DNA from: an uncultured Bacilli bacterium
GTDB lineage: Bacteria; Bacillota_I; Bacilli_A; RF39; UBA660
Length of the DNA stretch: 64,000 nt
Assembly (NCBI GenBank): GCA_944329375.1
Contig: CALVIB010000002.1
Span: forward strand, 1-64,000
Reading direction: 5' to 3'
The notes beneath the pieces were generated by a model. That model was not told the DNA's origin. It saw only the letters and a program-made list of their open reading frames with translations, and ran no database searches. The position numbers and the translations under genes were made by a program. Every line of letters begins with the position of its first letter. The stretch's first letter is position 1. Shown here in pieces: positions 1 to 64,000 of this stretch.

Positions 1-91
1 CCTTGACTAAACATTATAGTTTCAACGACTTATTTCCCCTTTATAATTTTATGGGAACTTTAAATTTTATTTAAAGACTCGGGAAATTTTG

Positions 92-120
92 TTGCATATT
101 ATTACCTGTTATGTTATAAT
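92..120 (+). promoter_or_regulatory. Sigma-A-type promoter of the toxin-antitoxin pair
   Basis: TTGCAT at 92-97 and TATAAT at 115-120 lie 17 bases apart, and TG one base before the -10 gives an extended -10. Predicted start of transcription is near 127, about 24 bases before the proposed toxin start. Confidence 0.7.
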
Positions 121-150
121 ATTTTTGACAACGAGAAAGAAGGTGTTTTT

Positions 151-477
151 ATTTTTATTCATAAAACAAAAGCATATGAACGTGATTTAAGAAAAAAGAT
201 TATAGCTAAACATAAGATTAGTGAGCTTGAAAAAATAACTCATATAGAAAGTTTGATAAAATCATCAGATAATATGCAGAAGTTAATAAATAGTTCATTG
301 ACTAAAATCTATGGGATAAAAAAGAAAAATGGAGATTTAAGAGAAATATATACAGCTGATTTAAATAAGAAAATTAGATTATATATGAAACCTGAGAGTG
401 AATATCCTTATGACTTGACAGGTATAGAGTTTATAGAGTTTGTAAAAATTGATGATAAACATTATGGGGAGGGATAA
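151..477 (+). CDS. HigB/RelE-family toxin of a type II toxin-antitoxin pair
   Basis: The reading frame encodes a basic protein of about 108 residues with the layout of HigB/RelE ribosome-dependent mRNA interferases: a charged N-terminal helix, then a block beginning KIYGIKKKNGDLREIY and ending in hydrophobic strands around GIEFIEFVKIDDKHY. An internal TTG at 253 would give only 74 residues and delete the first helix. The good ribosome site AGAAGGTG at about 138-145 points instead to a start near 151, where the only candidate codon in frame is ATT; the exact start is therefore uncertain. It is followed two bases later by an HTH-metallopeptidase gene with its own strong ribosome site, the usual higBA order. 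That it is a toxin is inferred from family resemblance and partner. Confidence 0.6.
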   Translation: MFIHKTKAYERDLRKKIIAKHKISELEKITHIESLIKSSDNMQKLINSSLTKIYGIKKKNGDLREIYTADLNKKIRLYMKPESEYPYDLTGIEFIEFVKIDDKHYGEG

Positions 478-478
478 T

Positions 479-1510
479 ATGTTTGAATATAATTATTATG
501 GTTTTGGACCTATTTTAAAAGATTATTTGGATTATCATAAAATTTCACAAAGTGATTTTGCCAAAAGATTAGGTATTACACAAAAACATATGAATGAAAT
601 ATTAAATAACAAAACAGAAATATCGGTAGAACTTATGCTGACAATTAATTTAATTACAGATATTGATGTAGAACTTATATGGCAAGCAGAAGAAGAAAAA
701 AGAATATTTTTATATTTAAAAGAAAATTTTAAAGATGAAAAAGAATTAAAAGAATATTTAAAAACTTTTTCACTAAAGGAACTTGAAGATAGAAATTGGT
801 TAAAATTTAAAGACGAAAAGTCGCTTATTCAAGTATGCATGGATTTATTTAATTTTTTGGCCATTAAGAATTTTGATACATTTAATGATTATAGTAAACA
901 AACAATTTTATATAAGAAAAATAGTCAAGCTGATATGAATAAAGTAATACTTTGGATAAAACATTGTGATAGTTTGATTCAAGATATAGATATATGCAAG
1001 TACGAAAAAAATAAATTTGCAAATTTAATTCATGATTTGAAAACGCTTTCTTTAGAAAGATTTGATGAAAATAAGATTGTTAAATGTCTAAATAAACATG
1101 GAATTTATCTTGTAATAGAAGATGCTTTAAAAGGAACAAAAATAAGAGGATGTATGATGGTTAAAGCTGATAATCCAGCAATTTATTTAACAAAACTTTA
1201 TAAGGATAAAGCTTCATTCTATTTTGCTTTATATCATGAACTTGGACATATAAAATCAGATTATAATAAAGCTAAAAGTAAAATTATTATAGATGAAGAT
1301 GAAAGATTAGAAAAAAGAGCAGATTTGTTTGCGATAAATACAATGATTGATTTTTCTATTTGGAAAGAAATCGTTAATGATAAGGATAATGTAGTAAGCA
1401 TTTGTGAGAAATATAATATACCTGTTTGTTTTGCAACTAGTAGGCTTGCTAAAGAAGGCTATATAGATTATGCAAGTAAACTTTATAATAATTATAGAGA
1501 AAAAATTTAA
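479..1510 (+). CDS. HigA-type HTH antitoxin fused to an ImmA/IrrE metallopeptidase domain
   Basis: A protein of 343 residues. Residues about 10-70 form an XRE/HigA helix-turn-helix (KDYLDYHKISQSDFAKRLGI and following), expected to bind the operon promoter. After a charged helical linker, residues about 200-330 form an ImmA/IrrE-type zinc metallopeptidase domain with HELGH at about 253-257 and a downstream E-x-x-A-D-L-F-A segment that would supply the third metal ligand. Such fusions are known beside RelE/HigB toxins. The ATG at 479 is chosen because GGGGAGG sits just upstream at 468-474. A longer frame upstream overlaps the toxin and is unlikely. The peptidase may cleave a repressor or the antitoxin itself; that is inference. 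Confidence 0.78.
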   Translation: MFEYNYYGFGPILKDYLDYHKISQSDFAKRLGITQKHMNEILNNKTEISVELMLTINLITDIDVELIWQAEEEKRIFLYLKENFKDEKELKEYLKTFSLKELEDRNWLKFKDEKSLIQVCMDLFNFLAIKNFDTFNDYSKQTILYKKNSQADMNKVILWIKHCDSLIQDIDICKYEKNKFANLIHDLKTLSLERFDENKIVKCLNKHGIYLVIEDALKGTKIRGCMMVKADNPAIYLTKLYKDKASFYFALYHELGHIKSDYNKAKSKIIIDEDERLEKRADLFAINTMIDFSIWKEIVNDKDNVVSICEKYNIPVCFATSRLAKEGYIDYASKLYNNYREKI

Positions 1511-1555
1511 ATTTTATAATAATAATTAATTTTAAATGATGAACGTAAAAAAATC

Positions 1556-1584
1556 TTGCATTTTTTTACAATTTAATGTATATT
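1556..1584 (+). promoter_or_regulatory. Promoter upstream of rpsO
   Basis: TTGCAT at 1556-1561 and TATATT at 1579-1584 with a 17-base spacer. The leader to the rpsO start is roughly 75 bases, long enough for the S15 autoregulatory structures known in other bacteria, but I did not recognise a specific one. Confidence 0.6.
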
Positions 1585-1668
1585 ATTTATGTACTTATTT
1601 CTCAGATATAAAGAACTCCATCTTTATGTCTTAGATTTAAGCGAATATTTATAAAAGGAGGAGAAAAA

Positions 1669-1938
1669 ATGGCTTTAAGTAAAGAAGAAAAAGCTAAGTT
1701 AGTTAAAAAGTACGCTAGAAAAGATGGCGATACTGGTTCAGCTGAAGTACAAATTGCTATTTTAACTGAAGAAATTAAAGAATTAACTGAGCATTTAAAA
1801 ACACATATTCACGATTATCATTCACGCCGTGGATTATTACAAAAAGTTGGTAGACGTAGAAGTTTATTACAATACTTAATGAAAAAAGATGTTACAAGAT
1901 ATCGTGAAATTGTAAAAAGTTTAGGACTTAGAAAATAG
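1669..1938 (+). CDS. rpsO: 30S ribosomal protein S15
   Basis: Complete 89-residue S15, the usual length. It binds 16S rRNA (h20-h22) early in assembly of the 30S platform. The hallmark blocks are present: [35 protein letters not shown], and the basic tail [18 protein letters not shown] precedes the ATG at a normal distance. It is followed by a hairpin terminator and then pnp, the conserved rpsO-pnp order of most bacteria, so both are probably co-expressed with part of the transcripts ending between them. Confidence 0.97.
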
Positions 1939-1939
1939 T

Positions 1940-1964
1940 AGACACTCTTTTTAGAGTGTCTTTT
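1940..1964 (+). terminator. Intrinsic terminator or attenuator between rpsO and pnp
   Basis: A 7-bp perfect stem, GACACTC (1941-1947) with GAGTGTC (1954-1960), a 6-base loop and four T. It is short, so it may only partly stop transcription into pnp. Confidence 0.7.
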
Positions 1965-1983
1965 CATAGAAAGGGTTGTAATT

Positions 1984-4140
1984 ATGAAAAAAACATTTGA
2001 AATGGATTTTTATGGAAGAAAGTTGATAGTTGAAAATGGAGAGGTTGCTAAACAAGCTGATGGTGCTGTTTTAGTTAGATATGGTGACACTGTTGTTTTG
2101 TCAACGGTTGTAGTTTCTAAAGAAGCAAGACTTCTTTCTGATTTTTTTCCATTAATGGTACTTTATCAAGAAAAATTATATTCAGTAGGTAAAATTCCAG
2201 GGGGATTTATTAAAAGGGAAGGTAGACCAAGTGAGGCAGCTACTTTAGCTGCTAGAATGATTGATAGACCTATGAGACCACTTTTCCCAGAAGATTTTAG
2301 AAATGAAGTTCAAATTGTTAATACTATTTTGTCAGTAGATCCAGATAATTCTCCTGAACTTGCGGCATTACTCGGTTCTTCTATTGCAACATCTATTAGT
2401 AAAGTTCCATTTAACGGACCAGTTGCTGGAGTAAAAGTAGGAAGGGTTAATGGAGAGTTTGTTATTAATCCAACTACTGAACAAACTGAGGTATCTGATA
2501 TTGATTTAACTGTTGCAGGAACGAGTGAAGCTATTAATATGGTTGAATCATCTGCTAAAGAAGTTAAGGAAGAAGATATGTTAGAGGCTTTAATGTTTGG
2601 GCACGAAGCGGTTAAAAAATTAGTAGAATTTGAAAATAAAATCGTTAAAGAAATTGGTACAGAGAAAATGGAATATGAAAAATTAGAAATTTCTGATGAA
2701 TTAAAAGAAGAGGTTACTAATTTAATTAAAGATGACATTGATAAAGCCTTGAGAATTAAGGATAAATTAGAAAAATATAATAAATTAGATGAGATAAAAG
2801 AAAATTTAGTTAGTAAATATGAAAAAGAGAACGAAGATATGCATCTAGAGGAGTTAGAACATTTAAAAGCAAAACTTGTTATTATATATAATGAAGTAGA
2901 ATATGAGCTTTTCAGACAAATTGTTGTTAAAGAACATACAAGAGCTGATGGGAGAGCGATGGATGAGATTAGACCACTTTCTGCTTCGGTTGATTTTTTA
3001 CCTAGAACTCATGGCTCAGCTTTATTTACAAGAGGTCAAACTCAAAGTTTATCTGTAACTACTTTGGGAGCATTAGGCGAACATCAAATTTTAGATGGAC
3101 TTGGTTTAGAGGATAGTAAAAGATTTATGTTGCATTATAATTTTCCACAATTTTCAGTTGGAGAAACTGGCAGATATGGTGCACCAGGTAGGAGAGAAAT
3201 CGGCCATGGGGCATTAGGAGAAAAAGCATTACTTCAAGTAATACCTTCAGAAGAAGAATTTCCATATACGATAAGAGTAGTATCTGAAATTTTGGAGAGT
3301 AATGGTTCTTCATCACAAGCAAGTATATGTGCAGGGTGTATGAGTTTAATGGCTGCTGGAGTTCCGATTAAGGCTCCTGTGGCTGGAATTGCGATGGGGT
3401 TAATTACACATGGTAATGATTATACTATTTTAACTGATATTCAAGGTATGGAAGACCATTTGGGAGATATGGATTTTAAGGTAGCAGGTACAAAAGATGG
3501 TGTGTGCGCTTTACAGATGGATATTAAAATTAAAGGTATTACTAAGGATATTTTAAAAGAAGCTTTAGAACAAGCAAAAAAAGCAAGATTACAAGTATTA
3601 GATGTTATGCGTGATGCTATTAAAGAGCCACGAAAAGAAGTTAGTAAGTATGCGCCAAAGGTTATGACATTTATGATTAATCCTGATAAGATTAAAGATG
3701 TTATAGGTAAAGGCGGAGATATGATAACTAAGATTATTTTAGAGTCTAGTCATGTTAATTCGGTTAATGATATAAATGCTGTTAAGGTTGATTTGGAAGA
3801 TGATGGAAGGGTAGTCATTTATCATACAGACAAGGATATTATTGATGAGACTGCTAGAAGAATTAAAGATATTGTTCGTGAAGTTGAACCTGATAAAATT
3901 TATACTGCTAAGGTTGTTAAAGTAGAAGATTTTGGATGTTTTGTAGAATTATGGCCAGGTTGTGAAGGGTTAGTACATGTTTCACAATTAGATGTTAAAA
4001 GAGTTGATAAGCCTAGTGATATGGTTAAAGTAGGCGATGAAATTTTAGTTAAATCACTTGGTTATGACAAAAAAGGTAGACTTAATTTATCTAGAAAAGA
4101 AGTTTTAAAAAATAATGAAAAGAAAACTGATGAAAAATAA
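1984..4140 (+). CDS. pnp: Polynucleotide phosphorylase
   Basis: A 718-residue 3'-to-5' exoribonuclease that phosphorolyses RNA to nucleoside diphosphates and takes part in mRNA decay. The full domain set is present: first RNase PH-like domain (about 1-210), all-helical linker (210-310), second RNase PH-like domain (about 315-545) with ADGR and [11 protein letters not shown], a KH domain (about 555-615, [12 protein letters not shown]) and a C-terminal S1 RNA-binding domain (about 625-695, [23 protein letters not shown]). Residue D of MDFKVAGT belongs to the active site region. The short lysine-rich end is typical of Bacillota. It lies directly after rpsO and ends at a terminator shared with the convergent gene. 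Confidence 0.97.
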
Positions 4141-4148
4141 ATAATTTT

Positions 4149-4180
4149 AATCTAGTGTTTATTATGCATTAGATTTTTTA
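4149..4180. terminator. Terminator between pnp and the convergent membrane gene
   Basis: AATCTAGTG (4149-4157) pairs with CATTAGATT (4167-4175) allowing one G-U, followed by a T run. It serves pnp; on the other strand it overlaps the end of the convergent gene. Confidence 0.65.
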
Positions 4181-4891
4181 ATATTTTTTTCCAAATATAT
4201 AAAGCCATAATGAACTGAAAGAAATTACTAATAAGGTAAATAATAATAAATATATTTCTTTTCCTAAAATATTTATTAGATTAATAAGTAAATCATTAAT
4301 AGAATTATTAGAAATTTTAATATTAAAAATAGCAATATTGTCTATGTAATTTAAATAGTGAATTGGGTCTAAAAAAGTATTTAAAAAAATATAATTAGAA
4401 CCATTTTGAATTATAGAATTTGCTATAAAGGCAATTATTATTTGAATAAACATTAAGATGATATTTTTAAAAGAGAATTTTTCTTTATAGTTTTTTGTTA
4501 TATAAATACCTGAGATTAATAAAAAGAAGTGGTAAAAGTAACAGTATATAGTATCAAAATTTAAATTTTCGGGATTTGTAAAGAAAATAGCTGCTATGGC
4601 AAATAAGATGCCAAAAGGTCCTAGATAATTTAATAAATATTTCTTTTTTGTTTTTAAATAAATTATTCCAATAAGAGGGTATAGATAACAAAGCTGAAGT
4701 GGTAAATCTTTATTTATTTGGTAATTATTAGTTAAAATTAAAAAAATAAATTTAAAAAATTCTAAAGTAAACAAGAAAAATAATATATATATTAAAGTTC
4801 TTTTGTCTTTTTTAAGGTTATTTCCAATTAGTATTGGGAATATTATTAAAAGTAAAATTGTTATTAAATGAGAAGACGAAAAGATATTCAT
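4178..4891 (-). CDS. YwaF/TMEM164-like integral membrane protein
   Basis: A 237-residue protein made almost entirely of hydrophobic helices (about six or seven). It resembles the YwaF/TIGR02206 family of uncharacterised membrane proteins: a His in the first segment (FSSSHLITI), the segment LPLQLCYLYPL in the middle, and YCYFYHFFLL later, which place His, Cys and Tyr in the membrane as in that family. Its biochemical function is unknown. It is transcribed away from rpsL and towards pnp, so it is an isolated gene inserted between the two housekeeping blocks. It could be another polytopic family; the assignment rests on motif resemblance only. Confidence 0.6.
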   Translation of the reverse strand: MNIFSSSHLITILLLIIFPILIGNNLKKDKRTLIYILFFLFTLEFFKFIFLILTNNYQINKDLPLQLCYLYPLIGIIYLKTKKKYLLNYLGPFGILFAIAAIFFTNPENLNFDTIYCYFYHFFLLISGIYITKNYKEKFSFKNIILMFIQIIIAFIANSIIQNGSNYIFLNTFLDPIHYLNYIDNIAIFNIKISNNSINDLLINLINILGKEIYLLLFTLLVISFSSLWLYIFGKKY

Positions 4892-5044
4892 GTAATCACC
4901 AATATATGTTATGCACGCATTATTTAAAAAAGAAGGGTGTTAATATTTTGTTATTGAGAAAATACTTTTAATAGTTTTTATATAATCGTTAGAACATTTT
5001 AATCGTAAATTTTGTTTTTTGCTTGAAAAAAAGAAATAATTTTA

Positions 5045-5073
5045 TTGACAAACATATAATGAAATGATATATT
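5045..5073 (+). promoter_or_regulatory. Strong promoter of the str operon
   Basis: Consensus TTGACA at 5045-5050 and TATATT at 5068-5073, 17-base spacer, TG at 5065-5066 giving an extended -10. It gives an approximately 90-base leader before rpsL. Confidence 0.8.
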
Positions 5074-5092
5074 AATTATGCATTTTAATTTT

Positions 5093-5118
5093 AGGTTTAC
5101 TTTTTAGTAAATCTTTAA
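5093..5118 (+). promoter_or_regulatory. Leader hairpin before rpsL
   Basis: AGGTTTAC (5093-5100) pairs with GTAAATCT (5107-5114) around a 6-base loop, then a short T stretch. It may be a weak attenuator or an mRNA-stabilising stem in the rpsL leader. No S12/S7 binding mimic was recognised. Confidence 0.3.
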
Positions 5119-5170
5119 TTAAGAACAAAAATGAAACACCTGGGTATGTGTAATGAAAGGAGGTTAAATT

Positions 5171-5587
5171 ATGCCAACAATAAATCAACTTGTTAGAAAA
5201 AGAAGAGGTTCTAAAACTAGAAAAAGTAAATCACCTGTTTTAAACATTGGATACAACAGTAAAGATAAAAAAGAGACAGTAAGTAATTCTCCACAAAAAC
5301 GTGGTGTATGTACTCGTGTTGGAACTAAAACGCCAAAGAAACCAAACTCAGCTTTAAGAAAATATGCGCGTGTTAGACTTTCAAACGGAAGAGAAGTAGA
5401 TACTTATATTCCAGGAGAAGGTCACAACTTACAAGAACATAGTGTTGTACTTGTTCGTGGCGGAAGAGTTAAAGACTTAATCGGTGTTCGTTATCATATT
5501 ATTCGTGGTACTATGGATACTGCTGGAGTCGATGCAAGAAGACAAGGCCGTTCTAAATACGGTGCTAAAAAACCAAAAAGTAAATAA
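5171..5587 (+). CDS. rpsL: 30S ribosomal protein S12
   Basis: Complete S12 of 138 residues, at the decoding centre of the 30S subunit. The invariant blocks are visible: [11 protein letters not shown] at the N terminus, [17 protein letters not shown] with the lysine linked to streptomycin resistance, [29 protein letters not shown], and the basic tail. Length and start are standard, and AAAGGAGG precedes the ATG. It is the first gene of rpsL-rpsG-fusA-tuf. The rpoB/rpoC genes commonly found just upstream in Bacilli are absent here. Confidence 0.98.
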
Positions 5588-5626
5588 TTAAAAATATTTT
5601 AAAATAAATTGGAAGGAGGATTATTT

Positions 5627-6094
5627 ATGCGTAAAAGAAGAGCTGTTAAAAGAGATGTTTTACCAGATCCAATTTACAATTCTAAGGTTGTTACAAAATT
5701 AATCAACCAAATTATGTTAGATGGTAAAAAAGGAACTGCACAGACAATTCTTTATGATGCGTTTGATATGGTTAAAGAAAAAACTGGAACTGAACCAGTA
5801 GAAGTATTTAACAAAGCTTTAGAAAATATCAAGCCAGCTTTAGAGGTTAAGACAAGACGTGTAGGTGGAGCTAACTATCCTGTACCTATTGAAGTTAGAC
5901 CTGATAGAGCTCAAGCTTTAGGACTACGTTGGCTTGTTAATTATGCTAGATTAAGAGGCGGACATTCTATGGCTGAAAATTTAGCTAATGAAATAATCGA
6001 TGCTTCTAACGGTGTTGGAGCTGCGGTAAAAAAACGTGAGGAAACTCATAGAATGGCAGAAGCTAATAAAGCATTTGCTCATTATAGATGGTAA
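5627..6094 (+). CDS. rpsG: 30S ribosomal protein S7
   Basis: A 155-residue S7, the 16S rRNA 3'-domain assembly initiator located near the E site. Diagnostic parts: [15 protein letters not shown] at the start, [16 protein letters not shown], and [20 protein letters not shown]. The ATG at 5627 is chosen because GGAAGGAGG lies just before it and it gives the standard N terminus; a longer in-frame extension to 5609 has no support. The gene sits 39 bases after rpsL and 17 before fusA. Confidence 0.98.
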
Positions 6095-6111
6095 AAGAAA
6101 GGAAATAAAAT

Positions 6112-8184
6112 ATGGCTCGTGAATATAGTTTAGAAAAAACTCGTAATATTGGAATCATGGCCCACATCGATGCAGGTAAAACTACATGTACTGAAAGAAT
6201 TTTATTCCATACTCATAAGATTCATAAAATCGGAGAAACTCACGATGGTGAATCACAAATGGACTGGATGGAACAAGAACAAGAACGTGGTATTACTATT
6301 ACATCAGCTGCTACAACAGCATACTGGAAGGGTTATAGATTAAATATTATCGATACTCCAGGACACGTTGATTTTACTGTTGAAGTTCAAAGAAGTTTAC
6401 GTGTTTTAGATGGAGCTGTCGCACTTATTGATGCGCAAGCAGGTGTTGAACCACAAACTGAAACAGTTTGGAGACAAGCTACTGAATACAATGTTCCTAG
6501 AATGATTTTTGCCAATAAAATGGATAAAATGGGAGCAGATTTTGAATTCAGTTTAAAGAGTATTGAAGAACGTTTAGGCGTTAATGCTAAACCTATCGAA
6601 TGGCCAATAGGTGCCGAAAGTGATTTTACTGGTGTAGTTGATTTAGTAACTAGAAAAGCTTACAAATATGATGGTAAACCAGAAGAAAATCCAGAAATCA
6701 TCGATATTCCAGCTGACTTAGTAGATATTGTTGAAGAAAAACGTAATGACTTAATTGAAGCAGTGGCTGAATTTGATGATGATTTAATGAATAAATATTT
6801 AGAAGGAGAAGAAATTTCTGAAGCAGAAATTAAAGCAGCTATTAGAAAAGGTACTTTGGCTGTTAAATTCTTCCCAGTTATGTGCGGTACTGCACTAGGA
6901 AACAAAGGTATTAAGTTATTACTTGATGCGGTAGTTGACTATTTACCAGCACCTACTGATGTTGAAGCTATCGAAGGTGTTGATATGAATGGTAATGAAA
7001 TTAAAAGACAGCCTAGTGATAACGAACCATTCTCAGCTTTAGCATTTAAAGTTATGACTGATCCATTTGTTGGACGTTTGACATTTGTCAGGGTATATTC
7101 TGGTCATTTATCTAATGGTTCATATGTACTTAATTCAAATAAAGATAAAAAGGAAAGAGTGGGACGTATCTTACAGATGCACGCTAATCATAGACAAGAA
7201 ATTACAGATATTTATACTGGTGATATTGCAGCTGTTGTCGGACTTAAGAACACAACTACTGGAGATACTTTATGTGATGAAAAACATGCTTGTATATTAG
7301 CTCCTATGGAATTTCCTGAACCAGTTATTGAACTTGCTGTTGAACCAAAATCTAAAGATGACCAAGATAAAATGGCTTTAGCTTTACAAAAATTATCTGA
7401 AGAAGACCCAACGTTTAGAGCTACTACCGACCATGAAACTGGTCAAACTATTATTGCTGGTGTTGGTGAATTACATCTAGATATTATAATTGATAGAATG
7501 AAAAGAGAGTTTGGCGTTGAAGCTAATGTTGGTAATCCACAAGTTGCTTATAGAGAAACTATTAAGCAAAAAGGCGACTGTGAAGGAAAATATATTAAAC
7601 AATCAGGTGGACGTGGACAATACGGACATGTTTGGGTTGAATTTGAACCAAATCCTGGTAAAGGATATGAATTTGTGGATGCTATTGTTGGAGGAGTAGT
7701 TCCTAGAGAATACATTCCAGTAGTAGATAAAGGCTTACAAGAAGCTATGGAATCTGGTATTTTAGCTGGATATCCTGTAATCGATGTTAAAGCTACTTTA
7801 CACGATGGTTCATATCATGATGTTGACTCATCTGAAATGGCCTTTAAAGTTGCCGCATCACTTGCTTTAAAAGAAGCTAAGAATAAATGTAATCCTGTTA
7901 TTTTAGAACCAATCATGAGTGTTGAAGTAACAGTTCCAGAAGAATTTTTAGGAACAGTTATGGGGGATATTACAGCTAGACGTGGTAGACCTATGGGACA
8001 AAGTTCAAGAGGTAATGCTTTAACTATTGATGCAATGGTACCACTTTCAGAAATGTTTGGTTATGTAACAAGTTTGCGTTCTAATACACAAGGTAGAGGT
8101 AACTTCTCAATGAAGTTTGATCATTATGAAGAAGTACCTAAAAATATCGCTGAAGATATTATCAAAAAAAATGGTGGAAACTAA
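6112..8184 (+). CDS. fusA: Elongation factor G
   Basis: A 690-residue translocation GTPase. All G motifs are present: AHIDAGKTT (P loop, about 17-25), the switch I block [19 protein letters not shown], and NKMD. The remaining EF-G domains follow, including the domain IV region ([11 protein letters not shown]) and the C-terminal REP-like block ([10 protein letters not shown]). Length is normal. It follows rpsG closely and precedes tuf, with a separate promoter for tuf in the 72-base gap. Confidence 0.98.
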
Positions 8185-8194
8185 ATTAAAACAG

Positions 8195-8223
8195 TTGAAA
8201 TTTTAGTTTAGTCATGTTAAAAT
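8195..8223 (+). promoter_or_regulatory. Internal promoter for tuf
   Basis: TTGAAA at 8195-8200, TAAAAT at 8218-8223, 17-base spacer and TG at 8215-8216. It lies between the fusA stop and the tuf ribosome site and would give extra EF-Tu. Confidence 0.6.
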
Positions 8224-8256
8224 GTTTAATGAAATAAGAAAAAGGAGGAAATTAAA

Positions 8257-9447
8257 ATGGCAAAAGAAAAATTTGACCGTTCAAAACCACATGTTAATAT
8301 TGGTACTATTGGACACGTTGACCATGGTAAAACAACATTAACTGCGGCTATTACAAAATATTTATCAGATCAAAACCCTAAGTGGGCTAAATTCGAGGCT
8401 TATGCTGATATCGATAAAGCTCCAGAAGAAAGAGAAAGAGGTATTACTATTAATACTGCTCATATCGAATATGAGACGGCTAATAGACACTATGCTCACG
8501 TTGACTGCCCAGGCCATGCTGACTATGTTAAAAACATGATTACTGGTGCTGCTCAAATGGATGGTGCTATCTTAGTTATTGCAGCTACTGATGGACCTAT
8601 GGCACAAACTCGTGAACACATCTTACTATCTCGTCAAGTTGGAGTACCTCGTATGGTTGTATTCTTAAATAAATGCGATATGGTAGATGATGAAGAATTA
8701 TTAGACTTAGTTGAAATGGAAGTACGTGAGTTATTAACTGAATATGGTTATGATGGCGACAATACTCCAATTATCAGAGGTTCTGCTTTAAAAGCTCTTG
8801 AAGGAGATGCTAATTACGAAGCTAAAATTGGTGAATTAATGGATGCTGTTGATTCATGGATTGAAACTCCAGTTCGTGATAATGAAAAACCATTCTTAAT
8901 GCCAATTGAAGATGTATTTACTATCACTGGACGTGGTACAGTTGTTACTGGACGTGTTGAACGTGGTGAATTAAAATTAAATGAGGAAGTTGAAATTGTT
9001 GGTCTTAAACCTACTAAAAAAACAGTTGTTACTGGTATCGAAATGTTTAGAAAACAATTAGACTTTACTGAAGCTGGAGACAATACTGGTTTATTACTTC
9101 GTGGTGTTTCACGTGACGAAGTTGAAAGAGGACAAGTTATTGCTAAACCTGGTTCAGTTACTCCACATACTAAGTTCAAAGCTCAAGTTTATGTACTTAG
9201 TAAAGAAGAAGGTGGAAGACATACTCCATTCTTCAGTAACTACCGTCCACAATTCTACTTCCGTACAACTGATGTAACTGGTGTTATTGAATTACCTGAA
9301 GGTGTTGAAATGGTAATGCCTGGTGACAATGTTGAAATGACAGTAGAATTAATCGCACCAATCGCTATTGAAAATGGTACTAAATTCTCTATCCGTGAGG
9401 GTGGTAGAACAGTTGGTGCTGGTAACGTTTCAGAAGTTATCGAATAA
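8257..9447 (+). CDS. tuf: Elongation factor Tu
   Basis: A complete 396-residue EF-Tu that carries aminoacyl-tRNA to the ribosome. G motifs: GHVDHGKTT (P loop), [18 protein letters not shown], and NKCD. Domains 2 and 3 follow with normal spacing ([33 protein letters not shown]). It starts after AAAGGAGGAA and ends before a strong terminator, closing the str operon. The more even codon choice and lower AT bias seen here compared with neighbours fit a highly expressed gene. Confidence 0.99.
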
Positions 9448-9461
9448 TAATTGTTTATTAA

Positions 9462-9487
9462 AATCAGAGATTTTCTCTGGTTTTTTT
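9462..9487 (+). terminator. Terminator of the str operon
   Basis: AATCAGAGA (9462-9470) pairs with TCTCTGGTT (9474-9482) over nine positions including one T-G pair, followed by a T run. Confidence 0.8.
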
Positions 9488-9620
9488 ATTCTTTATATAA
9501 TTTATTTTGTTGACCTTTGATGTTTTTAAATATATTAGATATAAAATGGTGTTTGTTATAAAATTTATTATGTGATAAAAAATATATTTGATATAAGCGC
9601 TTTTATTATTGGCGTTTTCA

Positions 9621-9649
9621 TTGACTTTTATATGAAAAAACAATATAAT
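9621..9649 (+). promoter_or_regulatory. Promoter of hisS-aspS
   Basis: TTGACT at 9621-9626 and TATAAT at 9644-9649 with a 17-base spacer. Predicted start near 9656 leaves a leader of only about 20 bases, so a T-box riboswitch is excluded for this promoter. Confidence 0.75.
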
Positions 9650-9674
9650 TTTAAATAGTGAAAGGGTGTATAAT

Positions 9675-10955
9675 ATGTTACAAAAACCAAAGGGAACTTA
9701 TGATATATATGGCGATAAAGCTTTAACTTATCTTTATTTTAGAAAAATAGCCAAAGCTTTAATGGATAAATACAATGCGAAGTTTATTGAAACTCCGATA
9801 TTTGAATCAAGTGAACTTTTTCATAGAGGTGTTGGAGAAACTACGGATATTGTAAGTAAGGAAACTTATGATTTTAAAGATAGAGGAGATAGAAATTTAA
9901 CGCTTAGACCAGAGGGAACGGCTGGTATTGTTAGATGTTTTATTGAAAATAAGTTATATGCGGAGAGTTTACCTTTAAAAGCATGGTATTTAGGACCAAT
10001 GTTTAGATATGAAAGACCACAAGCAGGAAGATATAGAGAATTTTATCAATTTGGAGTTGAAGCTTTTGGCTCTAATAATCCAATGATGGATGCGGAAATT
10101 ATTGGTATGGCTTGCAATTTGTTTAAAATACTTGGTTTAAAAGGAGTAAGTGTTAATATAAATACTTTAGGAGATAAAGAATCTAGAGAAAATTATAGAA
10201 AAGCTTTGCTTGATTATTTTAAACCTTATTTAAATGATTTATGTGAAGATTGTCAGAGAAGATATGAAAAAAATCCTCTACGTATTTTAGATTGTAAAGT
10301 AGATAGTTCTAATGAAATTATGAAAGATGCACCTAAAATATTAGATTATTTAAATGAAGAAAGTAAAAAACATTTTGACAAAGTGAAAGAATATTTAGAT
10401 GCGATGGATATAGATTATAAAGTTAATCCAAATATTGTTAGAGGACTTGATTACTATACGCACACTGTATTTGAAGTTCAAGCTGATATTAAAGGATTTG
10501 GTGCTCAAAGTACTTTGGCTGCTGGTGGAAGATATGACCATTTAGTAGAATTTATTGGTGGTCCTAGTGTGCCTGGTGTTGGTTTTGCTTTAGGTTTAGA
10601 AAGATTATTTTTAGCTTTAGATGCTGAAAAAATAGATATTAGAGAAGTTGTTTGTCCTGATGTTTATATATTTAGTGCGGGGGAGAATCAAAAGTCTAAT
10701 GTTTTAGCTTTAGCTAATGATTTAAGAATGGCTGGTTTTAATGTTGAAATAGATTATAATGGCCGTAATTTTAAAAGTAATTTTAAACACGCTGATAAAG
10801 TTATGGCTAAATATATTATTATAATTGGCGAAGAAGAAGTTAATAGTAAAGTATTAACAGTTAAAAATAATGAAACTAAAGAAGAATATAAAGTTGAATT
10901 AGATAAATTAATAGAGTTTTTAGATGAAAAAATAGGTGATGAGGATGAAGATTAA
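9675..10955 (+). CDS. hisS: Histidyl-tRNA synthetase
   Basis: A 426-residue class II synthetase that charges tRNA-His. The N terminus LQKPKGTYDI is the standard HisRS beginning. Class II motif 2 is FRYERPQAGRYREFYQFGVE. The histidine-specific blocks GLDYYTHTVFE and GGRYDHLVEF are present, and motif 3 is VPGVGFALGLERL. The C-terminal anticodon-binding domain starts at about 330. The ATG at 9675 is used because it has AAAGGG upstream and gives the conserved start; an upstream in-frame alternative adds three residues. It overlaps aspS by 11 bases, so the two are translated together. Confidence 0.96.
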   Translation: MLQKPKGTYDIYGDKALTYLYFRKIAKALMDKYNAKFIETPIFESSELFHRGVGETTDIVSKETYDFKDRGDRNLTLRPEGTAGIVRCFIENKLYAESLPLKAWYLGPMFRYERPQAGRYREFYQFGVEAFGSNNPMMDAEIIGMACNLFKILGLKGVSVNINTLGDKESRENYRKALLDYFKPYLNDLCEDCQRRYEKNPLRILDCKVDSSNEIMKDAPKILDYLNEESKKHFDKVKEYLDAMDIDYKVNPNIVRGLDYYTHTVFEVQADIKGFGAQSTLAAGGRYDHLVEFIGGPSVPGVGFALGLERLFLALDAEKIDIREVVCPDVYIFSAGENQKSNVLALANDLRMAGFNVEIDYNGRNFKSNFKHADKVMAKYIIIIGEEEVNSKVLTVKNNETKEEYKVELDKLIEFLDEKIGDEDED

Positions 10956-12669
10956 CAATACAAGTGTTGGTAAGAAAAATGTGGGAGAGACAGTTACTTT
11001 ATATGGCTGGGTTAATAGAAAAAGAGATTTAGGTGGACTTATTTTTATTGATTTAAGAGATAGAAGTGGAATTATTCAATTGGTGGTTGACCCTAAAAGT
11101 GAGATATATGATTTAGCCAGCACCCTTAAAAATGAATATGTTATAAAAGTAAGTGGTAAAGTTGTTTTAAGGAAAGAAGCTAATAAAAATTTAAAAACGG
11201 GCGAGGTTGAAATAGAGGTTTTATCTTTAGATATTTTAAATAAATCTATTGATTTACCTTTTGATTTAAATAATGTAACAGCTTTAGAAGATACAAGACT
11301 AAAATACCGTTATTTAGATTTGAGAAGAGAAGAACTTAAAAACAATTTGATGGTTAAACATAAAGTGATGCAAAGTGCGAGAAAATATTTAAATTCTTTA
11401 GATTTTATGGAAATAGAAACACCAATTCTTTGTAAATCAACACCTGAAGGAGCTAGAGATTACTTAGTGCCATCTAGAGTTAATAAAGGACGTTTTTATG
11501 CTTTACCACAATCTCCTCAACTTTTTAAACAAATACTTATGATGAGTTCTATGGAGAGATATTATCAAATTGCTAGATGTTTTAGGGATGAGGATTTACG
11601 CGCTGATAGACAACCAGAATTTACGCAAATTGATATGGAAATGAGTTTTTTATCACAAGATGAGATTATGAATATTACTGAAGGATTACTTTATAATATA
11701 TTTAAGGAAGTAAAAAATATAGAAATAAAACTTCCTATTAATAGAATGACTTATGATGAAGCTATTAACTTATATGGTTCAGATAAACCAGATTTAAGAT
11801 TTGAAAATCCTATTTATGATATTACAGATTATTTTAAAGAAAGTGATTTTAGTTTGTTTAAAAGCATTATAAATGACGGGGGAATAATTAATGCTTTAGT
11901 ATTTAATGCGGCAGATAAATATTCGAGAAAAGATATTGATAAGTTAACAGATTATGTTAAAACTTATGGAGCTACAGCTTTAGCTTTCTTAAAATATAAT
12001 GGGGAGTTTACTGGTAGTATTGCTAAATTTGTAAATGAAGAAATAGGTATCAATTTAATTAAAAATTTAAATTTAAAAGATAATGATTTGGTTTTAATTA
12101 TAGCGGGCGATAAGAAAATGGTTAAGACTTCTTTGGGAGCTTTAAGGTGTAAAGTAGCTAAAGATTTAGATTTAATTTCTAAAGATAAATATGCTTTAAC
12201 TTGGGTAACTGATTTTCCAATGTTTGAATATAGTGATGAAGAAGAAAGGTATATTGCTTGCCATCATCCATTTACTTTGCCACAGGATATAGATGGTTTG
12301 GATGATAAAGAAAATGCGAAAGCATATGCTTATGATATAGTTATTAATGGCTATGAAGCAGGTGGTGGAAGTCTTAGAATATATAATCCTTTAGACCAGG
12401 AAAAAGTGCTAGAGGCTTTAGGATTTTCTAAAGAGCAAGCTTTAAGTCAATTTGGGTTTTTATTAGAAGCTTTAAAATATGGTTGTCCACCTCATGGAGG
12501 TTTGGCTTTAGGATTAGAAAGACTTACTATGATACTTTGCGGTACGGAAAATATCCGTGATGTTATTGCTTTTCCTAAAACGACAAGTGCGTCTTGTTTA
12601 ATGACTGAAGCTCCTAGTAAGGTTGCTTTAAAACAATTGGATGAATTACATATAAAAATTAGTGAATAA
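10945..12669 (+). CDS. aspS: Aspartyl-tRNA synthetase, bacterial type
   Basis: About 574 residues. N-terminal OB anticodon-binding fold (about 1-100, ending in the SKSIDLPF-type linker), class II catalytic core with motif 2 (RCFRDEDLRADRQPEFTQIDMEMSF), a bacterial-type GAD insertion in the middle, and motif 3 (GLALGLERLTMIL) near the end. The ATG at 10945 is preferred because AGGTG lies six bases upstream; an ATG at 10939 is possible. The gene overlaps the end of hisS. The hisS-aspS pair is a common order in Bacillota. Confidence 0.96.
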   Translation: MKINNTSVGKKNVGETVTLYGWVNRKRDLGGLIFIDLRDRSGIIQLVVDPKSEIYDLASTLKNEYVIKVSGKVVLRKEANKNLKTGEVEIEVLSLDILNKSIDLPFDLNNVTALEDTRLKYRYLDLRREELKNNLMVKHKVMQSARKYLNSLDFMEIETPILCKSTPEGARDYLVPSRVNKGRFYALPQSPQLFKQILMMSSMERYYQIARCFRDEDLRADRQPEFTQIDMEMSFLSQDEIMNITEGLLYNIFKEVKNIEIKLPINRMTYDEAINLYGSDKPDLRFENPIYDITDYFKESDFSLFKSIINDGGIINALVFNAADKYSRKDIDKLTDYVKTYGATALAFLKYNGEFTGSIAKFVNEEIGINLIKNLNLKDNDLVLIIAGDKKMVKTSLGALRCKVAKDLDLISKDKYALTWVTDFPMFEYSDEEERYIACHHPFTLPQDIDGLDDKENAKAYAYDIVINGYEAGGGSLRIYNPLDQEKVLEALGFSKEQALSQFGFLLEALKYGCPPHGGLALGLERLTMILCGTENIRDVIAFPKTTSASCLMTEAPSKVALKQLDELHIKISE

Positions 12670-12695
12670 AAAGGGCTTTAGGAATAGGTGGTTAC

Positions 12696-13631
12696 ATGAA
12701 TAGACAAGTAATTTATGAATTACTAAAAGATAATCTTTGTATTCAAGATAAAGCTTTACAAAAATTAGTATGGGCACTTTATAATAATTTTTATAATGAT
12801 AGTGTTAAACAAAATATTTTACTTATTGGCGATAGAGGAACTGGGAAAACAACGATGCTTAAAGAAGCAGCAGATTTAATGGATATTCCTTTTGGAGAGG
12901 TGCATAATGCTTTTTCTTTTGAGAATATTAATATGAATTTACTTAGTAATGGATTGGTCCAACTAGGTATGAATAGCGATACTTATGAAGGTATTTTATT
13001 ACTTCATGATTTTCAAGATGCTTTTATAAGAGGCCATAGTTTAGAATTTAATGCTATGGTGGCTTCTAATGTTTTAAATTTAGATAACTATGGATATTTT
13101 AATACATCTAGTATTTGTTTTGTTGGTGAGATAGATACTGATAATGTAAGGGATATTTTTGGAAATGATTTGATTTTATCTGATTTAGATACCAATGATT
13201 TTACTTCACCTACTTTGAGTATAATTCAAGGCTATTTAACTAATGTGAATAGAATTAAAGAAGATGAAGATGGTAATAAGAGTGCGAATATTGGGTTTGA
13301 AAAATATGTTTCAAATGTAATTAAAAGTCGTTTTTTAGCTTCGACAACGATGGATGTATTTAAACAAAGAATTTATATGGAAGATATGGGAGCTAGTGAT
13401 ATTGTTAAAGCTTTATCTTCGTCAATTTCGGCTTTAAATTTATATAAAGATGATTTGCTTGAGGATTATGTGTCTTCAGAAGAATTTGTGCGAAAAGTAG
13501 CGAGTTATATTTTGGAAAGTGGCGAAGGTCTTCATGCGACTAATGCAGCTATTGAAAATACTTTTATGAATGATTATAAGCATGGTGCGAAGGTTTTGAA
13601 AAAAAATTCAATATTTGCTTCGTTAAAATGA
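12696..13631 (+). CDS. ClpX-like AAA+ ATPase, degenerate, tandem copy A
   Basis: A 311-residue P-loop protein with the AAA+ core but no ClpX zinc domain. Walker A is GDRGTGKTT at about 45-53. The Walker B position aligned with the ClpX form GIVYIDEIDK reads GILLLHDFQD (about 99-108), so the usual Asp-Glu is His-Asp. A ClpX-like C-terminal helical domain ends in SGEGLHATNAAIEN, matching the sensor-2 region where ClpX has GLR; here the arginine is His. It starts 26 bases after aspS with AGGTGG upstream and is followed 14 bases later by a paralogue. The partner and substrate are unknown. It may bind ATP without efficient hydrolysis. Confidence 0.6.
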   Translation: MNRQVIYELLKDNLCIQDKALQKLVWALYNNFYNDSVKQNILLIGDRGTGKTTMLKEAADLMDIPFGEVHNAFSFENINMNLLSNGLVQLGMNSDTYEGILLLHDFQDAFIRGHSLEFNAMVASNVLNLDNYGYFNTSSICFVGEIDTDNVRDIFGNDLILSDLDTNDFTSPTLSIIQGYLTNVNRIKEDEDGNKSANIGFEKYVSNVIKSRFLASTTMDVFKQRIYMEDMGASDIVKALSSSISALNLYKDDLLEDYVSSEEFVRKVASYILESGEGLHATNAAIENTFMNDYKHGAKVLKKNSIFASLK

Positions 13632-13645
13632 TGTGGAGGTAGTAT

Positions 13646-14575
13646 ATGAACACACAAGATATTTATAATGAATTAAAAGAAATGCTTTGTAATCAAGATA
13701 AAGCGTTAAAAGAACTTGTTTGGACAGTTGCTAGAAATGAAAAGTTAGATAGGCCTAAAAATGTTTTATTGGTTGGTGAAGTTGGAACTGGTAAATCAAC
13801 AATGGTGGAATGTGTGGCTAATAAAATGAATAAGTCACTCGCAAAAGTTTCTGGATTATGTACATCTAATGGAATGAATCCTAAGGTGCTTTATGATGCT
13901 TTCTTAAGACTTCACTGTTCAAATAAAGATGGTTCATTAAAAGGAATTGTTTTAATTGAAGATATGCGTAATTGTTTCATTTATGGTGGTTTTTCAGATA
14001 TAAGTTCTTTAATAACTTCTGGAAGTTTTTCTTTGAATAAAAATTTTTTTGACCTTACTTCAACTATGTTTATTGGTGAGATTGATACAAACGGTTTAGA
14101 AGAATGTTTTACTATGCCAACTGGTGTTACTATTGATAATATAGAAGATGCTTTTATATTACCAAATTATGATGGCGATGAAATTAAAAATATTATTGAA
14201 GATTTAATTTGTCTGGCTGATGATATTGATAATCCCGTAGATATGTATAGCGATAAGTATAGAGATGCTATTAAAAGGACTTTTTTATCCATTGAATGTA
14301 ATAAGGTGTTTGGTAAAAAAATATTTGCCGAAAGTATGAAAAGAGAAGATATATGTAATGCTTTGAAATCTCCAATATCTGAACTTCAAACATATAGTGA
14401 TGATTTATGTGAAGAATATATGCATTCAGATTATTTTATTAACTCGATAGCTAATCATATAAGTGAAAGTTTGATTGGTCTTCATGACTTAGATAATGCT
14501 GTTAAAGATGTCACAAGATTTGATAGTAAAAGAAAAATTAAAGTTTATAAAGAAGATTCATTAATGAGGATATAA
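13646..14575 (+). CDS. ClpX-like AAA+ ATPase, degenerate, tandem copy B
   Basis: A 309-residue paralogue of the preceding gene. The first 30 residues are closely similar (IYNELKEMLCNQDKALKELVW against IYELLKDNLCIQDKALQKLVW). Walker A is GEVGTGKST at about 44-52. The Walker B position reads GIVLIEDMRN, that is Glu-Asp in place of Asp-Glu. The C-terminal sensor-2 segment is LIGLHDLDNAVKD, again with His where ClpX has Arg. Divergence between the copies elsewhere is large, so the duplication is old. It ends two bases before the broken ttcA-like gene, which suggests one transcript. A hetero-oligomer of A and B is plausible but not shown. Confidence 0.6.
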   Translation: MNTQDIYNELKEMLCNQDKALKELVWTVARNEKLDRPKNVLLVGEVGTGKSTMVECVANKMNKSLAKVSGLCTSNGMNPKVLYDAFLRLHCSNKDGSLKGIVLIEDMRNCFIYGGFSDISSLITSGSFSLNKNFFDLTSTMFIGEIDTNGLEECFTMPTGVTIDNIEDAFILPNYDGDEIKNIIEDLICLADDIDNPVDMYSDKYRDAIKRTFLSIECNKVFGKKIFAESMKREDICNALKSPISELQTYSDDLCEEYMHSDYFINSIANHISESLIGLHDLDNAVKDVTRFDSKRKIKVYKEDSLMRI

Positions 14576-14576
14576 T

Positions 14577-15379
14577 TTGGAAAAATATAAAGAGATAGAA
14601 AGAAGTATTATAAAGAAATTTAGACCATCTATATGGCATAAATTCGTTAAAGCTATTCATGATTATGAGTTGATTAAAGAAAATGATAAGGTTGCTGTAT
14701 GTATTAGTGGTGGTAAGGATTCTTTTTTACTTGCTAAATGTTTAGAAGAATTACAAAGACATGGTAAGGTTAAGTTTGATTTAGAATATATTATTATGAA
14801 TCCAGGTTATACTGATGAAGCTTTAGATAAAATAAAGAGTAATTTGAAGTTATTAAATATAGATGCTCATATATTTGAAAGCCCTATTTTTAAAGTGGTT
14901 AGTAAAGAGAAAATCCTTGCTTTTTATGTGCGAAAATGTGAAGGGGATATCTATATAATTATGCGAAGAAACTTGGATGTAATAAAATTGCTTTAGGACA
15001 TCACTATGACGATGTTATAGAAACGATTTTAATGAATTTAATATATAATGGGATGTTTGCAGGAATGATGCCAAAACTAAAAAGTGATAATTTTGATGGG
15101 TTGGAACTTATTAGACCTCTATATTTAGTTAGAGAGGAAAGTATTTTAGATTGGGCAAGATACAATGAATTATCGTTTATTGATTGTGCATGCACAGTTA
15201 CTAAAAAAGACATTGGTAAAAGAAATGAAATGAAAAAATTAATTAAAATGTTGAAGGAATATTATGTTGATGCGGATATTAATCTATTTAATTCTTTAAG
15301 CAATGTGAGATTAGATAAGGTTATAACTTATTTTGAAGATAATAAAAAGCATAATTTTTTGGATAAATATAAGTTATAA
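14577..15379 (+). pseudogene. TtcA/TilS-type PP-loop tRNA-thiolation ATPase, broken by a frameshift and a stop
   Basis: The sequence encodes a TtcA-like protein in two frames. The first part has the PP-loop SGGKDS (AVCISGGKDSFLLAKCLEE). Around 14909-14913 a one-base loss in an A-run moves the frame by -1. In the new frame the text continues NPCFLCAKM, then TGA at 14939-14941 where relatives have Arg, then RGYLYNYAKKLGCNKIALGHHYDDV to the natural end at 15379. The CxxC expected for iron-sulfur binding and the GHHYDD motif are intact, so the damage is recent or is a sequencing error. Start is TTG at 14577 with GAGGA upstream. The intact enzyme would thiolate or otherwise modify tRNA. Confidence 0.8.
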
Positions 15380-15470
15380 TGATGATGTTGTAGTTTTTTT
15401 GAATATACAAAAAATATATATTTATGATTTTTAATTAACTTAAGTTAAGGTTTGAAAGTGTGAGGTAATT

Positions 15471-16049
15471 ATGAAAGAAGAATTAGAAATTTGTGTAAAG
15501 TCTTTGGTAACTTTTAAGGAATTTTATGATGATATGATTAAAAAAGGTTTTCATGAACAGGAAAATTTTGTTTTAAACGATATTTATTTGGTTAATGATG
15601 ATATGGAAGTATCTTTAGAAAATGAGAAAATTATTTTTTCTAATTATGTTTTGATTAGAGAAACGGTTGGTAAAAGAAAAATGCTTGTTTTAAAGCATAA
15701 GGAAGTAAATGAAAATGGTAAGGTAAAACAAGAATCTATTAAATGTCCAATTACTGATATAGATAAAGCTTATGATTTTATGAAAGCTTTAGGATATAAA
15801 AAATTATTTGAAATAAGTGACCATAATATTTTAATGAGTAATGGAAAGAATGAGATTTATATTCAAGATGTTAAAGGTATTGGAACTTATGTAGAGATGG
15901 AACAAAAGAATTTACTATTAGAAAACAATAATGGTAATACAATTGATGAGATGAAAAATGCTTTAAAAGGATATGATTTAAAAATCGATACAAGTGATTA
16001 TTTTGTTAGAAAAGCTTATGATGTTTTAAAAACATATTATGAAAAATAA
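15471..16049 (+). CDS. CYTH-domain protein (adenylate cyclase IV/thiamine triphosphatase fold)
   Basis: A 192-residue protein that fits a single CYTH domain, a beta-tunnel that binds triphosphates with divalent metal. The N terminus carries ELEICVK, close to the family EXEXK signature but not exact. Further family-like blocks are DIYLVND, LIRETVGKRKMLVLKHKE with several basic residues, MKALGYKKLFEISDH, and IYIQDVKGIGTYVEME. The C-terminal helix YFVRKAYDVLKTYY is also typical. Substrate (adenylate, thiamine triphosphate or inorganic triphosphate) cannot be told from sequence. It has its own spacer of about 90 bases after the ttcA remnant and precedes the structured RNA. Confidence 0.68.
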   Translation: MKEELEICVKSLVTFKEFYDDMIKKGFHEQENFVLNDIYLVNDDMEVSLENEKIIFSNYVLIRETVGKRKMLVLKHKEVNENGKVKQESIKCPITDIDKAYDFMKALGYKKLFEISDHNILMSNGKNEIYIQDVKGIGTYVEMEQKNLLLENNNGNTIDEMKNALKGYDLKIDTSDYFVRKAYDVLKTYYEK

Positions 16050-16070
16050 TGTTAAGTTTTGTAAATATGC

Positions 16071-16099
16071 TAGGCAAAAGTTATTAAATATGGTATAAT
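16071..16099 (+). promoter_or_regulatory. Promoter of the 6S-like RNA
   Basis: TAGGCA at 16071-16076 and TATAAT at 16094-16099 with a 17-base spacer; TG at 16091-16092 makes an extended -10. Transcription is predicted to begin near 16106, exactly where the closing stem of the RNA begins. Confidence 0.65.
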
Positions 16100-16105
16100 T
16101 TAATT

Positions 16106-16271
16106 GTCTAAAAGAAGAATACCGCTATGAAAAACCTACTAAGTATAACGATTGGGAATCTAATTCTCTGGTGGTGTAGAATACTTTAATTTATTAAAGG
16201 CTCCTAAAACCAGTGATGTGATGCCCACCTGGGAGATCAGGTTTTAATTCGTTAAGGTTTCTCTTTTGGAC
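16106..16271 (+). ncRNA. Structured RNA, candidate 6S RNA
   Basis: No protein frame fits this 250-base gap. A promoter places the 5' end at GTCTAAAAGA, which pairs with TCTTTTGGAC at the 3' end (to 16271) to form a closing stem. Inside, AAAACCT pairs with AGGTTTT, and TCTCTGGTGG pairs with CCACCTGGGAGA through a bulge. A small CTTTAA/TTAAAG hairpin lies near the tip. The layout (closing stem, large central bubble, long apical stem, about 200 bases including the terminator) is that of 6S RNA, the RNA polymerase decoy. No SRP, tmRNA or RNase P signature was seen. The family assignment is inference; that it is an RNA gene is better supported. Confidence 0.55.
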
Positions 16272-16280
16272 TTTGCTTAT

Positions 16281-16316
16281 AAAAAGGCCTCTGAATTTTC
16301 AGAGGCTTATTTTTTA
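16281..16316. terminator. Bidirectional terminator between the RNA gene and rnhC
   Basis: GCCTCTGA (16287-16294) pairs with TCAGAGGC (16299-16306); T runs follow on the plus strand (16307 onward) and on the minus strand (16285-16281). It overlaps the rnhC stop codon. Confidence 0.85.
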
Positions 16317-17257
16317 GCTAATTCTTTAATCTTTTCTGTGTTTTTAAAATTTGTTTTAGCAATTTCATTTAATATTTCTTCTCCATATTTTTTTACTAGT
16401 TTACATCCTACTTCGTCGGCTTGATGTCCAGCTCCTTTAGGAAGGGTAATTTGATATTTTTTAGATAATTTTTCAAATTCTTTAATAAAAATATATCTAC
16501 TTATAATAGCCGAACAAGCTACTGATAAACATTGGTCTTCCGCTTTGGTAATAAAAGTAATATTCTTTTGAACATTAGATGATTTTTTTAAATAATTATA
16601 GTAAACATATTTTTCAGCAAATTGATCAACCACAATATAATCATAATTTTGATACTTTTTACTCATTTCTAATAAAGCTTTATTATGCAATATTGCTTTT
16701 ATAGCATTCATGTTATATTCTTTGTTTCTTTCATTATATTCTTTATTATTTAACGTCATGGTATAATATGGTATTTTTTTAATGATTTCAGGAGTAATTT
16801 TTAATATTTGTTCATCAGTTAGTTTTTTAGAATCTTTAACTTTTAAGTTTTCTAAAAATGGTATATCTTCTTTAGTTACATATGAAGCTGTTACTACAAT
16901 AGGACCAAAATAATCTCCTGTTCCAACTTCATCTGAACCAATTGTATTAGCATAGTAAACTTTAGAATTTTGTTTTTCTTTTTTCTTTTCTCCAGCAACT
17001 TTCATATCTATTTTTTTATCAGGATTTAAGTTTTTTTCCATTTCAGACCATAAATTAGCATCTATATCCGCACTTATACCTTGAAAAACGGCTTTACCTG
17101 ATTCATATAAAGTAACTACTGTATCTGCTTCATCAGCTTGGAAGACTGCATAAGGTGGTGTTTTTATACGTTTTTTTTCTTCAAAATATTCATTCATTTT
17201 ATTCATTGTATTTTTACTAACCTTAAGGGTTATTGTTTTTACTGGTTCTTTTTTCAT
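16307..17257 (-). CDS. rnhC: Ribonuclease HIII
   Basis: About 316 residues. It cleaves the RNA strand of RNA-DNA hybrids. The N-terminal third is the TBP-like substrate-binding domain typical of RNase HIII (PPYAVFQADEADTVVTLYESGKAVFQG). The catalytic RNase H fold begins with IGSDEVGTGDYFGP, which supplies the Asp-Glu pair, followed by KVKDSKKLTDEQI and IVVDQFAE; this distinguishes it from HII. The ATG at 17257 is chosen because AGGTG lies six bases upstream; a GTG three codons earlier overlaps that ribosome site. It is divergent from cvpA, the neighbour arrangement seen in many Bacillota. Confidence 0.93.
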   Translation of the reverse strand: MKKEPVKTITLKVSKNTMNKMNEYFEEKKRIKTPPYAVFQADEADTVVTLYESGKAVFQGISADIDANLWSEMEKNLNPDKKIDMKVAGEKKKEKQNSKVYYANTIGSDEVGTGDYFGPIVVTASYVTKEDIPFLENLKVKDSKKLTDEQILKITPEIIKKIPYYTMTLNNKEYNERNKEYNMNAIKAILHNKALLEMSKKYQNYDYIVVDQFAEKYVYYNYLKKSSNVQKNITFITKAEDQCLSVACSAIISRYIFIKEFEKLSKKYQITLPKGAGHQADEVGCKLVKKYGEEILNEIAKTNFKNTEKIKELAKK

Positions 17258-17361
17258 TTCTATCACCTGTCAACATTTTAACACATTTCTTTATTCATCA
17301 CAACAAAGGCTTTACTTTTTGTTTTTAAATATAATATAATTATAAAAGAAGGGAAGATGGT

Positions 17362-18081
17362 ATGAATATATTAGATATTTTAGTTATAATTTTTATTTTA
17401 ATAGGTGGCATTATAGGTTTTAAAAGAGGTTTTACTACTAGTTTAGTTAATTTTATTGGTGTTATATTAGTTGTAATTATTGCTTATTTTTTAAAAAATC
17501 CTATTGGGGAATTTTTGATGGGATTTTGTCCATTCTTTAATTTTGGAGGAGTTATTAAAGGTGTAACGGTGTTAAATATAGCTTTATATCAAATAATTGC
17601 TTTTATATTAGTATTTAGTATTTTAATGATTGTACTTAAAGTTTTACTTATGGTTACTAATGTTTTTGAAACGTTTTTGAAATTGACTATTGTTTTAGGA
17701 TTTCCATCTAAAATTTTGGGAGCAATTGTTGGAATAATTGAAAATTATATAATTGTTTTTTTTGCATTATATGTTCTTTCAATGCCAACTTTTTTAGAAG
17801 TTGATTTTATAAGAGATTCTACTTACCGAGAACCAATTTTAAAGAATACGCCACTTTTATCTAATGTAGCTTCATCTACTTTGGATGTTTTGGATGAATT
17901 TAAAGATTTAGTTGATAAATATGATAAAACTGAGAATAATGATGAATTTAATTTGGAGACATTAGATTTATTCTTAAAATATAATGTTGTGTCTGTAGAT
18001 ACTGTCAAAAACTTAAAAGATAGTGGTAAAATAAAAATTAATGGAATAGATGTAATTATAAATAAATATGAGGAGGAGTAA
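17362..18081 (+). CDS. CvpA-family membrane protein
   Basis: A 239-residue protein starting with four hydrophobic helices of the CvpA/colicin V production family: NILDILVIIFILIGGIIGFKRGFTTSLVNFIGVI is a typical beginning (helix, then GxxxGFxRG). Helices lie at about 5-25, 28-48, 65-90 and 105-135, followed by a charged cytoplasmic or extracellular tail. The molecular function is poorly known; roles in envelope homeostasis and biofilm have been described in other bacteria. It is separated by two bases from trxA and stands divergently from rnhC, with a -10-like TATAAT box in the shared spacer. Confidence 0.82.
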   Translation: MNILDILVIIFILIGGIIGFKRGFTTSLVNFIGVILVVIIAYFLKNPIGEFLMGFCPFFNFGGVIKGVTVLNIALYQIIAFILVFSILMIVLKVLLMVTNVFETFLKLTIVLGFPSKILGAIVGIIENYIIVFFALYVLSMPTFLEVDFIRDSTYREPILKNTPLLSNVASSTLDVLDEFKDLVDKYDKTENNDEFNLETLDLFLKYNVVSVDTVKNLKDSGKIKINGIDVIINKYEEE

Positions 18082-18083
18082 TT

Positions 18084-18377
18084 ATGGAGATAATTAAGGG
18101 TAGTTTAGAAAATTTTGATGAAATAACAAGTAAAGGAAATGTTTTAGTTGATTTTTTTGCAACTTGGTGTGGGCCTTGTAAAATGTTAGCCCCAGAGCTT
18201 GAAGAAATTAAAGATAAAGTTCAAATTGTGAAAATTGATATTGATGAAAATTTAGAACTTTGTAAAAGATTTGGGGTAATGAGTGTTCCAACACTTGTTT
18301 ATTTCAAAGCTGATGGTACTTATACTATGCATATTGGATATATGACTAGTGATGAAATTTTAAAATTCATTCAATAA
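18084..18377 (+). CDS. trxA: Thioredoxin
   Basis: A 97-residue thioredoxin, slightly shorter than the usual 104-109 because the N-terminal strand is brief. The redox motif is ATWCGPCKMLAPELEE and the cis-proline motif is VMSVPTLVYF. It reduces protein disulfides in the cytosol. It has GAGGAGT as ribosome site within the end of cvpA and is followed by a perfect 10-bp terminator stem. No thioredoxin reductase gene is in the window. Confidence 0.94.
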   Translation: MEIIKGSLENFDEITSKGNVLVDFFATWCGPCKMLAPELEEIKDKVQIVKIDIDENLELCKRFGVMSVPTLVYFKADGTYTMHIGYMTSDEILKFIQ

Positions 18378-18378
18378 T

Positions 18379-18412
18379 AAAAGCTATTAAGATTAATTTT
18401 TAATAGCTTTTT
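18379..18412. terminator. Bidirectional terminator between trxA and the dCMP deaminase gene
   Basis: A 10-bp perfect stem, AAGCTATTAA (18381-18390) with TTAATAGCTT (18400-18409), T run on the plus strand and A run on the other side. Confidence 0.85.
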
Positions 18413-18911
18413 AGTTATTTTTTAAGCTGAGAGTTATTTCTTTATCCATGGCAACTTTATGATATTTAACTTTACATTTATCAAATAAAGTTCTTGAGGC
18501 AATGTTGTTTTCACTATCTGCATATTTATCATTTAAATAAATAACTTCTTTTATGCCTGATTGGATAATCATTTTCGCACATTCATTACAAGGAAATAAA
18601 TCTACATATATTTTCGCATTTTCTAAATCTTTTTTGTTTCCTCTATAATTTAAAATTGCATTTAGTTCTGCGTGACAAACATAAGGATATTTAGTTTCTA
18701 AATTGTTTCCTTCGCGGCTCCAAGGAAATTCATCATCATTAAAACCATTAGGTGCGCCATTATATCCAATGGATAAAATTCTATTGTCATTACTTACAAT
18801 GCAAGCTCCAACTTGTGTGGATGGGTCTTTACTTCTCATCGCGCTTAATTCTGTTATAGCCATAAAATATTCATCCCAAGATAAATAGTTTTTTCTTTTT
18901 TTATTTTTCAT
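18411..18911 (-). CDS. dCMP deaminase family protein (ComEB-like)
   Basis: A 166-residue zinc deaminase that converts dCMP to dUMP for thymidylate synthesis. The zinc site is complete: HAELNAI gives His and the catalytic Glu, and PCNECAK gives the two cysteines. Other family blocks are [15 protein letters not shown] and GYNGAP. This size and layout match ComEB of Bacilli, where it sits in the late competence operon; here it is alone, convergent with trxA. Three or four Phe/Tyr-rich residues at the end are not distinctive. Confidence 0.92.
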
Positions 18912-19001
18912 TTTTTCACTTCCTTTTAAATTATTCTATCATATTTTTTCTATTTTGAATAATATGATTTTTTTGATATAATATTTAGTGGGTGATATTT
19001 T

Positions 19002-19475
19002 GTGAAAAAACTGTATGTAGTGGCTTTACTTAGTTTAATTTTTGATCAATTTATAAAAAACATTATTTTACTTTTTATGAATTTTGGACAGTCTATTACA
19101 GTTATTAATGGTTTTTTTAATATTACTTTAATTGGAAATACTGGAGCTGCTTTTAGTATTTTAAGTTCTAATACTATTTTATTAATTATTATTTCAATAG
19201 TTGTTTTAAATGTTCTTTATTTTTGTTTTATTAAAGGTAAGAATTTAAAAAAATTTGAACAGGTGTCATATGGATTATTAGCTGGTGGAATTATGGGAAA
19301 CTTGGTTGATAGAGTAGTGCATATGCAGGTAATTGATTATTTAGATTTTAATATATTTGGATATAATTTTCCAGTATTTAATTTAGCTGATATTTTAATT
19401 ATTATTTCGATGATTTTAATAGTTATTCAGATTATAAAAGGTGATAAAAATGGAGTATCAAGTAAATCAAAATGA
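19002..19475 (+). CDS. lspA: Lipoprotein signal peptidase (signal peptidase II)
   Basis: A 157-residue membrane aspartic protease that removes signal peptides from prolipoproteins. Four transmembrane helices are visible. The signature blocks are GNTGAAFSIL, GGIMGNLVDRVVHMQVIDYLDF and FNLADILI, with the two catalytic aspartates in the last two. The start is GTG at 19002, with GGGTGAT upstream. It overlaps rluD by 26 bases, the classic lspA-rluD arrangement of Bacillota. Confidence 0.95.
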   Translation: MKKLYVVALLSLIFDQFIKNIILLFMNFGQSITVINGFFNITLIGNTGAAFSILSSNTILLIIISIVVLNVLYFCFIKGKNLKKFEQVSYGLLAGGIMGNLVDRVVHMQVIDYLDFNIFGYNFPVFNLADILIIISMILIVIQIIKGDKNGVSSKSK

Positions 19476-20325
19476 TATAAGATTAGATAATTATTTGACA
19501 GATGTTTTGGAAATAAGCCGTAGTCAAGTTACAAAGATGATTAAATCTAATGAGGTTTTAGTTAATGGTAAAAAAGTAAAACCTGGATTTATTCTTAAGG
19601 AAAATGATGTAGTTACAGTTAATCATGTCAATATAGATGAATTAAAACCTGAAAAAATGAAATTAGATATAGTTTATGAAGATGATGATGTCATAGTAGT
19701 CAATAAAGCTAATGGTGTTGTTGTTCATCCAGGTGCGGGAAATCATAGTGGCACTTTAGTAAATGGTCTTTTGTATCATACTAAATTAAGTGATTTAAAT
19801 GGAGATGTAAGACCAGGAATTGTTCATAGAATAGATGCTTATACGACTGGTTTACTTATGATTGCTAAAAACAATAAAGCTCACGAATTTTTAGCAAAGC
19901 AGCTTGCTGAAAAGAAAACATACAGAAAATATGTCGCACTTGTTTGGGGTGTGATTAAAAGTGATTCTGGAGAAATAGATGCCCCCATAGGTAGGAGTAA
20001 AACTGACCGAAAGAAAATGTCTGTTTGTATAGATGGAAAAAAAGCTATTACTCATTTTAAGGTTTTAAAAAGATATGATAAGGCAACATTAATTGAGCTT
20101 AAGTTGGAAACAGGAAGAACTCATCAAATTAGAGTACATATGAATTATATTGGTCATCCAATAGTTAATGATCCTGTTTATGGTAATAGAAAATTATTTG
20201 ATAATACAGGCCAGTGTTTACATGCTAAAGAACTCGGGTTTGTTCATCCTAAAACTTTAAAATATATGCATTTTGATAGTGAACTTCCAGAGTGTTTTGT
20301 AAATATTTTAAAAAAATTTGAGTAG
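19450..20325 (+). CDS. rluD: Ribosomal large subunit pseudouridine synthase, RluD type
   Basis: About 291 residues: an N-terminal S4 RNA-binding domain (residues about 10-70, RLDNYLTDVLEISRSQVTKMIKSNEV) and the RluA-family catalytic domain. The catalytic segment is GIVHRIDAYTTGLLMIAKNN; relatives usually have HRLDKDTSG, and the catalytic Asp of HRID is retained. GRTHQIRVHM is also present. It isomerises uridines of 23S rRNA. ATG at 19450 is chosen because AAAGGTG lies just upstream. Co-translated with lspA and followed eight bases later by the rhomboid gene. Confidence 0.9.
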   Translation: MEYQVNQNDIRLDNYLTDVLEISRSQVTKMIKSNEVLVNGKKVKPGFILKENDVVTVNHVNIDELKPEKMKLDIVYEDDDVIVVNKANGVVVHPGAGNHSGTLVNGLLYHTKLSDLNGDVRPGIVHRIDAYTTGLLMIAKNNKAHEFLAKQLAEKKTYRKYVALVWGVIKSDSGEIDAPIGRSKTDRKKMSVCIDGKKAITHFKVLKRYDKATLIELKLETGRTHQIRVHMNYIGHPIVNDPVYGNRKLFDNTGQCLHAKELGFVHPKTLKYMHFDSELPECFVNILKKFE

Positions 20326-20333
20326 GTGATGAT

Positions 20334-21476
20334 ATGAACGAAATAGTTATTGATAAAAAAGAAGAACTTGTTATGAAGCTTCTGCACTATTTTATTACTG
20401 AAAGAGGTTATAATCCAGTAATTATTAGAGGTGTAAAAGATGAAATATGGCTTGAGAACTTGGAAGATGATTATAAAATAATTCGAATTGTTTCTGGTTA
20501 TATTCATAATAATGAACAGTTTAAATTTGATATTTTTAAAACTAAAAGTTTACTTAAAAATATTAAAAGAAAAACTTTATCTTTTAAAATAAATGCTCTT
20601 AGTATATTTGTAAATTTAGGAGATAATGTCGATATATCACAGTTTGAAGATACTCCTAATATTAAATTTGCTAATATTCACGATGCTGATGATTTAAATA
20701 AATATAGATTTGTTACATCGGTTTTTCCAGATATAACTAATGATATGGATTTCAAAGAAAAAGGATTAGAATTATTTATGAAAATAACTAGTGATATAAA
20801 TAAGAAAAACGAAGGCGATGCAGTTAAGAACGAAGATGTTTTTAGACCTAAAAAGCCTGTAGTTACTTATGCTTTAATTATTATAAATGTTTTAGTTTTT
20901 ATTTTAAGTTTATTTAATGATAGTATTTTGCAAATGTTTGCGGTAAATAGAACTTATATTACAGTATTTGACCAATATTATAGATTACTTACTGGTATAT
21001 TTTTACATGCTAATTTATTACATTTACTTTTTAACATGTATGCTTTATATGTAATTGGTATGCAGCTTGAAAGCTTTTTAGGAAAATGGAAATATTTGAT
21101 TGTTTATTTGCTTTCAGGTTTAGGCGGCTCTATGCTTTCAATATTCTTTAGTAATAATTTTAGTGTAGGTGCATCAGGAGCTATATTTGGTTTGATGGGG
21201 GCATTGCTTTATTTTGGATATCATTATAGAGTATATTTGGATAGTGTTATTAAATCACAAATAATACCACTTATTATTATAAATTTATTTATAGGTTTTA
21301 TGGGAAGTGGTATTGATAATTGGGCACATATTGGTGGTTTAGTAGGTGGTATTTTATCATGTATGGCTGTTGGTGTTAAATATAAATCTACTAAATTTGA
21401 AATGATTAATGGAGCTATCATGTATTTGATTTTTATTGGTTTTATAGGATATATGGTATTTGTTAGAGGAATTTAA
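20334..21476 (+). CDS. Rhomboid-family intramembrane serine protease
   Basis: A 380-residue protein. Residues 1-165 are a soluble N-terminal domain without recognised motifs, ending in a charged linker. Residues about 175-375 form a rhomboid core of six or seven helices. HANLLHLLFNMYALYVIG carries the oxyanion-site His-Asn and GASGAIFGLMGA the catalytic Ser. WAHIGGLVGG near the end carries the catalytic His. Substrates of bacterial rhomboids with this N-terminal domain (Bacillus GluP is similar in layout) are mostly unknown. It lies eight bases after rluD and is probably in the same transcript. Confidence 0.88.
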   Translation: MNEIVIDKKEELVMKLLHYFITERGYNPVIIRGVKDEIWLENLEDDYKIIRIVSGYIHNNEQFKFDIFKTKSLLKNIKRKTLSFKINALSIFVNLGDNVDISQFEDTPNIKFANIHDADDLNKYRFVTSVFPDITNDMDFKEKGLELFMKITSDINKKNEGDAVKNEDVFRPKKPVVTYALIIINVLVFILSLFNDSILQMFAVNRTYITVFDQYYRLLTGIFLHANLLHLLFNMYALYVIGMQLESFLGKWKYLIVYLLSGLGGSMLSIFFSNNFSVGASGAIFGLMGALLYFGYHYRVYLDSVIKSQIIPLIIINLFIGFMGSGIDNWAHIGGLVGGILSCMAVGVKYKSTKFEMINGAIMYLIFIGFIGYMVFVRGI

Positions 21477-21590
21477 AGCTTTATGGTTAGTTTAAATGTA
21501 TTTAATATTATGATTTTTTCATAATATTTTTTTTGCATTTAAAAGGAAATCTAATAAAAAAATCGTATGTTATGTATAGGAGGTACTTAT

Positions 21591-21936
21591 ATGGCTTTTT
21601 ATAATGAAATAAAAGAAGCATTAGTAAAAAATGAAGTTTATAAAAAGGTTAAAGATTACTTTAAAAATAAAATTAGGAGATAGATATAACTATATAGATT
21701 TCTTACTATTTAATTATATTTATAACTGTTTTGTAGTAATAAAACTAAAAATAACTGAATTAAAAGCTGAATACATTGGACAAATTACCAAATATATAAA
21801 TTATGTAGATAAAAATATCAAAAAAATATCTCACGAGGATACTGTGGGTGTAATTATATGTAAAAAAGATAATAAATATGTAATGGAGTATTGCACCAAC
21901 CCAAATATTTTTATGTCAACTTATCAGACGATATAG
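21591..21936 (+). pseudogene. Remnant of a DUF1016/YhcG PD-(D/E)XK nuclease
   Basis: A good ribosome site (AGGAGGT) and ATG at 21591 begin 30 residues that match the start of DUF1016 proteins (EIKEALVKNEVYKKVKDYFKNK), ending at TAG 21681-21683. In the next frame, LGDRYNYIDFLLFNYIYN and ITELKAEYIGQITKYINYVDKN through VMEYCTNP match the C-terminal nuclease domain of the same family. About 200 or more residues between the two ends are missing, so an internal deletion fused N and C ends out of frame. The nuclease motif normally written IELK is IKLK, so the catalytic Glu is lost. YhcG-type proteins are often linked to defence loci; no partner remains here. Confidence 0.75.
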
Positions 21937-21954
21937 AAAGAACATTTTCTTTCA

Positions 21955-21985
21955 ATTAAAAAGAGACAATTATTCTAATCTCTTT
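21955..21985 (-). terminator. Terminator of the CDP-alcohol phosphatidyltransferase gene
   Basis: AAAGAGA (21960-21966) pairs with TCTCTTT (21979-21985); on the minus strand the stem is followed by a T run. It overlaps the last codons of the gene. Confidence 0.6.
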
Positions 21986-22770
21986 GTATATTGTTTACCT
22001 TTTTCTAATTCGTTTTTTTTATTTTGTGGTAATTCGTAAACCATAGCTTGGTGATTTTCTTTGGATAGTTTCAATTTAGATGTTTTTTCATCTGTTTTAG
22101 ATAATTCTTTTTCATCTGTTTTGGATAACTCTTTTTCTTCTACACTATGAACTTCTTTTTTATTTTCAACTTGTTTTTTATATTCTTCTATATACTGTTT
22201 GATATTGATAACTTGAAGTGGGATTGTGCCTAAGCTTAAAACAGTAGATATGGCGAGTAGACTTTCATTTGTTATACCCATAAAATTTAAATCTTGAATA
22301 GCTAAAGATAGATAACCTAATATTAAAGCGGTAGATAAAGGCCAAATTTTAATTTTACCTAATAAATTGCTTTTAGGGTTTCCACCTTTGGATAATAATT
22401 TTGTATTTATTAAAGCAATTGTTCCTTCTAAAGCTCCATTGATAGCAAAAAGAGGTATTGCTGGTAAGATTCCAATGATTAAAGATAAAGAAAATATTTT
22501 ATCAGAAACAGCATCTAACATTGCACCTTCTTTAGTTTCTTCTTTAGCAATTATTCTAGCAGCTTTACCATCTAAAAAATCTGAAATAGCTAAAAAACTA
22601 ACTGTTCCGAATAAAATAGGTAAAGATGTACCTGTATAAGTCATAATAGGTATAGCAACTCCACCAATTACTCTTGAAAATGAAAGCCAGTTTGGTATCA
22701 ATGATAATTTATTATCAGGATTAAATAATCCTTTTGTAAATTTTTTTGTAGCATCTTTAATTGCATTCAT
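21970..22770 (-). CDS. CDP-alcohol phosphatidyltransferase (PgsA-like)
   Basis: A 266-residue membrane enzyme of phospholipid synthesis that transfers a phosphatidyl group from CDP-diacylglycerol to an alcohol, most often glycerol 3-phosphate. The family signature D-x2-D-G-x2-A-R-x8-G-x3-D-x3-D is seen in SDFLDGKAARIIAKEE and GAMLDAVSDK with all acidic residues. Four to six helices follow. The last 70 residues are a hydrophilic tail with a duplicated ELSKTDEK unit and a basic end, unusual for PgsA. A signal for the exact alcohol is not visible, so glycerol versus inositol or other head group is inference. Confidence 0.82.
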   Translation of the reverse strand: MNAIKDATKKFTKGLFNPDNKLSLIPNWLSFSRVIGGVAIPIMTYTGTSLPILFGTVSFLAISDFLDGKAARIIAKEETKEGAMLDAVSDKIFSLSLIIGILPAIPLFAINGALEGTIALINTKLLSKGGNPKSNLLGKIKIWPLSTALILGYLSLAIQDLNFMGITNESLLAISTVLSLGTIPLQVINIKQYIEEYKKQVENKKEVHSVEEKELSKTDEKELSKTDEKTSKLKLSKENHQAMVYELPQNKKNELEKGKQYTKRLE

Positions 22771-22859
22771 TGTATCACTCCAATTTGTTTAATATTTTAT
22801 CATAAGATTATATTTATGTAAAATATTTTACACATCATATTATTATTTTTTAAATTTTC

Positions 22860-22888
22860 TTGACTTAAATTTTGTTTTATTTTATGAT
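22860..22888 (+). promoter_or_regulatory. Promoter of an unassigned RNA
   Basis: TTGACT at 22860-22865 and TATGAT at 22883-22888, 17-base spacer. It has no open reading frame behind it; the predicted start near 22894 coincides with the first strand of a long-range stem. Confidence 0.55.
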
Positions 22889-22893
22889 GGGGG

Positions 22894-23038
22894 TGCAAGA
22901 AGGTTATGGATAAGTATTTTTAAGTAACTAATTATAAATGATGTTAAGAGTAAAAAAATATTTTTGTAGTATAAATTTTGCTTTTTGTTTAGGATTTAGA
23001 CTTTTTACTTTCTTGCAAAATTGTTGGTCGCTTTTTTT
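22894..23038 (+). ncRNA. Candidate small RNA of unknown family
   Basis: The 420-base gap between the phosphatidyltransferase and the GH73 gene has no convincing protein frame. TGCAAGAA (22894-22901) pairs perfectly with TTCTTGCA (23010-23017), and AGTAAAAA (22949-22956) pairs with TTTTTACT (23002-23009). The two 3' arms are contiguous, so the stems would stack. A seven-T run lies at 23032-23038, and a promoter is placed to start exactly at the first arm. The stems are AT-rich and could be chance. I do not recognise the family; it does not match 6S, SRP or tmRNA. Confidence 0.4.
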
Positions 23039-23077
23039 CTTATTAAGTATATTGATTTTATAAGTATACTATTTTAA

Positions 23078-23104
23078 AGCCATAAATTAATTTATGGTTT
23101 TTTT
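23078..23104. terminator. Palindromic terminator upstream of the GH73 gene
   Basis: CCATAAA (23080-23086) pairs with TTTATGG (23091-23097), four-base loop, then seven T. It insulates the surface-protein gene from upstream transcripts. Confidence 0.65.
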
Positions 23105-23137
23105 GTCAAATATTGTCTAGTTATGATAGTGTACCCA

Positions 23138-23166
23138 TATACAATATATTTATTATTTGATATAAT
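23138..23166 (+). promoter_or_regulatory. Promoter of the GH73 surface protein
   Basis: TATACA at 23138-23143 and TATAAT at 23161-23166 with a 17-base spacer and TG at 23158-23159. The leader would be about 20 bases and includes AGGAGG. Confidence 0.55.
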
Positions 23167-23192
23167 ATTTATAGGATAATTAGGAGGGCATA

Positions 23193-26100
23193 ATGATGAA
23201 AAAAGGATTGAAATTATTAATTTTATTTGGTTTTTTTATTTTTTTACCTTTTATTAAAGTAGAAGCTGCTTCAACTTATACAGTTGAGATGGTTGCGAAT
23301 CAAACTGGTAATAAAGTTATTGGTAAATATAATAGTTATAGTGCGGCTTTGAATGTTATGAATGCCCAAAGTTCTAATGCCAATAGTGTTGCTACTATAT
23401 ATAGAGATGGTGTTCCTGTCGATAGCAAGTATGGTATATTTAAATTTAAGCCAGGTAGTACTTATAATTTATATGAAAGTGCGACCGGAAAAGCGTATAC
23501 CTATGTTCATGGCTCTTATGGTACTGATGCGGCTTTATTAGGATATAGTGAAAATGGTAGAGTTAAAGTTATGATTAGTGGTTATACTGGTTGGACCGAG
23601 ATAAACAATGGTGTAGTAACTCCTATTTCTTTAATGGGTATTAATGGAAATATGATTAATGTTCCTGGTGGACTTGGAATTAGAATTAGAAAAACTCCAT
23701 CTTTAAAAGGAACGGTTATTACACAAGTTGGAACAACTTCTAATTTTAGTTATACGGAAACTAGAAATGCAGATGGTTATACTTGGTATAAAATTAGTTA
23801 TAATGGTAGTGAGGCTTGGATAGCTAAAACAGATAGTGTGACTGTTTTAACAGGTACTAATGGTCTTGGAACATATTATAATCATTATGGTCCTACTGGT
23901 AATTTAATACATCATTTTACTTATTATAATGGTAAGGGTTATGGAGATACATTTACTAATTTAGGTACAGCTCCTTCATTTTTAACTAAGGATGTTAGGT
24001 ATTATAGTTTTGATGGTATTTATTTTTATTCTAATTTGACAAGTATGCTTGATGATTATAGAAGTGGTGGTTATAAAAGAAGTATCAATTATAATAGTCC
24101 ATATTATTCATATTATTTATATTTACCTAGTCATTCAGTGACTGGTTATACAGCTGAAGATTTAGATAGAATTATTGCAAATAAAGGTTATAATGCATCT
24201 ACTTCTAAAATGTATGGTACAGGTAAATATTTTAAAGAAGCTGAAGCTACTTATGGTCAAAATGCTTTAATGATGTTTAGTACAGCTATGAATGAGAGTG
24301 CGAATGGTACGAGTAAGATTGCTATGGATAAAAATAATTTATTTGGCTATGGAGCTTCTGATAGTAATCCTTATGATGGTGCTTATACATATGCAAATCC
24401 TAGAGAATCTATTATGGATTATGCTAAAAGGACAGGTGGTAGTTATTCTTTAGTGACTGGTGCATATTATTATGGTGGTCATTATGGTAATAAATCAAGT
24501 GGTAGAAATGTTAAATATGCTTCTGATCCTTACTGGGGAGAAAAACAAGCTAGTAACTCATTTTTAAGCGATTTGGATTATGGTGGTAAAGATTTTAATT
24601 CAAGTACTATTGGAGTTACTAATAAAGATTTTGCTAATGTATGGGTTTTTGATAAACCTGAAAGAAGCGATGCGGCACATAGATATAGTTTAAAAAATCC
24701 TAATACTAACGCTTTAGTTTATGATGTTTCAGTAAATGTTGTAGATAAAGTATTGGGAGCCAATAATGAATGGTTTTATAAAGTATATACTGATTTACCA
24801 ACTAGTGACAATCTTTTATATGGTTATGTTTTAGCTAATGAAGTTAATGTTTCTAATAATCAACCAGTAATTACTGCTTCTGATAAAACAATTAAAGAAG
24901 GAGATACATTTAATCCATTAGAAGGTGTTACAGCATCTGACACCGAAAATGGTAATTTGACTAATAAAATTACATATGAAAGTAATGTAAATCCTAATGA
25001 AGAAGGTACATATAAAGTTACTTATACGGTTGTAGATAATAGTAATTTTCATGCTAGTAAAACAATTACTGTTAAGGTTATTTCAGCTGAAATGCCAATA
25101 ATTAATGCTTCTGATAGAGAAATTAAACAGTTTGAAGAATTTGATTATATGGATGGTGTAAGTGCGAAAGCTTACGATGGAACTGATTTAACTAATAAAG
25201 TTACTTATGAAGGAACAGTAAATACTGATGTTGCTGATACATATGAGGTTACTTATAAAGTTAAAGATTCTAAAGGCAAAGTAGTAAGTAAAACAATTAA
25301 GGTTACTGTTATTCCTAATGAAAAACCAGTTATAAATGTTTTAGATAAAGAAATATATTTAAATAGTGAATTTGATCCATTAGAAGGTGTTACAGCATAT
25401 GATGCAGAAGATGGAGAAATTAAAGATATTGAATATAAAGGTGAAGTAAAAACTGATGAAGTAGGGGACTATAAAATAACTTATACAGTTACTGATAAAA
25501 ATGGTCAAAAAACAGAAAAAACTATAACAGTAAAAGTTATTGTAAATCAGCTTCCAGTGATTAATGCTTATGATAAAACTATAACTATTAATACTGAATT
25601 TGATCCATTAGAAGGCGTTAGTGCATATGATACGGAAGATGGAACTATTACTGATATTAGAGTGTTGAAAAATGATGTTAAAATTGATACTTTAGGTAAA
25701 TATGAGGTAACATATGAAGTTACTGATTCATATGATCAAACTGTTACTAAAACTATTATGGTTACAGTTAGTGAGAAAGTATTAGTTGAAAAAAGTGCTA
25801 ATTTCTATTTTGATTATTTAAAAAATGTTAATGGAGAATTGCAATTAAAAGGTTATAATACAATTAATGGTATAAATAATAATTTGCAAGAAGATATTAA
25901 ATATGAAATAGAGTTTGTTAATACTGATACTGGCAGAGTTTTTGTTCAAAATGCTGAACGTATTATTAATAACTCTGAAATATCTAGACCAGCTTTTGGT
26001 TCAGATGCTAAAGATTATCAATATTCTTGGTTTAAATTAAACATTGATTTAAAGAATTTGCCAGATGGCAATTATAATATGAATATTGTTTCAAAAAGTA

Positions 26101-26717
26101 ATGATTTTTATTCAAAATCTGTTATCAGTAATAAATTATTTAAAGAGCAAATTACGGGTTTTGATGGTGATAAGCACGTTATTATTAGTAATGATTATAG
26201 TAATTTAAATGCTCCGGTAGAATTAATGATTAGAACTAATAAACTTGCAGAGAAATCTGCAGGATACACTTATAATCAATTTGACCAATATAGAATATTT
26301 GAATTTAATGATAATGGTACGTTACATTTGTTTGGTACATCTTATTCTTATGGTGGAGATTATAATAGTAATGCTGATATAAAACGTTATATTATATTTG
26401 AAAATATGGAAAACTATAAGACTTATAAAAAAGAGTTGGGTAGTACAACAGAAGGCTTATATAATGTTGCATTACCTGTTTCAGATGGCTTGAGCAAGGA
26501 TAGAGCTTGGTATAACGCTAATATAGATGTTTCTGATATACCTGTTGGAAATTATATTATTTATGTGTCTACAGAAGCTAATGTAAGTGATGTTGCAGAA
26601 TTTAAAGAAATGTTAAATCGTTCTTTAAGTAGTGTTACGAAGCAAATAAATGGAAAAAAATATTCATTTAATGTTAATTTGAATAATGGAAATCGAATTG
26701 AAATGTATGTTAAATAA
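23193..26717 (+). CDS. Secreted GH73-type glucosaminidase with SH3 and four DUF5011 Ig-like repeats
   Basis: A 1174-residue exported protein. A signal peptide covers residues 1-26 (…FIKVEA, then AS). A bacterial SH3-like segment lies at about 155-222 (GGLGIRIRKTPS to AWIAKTD). A GH73-type peptidoglycan N-acetylglucosaminidase domain spans about 320-430, with AMNESANGTSKIA holding the likely catalytic Glu near 367 and NNLFGYGA. Four DUF5011-type repeats begin near 556, 633, 711 and 787, each opening with P-x-I-N-A/V-x-D and ending T-I-x-V-x-V. The last 310 residues contain two copies of an unrecognised domain. No LPXTG is seen, so it is probably released or wall-bound through the repeats. It should trim cell wall during growth or division. 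Confidence 0.85.
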   Translation: MMKKGLKLLILFGFFIFLPFIKVEAASTYTVEMVANQTGNKVIGKYNSYSAALNVMNAQSSNANSVATIYRDGVPVDSKYGIFKFKPGSTYNLYESATGKAYTYVHGSYGTDAALLGYSENGRVKVMISGYTGWTEINNGVVTPISLMGINGNMINVPGGLGIRIRKTPSLKGTVITQVGTTSNFSYTETRNADGYTWYKISYNGSEAWIAKTDSVTVLTGTNGLGTYYNHYGPTGNLIHHFTYYNGKGYGDTFTNLGTAPSFLTKDVRYYSFDGIYFYSNLTSMLDDYRSGGYKRSINYNSPYYSYYLYLPSHSVTGYTAEDLDRIIANKGYNASTSKMYGTGKYFKEAEATYGQNALMMFSTAMNESANGTSKIAMDKNNLFGYGASDSNPYDGAYTYANPRESIMDYAKRTGGSYSLVTGAYYYGGHYGNKSSGRNVKYASDPYWGEKQASNSFLSDLDYGGKDFNSSTIGVTNKDFANVWVFDKPERSDAAHRYSLKNPNTNALVYDVSVNVVDKVLGANNEWFYKVYTDLPTSDNLLYGYVLANEVNVSNNQPVITASDKTIKEGDTFNPLEGVTASDTENGNLTNKITYESNVNPNEEGTYKVTYTVVDNSNFHASKTITVKVISAEMPIINASDREIKQFEEFDYMDGVSAKAYDGTDLTNKVTYEGTVNTDVADTYEVTYKVKDSKGKVVSKTIKVTVIPNEKPVINVLDKEIYLNSEFDPLEGVTAYDAEDGEIKDIEYKGEVKTDEVGDYKITYTVTDKNGQKTEKTITVKVIVNQLPVINAYDKTITINTEFDPLEGVSAYDTEDGTITDIRVLKNDVKIDTLGKYEVTYEVTDSYDQTVTKTIMVTVSEKVLVEKSANFYFDYLKNVNGELQLKGYNTINGINNNLQEDIKYEIEFVNTDTGRVFVQNAERIINNSEISRPAFGSDAKDYQYSWFKLNIDLKNLPDGNYNMNIVSKSNDFYSKSVISNKLFKEQITGFDGDKHVIISNDYSNLNAPVELMIRTNKLAEKSAGYTYNQFDQYRIFEFNDNGTLHLFGTSYSYGGDYNSNADIKRYIIFENMENYKTYKKELGSTTEGLYNVALPVSDGLSKDRAWYNANIDVSDIPVGNYIIYVSTEANVSDVAEFKEMLNRSLSSVTKQINGKKYSFNVNLNNGNRIEMYVK

Positions 26718-26718
26718 A

Positions 26719-26752
26719 AAATATATCGTAATGAAGGCGATATATTTTTTTG
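26719..26752 (+). terminator. Terminator of the GH73 gene
   Basis: ATATATCG (26721-26728) pairs with CGATATAT (26738-26745), followed by a T run. Confidence 0.8.
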
Positions 26753-26771
26753 AAGTGTTAATTTGTATATG

Positions 26772-26802
26772 AAAATAGTAAGATACAATTGTTATCTTAC
26801 TA
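26772..26802 (-). terminator. Terminator of the PASTA protein gene
   Basis: AGTAAGATA and TATCTTACT arms (26778-26801) overlap the stop codon; on the minus strand the stem is followed by TTTTC. Confidence 0.6.
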
Positions 26803-28786
26803 TTATATATATGATATATGTATCACAATAATTGAGATATTTGCCATCATATTTTTCTGTAGTTTCTATGGTTATCGAACCTGTAGTGCCATATCCAGGA
26901 TTAGCTTTTTTAAATTGAAACTTTATTCCTGGGTTTTGATTTTGAATTAATTTTTTTGTATTTTCGAAAGAATCACTTGCATTTAACCATACTTGCTTTG
27001 TCTTAGTTTTGTCACATTGATTTGCATTAGAATTTCCACCTGTGTTTCCTCCAGAAGAACTAGAATTATTTGAAGAACTATTAGATGGTCTAGAAGATGA
27101 ACTAGAGGTAGATGTTTTATTATTTGTTTTTTTATTAGTTGCTAGTGTAATTACAATAGTATCTCCTTTAGATATTTCAGTTCCTGCATTTATATTTTGT
27201 GCGATAACTGTTCCTTTTGTTTTAGTACTATATGATTCGGTAAATGAACAATTAATACCTAAATTATCACATTCTTTTTGAACTTCTGATTTGCTTTTTC
27301 CAATAAAGTTTGGTACTTTTACGGCTATTCCTTTAGAAACATATACTGTAATTGTTTCTTCTAAATTGATATTTTTTCCTTCTTCTATAGATGTTTTAAT
27401 TATTTTATCTTTTTCTATTTCTTCATTAAATTCTTCTTTTATTTCATATTTTATTCCATTGGTATCAGCCCATGATTTGAAATCATTGATATTATCGAAT
27501 TTTTTCATTACAAGTGGTCCTTTTGAAAAGATTATATCAACTGTAGTTCCTTCTTCGATGATATCTCCTTCTTTGTAATTACTTTCGATAACTCTACCTG
27601 ATTTAATATTGTTATCATATCTATCTTTATAGTTTATTTGTATATTGTTTTCAACCATCCATTTTGTAATATAAGACATTGTTTTATTTTTTAGGTTAGG
27701 TACTTTAATTTCTTTTCCTTTTGAAATAGTTAAAGTAATTTTTTCATCAGGTTTTACTGTAGTACCTTCTTTTATTGATGATGTGATAACATTACCTTTT
27801 TTAATGGTGTTTGAAAAATCATATTTTAACTCATATAGTATACCGTTTCTTCCTAAATATACTTCGGCCTGTAATAAACTTTCATTTTTTAAATCTTTTA
27901 ATTTAATTGGTTTTAAACTATTTTTGTCTCCTAAAGATACATTAAATATTAAAGCTGTGTTTCTTTTTATATTTCCAGTATTACTTTGAGATATTACTGT
28001 ATCTTTTTTTATATTTAAATTTTCTTCAAAATTAATAGCAACACTATTTAAAAAATTATTATCTATAAATTTTAATACATCATCGACATTCCAACTAGTC
28101 ATATCAGTTAAAATTACATCTTTGTTATAATCTGGTCCATTTGAAACTGTGAAATCTACTTTTTTAATATTTTTAGTTAATGTTTCTGGCTTTTTACTTT
28201 GACTTATTATGCTATATTTTTCTTCAGTATCACTATATTCAAAATTTTGCTCGCTCTTTATATTATTTTCTTCAGTCCAATTAATAGCTTTAGTTAAATT
28301 TTTACTTTCAAAGTCTGGTAAAAAATTTTGAGTAGGTAATTTGATAACTTTTGTCATATATAGACCATTAAAAGTAATTGTAATTAATACTAATAAAGAT
28401 GTAGTGACAGTTGCAAAAGATTTGTTTTTAAAAAAAGATTTTTTAAAACTTACTAAAAATGATGTTACAATAAATAAAATTAAAAAGGCATTTATTATTT
28501 GATATATTTGATTTATTTGGTTAGCTGAATCTAATATTAAGAAAATAAATAAAAATATAGCTGCAACATAAGTGATTGATAAAAATATGTTTGCTGCTTT
28601 TGGTTTTTTTATATCATTTGTATTATTTTCTTTTTTTATTTTTTTTGGTTTTTTAATATCATCATCAAATAATATATTTTTTATTTCTTTTCTTCTTTCT
28701 TCTAGTTCTTTTTCTCTTTTTATTTGCATTTCTTCTATTTTTTTTCTTTCTGTTCTAGAAGTATATGACATATTTTTATTTTCCAT
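26792..28786 (-). CDS. Membrane-anchored multi-PASTA protein without a kinase domain
   Basis: About 664 residues. A highly charged cytoplasmic coiled-coil-like N terminus (residues 10-60, rich in Glu, Lys and Arg) is followed by three hydrophobic helices between about 67 and 145. The rest, presumably outside the cell, holds roughly six PASTA-like modules, with the recurring pattern G-x-V-I-x-S and E-G-T-x-V-x-x-x-x-x-I-x-x-x-x-S-K-G (for example SKGKEIKVPNLKNKT). A Ser/Asn-rich linker (about 560-595) leads to a last module containing two Cys. PASTA domains bind peptidoglycan or muropeptides; here they lack the Ser/Thr kinase of PrkC. ATG at 28786 has AGGTGA upstream. It is convergent with the GH73 autolysin gene, which fits a wall-related role. 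Confidence 0.75.
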   Translation of the reverse strand: MENKNMSYTSRTERKKIEEMQIKREKELEERRKEIKNILFDDDIKKPKKIKKENNTNDIKKPKAANIFLSITYVAAIFLFIFLILDSANQINQIYQIINAFLILFIVTSFLVSFKKSFFKNKSFATVTTSLLVLITITFNGLYMTKVIKLPTQNFLPDFESKNLTKAINWTEENNIKSEQNFEYSDTEEKYSIISQSKKPETLTKNIKKVDFTVSNGPDYNKDVILTDMTSWNVDDVLKFIDNNFLNSVAINFEENLNIKKDTVISQSNTGNIKRNTALIFNVSLGDKNSLKPIKLKDLKNESLLQAEVYLGRNGILYELKYDFSNTIKKGNVITSSIKEGTTVKPDEKITLTISKGKEIKVPNLKNKTMSYITKWMVENNIQINYKDRYDNNIKSGRVIESNYKEGDIIEEGTTVDIIFSKGPLVMKKFDNINDFKSWADTNGIKYEIKEEFNEEIEKDKIIKTSIEEGKNINLEETITVYVSKGIAVKVPNFIGKSKSEVQKECDNLGINCSFTESYSTKTKGTVIAQNINAGTEISKGDTIVITLATNKKTNNKTSTSSSSSRPSNSSSNNSSSSGGNTGGNSNANQCDKTKTKQVWLNASDSFENTKKLIQNQNPGIKFQFKKANPGYGTTGSITIETTEKYDGKYLNYCDTYIIYIIVR

Positions 28787-28894
28787 ATCTATCACCTATA
28801 ATAATTATACATTATTTAGATAATTATTGGTATATTTCATATTTTATTTAACTTATACTTTACAGGATTTTACTTGTTATATTTAACCTTATAT

Positions 28895-28940
28895 GAAAAA
28901 AGATTTTATAAAGTGCAATAGCAATTTATAGAATCTTTTT
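28895..28940 (-). terminator. Terminator of the alpha/beta hydrolase gene
   Basis: AGATTTTATAAA (28901-28912) pairs with TTTATAGAATCT (28925-28936) with one G-U. T runs on both strands; the gene it serves is on the minus strand. Confidence 0.7.
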
Positions 28941-28941
28941 A

Positions 28942-29589
28942 TTATTTTTGAAAATTTTTAATTAATTTTATAGTTTTATTTTTATAATCTTGGCTTGTTA
29001 ATGGATTATGCAATTTAGAATTAATAGTTTCAATTTTAACGTTATCTTTTCTTTTAGCTAAATTTTCTAGATATTCTTTTGGTATAAAAGTATCATCCTT
29101 TGAGTATATGATTAATACTGGAATATCTACTTTTTCTATAGCTAAAGTCGCCCATGGTTTTGTCCTATTAAAGACAATTAATGATCTAACTTTGTCACTG
29201 TTTAATTTTGTTTCTTTTTCTCCATACTGTCTTTGGAAAGTAGGGTGGATATTAGCTTCTTCCATTTTTCTTTTTTCTTTAGTAGAATATTCTCCAAACT
29301 CTGGAGATATTAAAACTAAACTTTTTATTTTTTTAGATTGTTCGGCTGCAAGAACGCCTAGATTACAGCCCATAGAATGGCATATTAGATTAATATCTTG
29401 CATAGTTGGATTAGCTCTTATAATTTTTTCATCAACTTCAGCTTGTATAGCATTTTTGGATAAAGCAGCTAAGTTAGAATAACTATCAAAAACGTTTGTA
29501 AAACTTAAGCCATTATCATTAAAACTATCTCTTATTTCACTTAATTCTTGATTATCAGTTGATAATCCTTTTAAATATAAATTATACAT
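28942..29589 (-). CDS. Alpha/beta-hydrolase family protein
   Basis: About 215 residues. The nucleophile elbow is CHSMGCNLGVLAAE (Ser), the acid is in LIIYSKDDTFIP (Asp), and the catalytic His is in SKLHNPLTSQ. This completes a Ser-Asp-His triad in an alpha/beta-hydrolase fold without a signal peptide, so it acts in the cytosol on an unknown ester or similar substrate. The third of three closely spaced ATGs, at 29589, fits the ribosome site AAAGG best; the first is only nine bases upstream. It stands alone, divergent from the polysaccharide locus. Confidence 0.78.
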   Translation of the reverse strand: MYNLYLKGLSTDNQELSEIRDSFNDNGLSFTNVFDSYSNLAALSKNAIQAEVDEKIIRANPTMQDINLICHSMGCNLGVLAAEQSKKIKSLVLISPEFGEYSTKEKRKMEEANIHPTFQRQYGEKETKLNSDKVRSLIVFNRTKPWATLAIEKVDIPVLIIYSKDDTFIPKEYLENLAKRKDNVKIETINSKLHNPLTSQDYKNKTIKLIKNFQK

Positions 29590-29658
29590 TTTCATCATCC
29601 TTTCAGGTTATACCATTATAGCACAAATATATGAAAAAAATTAAAATACTTAAATTAT

Positions 29659-29688
29659 TTGAAGAAAAAATGTAAAATATGGTACAAT
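29659..29688 (+). promoter_or_regulatory. Possible promoter at the head of the polysaccharide locus
   Basis: TTGAAG at 29659-29664 and TACAAT at 29683-29688 with an 18-base spacer, about 60 bases before the first start codon. Confidence 0.45.
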
Positions 29689-29751
29689 TAAATAGAAAAG
29701 TTAAAAATATTTTATATTGTTAGTGTTGATTTGAAAGGAAATGATTTAAAT

Positions 29752-30858
29752 ATGCCTGTAAAAGAAAAAACAAGAGTAGAATATTGTGATGCATTAAGAG
29801 CAATTTCAATTATTGCAGTTATAATGATTCATGTAATAAGTAGTTTTAGAGAACTTTATGTTGTAAATAATCATTTTAATTATATTTTGTTTACAACATT
29901 ACGTAGTTTAACTAGTTTTGCAGTACCTATGTTTTTTATGCTTACAGGAATATTTTTAATAAAAAGTAAAAAGCAATATAGTTATATTTATTTTGTTAAA
30001 AAACTACTAAAAAAATTTATTTTACCATTACTAATTGTTTCAATTATTTATTATTTATACGATTGTATTACTTCTATAAGTGTATCGTTTTCTATAAAAG
30101 AATTTATTATAAATTTATATAGTAATAATATTAAATATCATTTATGGTATATGTATAGTATAATCTTAATATATTTTTTAATTCCATTTATTAGATTAGG
30201 TATTAAAGGTTTTAAACAAGAAGAATTAAAAAAATTAATTTCAGTTTTATTTCTATTAACTTCTATACCAGCAACTATTAATCAATTTTTAATGTACTTT
30301 GGTTTAAAAACTTTAGATGCAATTTCTTATCCTATTTTTTTCTCTTCAATAAATTATTTATTATTTGGATATTATTTATATAAATATAATATAAAAAAGG
30401 AGACTAAAAAAATTTTTTATGTTTTAGGTATTATTTCTCCTATATTAATGTCTATTTTGGATGGTGTTTTAATTAGGGGATATTGCTGGGAACCTTTTTT
30501 TAGGCCTGAAACAATTTTTCCATTTTTTATGGCAGGTGCTTTATTGATTTTATTTAAAGAAAATTATAACAAATTTCATATAAGTAGAAAAACAAAGAAC
30601 TTTTTATATTTTGCTTCTTCTAATTCTTTATATATATATTTATTACATGTTTTGGTATTAGAAATTTCAAGAAAAGTACTTTATCATTTTGTTACTCCAT
30701 CTAATTTAATTCAAAATATATTAATGTGTTTAAGTTTATTTATACTCACATGCATAATAACTTTTGTTTTGATTTATATTTTAAATAAATTTATTTATAG
30801 GTTTATAAAAAGAGGTGAAAAAAATGAAAAAAATATCATTAGTTGTACCGTGTTATAA
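29752..30858 (+). CDS. Acyltransferase 3 family membrane protein
   Basis: About 368 residues with ten or so transmembrane helices. The start RVEYCDALRAISIIAVIMIHVISSF has the conserved Arg-x-x-x-x-Asp-x-x-Arg and, in helix 1, the His of the AT3 family, which moves acyl groups (usually acetyl) across the membrane to carbohydrates. FFMLTGIFLI and YLLHVLV are further family features. The ATG at 29752 is preferred; a TTG at 29731 would lie over the ribosome site AAAGGA. It overlaps the next gene by 35 bases and opens the large co-directional glycan locus. Confidence 0.85.
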   Translation: MPVKEKTRVEYCDALRAISIIAVIMIHVISSFRELYVVNNHFNYILFTTLRSLTSFAVPMFFMLTGIFLIKSKKQYSYIYFVKKLLKKFILPLLIVSIIYYLYDCITSISVSFSIKEFIINLYSNNIKYHLWYMYSIILIYFLIPFIRLGIKGFKQEELKKLISVLFLLTSIPATINQFLMYFGLKTLDAISYPIFFSSINYLLFGYYLYKYNIKKETKKIFYVLGIISPILMSILDGVLIRGYCWEPFFRPETIFPFFMAGALLILFKENYNKFHISRKTKNFLYFASSNSLYIYLLHVLVLEISRKVLYHFVTPSNLIQNILMCLSLFILTCIITFVLIYILNKFIYRFIKRGEKNEKNIISCTVL

Positions 30859-31780
30859 TGAACAAGAAGTAATTAAATTATTTTATAATGAAATTCAAAA
30901 GATAAAAAAGGATTTTGAGAATGTTTCTTTTGAAATTATTTTCGTTAATGATGGGTCTAAAGATAAAACACTAGATTTAATGAGAGAACTTTCTAAAAAC
31001 GATGATGTAAGATATATTTCTTTTTCTAGGAATTTTGGTAAAGAAGCAGCTATGTATGCAGGATTAGAAGCTTCTTTAGGAGATTATGTAGCTATAATGG
31101 ATGCGGACCTGCAAGATCCTCCAGCTTTATTAAAAGAGATGTATGAAATATTAAAGTCTAAAGAATATGATAGTGTGGCAACAAGAAGAGTTACTAGAAA
31201 AGGGGAGCCAGTAATTAGAAGTTTTTTTGCAAGACTTTACTATAAAATTATTAATAAAATTTCTAAAACAGAAATTGTCGATGGTGCTAGAGATTTTAGA
31301 TTAATGACAAGACAAATGGTAAATTCTGTTTTATCTTTAAAAGAATATAATAGATTTTCTAAAGGAATTTTTTCTTGGGTAGGGTATAAAACAAAATGGC
31401 TCGAGTATGAAAATGTAGAAAGAGTGGCAGGAGAGACTAAATGGTCTTTTTGGAAATTGTTTTTATACTCATTGGATAGTATTGTGGCTTTTTCTACTGT
31501 ACCACTTTCTATAGCTTCAGTTATGGGAATATTATTTTGTTTTGTATCTTTCATAATAATTATTTTTATAATTGTTAGAACTTTAATGTTTGGTGACCCT
31601 ACAAGTGGCTGGCCTAGTATGGTTTGTATTATGTTTTTTATAGGTGGGGTTCAGCTTTTGTGTTTAGGGGTTATGGGACAATATTTATCAAAAACATATT
31701 TAGAGGTTAAAAAAAGACCAATTTATATTGTGTCTGAAACTGAGAAAGATAGGACTGATCAAAATGAAAAAATATATTAA
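30824..31780 (+). CDS. GtrB/DPM1-like polyprenyl-phosphate glycosyltransferase
   Basis: About 318 residues. N-terminal GT2 domain: VVPCYNEQEVI, EIIFVNDGSKDKT and MDADLQDPP (DxD metal site). Two C-terminal transmembrane helices (about 235-260 and 270-295), the layout of GtrB/YkoT-type enzymes that load a hexose from a nucleotide sugar onto polyprenyl phosphate at the inner membrane face. The ATG at 30824 is chosen from AGAGGTGA upstream. The product would feed membrane (GT-C) transferases encoded downstream. The exact sugar cannot be read. Confidence 0.87.
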   Translation: MKKISLVVPCYNEQEVIKLFYNEIQKIKKDFENVSFEIIFVNDGSKDKTLDLMRELSKNDDVRYISFSRNFGKEAAMYAGLEASLGDYVAIMDADLQDPPALLKEMYEILKSKEYDSVATRRVTRKGEPVIRSFFARLYYKIINKISKTEIVDGARDFRLMTRQMVNSVLSLKEYNRFSKGIFSWVGYKTKWLEYENVERVAGETKWSFWKLFLYSLDSIVAFSTVPLSIASVMGILFCFVSFIIIIFIIVRTLMFGDPTSGWPSMVCIMFFIGGVQLLCLGVMGQYLSKTYLEVKKRPIYIVSETEKDRTDQNEKIY

Positions 31781-32639
31781 ATTGTTACGTATAAATCATT
31801 ATATAAAAAATTTTTTGATTTTCCTTCCACTTATTTTTAGTGGCAATTTCTTTAACACAAATTTATTTATAATCACAATTGTTGAATTTGTATCTTTTTC
31901 ATTAGTGGCATCATCCGTTTATGTTTTTAATGATATCCAAGATGTTGATAAAGATAGACTGCACCCTGTTAAAAAAAGTAGACCTATTGCTAGTGGAGAA
32001 ATCAGTTTAAAAAAAGCATATTTTGTTTTTATTATATTGTTGATATTAAGTTTAATTTTGCAAATAATTTTATATAAAAATGCACAATTCCAATTTCAGA
32101 CTCTTTTAGTAACTACTTCATGTTTACTTTTATATTTGTTTATAAATATAATTTATAGCATATGGGCAAAGCATATACCTATTTTTGATATAGTTATTTT
32201 AGCTTTAGGCTTTATAATTAGAGTTTATTATGGTGGTTATGCAATATCAATTCCTATTTCTAATTGGCTTTATTTAACTATATTATCATTTTCATTTTAC
32301 TTAGTTATTGGGAAGCGTAGAGGAGAATATATTAAAAGCGTGGAAACGAGACCTGTTTTAAAACATTATAGTAAAGAATTTTTAGATAAGTTAATGTATG
32401 TATTTTTATCTTTAACTCTTGTATTTTATTCTTTGTGGTGTGTTTTAGGTGTTGATAAAGCGATTAGTGATTCAATTTTGTTTAGTATTATAATTGTTAT
32501 ATTTATTGTTTTAAAATATAGTTTAATTGTGGAAGGTGATTCTTTAGCTGATCCTGTAGATGTGTTAACTCATGATAAAACTTTAATGTTTGGTTTGCTT
32601 GTTTATATATTATATGTTGGAGGGGTTTTATATGCATAA
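31764..32639 (+). CDS. UbiA-family prenyltransferase, resembling polyprenyl-phosphate phosphoribosyltransferase
   Basis: About 291 residues and eight or nine helices. The first UbiA aspartate motif is NDIQDVDKDRLHP, followed by KKSRPIASGEIS. This HP-x-K-x-S/R-RPIA-x-G-x-I pattern is that of the branch that includes decaprenyl-phosphate 5-phosphoribosyltransferase (Rv3806c of mycobacteria), rather than quinone or heme enzymes. The second motif is less clear. It overlaps the upstream GtrB-like gene by 17 bases and the HAD-GT gene by 8 bases. It probably makes a lipid-linked phosphopentose; that is inference from the family branch. Confidence 0.75.
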   Translation: MKKYIKLLRINHYIKNFLIFLPLIFSGNFFNTNLFIITIVEFVSFSLVASSVYVFNDIQDVDKDRLHPVKKSRPIASGEISLKKAYFVFIILLILSLILQIILYKNAQFQFQTLLVTTSCLLLYLFINIIYSIWAKHIPIFDIVILALGFIIRVYYGGYAISIPISNWLYLTILSFSFYLVIGKRRGEYIKSVETRPVLKHYSKEFLDKLMYVFLSLTLVFYSLWCVLGVDKAISDSILFSIIIVIFIVLKYSLIVEGDSLADPVDVLTHDKTLMFGLLVYILYVGGVLYA

Positions 32640-34689
32640 AATATTTGTATATAATTTTGATGGTACTATATATAAAGGAAATAGTAGTGTTGATTTTCTT
32701 TTGTTTTATTTAAAAAGAAGATTTAAAAATATAATATATTTACCTTTAATATTATTCTTTTCTTTGCTTTATGTGCTGAAAATCATAAGTGCTGAAAAAT
32801 ATAAAGAGAAAACCTTTTCTTGTTTAAAGAAAGAAAAAAATATTAAGAAAATTGTTAATGAATTTTGGGAAAGATATAATAAAAAAATTAATACATTCAT
32901 TTTAAATGATTTTTATGATGAAAAAAAAGACATATATGTTGTAAGTTCATCATTTGATTTTATAATTGATGAATACTTTAAAAATTTTTCAAATATTACT
33001 TTAATTTGTACAAAATATGATATAAAAGCAAAACGAATTATTGGGAAAGTGTGCCAAGGTAAAGAAAAATTAAAAAAATTGGTGGCATTAAATGAGAAAA
33101 ATAACATTGAAGAGTTTTATTCTAATTCGTTGAATGATATAAATATAATCCAAAAATCAAAAAAAGCTTTTTGGATTAAGGAAAACAAAAAACATTTGTG
33201 GACTAATAAAGATATTTACGATAAAAAAAATAAAAAGGTAGCATTTATTTTGTTTTTGTTGTTTTTTATTTTTTATTTAATTATTGGTATATTTGTATCT
33301 TATAGCTATGATTTTAAAGATAACTATAATTTGCTATTTGATTCTGATACTTCTAGAGTCATTGGCGATTTTTCAAATATTCTTGGTAATCATTATCGTA
33401 TTAGAGTTCATCCATTGTATATTATTTTAGTTCAACCAATCATTTTACTTTTAAATGGAGTTACTATGGATAGTATGTTATCATTGATAATTTTTTCTTC
33501 ATTTGTTACAGCTACTTCTGTTGGAATTTTATATTTAATTGGATCAATGTTTACTGATAATTCCAAGATTAAAATAATTGTTAGTTTATTTTTTGGCTTT
33601 GCTTTTACTAACTTTATTTTTACAATTGGAATTGAAGTTTATAATATAGCAATGTTGTTTTTGATGTTGTTATGGTATCATACAATAAAACTTTTTAAAA
33701 AAGAAGTAATTACTAAAAAAGATAATTTGATTTTACTTTTATTGGGTGTATCTTCTATTGCTTTTACTGTAACAAATTATTTTATATTTTTAATTATTTC
33801 ATTGATTTTATTATTATCCAAAAAAATCAAATTTACTAAATTATTAAAAATAAATGTTTTAGTAATTGTTTTAACTGTTATTTTGTCTTTTTTTCAAAAT
33901 ATTGTATGGAACAATACAACTATAATATATGAATTTAATGACAATTTTTCTGAAGAACAAAATTACATTAATTTTGATTTAAATTTTAATAAAGTAAAAG
34001 AAGTAATAAAGAATGGTTATATGAATTCACTGGTTTCTTCAGATATTACTCTAGAATATCATAAAAATGATGGTAACGTATTAACCTTTGGTAAAACAAG
34101 TGTAATAACAATTGTTGTATTTTGTATTTTATATGGTATTATCTTGTATTTTTTAATTAAAAACTTTAAAAAAAATATTTGGCTTAATATAGGGATTATT
34201 TTATCTCTATGCTTTAATACATGTTTGCACTTATTTTATGGAACTAATACCTTTTTATACTCTTGTCATTTTCTATATTTGCCATTTCTTTTATTTTTTA
34301 TCAATTATAATGATTTTAAGGGTAAAAAAATTCAAACAATTTTATTTTCAGTATTAATAATAATTTTTGCATGTGAATTTATAATAAATTTATATCATTT
34401 AAAGGATGTAATATCATATGTTGGAAGTCTTTTGCCTCATAATTATTTTAGAATTAACTTAAATTCTTTTGAATTATTAATTTTGATTTTTATGTTAGTT
34501 TTAATTGGTGTTATTCTTATTTATTTAATTTATAAAAATATTAGGAAAATAAAGAAAGATAATCTTTTTTACCCAATTTTAGCTTGTGTTACGTGCTTAA
34601 TGCTATTGCAATGTATTTTTATTGCTATTCAAACAGCACCACATTATGGAAAATTTCTTGGTATAACACTAAGCAAGGTAAATGAGTAG
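32632..34689 (+). CDS. Fusion of a HAD phosphatase-like domain with a GT-C-type membrane glycosyltransferase
   Basis: About 685 residues. Residues 1-200 form a SerB-like HAD domain: KIFVYNFDGT, YVVSSSFDF, KGKVCQGKEKL-like lysine block (…VCQGKEKLKKL), and FYSNSLNDINI. The nucleophile position of DxDGT is Asn (residue 8) and the first motif-IV Asp is also Asn, so phosphatase activity is unlikely. Residues about 203-680 are a ten- to twelve-helix membrane domain with an acidic motif in the first loop (FDSDTSR) and HYRIRVHP, like GT39/GT-C enzymes using polyprenyl-phosphate sugars. The start is chosen from GGAGGGG upstream. Beside UbiA and GtrB it should transfer a lipid-linked sugar outside the cell. 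Confidence 0.7.
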   Translation: MHKIFVYNFDGTIYKGNSSVDFLLFYLKRRFKNIIYLPLILFFSLLYVLKIISAEKYKEKTFSCLKKEKNIKKIVNEFWERYNKKINTFILNDFYDEKKDIYVVSSSFDFIIDEYFKNFSNITLICTKYDIKAKRIIGKVCQGKEKLKKLVALNEKNNIEEFYSNSLNDINIIQKSKKAFWIKENKKHLWTNKDIYDKKNKKVAFILFLLFFIFYLIIGIFVSYSYDFKDNYNLLFDSDTSRVIGDFSNILGNHYRIRVHPLYIILVQPIILLLNGVTMDSMLSLIIFSSFVTATSVGILYLIGSMFTDNSKIKIIVSLFFGFAFTNFIFTIGIEVYNIAMLFLMLLWYHTIKLFKKEVITKKDNLILLLLGVSSIAFTVTNYFIFLIISLILLLSKKIKFTKLLKINVLVIVLTVILSFFQNIVWNNTTIIYEFNDNFSEEQNYINFDLNFNKVKEVIKNGYMNSLVSSDITLEYHKNDGNVLTFGKTSVITIVVFCILYGIILYFLIKNFKKNIWLNIGIILSLCFNTCLHLFYGTNTFLYSCHFLYLPFLLFFINYNDFKGKKIQTILFSVLIIIFACEFIINLYHLKDVISYVGSLLPHNYFRINLNSFELLILIFMLVLIGVILIYLIYKNIRKIKKDNLFYPILACVTCLMLLQCIFIAIQTAPHYGKFLGITLSKVNE

Positions 34690-34698
34690 GAGAGTATT

Positions 34699-35865
34699 AT
34701 GAGTACTAAAAATATAGATAAAAACTTAGAAACGAATTTTAAACAGGAATATAATTCATATCTAAATTATTTAAAAGAATATAATGATTTTGCAGGTAAT
34801 TATCCAGTTGAATTTGTAGATATTGGTGAGAGTGATTATTATTTTTTTGGAATGGGCAATAGAAAAAAGCTTTTATATAAAGACGGTGAGATTATTGATA
34901 TATTCAATAATAAAATTTTGTTTAAATGGAATGTTAAAGATTATTTAATTATTCCAAATGAATATAGTGTTATATTATATACTAAAAATGGTAAAAACAT
35001 AAAAATTTATGAAGATAAACATGGCGTATTTATCGAGGAGAATGGAGAAAAAAGAATCATAGAAGGGACTGACTTTTATATTAATTTAGCAGATTTTAAA
35101 AATCAAAAATATCAAAATATGAAGAAAGTTTTATATAATGAAATCTTATTCAATATTAAAGATTCAACACCTTATCCAAATATATTAGTTTATGAAAAAG
35201 CCTGGTATAGAGATGGTGCGATGGTTGCTATGGTGTTAAAACATACAGATAATGTAGAGCTAATAGAGGAATGGATTTCATCAATTAATTCTATTTATGA
35301 TATGCAAAATGATGGCACAAAAGAACCAGATAATTTAGGAGAATTATTATATATTATTTCTGTATCTGAAAACTCACATAAAGATTTAATTCAAAAGATT
35401 ATAATTGAAGCTGAGAAAATTGCCGACAATAATGCTGATGGTTATTATTTAGAAGGAATGACCGATGGAGCCTCACATCCAATATATCAAACCAAATGGT
35501 ATAATTTTGGGTTAAAATCTCTAAACGTTAAAAATAGCTTAAGCATTGTTGATAACAAAGATAATTACGATGCTCTTACTTGGTGGAATGGTAAAAATTC
35601 TAATACTTATTTTCCAGAATTACTTTCTGCAAATTATCCTTATTTATCTTTGGCACAATATCATAAATCAGGAAAAGGGAAAATTTATTTAAATAAAAAT
35701 ATATATCCACTTTCATATGAAAAACAAGGTAGTGAAGCAAATTATGAAAAAATGGAAATTTTAAACAATTATTATGTAACTAATAAAATATCTCCATTAC
35801 ATACGTGGAGTGCTTCGGAAATGTTGTTGTTTTTGTTAGATGAAACTGGTAATTTTAGGGAATAA
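34699..35865 (+). CDS. Putative cytosolic glycosidase-like protein of the (alpha/alpha)6 type
   Basis: A 388-residue protein without signal peptide or transmembrane helices. Residues 1-140 look like a beta-rich domain. The rest is helical with KAWYRDGAMVAMVLKHT, similar to the WxRDxA segment of six-hairpin glycosidases such as GH15, and a final HTWSASEMLLFLLDE. I do not recognise the exact family. Its place between two membrane glycosyltransferase genes (nine bases after the HAD-GT gene) suggests it edits, trims or modifies the glycan or its lipid-linked precursor. Export cannot be excluded but is not indicated. Confidence 0.5.
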   Translation: MSTKNIDKNLETNFKQEYNSYLNYLKEYNDFAGNYPVEFVDIGESDYYFFGMGNRKKLLYKDGEIIDIFNNKILFKWNVKDYLIIPNEYSVILYTKNGKNIKIYEDKHGVFIEENGEKRIIEGTDFYINLADFKNQKYQNMKKVLYNEILFNIKDSTPYPNILVYEKAWYRDGAMVAMVLKHTDNVELIEEWISSINSIYDMQNDGTKEPDNLGELLYIISVSENSHKDLIQKIIIEAEKIADNNADGYYLEGMTDGASHPIYQTKWYNFGLKSLNVKNSLSIVDNKDNYDALTWWNGKNSNTYFPELLSANYPYLSLAQYHKSGKGKIYLNKNIYPLSYEKQGSEANYEKMEILNNYYVTNKISPLHTWSASEMLLFLLDETGNFRE

Positions 35866-35869
35866 TTAC

Positions 35870-35898
35870 TTGTATATATTTGGCATTTTTGTTATACT
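35870..35898 (+). promoter_or_regulatory. Internal promoter of the polysaccharide locus
   Basis: TTGTAT at 35870-35875 and TATACT at 35893-35898, spacer 17 bases, TG at 35890-35891 region. It lies in an 88-base gap before the DUF6056 gene. Confidence 0.5.
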
Positions 35899-35953
35899 AA
35901 AATCGAAAAGAGAAACATATTTAGATTTATTTTAATATTAAGGAGAGAATTTT

Positions 35954-37444
35954 ATGAGTGAAAAATTAAAGAATCTATTTAATACAAAAATTTCATCAAA
36001 AACTTTGTATAAAATTGCTTTAGTATTATTTATTATCACATTAATACCAATGTTAGTTATTTCTTTTTACAATTTTCCTAGTGCAGATGATTATGGTTAT
36101 GCAGTTAATATTCATAATGCATGGATGAATGGTGATATTTTAGGTATGATAGGAGCAGTTTTTAATACAGTTTTATATTTTTATTTTAATTGGCAAGGAA
36201 CATTTACAGCTATTTCAATTATGTCTTTGCAGCCATCTATTTTTGGAGTAGAATTTTATTTTATTTCAACATTTGTTTTACTTGGTTTCTTTATTTGGGG
36301 AACGTTTACTTTATGTAAAACCGTTTGCAATGATTTTTTACAATTAGATAAATATATTTATAAGATAATTGCTATTTTAATTTCAACCATTTGTATTCAA
36401 AGAATACCTTCATTGGTAGAAGGATTTTATTGGTGGAATGGTTCAATATATTACACATTTTTCTTTTCATTAACCTTGTTTCAAATAAGTCATATTTTAA
36501 AATATTTTAAATATGGAAAGAAAAAAAATTATATAGCAGCAATTTTACTTACATTTATGCTTGGCGGCAGTAACCTTGTTACCGCTTCAAATCAAGTGAT
36601 TGTAATGACCATATTATTAATAGGATTATTTATAAAAAAACATCCAAAAAGATTTCCTATGCTTGGAATTAACTTAGTTTTATATATAACAGCAGCTTTA
36701 AATATGTTGGCTCCTGGTAATGCTCTTAGACAAGCTGCAAATAATAAATCAGATTTAATTACAGCAATTATAGATTCTGTTGAAGCGTTTACCCAAAATA
36801 TTACTACTTGGTGGGATATATACACTGTATTTTATGTTTTAGCAATTATTCTTCTTTTATATAAATCGTATGAGAAAACAAATTTTTCTTTTAAATATCC
36901 ATTTTTAGTGACTATATTTATATTTGGAATTTTATCAGCTCTTTATACTCCTCCATTATATGCGATGTCTTCAACTGGGCCTGGGCGTTTATTAAACATT
37001 GTTTATTATATTCATATTTGGGGATTAATTATTTTAATGTATTATTGGATAGGATATTTTAGAACAAAAATCATATCTAATAAATCGATGAAACAAGCAG
37101 ATAAAATTTTTGTTAAAAAAATTTATGAAAATTGTTTTATTTTCTTAATTGGATTTGGTCTTATAAATTTAATGCTTATTATAGGATATCGTGGTAATCT
37201 TTCATCATATATTACATTTAAATCTTTGGTAAATGGTGAGGCTGCTACTTATAAAAAAGATATGTTAGAGAGATATGATTTGTATGAAAACCCAGACACT
37301 GATGTTGTTAAAGCAAAACCTTTATCAGTAAGACCACGTGCTCTTTATTTTCAAGATATTACACCAGATAAACACAATTGGATTAATAAAGATATAAGTA
37401 AATATTTTCATAAAAAATATATTTATATAGAATTAGAGGGATAA
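35954..37444 (+). CDS. DUF6056-like polytopic membrane protein
   Basis: A 496-residue protein with about ten to eleven helices. The first outer loop carries FPSADDYGYAVNIHNAWM and NWQGTFTA, and later EGFYWWNGSIYYT, the pattern of DUF6056-type proteins: an acidic DDY in the first loop and aromatic residues near the substrate cavity, like GT-C glycosyltransferases. Catalytic function is inferred from the shape. It has AAGGAGAG before the ATG, a private promoter, and precedes a second GtrB-like gene by three bases, so it may use that enzyme's lipid-linked sugar. Confidence 0.68.
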   Translation: MSEKLKNLFNTKISSKTLYKIALVLFIITLIPMLVISFYNFPSADDYGYAVNIHNAWMNGDILGMIGAVFNTVLYFYFNWQGTFTAISIMSLQPSIFGVEFYFISTFVLLGFFIWGTFTLCKTVCNDFLQLDKYIYKIIAILISTICIQRIPSLVEGFYWWNGSIYYTFFFSLTLFQISHILKYFKYGKKKNYIAAILLTFMLGGSNLVTASNQVIVMTILLIGLFIKKHPKRFPMLGINLVLYITAALNMLAPGNALRQAANNKSDLITAIIDSVEAFTQNITTWWDIYTVFYVLAIILLLYKSYEKTNFSFKYPFLVTIFIFGILSALYTPPLYAMSSTGPGRLLNIVYYIHIWGLIILMYYWIGYFRTKIISNKSMKQADKIFVKKIYENCFIFLIGFGLINLMLIIGYRGNLSSYITFKSLVNGEAATYKKDMLERYDLYENPDTDVVKAKPLSVRPRALYFQDITPDKHNWINKDISKYFHKKYIYIELEG

Positions 37445-37446
37445 AT

Positions 37447-38409
37447 ATGAAAACGTTATTTATTGTAGTTCCTTGTTATAATGAGGAAGAAGTTTTGGAT
37501 GAAACCACGAAAAGACTAAATGATAAATTAAATAATTTAATAAAAATGAAAAAAATTAGTTCTCAAAGTAAAGTATTATATGTGAATGATGGTTCTAAAG
37601 ATAAAACCTGGGAATTAATTAAAGTTATTCATAATAATAATTCTATGTTTTGGGGCCTCTCTTTATCACGTAATAGGGGGCATCAAAATGCTTTGTTGGC
37701 TGGATTAATGACTGCAAAAGAATATGCGGATATTATTATCAGTATGGATGCAGATTTACAAGATGATATTAATGCAATTGATGAGATGATTGAAAAGTAT
37801 AATGAGGGATCAGAAATCGTTTATGGAGTTAGAAATAGTAGAAAAAAGGATACTTGGTTTAAAAGAAATACTGCTCTTGCATATTATAGATTTTTAAAAT
37901 TTATGGGAGTTGATATTGTTTATAATCATGCTGATTATAGATTAACTTCTAAAAGAGTTTTAAACGAATTAGAAAAATATGGTGAAGTTAATTTGTTTTT
38001 AAGAGGTATTTTCCCTTTGATAGGTTTTAAACATGATGTTGTTTATTATGAAAGACATGAGCGTTTTGCTGGTAAATCAAAATATCCTTTAAAAAAAATG
38101 TTACATTTTGCTTGGGATGGTATAACTTCATTTAGTATAAAACCAATTAAGATGGTATTGAGTATAGGTATAATAATTTTTGTTGTTAGTTTGTTTGTAA
38201 TGGTTTATTCTTTAATAGTTAAATTGTTAGGATTTACTGTATCTGGTTGGACATTTATTGTATGTTCAATATGGCTTTTGGCAGGTGTTCAGATGTTATC
38301 AATAGGATTAATTGGAGAATATGTTGGAAAAATATATAGTGAGACGAAACATAGACCTCGTTATATTATAGATGAAACATTAAAAGAAAATCAAAATAAA
38401 AGTAAATAG
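37447..38409 (+). CDS. GtrB/DPM1-like polyprenyl-phosphate glycosyltransferase (second copy)
   Basis: A 320-residue GT2 enzyme with IVVPCYNEEEVL, KVLYVNDGSKDKT and MDADLQDD (DxD), and two C-terminal transmembrane helices (about 235-260 and 270-295). It is clearly different from the copy at 30.8 kb, so each probably handles a different sugar. It lies three bases after the DUF6056 gene and is followed by a small gap with a promoter for glf, so it ends the first sub-operon. Confidence 0.88.
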   Translation: MKTLFIVVPCYNEEEVLDETTKRLNDKLNNLIKMKKISSQSKVLYVNDGSKDKTWELIKVIHNNNSMFWGLSLSRNRGHQNALLAGLMTAKEYADIIISMDADLQDDINAIDEMIEKYNEGSEIVYGVRNSRKKDTWFKRNTALAYYRFLKFMGVDIVYNHADYRLTSKRVLNELEKYGEVNLFLRGIFPLIGFKHDVVYYERHERFAGKSKYPLKKMLHFAWDGITSFSIKPIKMVLSIGIIIFVVSLFVMVYSLIVKLLGFTVSGWTFIVCSIWLLAGVQMLSIGLIGEYVGKIYSETKHRPRYIIDETLKENQNKSK

Positions 38410-38414
38410 TTTAT

Positions 38415-38444
38415 TTGCTTTTATTTTTGTATGTATGTTATAAT
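38415..38444 (+). promoter_or_regulatory. Promoter of the glf sub-operon
   Basis: TTGCTT at 38415-38420 and TATAAT at 38439-38444 with an 18-base spacer and TG at 38436-38437. Confidence 0.6.
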
Positions 38445-38485
38445 GAATAAGACAGAATATTACAATTTTTGAAAGGTGGATAATA

Positions 38486-39655
38486 ATGGGTTTTGATTAT
38501 ATTGTAGTGGGTGTAGGCTTTGCTGGAGCTACTATTGCAGAAAGAATTGCTAATGTTTTAAATAAAAAAGTATTAGTTATTGATAAAAGAGATACAATTG
38601 GTGGAAATATGTATGATTATACTGATGAAAATGGCATATTAGTTCATAAATATGGACCACATTTATTTCATACAAATTTAGAAAATGTTTATAATTATTT
38701 AAAAAAATTTGGTGAATGGTTCTTTTATGAACATAGAGTTTTAGGAAAAGTAAATGGAAAAATTGTTCCAATTCCATTTAATATTACTTCAATTGAAAAA
38801 AGCTTCGATAAAGAAAAAGCTAATAAATTAATAAATATTTTAGAAAAAGAGTTTGGTAAAGAAAAGAAAATACCAATATTAGAATTAAGAAAATATCCAG
38901 ATAAAGATATTAATGAGCTTGCTGAGTATATATATGAAAATGTGTTTTTATATTATACTATGAAGCAATGGGGACAAACACCAGATGAAATAGACCCTAA
39001 TGTTACAAATAGAGTTCCTGTATTTGTTTCTGAAGATGATAGATATTTTCAAGATAAATATCAGTTTATGCCGAAAGGTGGATATACTAAGATATTTGAA
39101 AATATGTTAAATAGTAATAATATAGAGATTAGATTAAATACAGATTCAAAGGATGTTTTAAAGGTTAAAGATAATAAAATTTATTTTGAAGATAAAGAAT
39201 TTAAGGGAAAAGTTATTTATACTGGTGCTCTTGATGAATTTTTTGATTATGAATTAGGTGCTTTACCTTATAGATCACTTGATTTTGAATTTGAATCTAT
39301 TAATAAAGAATATTATCAAGAAGTTGGGACAGTAAATTATCCAACTAAAGAAGATAAATTTACTAGAATTACTGAATTTAAACATATGACTATGGAAAAT
39401 GCTAAAACAGATAAAACAACTATTATGAGAGAATATCCATGTAATTATGATAAAGACAAGGATAATATTCCATATTATCCAATAGTTAATGATGATAATA
39501 TGGATTTATATAACAAATATTTAGAAAAAGCTAATAAAATAAATAATTTTTATTTAATTGGAAGACTTGCACAATATAAGTATTTCAATATGGATTTAGT
39601 TATTAATGAAGCATTAAAATTATTTGAAAAATTAAAGGAGGAAAACGATGGCTAA
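38486..39655 (+). CDS. glf: UDP-galactopyranose mutase
   Basis: A 389-residue flavoenzyme that converts UDP-galactopyranose to UDP-galactofuranose. The FAD-binding beginning is IVVGVGFAGATIAERIA. Family blocks GGNMYDYTDENGILVHKYGPHLFHT and YTMKQWGQTPDEI follow, and the end is IGRLAQYKYFNMDL with the FAD-contacting Arg. Length is normal. It predicts galactofuranose in the surface polymer and implies that one of the following transferases uses UDP-Galf. It overlaps the next gene by 8 bases. Confidence 0.96.
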   Translation: MGFDYIVVGVGFAGATIAERIANVLNKKVLVIDKRDTIGGNMYDYTDENGILVHKYGPHLFHTNLENVYNYLKKFGEWFFYEHRVLGKVNGKIVPIPFNITSIEKSFDKEKANKLINILEKEFGKEKKIPILELRKYPDKDINELAEYIYENVFLYYTMKQWGQTPDEIDPNVTNRVPVFVSEDDRYFQDKYQFMPKGGYTKIFENMLNSNNIEIRLNTDSKDVLKVKDNKIYFEDKEFKGKVIYTGALDEFFDYELGALPYRSLDFEFESINKEYYQEVGTVNYPTKEDKFTRITEFKHMTMENAKTDKTTIMREYPCNYDKDKDNIPYYPIVNDDNMDLYNKYLEKANKINNFYLIGRLAQYKYFNMDLVINEALKLFEKLKEENDG

Positions 39656-40637
39656 AGTATCTATTATTGTTCCAATATATAATGTAGAAAAATATTTACC
39701 AAAATGTTTAGATAGTTTAATTAATCAGACATTTAAAGATATAGAAGTGTGGGCTATTAGTGATGGTTCTCCTGATAATAGTGTATCTATTATCAAAGAA
39801 TATGCTGAAAAAGATAATAGAATAAAATGTATTGAAAAAGAAAATGGGGGATATGGTTCAGTTTTAGAATATGCTATTCAAAATATTACAACCGAATATT
39901 TCTTAATTTGCGATCCAGATGATTGGTTAGCTGAAGATGCTGTTGAGACTCTTTATAATTTAGCTACTAAAAACAATACCGATTTAGTGGTTGGAGCTAA
40001 GTATTTAGTTTATAATGATAACAATGAGATTGTATATAATGATTCTAAGATTAAAAATATTAATTTAGAAATCAGAAGCGAAACAGTTTATACTCTAGAT
40101 AATGATGAACTTGGAAAAGCATTATTTTTGACTCCCTCACCACATTCAAAGTTATATAAAACAAAATTAGCAAAAGAAATTAAATTTCCATATCATGTTA
40201 GTTTTACAGACTTCTTGTTATACACTGTTTATGTTAATAATTGTGCTAGTTTTGTTTACACAGATAAAGCTTTATCATATTATTTGATAGATAGACCAGG
40301 CAACACTATGACAGATACTAAGCCTAAAGTTTTTGATTATCATGCTACTGTTTTTAAAAGCACAATGGAACAAGTGAAAGATTCAAAAGTCAAATATATG
40401 TATAGTCACATGATTGATCATTTACGATTCATTATGTGTGAATTAAAAAAAGTGAATAATCATGAAGTAAAAAAAGAAAAGTCTGCAATTATTTATGATT
40501 TACTAAAATTATGTATGCTTTATAAAAAACAGATTAATAAAGAATCAGTAATATTTGGTAATAAAATTGCAAAATATAATAGTTTACTATTAAACCGTTT
40601 AACATCAAAAACTTTTTATAATAGGTTTGTTAAATGA
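39648..40637 (+). CDS. GT2 family glycosyltransferase
   Basis: A 329-residue cytosolic GT-A enzyme. It starts SIIVPIYNVEKYLPKCLDSLINQTFKDIEV and has the metal-binding block FLICDPDDWL. The middle GGYGSVLEYAI segment is typical of a family in Bacillota capsule loci. No membrane helix. Start is by ATG within the end of glf, after AAGGAGGAA. It shares four bases (ATGA) with the flippase gene, implying translational coupling. Donor and acceptor cannot be read from sequence. Confidence 0.85.
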   Translation: MAKVSIIVPIYNVEKYLPKCLDSLINQTFKDIEVWAISDGSPDNSVSIIKEYAEKDNRIKCIEKENGGYGSVLEYAIQNITTEYFLICDPDDWLAEDAVETLYNLATKNNTDLVVGAKYLVYNDNNEIVYNDSKIKNINLEIRSETVYTLDNDELGKALFLTPSPHSKLYKTKLAKEIKFPYHVSFTDFLLYTVYVNNCASFVYTDKALSYYLIDRPGNTMTDTKPKVFDYHATVFKSTMEQVKDSKVKYMYSHMIDHLRFIMCELKKVNNHEVKKEKSAIIYDLLKLCMLYKKQINKESVIFGNKIAKYNSLLLNRLTSKTFYNRFVK

Positions 40638-42085
40638 AAAAATCAAAAGTAACTTCTAATTATTTATATAATGTTGCTTATCAAATTTTAACATTTATAA
40701 CACCATTTATAACTACTCCATATTTAGCAAGAGTTTTTGGCTCTGAAAGTTTGGGTATTTATAATTATACCTATTCAATAGTATATTGGTTTATACTATT
40801 TGGAATGCTTGGGTTAAGTATATATGGAAATAGAGAAATTGCTAAAGTTAGAGATAATAAGGAATTAAGATCTCGTACTTTTAGCGAAATATTTTTATTG
40901 CAAACTATAAATGTACTAATTTCAATGACGCTATTTTATATAGTTTTTAGATTTTTTGATAAACAATATTATAATATTTTTATACTTCAAGGTTTAATGG
41001 TATTTGCTACCTTATTTGATATTTCATGGTTTTATAATGGTATTGAAAATTTTAAAAAAATAACTATAAGAAACTTTGTTGTTAAAATTTTTACAATTGT
41101 TTTGATTTTTTTAATTATTAAAAATCCTAGCCAAGTTGTTGAATATGTATGGATAAATATAGGCATGACTTTTTTTAGTAATATTGTAATGTGGATTAAT
41201 TTAAAATCTTATGTGGATTTTGTAAGAGTAAAAATAAAAGATGCATATAAGCATTTTAAAAACACATTTATATTGTTTCTTCCACAAATTGCTACAACAA
41301 TTTATAGTACATTTACACAAACAATGATAGGGTTCTTATATACCGATATTAGTGAAGTAGCTTTTTATAATCAGGCATATAAATTAATTACAATGTGTCT
41401 AACAATTACAACTACAATTGGTACAGTTATGCTTCCTAGAATAGTAAATTCCAAAGCACATGGTGGAGAAGAAAAAGTTAGAAGTATGACCAATAAAACA
41501 TTTAAAATTGCATTATTTTTAGCATTTCCAATTGCCTTTGGTCTTGCTTCAATTTCAGTATATTTTGTGCCGTGGTTTTTAACCGAAGAATTTAAAACGG
41601 TAGGTTATTTACTCATGATAATGGCTCCTGCACTTGTGTTTATATCAATGACAAATGTTATGGGAACACAATATTTATTATCGTGTGATAGAGATAAAGA
41701 TTATACAATTTCTGTTGTTTGTGGGTGTGTGTTAAATGTGTTATGTAACTTTATTTTGATTACACAATTTGGTTCTATTGGTGCAGCCATAGCAACAGTA
41801 ATAACCGAGGGATTCGTATTTATAATACAATATTTTATGGTCAGGAAAACATTTGATTTTACTGGTATTTTAAAAAAAGGATTTAAATATTTTTCTGCTT
41901 CCCTTATAATGGGTATTATAATTTTTATAATAGGTCATTTTATGGGTGCAAGTATAATTACTAATATAGTACAGTTTTTAGTAGGTGTATGTATATACAT
42001 TGGAATATTATATTTATCACATGATGGTTTGTTATTATTTTTGGTAGCTAAATTAAAAGATATATTGCATTTAAATAAAGCGTAA
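40634..42085 (+). CDS. Wzx-type polysaccharide flippase
   Basis: A 483-residue MOP/PST-superfamily exporter with twelve to fourteen helices. The N terminus NYLYNVAYQILTFITPFITTPYLARVFGSESLGIYNYTYSI is the classical Wzx beginning. It flips undecaprenyl-pyrophosphate-linked repeat units to the outer face. It overlaps the preceding GT2 gene by four bases and precedes a GT4 gene. Together with the O-antigen-polymerase-like gene at 50.1 kb it points to a Wzx/Wzy-dependent pathway. Confidence 0.92.
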   Translation: MKKSKVTSNYLYNVAYQILTFITPFITTPYLARVFGSESLGIYNYTYSIVYWFILFGMLGLSIYGNREIAKVRDNKELRSRTFSEIFLLQTINVLISMTLFYIVFRFFDKQYYNIFILQGLMVFATLFDISWFYNGIENFKKITIRNFVVKIFTIVLIFLIIKNPSQVVEYVWINIGMTFFSNIVMWINLKSYVDFVRVKIKDAYKHFKNTFILFLPQIATTIYSTFTQTMIGFLYTDISEVAFYNQAYKLITMCLTITTTIGTVMLPRIVNSKAHGGEEKVRSMTNKTFKIALFLAFPIAFGLASISVYFVPWFLTEEFKTVGYLLMIMAPALVFISMTNVMGTQYLLSCDRDKDYTISVVCGCVLNVLCNFILITQFGSIGAAIATVITEGFVFIIQYFMVRKTFDFTGILKKGFKYFSASLIMGIIIFIIGHFMGASIITNIVQFLVGVCIYIGILYLSHDGLLLFLVAKLKDILHLNKA

Positions 42086-42103
42086 ATTGTGAAGGTGGTT
42101 TAT

Positions 42104-43219
42104 ATGAAAATATTATTTTTACAACTTTGGTATGATTTATATGGTGGTGTTGAAACAGTTAACGATACACTTGCTAATCAATTTGTAAAAGATGGATATG
42201 ATACATCAATTCTTTGTCTTTGGAAAAAAGGAAAAGATGAATATATTCATACCGCCTCATATTCTAAAATGTTTATTGACAATGAACCAAGAAGGTCATC
42301 TTATAAACAGATGATAAAAAATATATTTCATTTAAATTTTAAAACATTTATTCCTGATGTTAAAAAAAGTTTAAAGTATTATAAAATTAAAAAAGAAAAT
42401 AAGAAGCAATTTATTCAAAAAATAAATGAAATTAATCCCGATTTTATTATTGTTAGTAATCCAGAACTTATGGATTTTGTGCCATCAAAATATTATCCAA
42501 AAACAGTTGTGGAAATACATTCAGGAATACAATTTTATTTTAAAAATAAAAAATTTACAAAAATCATTCTTAAATATGCCAATAAAATAAATAAAGTGAT
42601 TTTTTTAACAAAAAACTTTGCTATTGAAGGAGAAAAACTTGGAATTACTAATAGCACTTATATTAATAATCCAGTAAGAGTCAAAAGTAGTAAAAAGAAT
42701 TTTCTTGAAAACAAAAATATAGTTTTTATAGGTAGGATTGCACCAGAAAAAAGGGTTGATAAATTAGTTGACATTTTTAACGATTCAAAATTATGTGATT
42801 TGGACTGGCATTTAAATATATATGGTACTGGCAATACTGATACTTTAAATATTCAAAAAAATGTGCATTTAATGGGTGGAACAAATAATGTTAAAGAAGT
42901 ACTTGAAAATTCATCTATATTAGCTTTAACATCTGATTACGAGGGATTTCCAATGGTTGTCTTAGAAGCATATGCATGTGGAGTGCCTGTCATTGTATAT
43001 GATTATGGAGTATCAACTAAAGAATTAATTATAAATAATAAAACGGGGTTCATTATTCCACAAAATGATAAGCAGGAATATATAGAAAAATTAAAATATT
43101 TATGCAAAAATGATGAAATTAGAAAAAAACTAGGTAAAAATGCCAAAGAAGAAGCAAAAAAATATTATCCAGAAAATATTGCCAAAACTTGGTACAAACT
43201 TTTTAGGGGGCAAATATGA
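42104..43219 (+). CDS. GT4 family glycosyltransferase
   Basis: About 371 residues, GT-B fold. N-terminal half begins ILFLQLWYDLYGGVETVNDTLA (GGVE, acceptor side); the C-terminal half has NIVFIGRIAPEKRVDKLVDIF and the donor-binding SDYEGFPMVVLEAYACGVPVI with the E-x7-E motif. Cytosolic or membrane-associated, retaining mechanism expected. ATG at 42104 has GAAGGTGG upstream; a 15-base longer frame is unlikely. It overlaps the next GT2 gene by four bases. Confidence 0.88.
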   Translation: MKILFLQLWYDLYGGVETVNDTLANQFVKDGYDTSILCLWKKGKDEYIHTASYSKMFIDNEPRRSSYKQMIKNIFHLNFKTFIPDVKKSLKYYKIKKENKKQFIQKINEINPDFIIVSNPELMDFVPSKYYPKTVVEIHSGIQFYFKNKKFTKIILKYANKINKVIFLTKNFAIEGEKLGITNSTYINNPVRVKSSKKNFLENKNIVFIGRIAPEKRVDKLVDIFNDSKLCDLDWHLNIYGTGNTDTLNIQKNVHLMGGTNNVKEVLENSSILALTSDYEGFPMVVLEAYACGVPVIVYDYGVSTKELIINNKTGFIIPQNDKQEYIEKLKYLCKNDEIRKKLGKNAKEEAKKYYPENIAKTWYKLFRGQI

Positions 43220-44169
43220 AAGTAAGTATAATTATTCCCGTTTATAATATCGAAAACTATTTATCAAAATGTTTAGATAGTGTTATTAATCAAAATTTTA
43301 ATGATTATGAGATTATCATTATTAATGATGGTAGTACTGATAATTCATCTAAAATAATATCGGATTATCAAAAAAAGTTTCCTAATAAAATTGTTAGTAT
43401 AGACAAACAAAATGAAGGGCAAGCAATTGCACGAAATATTGGTATTCAAAAAGCCCGTGGTAAATATATAATGTTTGTCGATGGCGATGACTATATAGAT
43501 GAAAATACATTAAGAATATGTTATGATGAAGCACAAAAAAAAGAAGCAGATATTGTATGCTTTGGACATCATATGGTAATTGATGGAAAGATTTATACTA
43601 CAGAAAATTCAAAAATGATTGTTGAAGATGTTGTCAAAGATTTTATTTTAAGACAAATGGGACCCTGTGAAAAGTTTATAAAAAGAAGTCTAATTATAGA
43701 AAATAATTTATATTTCCCTAAGCTTAGAGCTTACGAAGATATAGCAGTTATTCCCGCATATGCTATATATACAAATAAAATTGTAAACATAGATGAAGGA
43801 TTATATTATTACTTATTAAGAACTGGTTCTACAATGAATCAAACCGTTTATTCAAAGAAACTTGAACATATTTTTGATGCAATGAATAATTTGTATGAAC
43901 TTTTTGAAAAAAGCGACAAATTAAATCAATATTATGATGAAATAGAATTTTTATTTATCAAACATTTACTTCATGGAGCGGGATTAAGATTTATCAAATT
44001 TGATAATTATTTAAACAATCTTAATCAAATCATTAAAATAATGCAAATACGTTTTCCAAAATGGACTAAAAACAAGTATTTTAAGAAAGAATCTTTAAAA
44101 TATAAAATCATGTGTAAACTAATTTATAAGAAAAAAATAAAATTGATAAAAAAATTAAAAAAAAGGTGA
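43216..44169 (+). CDS. GT2 family glycosyltransferase
   Basis: A 317-residue GT-A enzyme: SIIIPVYNIENYLSKCLDSVINQNFNDYEIIIINDGSTDNS, GQAIARNIGI and MFVDGDDYID (DxD). The acceptor part has YEDIAVIPAYA, typical of capsule transferases. It ends with a lysine-rich tail that may contact the membrane. Its start overlaps the upstream GT4 gene and the next gene begins four bases later. Confidence 0.88.
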   Translation: MKVSIIIPVYNIENYLSKCLDSVINQNFNDYEIIIINDGSTDNSSKIISDYQKKFPNKIVSIDKQNEGQAIARNIGIQKARGKYIMFVDGDDYIDENTLRICYDEAQKKEADIVCFGHHMVIDGKIYTTENSKMIVEDVVKDFILRQMGPCEKFIKRSLIIENNLYFPKLRAYEDIAVIPAYAIYTNKIVNIDEGLYYYLLRTGSTMNQTVYSKKLEHIFDAMNNLYELFEKSDKLNQYYDEIEFLFIKHLLHGAGLRFIKFDNYLNNLNQIIKIMQIRFPKWTKNKYFKKESLKYKIMCKLIYKKKIKLIKKLKKR

Positions 44170-44173
44170 GTAT

Positions 44174-45340
44174 ATGAAGAAAGTGTTATTTGTGGTTACG
44201 GACCGTAAAATGGGTGGAGTTTCAGTAGTACTAGAAGATATTATAAATAATTTACCTAAAAATAAATATCAAATAGATATTCTTATTTTGAATAATGAAG
44301 GAAACCGTATAGTAGGAAAAATTGATAAAAGCATTAATATAATTTATGGAGATAGTTTTTTTAGGGCTCTTGATATACCACTCAGTTATTTTAAAAAACA
44401 TTTTAATTTACCTCTTTTAATAAATAAATTGCATTTAATATTTTTGTTAAAAACAGGACTGATAAAAAAGAAATTATTAAAAGAAAGAAAAAAAATATTA
44501 TCAAAGAAATATGATGTTGAAGTAGCTTTTAAAGATGGATTTCCAGCAATATTTACGGCAGTAGGAGATACACCTAAAAAAATTCATTTTTTACATTCAA
44601 CATATAAGGAAAACGATCCAACAAGAAGATATCGTAAAACATTTCACCATATTTATGATAAATTTAATAATATTGTTGCTGTCTCAAATGAAACTGTAGA
44701 AGCATTTAATGAGTATTATGGTAATGCGGAAAAATGCGTTGTAATAAAAAATATAATTGATGTCAAAAAAGTAAAATTAATGGGAAAAAATCCCAAAAAG
44801 TTATCAAATAAAAAAATAAATTTCATTTCAGTTGGTAGATTAGCAAAAGCTAAAGGATATGATAGATTGCTTGAGGTTATATATAGAATAAAAAAAGATA
44901 ATTTATTTAATGATTGTTTTTTAACAATTGTTGGTGATGGACCAGAAAAAGAATCTTTAAATAAACTAAAAAATAATTTAGGGTTAGAAAGTTGTGTTAA
45001 TTTAGTGGGGAATCAAGCTAATCCTTATGCATTTATGTCAGCCGCGGATTTATATATTTCATCTGCTAGAGTAGAACCGTTTGGTTTAGTTATGGTTGAA
45101 TCACTTATATTAGGAGTACCTGTTTTAGCTGTAGAAACATCTGCCACATCTGTTATTATAGATAATGGCAAAAATGGTATTATAACTGATAATTCTATAA
45201 CTGGTCTTTATAATTCTTTAAAAGAAATACTGCAAAATAGGGATATGATAAACAAATTAAAAAATAACGCAAAAACATATGATTATCAAAAAATAAATGA
45301 TGAAACCATAAAAATAATTGATAATATATTAAGCAAATAG
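44174..45340 (+). CDS. GT4 family glycosyltransferase
   Basis: A 388-residue GT-B enzyme. Start KKVLFVVTDRKMGGVSVVLEDI, with the GGV loop; the second half has FISVGRLAKAKGYDRLLEVI, GDGPEKESL and RVEPFGLVMVESLILGVPVLA (E-x7-E). It would add one sugar to the lipid-linked repeat. AAAAGGTGAG precedes the ATG. Spacing to both neighbours is under ten bases. Confidence 0.88.
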   Translation: MKKVLFVVTDRKMGGVSVVLEDIINNLPKNKYQIDILILNNEGNRIVGKIDKSINIIYGDSFFRALDIPLSYFKKHFNLPLLINKLHLIFLLKTGLIKKKLLKERKKILSKKYDVEVAFKDGFPAIFTAVGDTPKKIHFLHSTYKENDPTRRYRKTFHHIYDKFNNIVAVSNETVEAFNEYYGNAEKCVVIKNIIDVKKVKLMGKNPKKLSNKKINFISVGRLAKAKGYDRLLEVIYRIKKDNLFNDCFLTIVGDGPEKESLNKLKNNLGLESCVNLVGNQANPYAFMSAADLYISSARVEPFGLVMVESLILGVPVLAVETSATSVIIDNGKNGIITDNSITGLYNSLKEILQNRDMINKLKNNAKTYDYQKINDETIKIIDNILSK

Positions 45341-45349
45341 GGGGTTACC

Positions 45350-46291
45350 ATGAAAAAAGACAAAATTTCTTTAATTATTCCGATGTATAATGTTGAAAAT
45401 TATATTGATGAATGTTTAAATTCTGTTATAAATCAAGATTATGGAATTCAAAATATCGAAGTCATTTTAATAGATGATTGTTCAAATGATAAGACAGTTC
45501 AGATAGTAGAAAACTATGTTCAAAAGTATAATTTTATTTTAATAAAAAATAAATCAAATAGTGGGCAAGCCGTTTCTAGAAACAAAGGGATTGCTATAGC
45601 CACTGGTAAATATATTGCATTTTTGGATAGTGATGATATTTTGTATAAAAATAATCTATCACAGTTGTATAATCAAATGGTTGAAAATGATGCAGATTTA
45701 GTTTTTGCTAGGTTAAATTCCTTTAATAGTAAAGGTGAATATGGATATTATTCTGATAAATATATAAACGAATATAAAGTGACAAATGTATATGAATCTC
45801 CTAATCTTCTTAATTGTATTTCTATTTGTAGTAAATTATATAAAGCCAGTTTAATCAAAAATATTAAATTTTTAGAACATACTTTTCATGAAGATAATTC
45901 ATTTACTTTAGAAACATTATTTAATGCAAAAAAGATAGCGATTTATCCAAAATATTTATATTATAGGCGCATTCGTGAAGATGAAAACAATAAATCAACT
46001 ATGCAGAAATTAGATTACAAAACATTTAATGATTTAATTTTGAATTATAGTGATGTTTTAAATAATATACAAACTCAAAATAATATATTATTTTTATATA
46101 AATATATGATAAAAAAATTAAATAATTATATTATTAATCATGTGAAAAAAGAGGATAAATCAAAAGCAAAAAAAAGCATTTTATCTTTTATTAATGAGTT
46201 TCATTTATCAAATAGACAAAAAAGGTGGTTTCAATTTTATAACAAAATATATTATTTATTTGCAAATTTATATGGAATGGTGAGAAAATGA
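45350..46291 (+). CDS. GT2 family glycosyltransferase
   Basis: A 313-residue GT-A enzyme: SLIIPMYNVENYIDECLNSVINQDYG, DDCSNDKTVQIVENY and AFLDSDDILY (DxD). Acceptor-side HEDNSFTLETLF. It is similar in layout to the enzyme at 43.2 kb but clearly diverged. It overlaps the PssD-like gene by four bases. Confidence 0.87.
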   Translation: MKKDKISLIIPMYNVENYIDECLNSVINQDYGIQNIEVILIDDCSNDKTVQIVENYVQKYNFILIKNKSNSGQAVSRNKGIAIATGKYIAFLDSDDILYKNNLSQLYNQMVENDADLVFARLNSFNSKGEYGYYSDKYINEYKVTNVYESPNLLNCISICSKLYKASLIKNIKFLEHTFHEDNSFTLETLFNAKKIAIYPKYLYYRRIREDENNKSTMQKLDYKTFNDLILNYSDVLNNIQTQNNILFLYKYMIKKLNNYIINHVKKEDKSKAKKSILSFINEFHLSNRQKRWFQFYNKIYYLFANLYGMVRK

Positions 46292-46764
46292 AAAAACAAA
46301 AGAAAAAAGTGATGTTTATTTGTAGTGTAGGAGGACATTTGACTCAAATGTTACAATTAAAATCTATATTTAATAATTATAATTACTTACTTGTGACAGA
46401 AAAAACAGATGTTACTAAAGATTTAAAAAAAGATTATAATATTAAATATTTTAAATATTGTAATGGCAAAAAATTTTTTAGCTATTTATTTACAAATATT
46501 ATTAACGCATTTAATTCTATATTTACATTTATAAAATTTAGACCAGATGTAATTGTTAGTACTGGCGCTAATACATCAGTACCAATGTGTTATTTAGGAA
46601 AGTTATTTGGTAAAAAGGTTATCTTTATTGAAAGTTTTGCAAAGAGTAGGGGAAAAACACTTTCTGGGAAATTGGTTTACCCAATCGCAACTATATTTGT
46701 TGTACAATGGGAGTCGATGCTTGAATATTATCCTAAAGCAAAATTTTGGGGTGGAATTTATTAA
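46288..46764 (+). CDS. PssD/Alg14-like glycosyltransferase subunit
   Basis: A 158-residue protein. KVMFICSVGGHLTQMLQL, DVIVSTGANTSVPMCYLGKLF, VIFIESFAKSRGKT and a C-terminal WGG are the family marks. Alg14/PssD/CpsF forms the N-terminal half of a split GT28-like enzyme and anchors its partner to the membrane. The next gene encodes the PssE/Alg13-like half, so the pair is complete. It is separated from the partner by 30 bases. Confidence 0.88.
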   Translation: MKKQKKKVMFICSVGGHLTQMLQLKSIFNNYNYLLVTEKTDVTKDLKKDYNIKYFKYCNGKKFFSYLFTNIINAFNSIFTFIKFRPDVIVSTGANTSVPMCYLGKLFGKKVIFIESFAKSRGKTLSGKLVYPIATIFVVQWESMLEYYPKAKFWGGIY

Positions 46765-46794
46765 TTTATTTAAATATAATAGGATGTGATTTTT

Positions 46795-48780
46795 ATGATA
46801 TTAGTAACATTGGGTACACAGTCTCAAAAATTTTATAGATTGTTAGATGCTATTGAAAAACTGAATACTAGTGAAAAAATAGTTGTTCAAGCTGGTGGTT
46901 CAGCAGATTACCAAAGTAAAAAAATGGAAATATTTGACTTTATAAGTTATGATAAAATGCAGGAATATATTGATAAAGCGGACTTAATTATTACCCATGG
47001 TGGTACAGGTTCTATTATAATGCCACTGCAAAAAGGTAAAAAAATTATTGCGTGTTCAAGATTGAAAAAATATGGAGAACATGTCAATGATCACCAAAAA
47101 GAAATTGTAGATGTGTTTGCTGAAGAAGGTCACATTTTAAAATTTGATGACGGTGATGATTTGCAGGAAATTTATAATAAATCAAAAAGTTTTAAACCAA
47201 AGAAATATTTAAGCAATTCAAGTAAATTTAAAAATGAATTACAAAAAGAAATTGATTCTTCAGAAAGTAAAGTTTTAATTTGGCCTTTTGCAATCATTCT
47301 ATTTATCTTGTTTGCACTTTTAAATCATTTTATTCCTTTAGCTGGTGATGATTGGGGAAATGCAGTTACAAATGTAACGTCTATTCCAGAGGCAATTAAT
47401 TTGGCAATTGATAGGTTTTTCTCTCATGAGAGGCGGTTTATTAGTCGAATTTTTATCTTTTTGTTTTCTCCAAATAAATTTCTATGGAATTTTTTCTGTG
47501 CAGGTTTAGTTGCCATAACATTTATTTTAATAAGCAAATTAGTTAATAACAAATCAAATAAATTTATTTTATTCTTAGCATTTACTTTCTTTATATTTTT
47601 AGAAAACGAAACGTTAAAACAAGTTGTATTTTGGTTAACAGGAAATTTGACATATATGTTGCCAACTGTTTTAGCACTGATTTTTCTATATATAAACAGA
47701 AAAATATTAGATGATAATTTTAGAATATCAAAGTTTAAATTTATAATTTCACTAATCTTACTAGCGTTAATGTCTATGATGGTTGAACCAATTAGTGCTG
47801 CAATGGTGTTAGCTACATTTATTTTATTCTTATATACAAGTATAAAAACAAAGAAGTTTGATGTAAAAAGATTTTTATATTTCTTAATAATTTCTATAGG
47901 TTTTGTTTTAATGATATTTTCGCCAGGTGCATCCATGAGATTAGATACAACATCATTTAATAATATGGGGATAGTTGATAAAATAGTAACTAACATTCCT
48001 AATTTTATTAATTATACTTATATAACTAATAGTGTTTTAATAATTTTAATGGCACTATGTATATATTTAATATTTAAAAATAATAAAATAAAATTTTCAA
48101 AAGTTTTTAACATATTATTGTTTATATTTATTGGATTAACTGTTTTAGTTAATGCTTATAAATTTGCCCAACATTATTTTTATACAAATATAAATATATT
48201 AAATAAATTATTATTTTTTGGTAATAGTAATAATGTCTTAATTATTATCATTTGGCTTTTATTCGCTTTACTATTTATTTACTTGATTGTCAAATATATT
48301 AAAAATCAAGAAAAGATAAAAATATTGTTTTATGTTATAATTGGTTATAGTGCGAATGTTGCAATGCTTATTTCGCCAATTTGGGGTGGTAGAACAACAT
48401 TTTTTACAATTTTGATGTTGTTTATTGCTTGTTTGTTTATATTTAATTATTACAAATATGATCCTTTTAATAATAAAATTTTCAAATATTTATTATTAAT
48501 ATTTACATTTTGTTTCATTTCTTGTATGCTCATTTTATATCATAGTGTTTATTTGCAAAATCTTGATAGAGAAGCATCTATTTATAGACAAATTAAAGAA
48601 AATAAAAAAGAAATCGAGTATTATGATATTCCATTTTATGCGGTACATAATCCAAATGCTTCGACTGATTTTCATCAAGGGACTTTTAAACAATATTATG
48701 GGATAGAAAAAAATGTAAAACTAAAGAGAATAACATACAAATATAAATATAATTTGATTTATGAAGGAGAGGTTGAATAA
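46795..48780 (+). CDS. PssE/Alg13-like catalytic subunit fused to a DUF6056-like membrane domain
   Basis: About 661 residues. Residues 1-155 are a PssE/Alg13 domain: ILVTLGTQ at the start, LIITHGGTGSIIMPLQKGKKIIA with the donor-binding HGGTGS, and HVNDHQKEIVDVF. After a hydrophilic linker, residues about 165-640 form ten or more helices starting with FIPLAGDDWGNAV, matching the acidic first-loop motif of DUF6056/GT-C proteins, and KQVVFWLTGNLTYMLP. Standalone PssE proteins are about 160 residues, so this is a fusion of a cytosolic and a membrane transferase. ATG at 46795 gives the standard start; AGGATG lies upstream. Confidence 0.8.
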   Translation: MILVTLGTQSQKFYRLLDAIEKLNTSEKIVVQAGGSADYQSKKMEIFDFISYDKMQEYIDKADLIITHGGTGSIIMPLQKGKKIIACSRLKKYGEHVNDHQKEIVDVFAEEGHILKFDDGDDLQEIYNKSKSFKPKKYLSNSSKFKNELQKEIDSSESKVLIWPFAIILFILFALLNHFIPLAGDDWGNAVTNVTSIPEAINLAIDRFFSHERRFISRIFIFLFSPNKFLWNFFCAGLVAITFILISKLVNNKSNKFILFLAFTFFIFLENETLKQVVFWLTGNLTYMLPTVLALIFLYINRKILDDNFRISKFKFIISLILLALMSMMVEPISAAMVLATFILFLYTSIKTKKFDVKRFLYFLIISIGFVLMIFSPGASMRLDTTSFNNMGIVDKIVTNIPNFINYTYITNSVLIILMALCIYLIFKNNKIKFSKVFNILLFIFIGLTVLVNAYKFAQHYFYTNINILNKLLFFGNSNNVLIIIIWLLFALLFIYLIVKYIKNQEKIKILFYVIIGYSANVAMLISPIWGGRTTFFTILMLFIACLFIFNYYKYDPFNNKIFKYLLLIFTFCFISCMLILYHSVYLQNLDREASIYRQIKENKKEIEYYDIPFYAVHNPNASTDFHQGTFKQYYGIEKNVKLKRITYKYKYNLIYEGEVE

Positions 48781-48783
48781 TTT

Positions 48784-50106
48784 ATGAAAGTAGCTGTAGC
48801 AGGGACTGGATATGTTGGTTTAGTAACAGGAGTTGCATTAGCTCATGTAGGGCATAATGTAACATGTGTAGATGTTGATAAAGAGAAAATCGAAAAAATG
48901 AGAAACGGGATTAGTCCTATTTATGAAAAAGATTTAGAAGAATTAATGAGAAAAAATAAAGAAAGGCTTGAATATACTTTAGATTATAAAAATGCATATA
49001 AAGATTCAGATGTTATTATCATTGGAGTAGGTACGCCAGAAAGGCAAGATGGTTCAGCTAATTTAGATTATGTATATTCTGTTTGTGAGCAAATTGCCGA
49101 ATCTTTAGAAAAAAACTGTGTTGTAGTTTTAAAATCTACAGTACCAATTGGAACAAATGATGAAATTGAAAAAAAATTAAATAGAGAAGTAAAAGAAGGT
49201 ATTAAGGTTTATGTAGTAAGTAATCCAGAATTTTTATCTCAAGGAACAGCTGTTCATGATACTTTATATGCAACTAGAATAGTTGTTGGAACAGAAGATA
49301 AATATGCTGAAGATGTGATGGCAAAATTATATGAGCCATTAACTAAAGAACCATATAATGTTCCTTATTTACACACTTCTAGAAGAAGTGCTGAAATGAT
49401 AAAATATGCATCAAATGATTTTTTAGCTTTGAAAATATCTTATATTAATGAAATAGCTAATTTATGTAAAAAATTAGGTGCAAACATTGAAGAAGTTACA
49501 AAAGGTATGGGTTATGATTCAAGAATAGGAAATAAATTCTTAAAAGCTGGTATTGGTTATGGTGGTTCATGTTTTCCTAAAGATACTAAAGCATTGCATT
49601 GGCTTGGACAAGTAGAGGGTATTGAACTTGAAACTATACAAGCCTGCATAAGCGTAAATAAAAAACAAAAATTAATTATGTTTTATGAGTTACTTGAGGA
49701 TTTAAAAATTTTAGAAGGTAAAACAATAGCAGTATTAGGTCTTGCATTTAAGCCAGGGACGGATGATTTAAGAGATGCTCCTTCAATTGATAATATTTCG
49801 ATGCTTTTAGATTATGGAGTAAACATAAAAGCTTATGATCCTGTTGCAATTGAAAATTTTAAAAGGAAAATTAAATTTAAACTCGAATCAGATGAAATAA
49901 TAGGTAAAATTGCTTTTTTTGATAATATTGATGATGCAATTAAAGACACGGATGCTGTCATGATTATGACAGAATGGCCAGAAATCGTTAATTATGATAT
50001 TAAACAATATAAAAAATTAATGAAAACACCAAGAGTATATGATGGAAGAAATTGTTACAAACTTGAAGATACTAAAGATATAATTTATAGTTCTATTGGA
50101 AGATAA
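48784..50106 (+). CDS. UDP-glucose 6-dehydrogenase
   Basis: A 440-residue NAD-dependent enzyme that oxidises UDP-glucose to UDP-glucuronate. KVAVAGTGYVGLVTGVALAHVGHNVTCVD is the NAD-binding beginning; GGSCFPKDTKAL holds the catalytic Cys; LGLAFKPGTDDLRDAPS is the C-terminal domain signature. It gives an acidic sugar for the polymer. It is three bases after the fused transferase gene and two bases before the polymerase-like gene. ugd or tuaD naming depends on the pathway. Confidence 0.95.
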   Translation: MKVAVAGTGYVGLVTGVALAHVGHNVTCVDVDKEKIEKMRNGISPIYEKDLEELMRKNKERLEYTLDYKNAYKDSDVIIIGVGTPERQDGSANLDYVYSVCEQIAESLEKNCVVVLKSTVPIGTNDEIEKKLNREVKEGIKVYVVSNPEFLSQGTAVHDTLYATRIVVGTEDKYAEDVMAKLYEPLTKEPYNVPYLHTSRRSAEMIKYASNDFLALKISYINEIANLCKKLGANIEEVTKGMGYDSRIGNKFLKAGIGYGGSCFPKDTKALHWLGQVEGIELETIQACISVNKKQKLIMFYELLEDLKILEGKTIAVLGLAFKPGTDDLRDAPSIDNISMLLDYGVNIKAYDPVAIENFKRKIKFKLESDEIIGKIAFFDNIDDAIKDTDAVMIMTEWPEIVNYDIKQYKKLMKTPRVYDGRNCYKLEDTKDIIYSSIGR

Positions 50107-50108
50107 TA

Positions 50109-51596
50109 ATGGTAGAAAAATTAAAAGATGAAAAATTTATAAAAAAATTATTGCTTATATTTTTAGTACTTCAACCATTTTTAGATTGTTATTTGCTTTA
50201 TACAGATGAAGTAATGAATATATTTCATTTTTCTCCAACAACTATAATTAGATTTTTAATTATTGGATTTCTTTTTATTCTAGTGTTTTTCAATAAAAAT
50301 AATAAAGAAACTAGAAAGCCAATAATTATTTATGGATTAGTTATATTGATTTATACTATACTACATATTATTACAACATATAGCTATAACATTGATTCCT
50401 TTCCGAGTTTTAAGTACTCATTAACAGCTGAAATATTTTATATTGCTAGAATGCTTTTACCAATATGTATAATTTATATTGTATATACTTTAAAAATTAA
50501 TAAAGAAGAATTTATAAATTTATTTCTTTGGGTGGCATTTATTACATCTTCTATCATTGTTATAATGAATTTATTAAATATTTCTTTAACATCTTATGGA
50601 GGTAACAATCAGATTGATGGTAGTTTATTTTCTTGGTTTTCATCAAATAAACCAGATTCAAGGTTACTCGCATCAAAAGGGTGGTTTAATTCAGCAAATC
50701 AAATTAGTGCATTATTTGCTATATTATTACCAGTATGTATTTATTCTATATTTGATAAATTTAGTTTTAAAAGAATTGCTACTTTATGTTTATGTATACT
50801 TGCTATGTTAATGATTGGAACTAGAGTTTCAACTATTGGATGGATACCAATTTATATAGTAATGCTTTTAATTTATTTGTTCTGCTCTTTAATATTAAAG
50901 CAAGTTGAATTTAAATGGAAAAATTTTATTGGTAGTATTATAATTGGTTGCTTTTTCGGTGTTTTATATATTTTTTCTCCTCTTGTAAATAGTGCAGATA
51001 GTGTAGATCAAGCTGCATTAGATGCATATCTTGATGAAAAAGAAATTGATTTAGAAAATATGACAGTAGAAGAATATTTACCGTTTTTAGCTATTAATGA
51101 AGAATTTTATACAAAACTTTATCCATATGATGAACATGAGGAATTTTGGTACTATGTGGCTAAAGAGGTCCCATACTATAAGCGTGGAGGAAATAGAAAT
51201 GCTCAAACTTTGATTACTGAAGATATAAATTCTAATTTCAAAACTAAATTAAGTCCTTTATTTGGGCTAGGATATAGTCGCTTTGAAAATGCGAAAATAT
51301 ATATGGAAAAAGATTTTCTTGTTCATTATTATACTATTGGAATTATAGGAATTATATTATTTTTGAGTCCTTATATTATAATTTTAGTATATAAATTATG
51401 TCAAATATTATTTGTTGATAGGAAATTATTTAATTTTTATAATGTAATGCTTTTGGCAAATTTATTTTTGCCTATTGCAATATCATTTATGAGTGGGCAT
51501 GTTGTGGATGAACTTATTGTTTCGTTATATATGGGCTTTATTGCTGGCATTATATTGAAAAACATAAAACCTAATATAAATCAGAAGAATATATGA
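50109..51596 (+). CDS. O-antigen ligase/polymerase (Wzy-like) membrane protein
   Basis: A 495-residue protein with about eleven helices. One large outer loop (about 295-400) is rich in acidic and aromatic residues and contains SPLFGLGYSRFENA. The segment SRLLASKGWFNSANQISALFAILLPV is similar to the loop before the long periplasmic region in O-antigen ligase/polymerase families. It would join flipped repeat units. Sequence conservation in this family is very low, so the assignment rests on topology and on neighbours (Wzx flippase, Ugd). Confidence 0.72.
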   Translation: MVEKLKDEKFIKKLLLIFLVLQPFLDCYLLYTDEVMNIFHFSPTTIIRFLIIGFLFILVFFNKNNKETRKPIIIYGLVILIYTILHIITTYSYNIDSFPSFKYSLTAEIFYIARMLLPICIIYIVYTLKINKEEFINLFLWVAFITSSIIVIMNLLNISLTSYGGNNQIDGSLFSWFSSNKPDSRLLASKGWFNSANQISALFAILLPVCIYSIFDKFSFKRIATLCLCILAMLMIGTRVSTIGWIPIYIVMLLIYLFCSLILKQVEFKWKNFIGSIIIGCFFGVLYIFSPLVNSADSVDQAALDAYLDEKEIDLENMTVEEYLPFLAINEEFYTKLYPYDEHEEFWYYVAKEVPYYKRGGNRNAQTLITEDINSNFKTKLSPLFGLGYSRFENAKIYMEKDFLVHYYTIGIIGIILFLSPYIIILVYKLCQILFVDRKLFNFYNVMLLANLFLPIAISFMSGHVVDELIVSLYMGFIAGIILKNIKPNINQKNI

Positions 51597-51766
51597 TAAA
51601 AGATTAAAATATCTTTTATAGTAAAATATAGTGGTACAAACGGTTATAAATTATCATTGATTTTATTCTTGTTTGCAACAATTACATCATTAATTTATTT
51701 GATAAAATGTAAAGTTTTTAAAATAATTCATAAATAAAGATATGTATATTTTTAGTAGGTGAGAGA
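51597..51766 (+). other. Spacer with a weak hairpin and a possible gene tail
   Basis: AAAAGAT and ATCTTTT form a stem at about 51600-51618, a weak terminator after the polymerase gene. Between 51627 and 51736, in the frame of the polymerase but beyond its stop, an open stretch reads SGTNGYKLSLILFLFATITSL, then a short basic end and TAA. It has no start codon and looks like the last helix of a lost membrane protein, or chance in AT-rich DNA. Confidence 0.3.
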
Positions 51767-54016
51767 ATGAGAATTTTAAAAAATAATTATTTTATGGCAT
51801 TTATGCTTTCCTTATTGTTAGGTTCTTTAATAATTGTTCCTAGTATTATTGCTGGTAATGGTATTTTAACATTGATTACAGATTTTAATACACAACAAAT
51901 ACCCTTTAATATATTTTTAAATACAGCAGTCAAAAACGGTGATATTCTGTGGACTTGGGTTAATGATTTAGGTAGCAATTTTATTGGTACATTTAGCTTT
52001 TATAATATTGGTAGTCCTTTTGTTTTACTTGGATTTTTATTCCCTGCAAAATGGTTTCCTTATTTAATTGGTCCAATATTTATATTAAAATATGCTTTTG
52101 CAGGATTATTTTCTTATTTGTTTTTGCAACAATATGTAAAAGATAAAAAATGGGCAATTATTGGTAGTTTATTATATTCTTTTTCAGGATTTCAAATTAC
52201 CAATATGCTTTTCTATAGTTTTCATGATATTGTTGCGTTTTTTCCATTATTACTTTATTCTTTAGATCAAATAGTGCTTAAAAACAAAAAAACATTATTT
52301 TGTTTAGTTGTTGCTTTATGCTGCTTTATTAATTATTATTTTTTTATTGGAGAAGTTATATTTTTAATTATTTACTATTTAGTAAGAGTATTTACTAAAA
52401 CATATCCATTTTCTTTTAGAAATTTTGGTAAAATACTATTTAATGGCTGTCTAGGTGTTGGCCTTGCTATGATTATATTCTTACCATCTATTTTATTTGT
52501 AATAGATAATCCAAGAGTAAACAACAACTGGAATATATTATCAATGCTATTTTACGATAAAAATACATATTTGGAGATTATTAGAGCTTTAATATTACCA
52601 TCAGATGTTATGAGTGCTGGTAAACATTCAATTTTAAGTAATGTAAATTATAAAAGCGTTGAGTTATTCTTACCATTTGTAGGTGCTGTATTAGCTTTTT
52701 CTTATGCTTTTAAAAATAAAAAAAATTGGGTAACTATAATGTTTATTGTTTGTCTATTGTTTATGTTAATCCCAATTTTAAATAGTAGTTTCTTTGCATT
52801 TACAAATGCTTATTATGCAAGATGGTTTTACATGCCAATTTTAATTATGAGCTTATTATCAGCAAAATGTTTAGATGAGAATATTTCTATAAAACCAGGC
52901 ATTGTTATCACATTAATTTTATTTGTTATTTTAGCTTTAGGTTTGTGCTATATTTATTTTGTTTTATATACAAGAATTTTATATAATAAAACTGCCTTTA
53001 TAATTTATTTGTTTACTTTTGTAGTTTGTTTAATTTCATTATGCTTAATAATAAAATTTTCTAAAAACAAATTTTTATGGATATTAATAGGAATTATTCT
53101 ATATACAACATTTAGAGGTAATTATTTCTTTTACCAAAATAAAGGAACACTTGGTAATAATGATAGTTATGTTCAAGAAATTTTAACAGTGGATGATTTA
53201 TTAGATTTTTCAACCAAAGATGTGAGATATGATTTTGCTTTAGGATGTTCTTTTAATTTAGGATATTTAGGCAATTTTTCTAATATTAAAAATTTTAATA
53301 CTAATATTAATGGGAGTAATTTTGAATTTTGGCAATCTGTGGGAATCCCAAATAATTCTTTTAGAGATGTTAATACATATTTAAATGATAATGATTTTGC
53401 ACTTCGAGATTTATTGTCTATTAAATATGTTGTAAGTTGTAATTCGCGTAATAAAACATTTGAAGAAAAATATAAATTTTTTGATAAACGTGAAAACTAC
53501 TATATATATGAAAATGAAAATTATAAGAAGATGGGAATAAGCTATAATTATTATATTAGCCAAAATGACTATGATCAGTTTTCATATAGTGAAAGAAGAA
53601 ACATTTTAAATAAAGCTTTAGTTTTAAGCAAAGAGCAAATAAAAAAGTATAGTAGTATTTTACAAAAATATAATAAAGATGAAAAAGAATATACAAATAA
53701 ATTGGAAAATTATTATTTTGAATTCGGTAAAGGAAGTTTTACAAATGAATTTGAAGTTAATAAGCCAACAATGATAATGTATTCGGTTCCATATGATTAT
53801 GGATGGAGTGTAAAAATAAATGGTAAGAAATCAAAAATTGAAAAAGTGGATAATGGTTTAATGGCTATAAAAGTAAATAAAGGAAAAAATGATGTAATAT
53901 TTAAATATAGCCCTCCAGGCTTCAAAATTGGAACTTTTATTTCAATTGTATCATTAATATTTACAATTTTAAGAAAATTTGTAGAAAGAAAAAAGTCATA
54001 TAACAATAAGGTTTAA
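51767..54016 (+). CDS. YfhO-family membrane protein (GT-C type)
   Basis: A 749-residue protein with about twelve helices and a large extracellular C-terminal domain (about 490-715). The first outer loop has TDFNTQQIPFNIF, with the acidic residue expected of GT-C enzymes; SFSGFQITNM and the last-third SVPYDYGWSVKINGKKSKIEKVDNGLMAI followed by FKYSPPGFKIG, then a final helix, are YfhO marks. Bacillus YfhO is needed to glycosylate lipoteichoic acid from a polyprenyl-phosphate sugar; Listeria homologues act alike. A similar role fits the gtrA/gtrB and LtaS-like genes in the window. Confidence 0.87.
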   Translation: MRILKNNYFMAFMLSLLLGSLIIVPSIIAGNGILTLITDFNTQQIPFNIFLNTAVKNGDILWTWVNDLGSNFIGTFSFYNIGSPFVLLGFLFPAKWFPYLIGPIFILKYAFAGLFSYLFLQQYVKDKKWAIIGSLLYSFSGFQITNMLFYSFHDIVAFFPLLLYSLDQIVLKNKKTLFCLVVALCCFINYYFFIGEVIFLIIYYLVRVFTKTYPFSFRNFGKILFNGCLGVGLAMIIFLPSILFVIDNPRVNNNWNILSMLFYDKNTYLEIIRALILPSDVMSAGKHSILSNVNYKSVELFLPFVGAVLAFSYAFKNKKNWVTIMFIVCLLFMLIPILNSSFFAFTNAYYARWFYMPILIMSLLSAKCLDENISIKPGIVITLILFVILALGLCYIYFVLYTRILYNKTAFIIYLFTFVVCLISLCLIIKFSKNKFLWILIGIILYTTFRGNYFFYQNKGTLGNNDSYVQEILTVDDLLDFSTKDVRYDFALGCSFNLGYLGNFSNIKNFNTNINGSNFEFWQSVGIPNNSFRDVNTYLNDNDFALRDLLSIKYVVSCNSRNKTFEEKYKFFDKRENYYIYENENYKKMGISYNYYISQNDYDQFSYSERRNILNKALVLSKEQIKKYSSILQKYNKDEKEYTNKLENYYFEFGKGSFTNEFEVNKPTMIMYSVPYDYGWSVKINGKKSKIEKVDNGLMAIKVNKGKNDVIFKYSPPGFKIGTFISIVSLIFTILRKFVERKKSYNNKV

Positions 54017-54036
54017 AAACTATTTAATAAATTGAT

Positions 54037-54062
54037 AAAAGAAGGTAAGACCTTCTTTTAAT
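54037..54062. terminator. Terminator between the YfhO and SpoIVB-like genes
   Basis: AAGAAGGT and ACCTTCTT arms around a short loop at about 54039-54058, with T on the plus strand and A upstream, so it can work both ways. It overlaps the end of the minus-strand gene. Confidence 0.75.
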
Positions 54063-55050
54063 TTTCTGCTTCTTCTAACATATTTGTAATAAAAATCCCG
54101 TATCCTTTATGAGTATCATTGATAACAACATGAGTAACTGCACCAATTATATTGTCTCCTTGTATAATAGGGGAGCCACTCATTCCTTGAATTATACCAC
54201 CAGTTTTATCAATTAATTCCTTATCAGTAATTTCAAAAACAAAATTTTTGTTTTTTTGTTTTTCAGAATTAATTTGTGTAATATTTATTTCATATTCTTG
54301 GATTTTGCTGCCATCTAAAACAGTTAATATTTTAGCTTTTCCTTTTTTTACTTCATTAGGTTTAGCAACATTATAGGTTTTAGATTCATTAATTTCATCT
54401 GTATATTTACCAAAGATTCCTTGTTTAGTATTTTCACTTACTGTACCCTTAATATCTTCTTTATCATATTCTGCTTGTTTTTCCCCAGGGGATCCATCTT
54501 TGCTTGGTAAAATACCAGTTACTTCAGAAGAAAATATTGTTCCATCTTTTACTTCAAATATTTTGCCAGTAGTTTGTTCTTGTATTTCATGACCTAAAGC
54601 TCCAAAGTTTTTGGTAGCAGGGTCAATGAAGGTAAGTGTACCAATACCAGTAATACTATCTTTTACATATAATCCAGTTTTATAAACATTACTTTCGTCT
54701 TTGTATAATTTTAAAGTTGTCTTCTTTTCTTGATTATTTCTCACATAAGTGATGTCAATTTCATCATCTTTTAAATCATTAATTTGCGTGGCCATTTGCT
54801 CAATATTTGAAACTTTATTACCATTAATTTTTTCGATAATGTCTCCTGTTTTTAAGCCAGCTTCTTTCGCAGGAGATGTATTTTTTACTTCATAAGTTCC
54901 AACAATTAAAACGCCATCTGAATTAAGTGCTATACCAATATTTTGTCCACCTGCAATTATTTTATCTGAATAAGCTAAGGCATTTATTGGTATAATAAGA
55001 GTAAATAGAAGAAGCAAGAAGATTGATTTTTTAATTTTTTTTAAAAGCAA
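54058..55050 (-). CDS. spoIVB: SpoIVB-type serine peptidase (PDZ plus S55 domain)
   Basis: A 330-residue exported protease. Signal peptide or anchor at about 8-26 (IFLLLLFTLIIPINALAY). A PDZ domain at about 40-120 (GVLIVGTYEVKNTSPAKEAGLKTGDII). The S55 peptidase domain has its His in LGHEI and Ser in QGMSGSPIIQGDNIIG, the SpoIVB signature. In Bacillus this protease is secreted by the forespore and cleaves SpoIVFA to start sigma-K activation. Family length is 400 or more; this one is shorter but keeps both parts. A role in sporulation is known for the family and inferred here; regulatory sites for a sporulation sigma factor were not seen. Confidence 0.87.
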   Translation of the reverse strand: MLLKKIKKSIFLLLLFTLIIPINALAYSDKIIAGGQNIGIALNSDGVLIVGTYEVKNTSPAKEAGLKTGDIIEKINGNKVSNIEQMATQINDLKDDEIDITYVRNNQEKKTTLKLYKDESNVYKTGLYVKDSITGIGTLTFIDPATKNFGALGHEIQEQTTGKIFEVKDGTIFSSEVTGILPSKDGSPGEKQAEYDKEDIKGTVSENTKQGIFGKYTDEINESKTYNVAKPNEVKKGKAKILTVLDGSKIQEYEINITQINSEKQKNKNFVFEITDKELIDKTGGIIQGMSGSPIIQGDNIIGAVTHVVINDTHKGYGIFITNMLEEAEN

Positions 55051-55170
55051 ACAATCATCTCCTATTTAAAAATCAGACTACATTATTATTATGAGAATTT
55101 ATAAAAAAAATAAAAGTAGTATTTTATGGCAAAACGTTTTTAAATGTGGTAATATAGTTATGGTGATTTT

Positions 55171-56052
55171 ATGTTATTAAAATTTTGTGAAGACAATTTT
55201 TTATTTTATATCACTCACACAAAGTATTTTGATATTTTGTGCGTATTTGTTGTGCTATTTTTTATTGCTTTATTTGTTTTAACTCAAAAAAATGAATTTA
55301 TAGATAAATTTAAAAATAACAATTTTAAGATGCTTACAATAATTTTTTCTTTTGGAATTTTTGTTGGATTTTTAGTTTTTCTATTTGCTTGGAGTTTAAA
55401 TAAAAACAAATTCGAAGGATGTTCAACAAAATATTATCAAAATATATATTCTAAAGCAAAAAATTCTTTTGTTCAAAAAATGGATAAAATAAATGATAGT
55501 AAATTAATAATTGTTGGCGACTCTAGAATGCAATTAATAAATGACGATAAAGAAATAGTAAAACCGTTTAATATGGAGTTTGTGGCAAAAGGTGGTACTA
55601 AAATTGATTGGCTAGAAAATACTGCGTTACCTAGAGTACAAAGAATTTTAGATAAAAACGAGTTTAATTATTATGTTTTAGTAAATATGGGAGTTAACGA
55701 TTTAGACAATAAAAATTATGATGGTAATGAAATTGCTAAAGACTATTTTGATATTTATGAGGCTTTGGCAAGAAAATATAAAGAGATAAATATCTATATT
55801 TTATCTGTTAATCCTATTGAGGAAAAAACTATTAATAATTATTTTAATGGAAATAATAGAACAAATAAAAAGATAAAATTATTTAATAAAAGTATACAAG
55901 ACAAATTGAGAGTAAATGATTTGAATAATATGTATTATTGTGATTCTTATAATGTTTTAAATTTTAAAACACTTGATGGTTTACACTATACACAAGATAC
56001 AAATAAAAAAATTATTAATTATATTGTTAATGATTGTGTAAATTTTGAATGA
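55171..56052 (+). CDS. Membrane-anchored SGNH-hydrolase-like protein
   Basis: A 293-residue protein. Two helices at about 12-35 and 48-72, then an external SGNH domain: block I LIIVGDSRMQLI (Ser), block III VNMGVNDLDN (Asn in GxND), and block V LKTLDGLHYT-like Asp-x-x-His (DGLH). The catalytic residues therefore seem complete. It is followed 32 bases later by an acyltransferase gene on the same strand. SGNH plus AT3 proteins together typically add acetyl groups to cell-surface glycans; the SGNH part moves the acetyl group on the outer face. Confidence 0.75.
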   Translation: MLLKFCEDNFLFYITHTKYFDILCVFVVLFFIALFVLTQKNEFIDKFKNNNFKMLTIIFSFGIFVGFLVFLFAWSLNKNKFEGCSTKYYQNIYSKAKNSFVQKMDKINDSKLIIVGDSRMQLINDDKEIVKPFNMEFVAKGGTKIDWLENTALPRVQRILDKNEFNYYVLVNMGVNDLDNKNYDGNEIAKDYFDIYEALARKYKEINIYILSVNPIEEKTINNYFNGNNRTNKKIKLFNKSIQDKLRVNDLNNMYYCDSYNVLNFKTLDGLHYTQDTNKKIINYIVNDCVNFE

Positions 56053-56084
56053 TGATTTTATATGTAGTTAGGTTGTGATTATTT

Positions 56085-57098
56085 GTGAAAAAAAGAATTA
56101 ATTGGATTGATATTGCAAAAGGTATAACAATTATTTTAATGGTTATTGGTCATACTATACCATATAATAGTTTAAATATATTTATTTTTTCTTTCCATAT
56201 GCCTCTTTTTGTAATATTATCTGGTGTTACATATAAAATGCCTAAAGATAAAAATGATTTAAAAAGTAAAATTAAAAAATATTGTAAACAGCTATTAGTC
56301 CCTTATATTTTAACTTTGTTTATATGTACGGCTATTTTCACTTATATTAATGATGACTTTTCTTTGTTAAATGTAGCTAAACAATTTACAAAAAATTTAT
56401 GTTGGGGTAATGGCTGTGATTATACTTTATTTGGAATTCACTTTAATGGAGTTAGTCCCATTTGGTTTTTAATAACATTATTTTTAAGTAAAATTGTATT
56501 TGATATAATTAATTATAAGATAGATAATAAAGTTGTTCATATACATATAGTCATTTATTGTTTTTTAGCTTTAATTGGAATCTTAATTGGTAGGTGTATT
56601 TGGTTGCCACAAAATTTAGATTTAGTATTAATATTTCTATTATATTTATATATTGGATTTCTTTTCAAAAAATATTTTACAAGAATAGATAAATACAAAG
56701 CAATTATATTTGTAGCATGTTTTACATTATGGACTATTTGTTTAGGCATGAAAATGCACATCGAATTTGCTGTAAGAGGTTATCCTATGTATTTTTTAAG
56801 CATAATCGAATCAATAAGTGCTTCTTATTGTGTAATAGAATTATGTAAGATTCTTGAAAAAAATAAGATGTTAAAATTATTTTTAACAAATACTGGCAAA
56901 ATTTCATTAATTATTTTATGTATTCATTCAATTGAATCTGTTGCTATTAACTGGAAAGATATACCATTGAATATTTATTTAGTTACTATGTTAAGAGTTG
57001 TAACAGTACTCCTTTTATCATTCTTATTTTACTTTGGAAAGAAAAAGGTTATTGAGCAAATAAATCAATTAAAAAATAAGCGTCTACTTAAATTATAA
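56085..57098 (+). CDS. Acyltransferase 3 family membrane protein (second copy)
   Basis: A 337-residue protein with ten helices. RINWIDIAKGITIILMVIGHTIPYNSLNIFIFSFHMPLF carries the Arg/Asp and His of AT3 helix 1, and FVILSGV follows. Start is GTG at 56085 with a weak ribosome site. Terminates at a hairpin shared with the miniprotein gene. Likely forms an O-acylation pair with the SGNH protein upstream. Differs from the 29.7-kb copy. Confidence 0.85.
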   Translation: MKKRINWIDIAKGITIILMVIGHTIPYNSLNIFIFSFHMPLFVILSGVTYKMPKDKNDLKSKIKKYCKQLLVPYILTLFICTAIFTYINDDFSLLNVAKQFTKNLCWGNGCDYTLFGIHFNGVSPIWFLITLFLSKIVFDIINYKIDNKVVHIHIVIYCFLALIGILIGRCIWLPQNLDLVLIFLLYLYIGFLFKKYFTRIDKYKAIIFVACFTLWTICLGMKMHIEFAVRGYPMYFLSIIESISASYCVIELCKILEKNKMLKLFLTNTGKISLIILCIHSIESVAINWKDIPLNIYLVTMLRVVTVLLLSFLFYFGKKKVIEQINQLKNKRLLKL

Positions 57099-57111
57099 GT
57101 AAACGCTTTTT
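57079..57111. terminator. Bidirectional terminator after the acyltransferase gene
   Basis: AGCGT-TACTTA (57079-57090, one bulge) pairs with TAAGTA-ACGCT (57096-57107); T run follows. It also abuts the end of the minus-strand miniprotein gene. Confidence 0.75.
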
Positions 57112-57199
57112 ATACATAAACAAATAAGCCAGCTATAAAGAATGCTATTATACCAATAAGCATAATCCATACGGCAATTTTTTGTACTTTAGGATTCAA
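57110..57199 (-). CDS. 29-residue membrane miniprotein (DUF4044/Prli42-like)
   Basis: A TTG start at 57199 with a clear AAGAGGTGAT ribosome site encodes a 29-residue protein: a short basic N terminus (NPKVQKIAVW) and one transmembrane helix (IMLIGIIAFFIAGLFVYV). The layout and the K-x-x-K-x-x-V-W-x-M-L-I pattern resemble DUF4044 and the stressosome-linked miniprotein Prli42 of Bacillota, which have about 30 residues and are usually missed in annotation. It is convergent with the acyltransferase gene and stands divergently to spoIIM. The function is unknown; the family link is inference. Confidence 0.65.
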   Translation of the reverse strand: MNPKVQKIAVWIMLIGIIAFFIAGLFVYV

Positions 57200-57288
57200 C
57201 GTTATCACCTCTTAATCATTATATACTATTTTTAAATCTTTTGGAATATTTTTTAATTAAATGAGTATAATTTGATGAGGGATAAAAT

Positions 57289-57918
57289 ATGAAAAAATAT
57301 ATGGACAAGTTAAAGAGTAATATTCGCATTAATAAAAATTTATTTGTTTTTTTAGTAGTAATAATTGCTGTTGGAGTGGCTTCTGGAAGTGTTTTTGTAA
57401 CTGTTTTAAATGATTCGGATAAAATTATGGTAAGTGATTATTTAAATAATTTTTTAAACAATTTAAATAGTAATAATTTAAATTATAATGGAACACTTAT
57501 CAATACTTTAATTTTTACTTTAGGTTTAGCTATTTTAATTTGGCTTTTAGGGATATCAGTAATTGGTTTTATTTTAATATTATTATTTTTATTTATAAAA
57601 GCTTTTGCTTTGGGATTTTCAATAGGAAGCATTATTATTAATTTTAATTTTAAAGGTATTTTAATTGCTTTAGCATACGTAGTTCCACATCATATAATTA
57701 ATTTAATGATTTATTTATTAATTTCTTCATATGCTTTAGTTTTATCTTATAGATTGATAAGTAGTTTTACTAAAAAGAAAAATTTTGATTTTAAAGGTAT
57801 TTTTAATAGATATTTATTTATACTTGGATTTTCCTTGATTATACTTTTATTCAGTGTATTATATGAGGTTTATTTAGCCCCTTCATTAATTAATATGATT
57901 GTTAATATTTTGACTTAA
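57289..57918 (+). CDS. spoIIM: SpoIIM/DUF95-family membrane protein
   Basis: A 209-residue protein with five helices: about 20-40, 75-100, 100-125, 130-160 and 175-205. ENK-like start (KLKSNIRINKNLFVFLVVIIAVGVASGSVF), FIKAFALGFSIGSIIINFNFKGILIALAYVVPHHIINLMIYL and the C-terminal helix follow the Bacillus SpoIIM layout; SpoIIM with SpoIID and SpoIIP drives forespore engulfment. The family also occurs in non-sporulating bacteria, so the role is not certain. It lies 2.2 kb from the SpoIVB-like gene. Confidence 0.78.
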   Translation: MKKYMDKLKSNIRINKNLFVFLVVIIAVGVASGSVFVTVLNDSDKIMVSDYLNNFLNNLNSNNLNYNGTLINTLIFTLGLAILIWLLGISVIGFILILLFLFIKAFALGFSIGSIIINFNFKGILIALAYVVPHHIINLMIYLLISSYALVLSYRLISSFTKKKNFDFKGIFNRYLFILGFSLIILLFSVLYEVYLAPSLINMIVNILT

Positions 57919-57945
57919 ATTATAGCTTTTTAGCTATAATTTTTG
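57918..57945 (+). terminator. Terminator of spoIIM
   Basis: AATTATAGCT (57918-57927) pairs with AGCTATAATT (57932-57941), ten base pairs, then T. Confidence 0.8.
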
Positions 57946-57971
57946 TATAATTATTAGTGGAAGTGATAAAT

Positions 57972-59060
57972 ATGTCAAAGGTTGTTGTAGGAATGAGTGG
58001 GGGAGTAGATAGTAGTGTAGCGGCTATTTTACTTCAAAAGCAAGGATATGAAGTTATAGGACTTTTTATGCGTAACTGGGATAGTACAATTAATAATGAT
58101 TTTTTAGGTAATCCAAATGATTTAAATGATATATGCCCACAAGAAAAAGATTATAATGATGCTTTAAAAGTTTGTAATAAATTAGGTATTCCTTTAAAAA
58201 GAGTGGATTTTGTAAAAGAATACTGGGATTATGTCTTTACTTATTTTTTAGATGAGCTAAAAAAAGGAAGAACACCTAATCCTGATGTTATGTGTAATAA
58301 ATATATTAAGTTTGATATGTTTGCGAAAGAAGCTATTAAATTAGGGGCAGACTATATTGCCACAGGTCATTATGCAAGACTTATTGATGGAAAATTATAT
58401 AAAGGTTTAGATAAAAATAAAGATCAAACTTATTTTTTATCACAGGTTTCTAAAAAACAATTAGAAAAAGTTTTATTTCCAGTAGGGGAGTTACAAAAAA
58501 GTGAAGTTAGAAAAATAGCTCATGAATATGATTTAATTACGGCTGATAAAAAAGATTCTACGGGTATTTGTTTTATTGGAGAAAGAAATTTTAAAAAGTT
58601 TTTAGAAAATTATTTACCAAATAATCCTGGAGATATTGTTAATATTGATACGGGTGAAGTGTTAGGTAAACATACGGGTTTAATGTATTATACAGTTGGT
58701 CAAAGAAGAGGTTTAAATATAGGTGGCACTAAAGATAGATTATTTGTTTGTAAAAAAGATTTAGATAAAAATATTTTATATGTAGCTATGGGCGATGAAA
58801 ATAAATATTTAATGAGCTATGCTTGCGAGATAGAAGATGTTAATTTATTAGATGAATTACCTACTAAATGCATGGCTAAATTTAGATATAGACAAGAAGA
58901 TAATGAAGTTTATACTGAAAAATTAGATAATGAAAATATATTAGTTAAATATCCTGAAGGTGTCAAAGCTGTTACTGAAGGACAAGCTTGCGTATTTTAT
59001 GATGGCGATGAATGCTTAGGTGGAGGAATAATTAAGACAGTATACAAGGAGTTAAAGTAA
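57972..59060 (+). CDS. mnmA: tRNA-specific 2-thiouridylase MnmA
   Basis: About 362 residues. It puts sulfur on U34 of tRNA-Lys, -Glu and -Gln. PP-loop [12 protein letters not shown] at the start, the first catalytic Cys in [29 protein letters not shown] and the second Cys in [14 protein letters not shown] at 57972 gives the standard start; GAAGTGAT lies upstream. This enzyme is intact, whereas the other PP-loop gene in the window is broken. GtrA follows directly. Confidence 0.96.
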
Positions 59061-59474
59061 ATGGAAAAAATAAAAGAATTATTAAAAAAATATAAATTTA
59101 TTATTTTATATGGCATATTTGGTGTTTTAACAACTATTATTAATATTGCTGTTTACGGTGTATTTTATAATGTTTTAGGTGTTTCTAATGTCATTAGTAA
59201 CATTATAGCTTGGGTACTTTCTGTTTTATTTGCTTTTATTACAAATAAACTTTGGGTGTTTGAAAGTAAAAGTTTTGATTTTAAGATATTTATGAAAGAA
59301 TTAGGCAGTTTTACAGTATGTAGATTAGCTACTGGAGCTTTAGATTTAGGAATTATGTTTGTGGGTGTTGATTTATTAAAAGGCCCAGCCATGATTTTAA
59401 AAGTTGCATCTAATATTATAGTTATAATTTTAAACTATGTTATGAGTAAATTATTTGTATTTAAAAAGAAATGA
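59061..59474 (+). CDS. GtrA-family membrane protein
   Basis: A 137-residue protein with four helices. LLKKYKFIILYGIFGVLTTIINIAVYGVFYNVLGVSNVISNIIAWVLSVLFAFITNKLWVF is the GtrA pattern (FxxxGxxxTxxN, and AFxxNKxWVF). GtrA proteins are thought to flip polyprenyl-phosphate sugars. It starts immediately after the mnmA stop. With the GtrB-like enzymes at 30.8 and 37.4 kb and YfhO at 51.8 kb it would complete a sugar-modification system for teichoic acid or another polymer. Confidence 0.9.
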   Translation: MEKIKELLKKYKFIILYGIFGVLTTIINIAVYGVFYNVLGVSNVISNIIAWVLSVLFAFITNKLWVFESKSFDFKIFMKELGSFTVCRLATGALDLGIMFVGVDLLKGPAMILKVASNIIVIILNYVMSKLFVFKKK

Positions 59475-59496
59475 GTTCATTTTAGAACTTTTTTTC
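59473..59496 (+). terminator. Terminator of mnmA-gtrA
   Basis: AGTTC (59474-59478) pairs with GAACT (59485-59489), then seven T. Confidence 0.6.
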
Positions 59497-59559
59497 TATA
59501 ATAATTGAAATCATTTAAAAAATAGTATAAAATAGATAATTATTAGGAGGTAGGATTTT

Positions 59560-59988
59560 ATGTTTGCTTTTTTAGTGCTTTTTATTCCAAGTATAATTGG
59601 AATTAGAATTATTAATTATTTTAATAAAGATTTAAAGATTAAAGATATTATATACGATTATATTACTTTATTTTTCTTTTCTTTAATAATCAATATAATT
59701 ATTATGTATAACTTTTTTGGGGTTAAAGAAGATATATTTAAGGCTTTAAATACTGATATTATGTTATTTGTTTGGATTAGTTTAATTTCTATCATTATAA
59801 ATGTCATTTTATGCTTAATTGGGCTTGCTGTTCAAAGAAATATAAAATTTAATATAGAGGTTAAGAATGAAACTAAAGCTAAAACAGTTTCTAATAGTGA
59901 TAATAAAACTATTAAGATGGATAGTAAAGATAATAAAAAAACTAGGAAAACTGTGTCTAAAACTGTTAAAAAAGATAAAAATAAGTAG
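59560..59988 (+). CDS. Small membrane protein with a lysine-rich tail, unknown
   Basis: A 142-residue protein not assigned to a family. Three hydrophobic segments (about 1-18, 38-55 and 65-90) are followed by a hydrophilic basic tail rich in Lys, Thr, Ser and Asn (KDNKKTRKTVSKTVKK). AGGAGGT precedes the ATG. Its last 122 bases are shared in another frame with the next gene, so the two are likely co-expressed. It may be a regulator or partner of the phosphoglycerol transferase; this is inference from position. Confidence 0.6.
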   Translation: MFAFLVLFIPSIIGIRIINYFNKDLKIKDIIYDYITLFFFSLIINIIIMYNFFGVKEDIFKALNTDIMLFVWISLISIIINVILCLIGLAVQRNIKFNIEVKNETKAKTVSNSDNKTIKMDSKDNKKTRKTVSKTVKKDKNK

Positions 59989-61513
59989 TTTATTTACTTT
60001 TATTTTTTTAACACTTGCTTTAATTATTTATTATGTTAGTAAGTATATTAATGAAGCATTTTATAATATTACGGTAGACCAATTATTATATAGTTTAAAG
60101 ACTGCTGAAGGAACTAGTCAAACAATATTTATTGATGGTGCGAAATACGTGTTAGAACGTGTGATTCCTATATATTTAATTATATTAATCATTATTATTT
60201 TTTTTAAATTATTAATTAAAAATAAAACATATTTAGTGATTAATATTAAAAATAAAGATTTTAAATTTAGTATATATCCAATTTCTAGAATAATTAGAGT
60301 ATTATTTACTTTTATACTTTTAATTTTATCGGTTAATTATTTTTACGTAGAATTTAATTTAGAAAACTATTTAAATCCAAATAGAAAAACCCAATTCTTT
60401 GAGGTATATTATACTGACCCAAAAAACATTAAATTAACTGCTCCTAAAGAAAAAAGAAATTTAATATACATATACGTTGAATCATTAGAGACTTCTTTAT
60501 TTTCAAATAAAAGTGGTGGTAATTTTAATGAATCAGTAATTCCTAATTTAGAAAGACTTGCTAAAAATAATATTAATTTTAGTGGAAATAATAAATTAGG
60601 AGGGGCAGATACTCTTTATGGTTCTACTTGGACAGTTGCAGCTATGGTTTCTTCTAGTGCTGGTGTACCTTTAAAAGTACCTATCAATGGTAATATGTAT
60701 TCTGGTTATGGAGAGTTTTTACCTGGGGTATATTCTTTGGGTGATACGTTAGAAGATAATGGTTATAAAAATTATTTAATGATAGGTTCAGATGCTAATT
60801 TTGGGGGCCGAAAGGATTACTTTACTTATCATGGTAATTATGAGATAAAAGATTATAATTATGCGAAAGAAAAAGGATATATAAATGATAATTATTATGT
60901 TTGGTGGGGTTATGAAGATAGTAAGTTATTTGAATTTGCTAAAGAGGAATTAATGGAAATTGCTAAAGAAGATGAGCCATTTAACTTTACTATGCTTACT
61001 ACTGATACTCATTTTACTGATGGATATGTTGAAAATTTTTGCAAAACTCCTTATGATTATAAATATTTAAATGCTTATAATTGTTCAGATAGTATGATAG
61101 GGGAGTTTATAAAATGGATTCAAAAACATGATTTTTATAAGGATACAACTATTGTAATTACTGGGGACCATTTATCTATGCAAGCTAATATATCAAGTAT
61201 GTTTGATAGTAATGATTATGATAGAAGTGTATATAATGTTTATATTAATTCAGCTTGCGAATCAAAAAATACAAATAATAGAAAGTTTACGACTTTTGAT
61301 TATTATCCTACCACATTAGCTGCACTTGGCTTTGATATAGATGGTAATAGATTAGGCTTAGGAACAAATTTATTTTCTGAAAGACAAACTTTAGCTGAAG
61401 AAATTGGAATAGACAAATTAGATGAAGAACTTTCTAAAAACTCAAAATATTATAATAATAGATTACTTGGAGATAGTTATAAAGAATTAAAGAAGGCTGT
61501 TTCATCAGAATAA
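59867..61513 (+). CDS. LTA synthase/OpgB-type phosphoglycerol transferase
   Basis: About 548 residues. A cationic N terminus, two or three helices (about 40-65, 95-120, 135-160), then an extracellular sulfatase-fold domain: NLIYIYVESLETSLF with the metal-binding Glu, GGADTLYGSTWTVAAMVSSSAGVPL (OpgB-like block containing the Thr nucleophile region), MLTTDTHF and VITGDHLSMQ. It moves glycerol phosphate from phosphatidylglycerol to a glycan or a lipoteichoic acid chain. AGAGGT sits six bases before the ATG at 59867, so the overlap of more than 100 bases with the upstream gene may be real; a later non-ATG start cannot be excluded. Confidence 0.82.
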   Translation: MKLKLKQFLIVIIKLLRWIVKIIKKLGKLCLKLLKKIKISSLFTFIFLTLALIIYYVSKYINEAFYNITVDQLLYSLKTAEGTSQTIFIDGAKYVLERVIPIYLIILIIIIFFKLLIKNKTYLVINIKNKDFKFSIYPISRIIRVLFTFILLILSVNYFYVEFNLENYLNPNRKTQFFEVYYTDPKNIKLTAPKEKRNLIYIYVESLETSLFSNKSGGNFNESVIPNLERLAKNNINFSGNNKLGGADTLYGSTWTVAAMVSSSAGVPLKVPINGNMYSGYGEFLPGVYSLGDTLEDNGYKNYLMIGSDANFGGRKDYFTYHGNYEIKDYNYAKEKGYINDNYYVWWGYEDSKLFEFAKEELMEIAKEDEPFNFTMLTTDTHFTDGYVENFCKTPYDYKYLNAYNCSDSMIGEFIKWIQKHDFYKDTTIVITGDHLSMQANISSMFDSNDYDRSVYNVYINSACESKNTNNRKFTTFDYYPTTLAALGFDIDGNRLGLGTNLFSERQTLAEEIGIDKLDEELSKNSKYYNNRLLGDSYKELKKAVSSE

Positions 61514-61546
61514 AAGGTATTGCCTAAAGTGACAATACCTTTTTTA
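61512..61546 (+). terminator. Terminator of the phosphoglycerol transferase gene
   Basis: AAAGGTATTG pairs with CAATACCTTT (61513-61543), ten base pairs, then T. Confidence 0.85.
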
Positions 61547-61547
61547 T

Positions 61548-61585
61548 ATTACGAATTTTTTGGGGTTTCCAAACTTTTTCGTAAT
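61548..61585. repeat. Inverted repeat upstream of the HTH gene
   Basis: ATTACGAA (61548-61555) and TTCGTAAT (61578-61585) are perfect reverse complements around a 22-base centre that itself has the small palindrome GTTTCCAAAC. It lies about 85 bases before the promoter of the HTH gene, so it may be an operator, perhaps for the protein itself. Confidence 0.4.
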
Positions 61586-61667
61586 AGAATTATAAAGTAA
61601 GGGTGATAATCATATTATGTTATTTAAATAGAACATATATTCTTTTTGACATAATTTTACATTTCTC

Positions 61668-61696
61668 TTGACTTTAATAGGGTAGTTAGGTAAAAT
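61668..61696 (+). promoter_or_regulatory. Promoter of the HTH protein gene
   Basis: TTGACT at 61668-61673 and TAAAAT at 61691-61696 with a 17-base spacer; a strong AGGAGG site follows before the ATG. Confidence 0.6.
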
Positions 61697-61720
61697 TAAT
61701 AGTAGGAGGGTTACAGACAT

Positions 61721-62506
61721 ATGGAAAGATTAAATGACATATTAAGAGAACTTGGTATTTCTAAAGTGAAGTTAGCTAAATGTCTAGGAGTTTCTAGGCA
61801 GATGATTTATAATTATTTGGAGTTAGATGATATTAATAAATGGCCAAAGGATAAAAAAGTTATTTTATTAAATATTCTTGGAATTAAATCTGCGGATGAA
61901 CTTTATAATATTAAAGTTGATACAGATTATATTATGGATGTCGAAACTAGAATTAATAGTTTATTTGAGAATTCTAGTAAAAGTGAACTTGGCGAAGGAA
62001 ATGTTATTTTTTCTGGTTTAGATGAAACAAGAAAAGAACTTTTGCACAATGTAATCGATGAAATAAAAGAGCGTTTAGATGATGAGAAAGATGAAGATGG
62101 ATATAATTCAATTCTTTATTTATATCATTATTTACAGACAATGCCTAGTATGAAGGAATTAAAATATATTTTAGCTTATGTATCTAAGGTTGGTGGATAT
62201 ACAAAACCATATGAATTTGCTTTTGATGAAACAGAACAATTTGTATTTGAAAGTATTTTGTTTTCAGCTTTTAATTTATATCATGCAGGAACATCTAGTA
62301 AAACTAGAATAGCGGAAACCCATAAGAGATTTGTTTCCCAAATTGAACATAAATTAGAAGATAAAATGAGTAGAACATTAGAAATGAATACATTAAAAAT
62401 ACAAGCAATGAAGGAATTAGGATTAACAGAAGTTAATGATGAAAATGTTGCTGAATTAATGTACAAAATTGATGAAATTCAAGCTCGTAAAGCTAGAGGA
62501 AATTAA
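61721..62506 (+). CDS. HTH-domain protein with a helical C-terminal region, unknown
   Basis: A 261-residue protein. Residues 1-50 contain a helix-turn-helix of the XRE/phage-repressor kind (KVKLAKCLGVSRQMIYNYLELDD). The rest is helical and hydrophilic, with an acidic middle (KERLDDEKDEDGYN) and a last segment EDKMSRTLEMNTLKIQAMKELGL; no enzymatic motif was found. Strong ribosome site (AGGAGGG). It has a private promoter and terminator, and an upstream inverted repeat that could be its binding site. It may be a regulator; targets unknown. Confidence 0.62.
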   Translation: MERLNDILRELGISKVKLAKCLGVSRQMIYNYLELDDINKWPKDKKVILLNILGIKSADELYNIKVDTDYIMDVETRINSLFENSSKSELGEGNVIFSGLDETRKELLHNVIDEIKERLDDEKDEDGYNSILYLYHYLQTMPSMKELKYILAYVSKVGGYTKPYEFAFDETEQFVFESILFSAFNLYHAGTSSKTRIAETHKRFVSQIEHKLEDKMSRTLEMNTLKIQAMKELGLTEVNDENVAELMYKIDEIQARKARGN

Positions 62507-62543
62507 TCCGATAATATATGTTATGTTAACTTGTATATAAAAG

Positions 62544-62584
62544 AAAAATGGGTAGTATTTCTAATACTGATACTACTCTTTTAT
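62544..62584 (+). terminator. Terminator of the HTH gene
   Basis: GGGTAGTAT (62550-62558) pairs with ATACTACTC (62570-62578) with one G-T pair; T run follows. Confidence 0.7.
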
Positions 62585-63058
62585 AATATTGGTTTATTTT
62601 ATATTGTTTTTTTTGCTATTATTTTCTGTTTTGAATCTATTAAACCAGATGAAGATGTTAATAATAATAATACTTACTTATATTCTTAAAAATTTCTAAC
62701 CAATGGTGAATATAACTTTTTAACTAAATTTATTTCCCTGGAAAATGAATTACATGTTTATATTTAGCTTCAGTTATTGAAAAAATGTCAAATATAGATA
62801 TAATACTGGATTATTTAGAAACATTGACTTTGGTATTTTTAATGTAGACTTATAGTAATTTGTTATTAATTAAATTAAGGGATAAATCACATAATAATTT
62901 TAATAGGAAAAATATGATATTAAAGTTTATGATATATGTTAAAGTATGAATTAAATTAATAACTTTTTTTACACGATATTTTAATGAAAAAGAGTATGTA
63001 AAGGGTAGTATAAGTTAAGAAATTAAAATATCTTTTAATAATTTTTAGCACTCCCCTA
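62585..63058. other. Gene-poor AT-rich stretch
   Basis: No frame over about 30 residues has a ribosome site. Stops are frequent in all frames on both strands. One fragment on the plus strand near 62630-62690 reads ESIKPDEDVN and stops. An inverted pair, AAGGGTAG near 63001 and CTACCCTT near 63054, could pair over a 45-base loop. I see nothing else that can be named. Confidence 0.5.
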
Positions 63059-63082
63059 CCCTTATTTTATAAGGATTTTTAG
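63056..63082 (+). terminator. Possible plus-strand terminator before the ZIP gene end
   Basis: CCTTAT and ATAAGG arms at 63059-63074 are followed by TTTTTAG on the plus strand. No gene on that strand precedes it, so either an unrecognised transcript ends here or it is chance. Confidence 0.35.
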
Positions 63083-63816
63083 CTTAACACGTGATTGACA
63101 TACATAAATACAATTCCAATCAGAAAACTTAATACAGTTTTCTTTTTTTCTTTATACTTTAATGCTTCAGGTAATAATTCAATTATAGAAATATAAGTCA
63201 TAATACCAGCAATAATAGCAAATAAACCACCCATAATATTAATAATTGGTTTTAGAAAAAGACATGCTAAAATGGCTCCTAGTGGCTCTGACATACCAGA
63301 AAGAAATGTTAAACCGATAGCTTTTTTCTTATTATTAGTTGCATAATATACTGGCATAGCTATACTAATACCTTCTGGAATATTATGCATAGCAATAGCA
63401 ATAGTGATAGATATTCCGAGTTTTATGTTTGTTTCAGATGATATATAAGTCGCAATACCTTCTGGTATATTATGAATAATTATTGCAATCATTGTAAATA
63501 TACCTAATTTGTACAATTTGTTTGTATGGTTTAATTTCTTTGGTAAAATTTTATCTATTAATAAAGGAATCGTTAATCCAATAATAATAAATAAAGTTAT
63601 ATTTAAATAAATAGAATTTTTACTATTACCTTGAAACATGGTTAGGCTTTCTGGAATTAAATCAAATATAGATACACTAAGCATTACTCCAGAAGCGAAA
63701 GCTAAAGCACATTTAATTATATTATCTTTATTCCCTTTAATAAATATAAATAAAGAACCAATTAAAGTAGAAAGCCCTGCAACTATACATAATAAAAAAG
63801 GTAATAATTCATTCAT
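63079..63816 (-). CDS. ZIP-family metal transporter (ZupT-like)
   Basis: A 245-residue protein with eight helices. The metal-binding signatures are HNIPEGIATYI in helix 4 and HNIPEGISIAMPVY in helix 5, and ALAFASGVMLSVSIFDLIPES near the start. It is a zinc or divalent-cation uptake carrier in the cytoplasmic membrane. The start has GGAG nearby (GGTGAGGAG before the ATG). Length and motifs agree with ZupT. A metal-responsive operator was not seen. Confidence 0.92.
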   Translation of the reverse strand: MNELLPFLLCIVAGLSTLIGSLFIFIKGNKDNIIKCALAFASGVMLSVSIFDLIPESLTMFQGNSKNSIYLNITLFIIIGLTIPLLIDKILPKKLNHTNKLYKLGIFTMIAIIIHNIPEGIATYISSETNIKLGISITIAIAMHNIPEGISIAMPVYYATNNKKKAIGLTFLSGMSEPLGAILACLFLKPIINIMGGLFAIIAGIMTYISIIELLPEALKYKEKKKTVLSFLIGIVFMYVNHVLS

Positions 63817-63867
63817 TACTCCTCACCTATTTAAATAAATGTTAATAGTTAAAAAAATATACTAAAA

Positions 63868-63966
63868 TTGGAAGTTGATAATATAATTTCATTAAATAAA
63901 GCGTGCAAATTATTAGGATTATCAATAGATGAATATAACACCGAAGATAATTATTACAGATACTAA
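63868..63966 (+). pseudogene. Fragment of an XRE-type HTH gene
   Basis: The frame from a TTG at 63868 to TAA at 63964-63966 reads EVDNIISLNKACKLLGLSIDEY, like the last helices of XRE repressors (…ISxLxKICxxLGISxDEL). The upstream HTH part is missing and stops precede the frame, so it is probably a remnant; without the sequence past the window edge this cannot be settled. Confidence 0.35.
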
Positions 63967-64000
63967 TTCATAACTGATTTAAATAATGCTGATATTTTAG

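Follow-up and report, generated by a model that had tools for sequence, protein, structure and literature searches.

It seems that the HAD-family phosphatase domain at the N-terminus of P0001, a 685-aa protein encoded at 32632-34689 (+ strand) of the window (i.e. the whole stretch of 64,000 nucleotides that was analysed), is an eroding relic: a redundant polyprenyl-phosphoribose 5'-phosphatase (PRP) domain that was fused to a GT-C glycosyltransferase, lost its catalysis, and is now held in place by its fusion to a transferase that is still needed. The probability of this reading is estimated at about two in three.

The reading frame of P0001, which is open throughout, runs from MHKIFVYNFDGT via VVSSS, GKEKL and YSNSLND into a multi-helix membrane half. 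Residues 1-190 (32632..33201, +) were assigned as an N-terminal HAD-IB (PRP-like) domain from PF12710, motif comparison and the folded model. The match to PF12710 (the Pfam HAD family) covers residues 6-171 (1.8e-10, 42 bits versus a cut-off of 27) and, being above the curated cut-off and combined with the HAD fold, places the domain within the HAD superfamily; for the narrower TIGR01490 (HAD-SF-IB-hyp1) the score of 42.6 bits stays well below the cut-off of 98.3. The predicted model of the entire protein has a mean pLDDT of 89 and a pTM of 0.82, and its HAD part is confident as well (block mean pLDDT about 81-97), with an input alignment that was dominated by intact relatives. Residues 1-198 of the model resemble solved HAD structures, both 3fvv_A (Z 19.4 over 195 residues) and SerB-type phosphoserine phosphatases (Z 14-16). 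A sequence search of the PDB with the HAD profile gave no match at E 0.01, and a search of a genome-contig collection, with P0001 as well as with the HAD part alone, returned no relatives.

The four HAD motifs read YNFDGT (I), VVSSS (II), GKEKL (III) and YSNSLND (IV). At three sites where relatives have Asp, P0001 has Asn, in each case encoded by AAT and a single G-to-A step away from an Asp codon: N8 (the nucleophile site), N165 (the site of the first motif-IV Asp) and N17, the third conserved Asp that has changed. D10 (codon GAT), S105, K146 and D169 are kept. An earlier note on this DNA had described a HAD domain fused to a GT-C enzyme with two Asp-to-Asn changes (NFDGT and SNS), and comparison with 92 intact relatives bears this out for N8 and N165. 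Its statement that both catalytic Asp are changed holds for the nucleophile and the first motif-IV Asp, but not for the second motif-I Asp, the general acid/base D10. With N8 and N165, the residue set of an active HAD-IB phosphatase is incomplete (despite D10, S105, K146 and D169), and the domain is predicted to be a catalytically dead phosphatase, for which the label pseudophosphatase is appropriate.

As to what the domain once did, the best reading is that of a PRP-type phosphatase, a role and a substrate suggested by homology and gene context: outside the window's genus, HADs of this kind occur in 33 of the 36 UbiA genomes of the family, often adjoining the UbiA gene. Directly upstream of P0001, and overlapping its start codon, the window encodes a UbiA-family protein of the PPPRS/DPPRS type (31764..32639, +; PF01040, 3.1e-24), with intact catalytic motifs NDIQDVDKD (NDxxDxxxD) and GKRRGE (GKRxxE) and the mycobacterial DPPR synthase as best solved relative (PDB 8j8j, 8.7e-32). 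Judged by this homology and by the motifs NDxxDxxxD and RxxE, it is a polyprenyl-phosphate phosphoribosyltransferase, and the earlier note, which took the adjacent UbiA enzyme to make a phosphorylated lipid, read the pathway context well; the NF008977 equivalog cut-off is missed (184.9 versus 234 bits).

The remainder of P0001 (33202..34689, +) is a GT-C-fold membrane glycosyltransferase half, assigned from model matches, homologues and the acidic motif FDSD. A Pfam search with residues 191-685 gave no match. The model of the membrane half matches the GT-C enzymes ALG12 (Z 23.6 over 337 residues), AftB (21.1), PglB (20.2) and ArnT (19.8), with PMT also within Z 20-24, and FDSD stands at residues 236-239, after the first transmembrane helix, so that both the membrane fold and the acidic residues in the first external loop are those of a GT-C glycosyltransferase. 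Homologues of this half were found in the genomes G143, G403, G005, G024, G029, G246, G259 and G471. In five of these (G024, G029, G005, G403 and G246) the C-terminal part of the GT-C polypeptide corresponds to what is a separate gene in the window, encoding a 388-aa protein without an assigned family (34699..35865, +), and in G259 and G471 this segment is truncated. The 388-aa protein gave no match in Pfam or NCBIfam, and its model is of low confidence (mean pLDDT 67); possibly, it is an accessory (CBM-like or glycosidase-like) domain. Further downstream, the window encodes a DUF6056 protein without a HAD (35954-37444), while in G401 UbiA is followed by a HAD-GT-C and a HAD-DUF6056 protein in tandem (L077, 6731-10971), both with intact HADs.

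The state of the HAD differs greatly among the homologues. The closest two fused orthologues (G024 and G029, 51% identical to P0001 over the full length) have N8 and N17 in common with the window, but their HAD is dead in another way, reading N-N-C at positions 8, 10 and 165 and having lost motifs II and IV. In the sister genus, G143 has a 688-aa HAD-GT-C frame with UbiA (58% identical) directly upstream; along the entire GT-C part, identity is 44-45%, and both the GT-C tree (support 100/99) and the UbiA tree (81/83) group G143 with the dead trio of the window genome, G024 and G029. The HAD of G143 nevertheless has all four Asp (YDFDGTIYNGD / IISASPE / YSDS), and that of G403, a more distant fusion of the same order, is intact too. 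G246, G259 and G471 have a homologous GT-C and, either nearby or elsewhere in the genome, an intact HAD encoded by a gene of its own. Finally, G005 has the homologous GT-C adjoining UbiA without any HAD. Its GT-C frame starts with MHK, which overlaps the stop of UbiA, and has a linker (KISHWNKEKLDDKK) that resembles the ends of fused HADs (KVTIWNDK, KKHLWTNK, KLLAWDNN), which is suggestive, and only that, of a HAD deleted from the middle. As the placement of the G005 GT-C relative to G143 is not settled, this loss may be a separate event. Since relatives with the same fusion are intact and others lack the whole domain, P0001 seems to show a pathway step partway through its decay. A side observation is that the surface-polysaccharide blocks of G024 and G029 (L026, L027) are nearly identical (UbiA 100%, GT-C 99%), whereas their unlinked HADs differ by 12%, which points to recent exchange of the locus.

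These comparisons also bear on the function that the earlier note had proposed, i.e. that the domain with the Asn pair binds the phosphorylated lipid made by UbiA without cutting it and might gate it or deliver it to the membrane half. The adjoining UbiA should indeed make such a lipid (polyprenyl-phosphate-ribose-5-phosphate), and the pocket residues D10, S105, K146 and D169 are kept in the window copy. However, the Asn pair is not conserved, with N-N-C in the two closest orthologues, N-D-N in an independent fusion (G013) and Asp in G143 (YDFDGT / YSDS), the very finding that the note had given as its refutation, and it does not appear to mark a conserved subfamily of pseudophosphatases; the homologue in G005 does without the domain altogether. 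In HAD enzymes, the nucleophile Asp and the first motif-IV Asp are both Mg2+ ligands, and losing the two should weaken phosphate binding by the domain, while the lipid would presumably need to be dephosphorylated for use anyway. A lipid-binding gate is therefore considered highly improbable. An even fainter chance is given to residual or altered catalysis with Asn at the nucleophile site (e.g. deamidation or another type of transfer): D10, which is the general acid/base, and the motifs with K and S are present, but the nucleophile and the metal-site Asp are invariant (Asp at positions 8, 10, 165 and 169 in 92 of the 92 intact-type family HADs compared), and close relatives have lost more motifs still. 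The faintest chance of all is that of an assembly or sequencing error, for although the window genome is an incomplete, metagenome-derived draft (81% complete, 48 contigs), N8 and N17 recur in two other assemblies (G024 and G029), the reading frame has no interruption, and the other parts of the operon are intact.

Loss of the catalytic residues is not restricted to the window. Among about 106 distinct HADs, all 71 standalone copies are intact, compared to about 27 of the 35 fused ones, and the dead HADs (8 rows) occur exclusively in fused proteins (Fisher p 8e-5, a value that is not corrected for kinship and overstates the case, because the rows share ancestry). With Asp invariant in intact relatives and dead HADs confined to fusions, the changes are no sampling noise, and loss of catalysis goes together with fusion. 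As dead domains were seen here only in fusions, the mere persistence of such a domain says little in favour of a new function. A HAD tree built with the motif columns removed forces at least three separate origins of deadness, namely in the window together with G024/G029, in G013, and in G410, whose origin the HAD-GtrA proteins of family f9 (long branches) may or may not share. A shared YKGN motif had suggested a single monophyletic lineage of dead HADs moving between fusions, which this motif-free tree rules out.

The dead HAD of G410 (YEFEK, YGYRK; L080, 5549-7921) is fused to a sulfatase/LtaS-like membrane protein (PF00884), and the same genome holds an intact HAD-GtrA elsewhere, beside genes that look like WecB- and TagA-type. 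In the f9 HAD-GtrA proteins (L023, L192, L220), shared by two genera of this other family, the HAD is fully dead, with FSFS or TFS as motif I and a motif IV of F/Y type, making them a candidate for a stable pseudophosphatase.

The dead HADs have evolved unusually fast. Where UbiA identity is 0.7-0.8, pairs of intact HADs keep an identity of 0.59-0.73 (n = 4); between the window genome and G024, identity is 0.72 for UbiA, 0.57 for GT-C and only 0.37 for the HAD. The dN/dS values for the same pair are 0.40 (HAD, at a dS of about 1.4), 0.29 (GT-C) and 0.15 (UbiA), with dS near saturation in all three, while the intact unlinked HADs of G024/G029 give 0.12. Still, with dN/dS below 1, the dead HAD remains under some folding constraint and is not freely decaying. 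Because of this constraint, the leading rival to erosion is a retained pseudoenzyme scaffold, in which selection keeps the folded HAD as a module for docking or folding on the cytosolic side, joining UbiA and GT-C or stabilising the GT-C N-terminus. The open HAD frame, the confidently predicted fold, the retention of D10, S105, K146 and D169 and the dN/dS of 0.40 despite lost catalysis all count against simple erosion, and a scaffold would also fit the conserved structural positions Y14, G16, D21, F78 and F110, which are kept in the dead trio, as well as the separate dead HAD-GtrA kept across two genera. On the other hand, the divergence is very fast for its age, and both G005 and many UbiA/GT-C loci in the window's genus do without a HAD, which makes a scaffold unlikely. 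A little more doubtful still is a wider reading, in which catalysis has been lost time and again, across the family, from phosphatase domains fused to lipid-sugar transferases or flippases, while the folded domains persist as selected UbiA-GT-C scaffolds; if true, a pathway enzyme would have become an assembly module on several parallel occasions.

On the erosion reading, the phosphatase step would be one that can be missed or is carried out by another enzyme. In the window's genus, the UbiA gene is present in 22 of 44 genomes, only 5 of which have any HAD of this kind (3 intact), and the UbiA motifs are preserved in nearly every complete copy, whether a HAD is present or not. A replacement phosphatase was sought through protein-family searches. 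The window genome encodes a PAP2 protein and other HADs, but PAP2 (PF01569) occurs in 37 of the 44 genus genomes irrespective of UbiA, which leaves no specific link, and it was rejected as a specific replacement. Also rejected, as belonging to an esterase-type family, was a GDSL-type membrane protein beside UbiA. This membrane protein of ~300 aa is found near UbiA in HAD-less genomes (L134, 224-1120; L142, 7511-8443; L137, 8694-9596; L150, 3687-4610); the two copies that were scanned (L134 and L142) matched GDSL lipases weakly to moderately.

Taken as erosion, the course of events may have been as follows. P0001 would act as a lipid-linked pentose transferase in a three-component pathway, in which UbiA transfers ribose-5-phosphate from PRPP to polyprenyl phosphate, the HAD (PRP) phosphatase takes off the 5'-phosphate of the polyprenyl-linked ribose, and, once the lipid is flipped, GT-C moves the sugar onto a surface glycan. 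The PRP domain would have become fused to the (cytosolic) N-terminus of GT-C, after which the nucleophile was lost (D8 to N) on the branch leading to the window genome and G024/G029. Further decay would then have differed by line, with D165 to N in the window, and D10 to N and the loss of motifs II and IV in G024/G029, while GT-C and UbiA remained intact. Such decay could be tolerated because 5'-dephosphorylation is redundant, being done by another phosphatase, which in G024/G029 may be their intact unlinked HAD, and otherwise a general phosphatase (e.g. the genus-wide PAP2 protein) or an unrelated HAD. A dead HAD on its own would just disappear, whereas the fused one carries the start of GT-C and is probably for that reason retained as a folded relic.

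With respect to known systems, the PRP-GT-C fusion extends the range of domain orders in the pentofuranose pathway; in a publication on this pathway, a word search turned up no mention of a fusion. The nearest parallel is the three-component pentofuranose system of Citrobacter youngae, with ORF15 (PRP-PPPRS) and ORF12 (GT136) (Kelly et al. 2024, PMC11127046). As in this system, a UbiA-type phosphoribosyltransferase, a HAD-family PRP and a GT-C occur together in the window, and the HAD families have the loop I Asp as nucleophile in common. However, the Citrobacter PRP is fused to UbiA and active, whereas the window domain is fused to GT-C and predicted dead, and no MATE flippase is assigned to the step at the window locus. 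In mycobacteria, the window UbiA has its counterpart in the DPPR synthase Rv3806c, and the GT-C fold resembles the arabinosyltransferases AftB and AftD (of the AftA/AftB/AftD/Emb set), while the phosphatase Rv3807c is unrelated to HAD (PMC11127046), unlike the phosphatase-type domain of the window. The latter has the fold and motif order of HAD-SF-IB-hyp1 (TIGR01490) and SerB-type phosphoserine phosphatases, but has lost the catalytic Asp of these enzymes.

The phosphatase step can be lost in both systems, presumably since other phosphatases are able to perform it. With the D18A mutation of Citrobacter ORF15, which replaces the nucleophile and leaves the PRP dead, some farnesylP-Ribf was still produced in vitro, and side chains of Ribf were still formed in vivo (PMC11127046), while Rv3807c is the sole gene not proven essential among dprE1, dprE2, ubiA, prsA and Rv3807c (PMC5964476). 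By analogy, the 5'-phosphatase step may well be dispensable or backed up elsewhere, and the window would show it while being lost, in agreement with these experiments in Citrobacter and mycobacteria.
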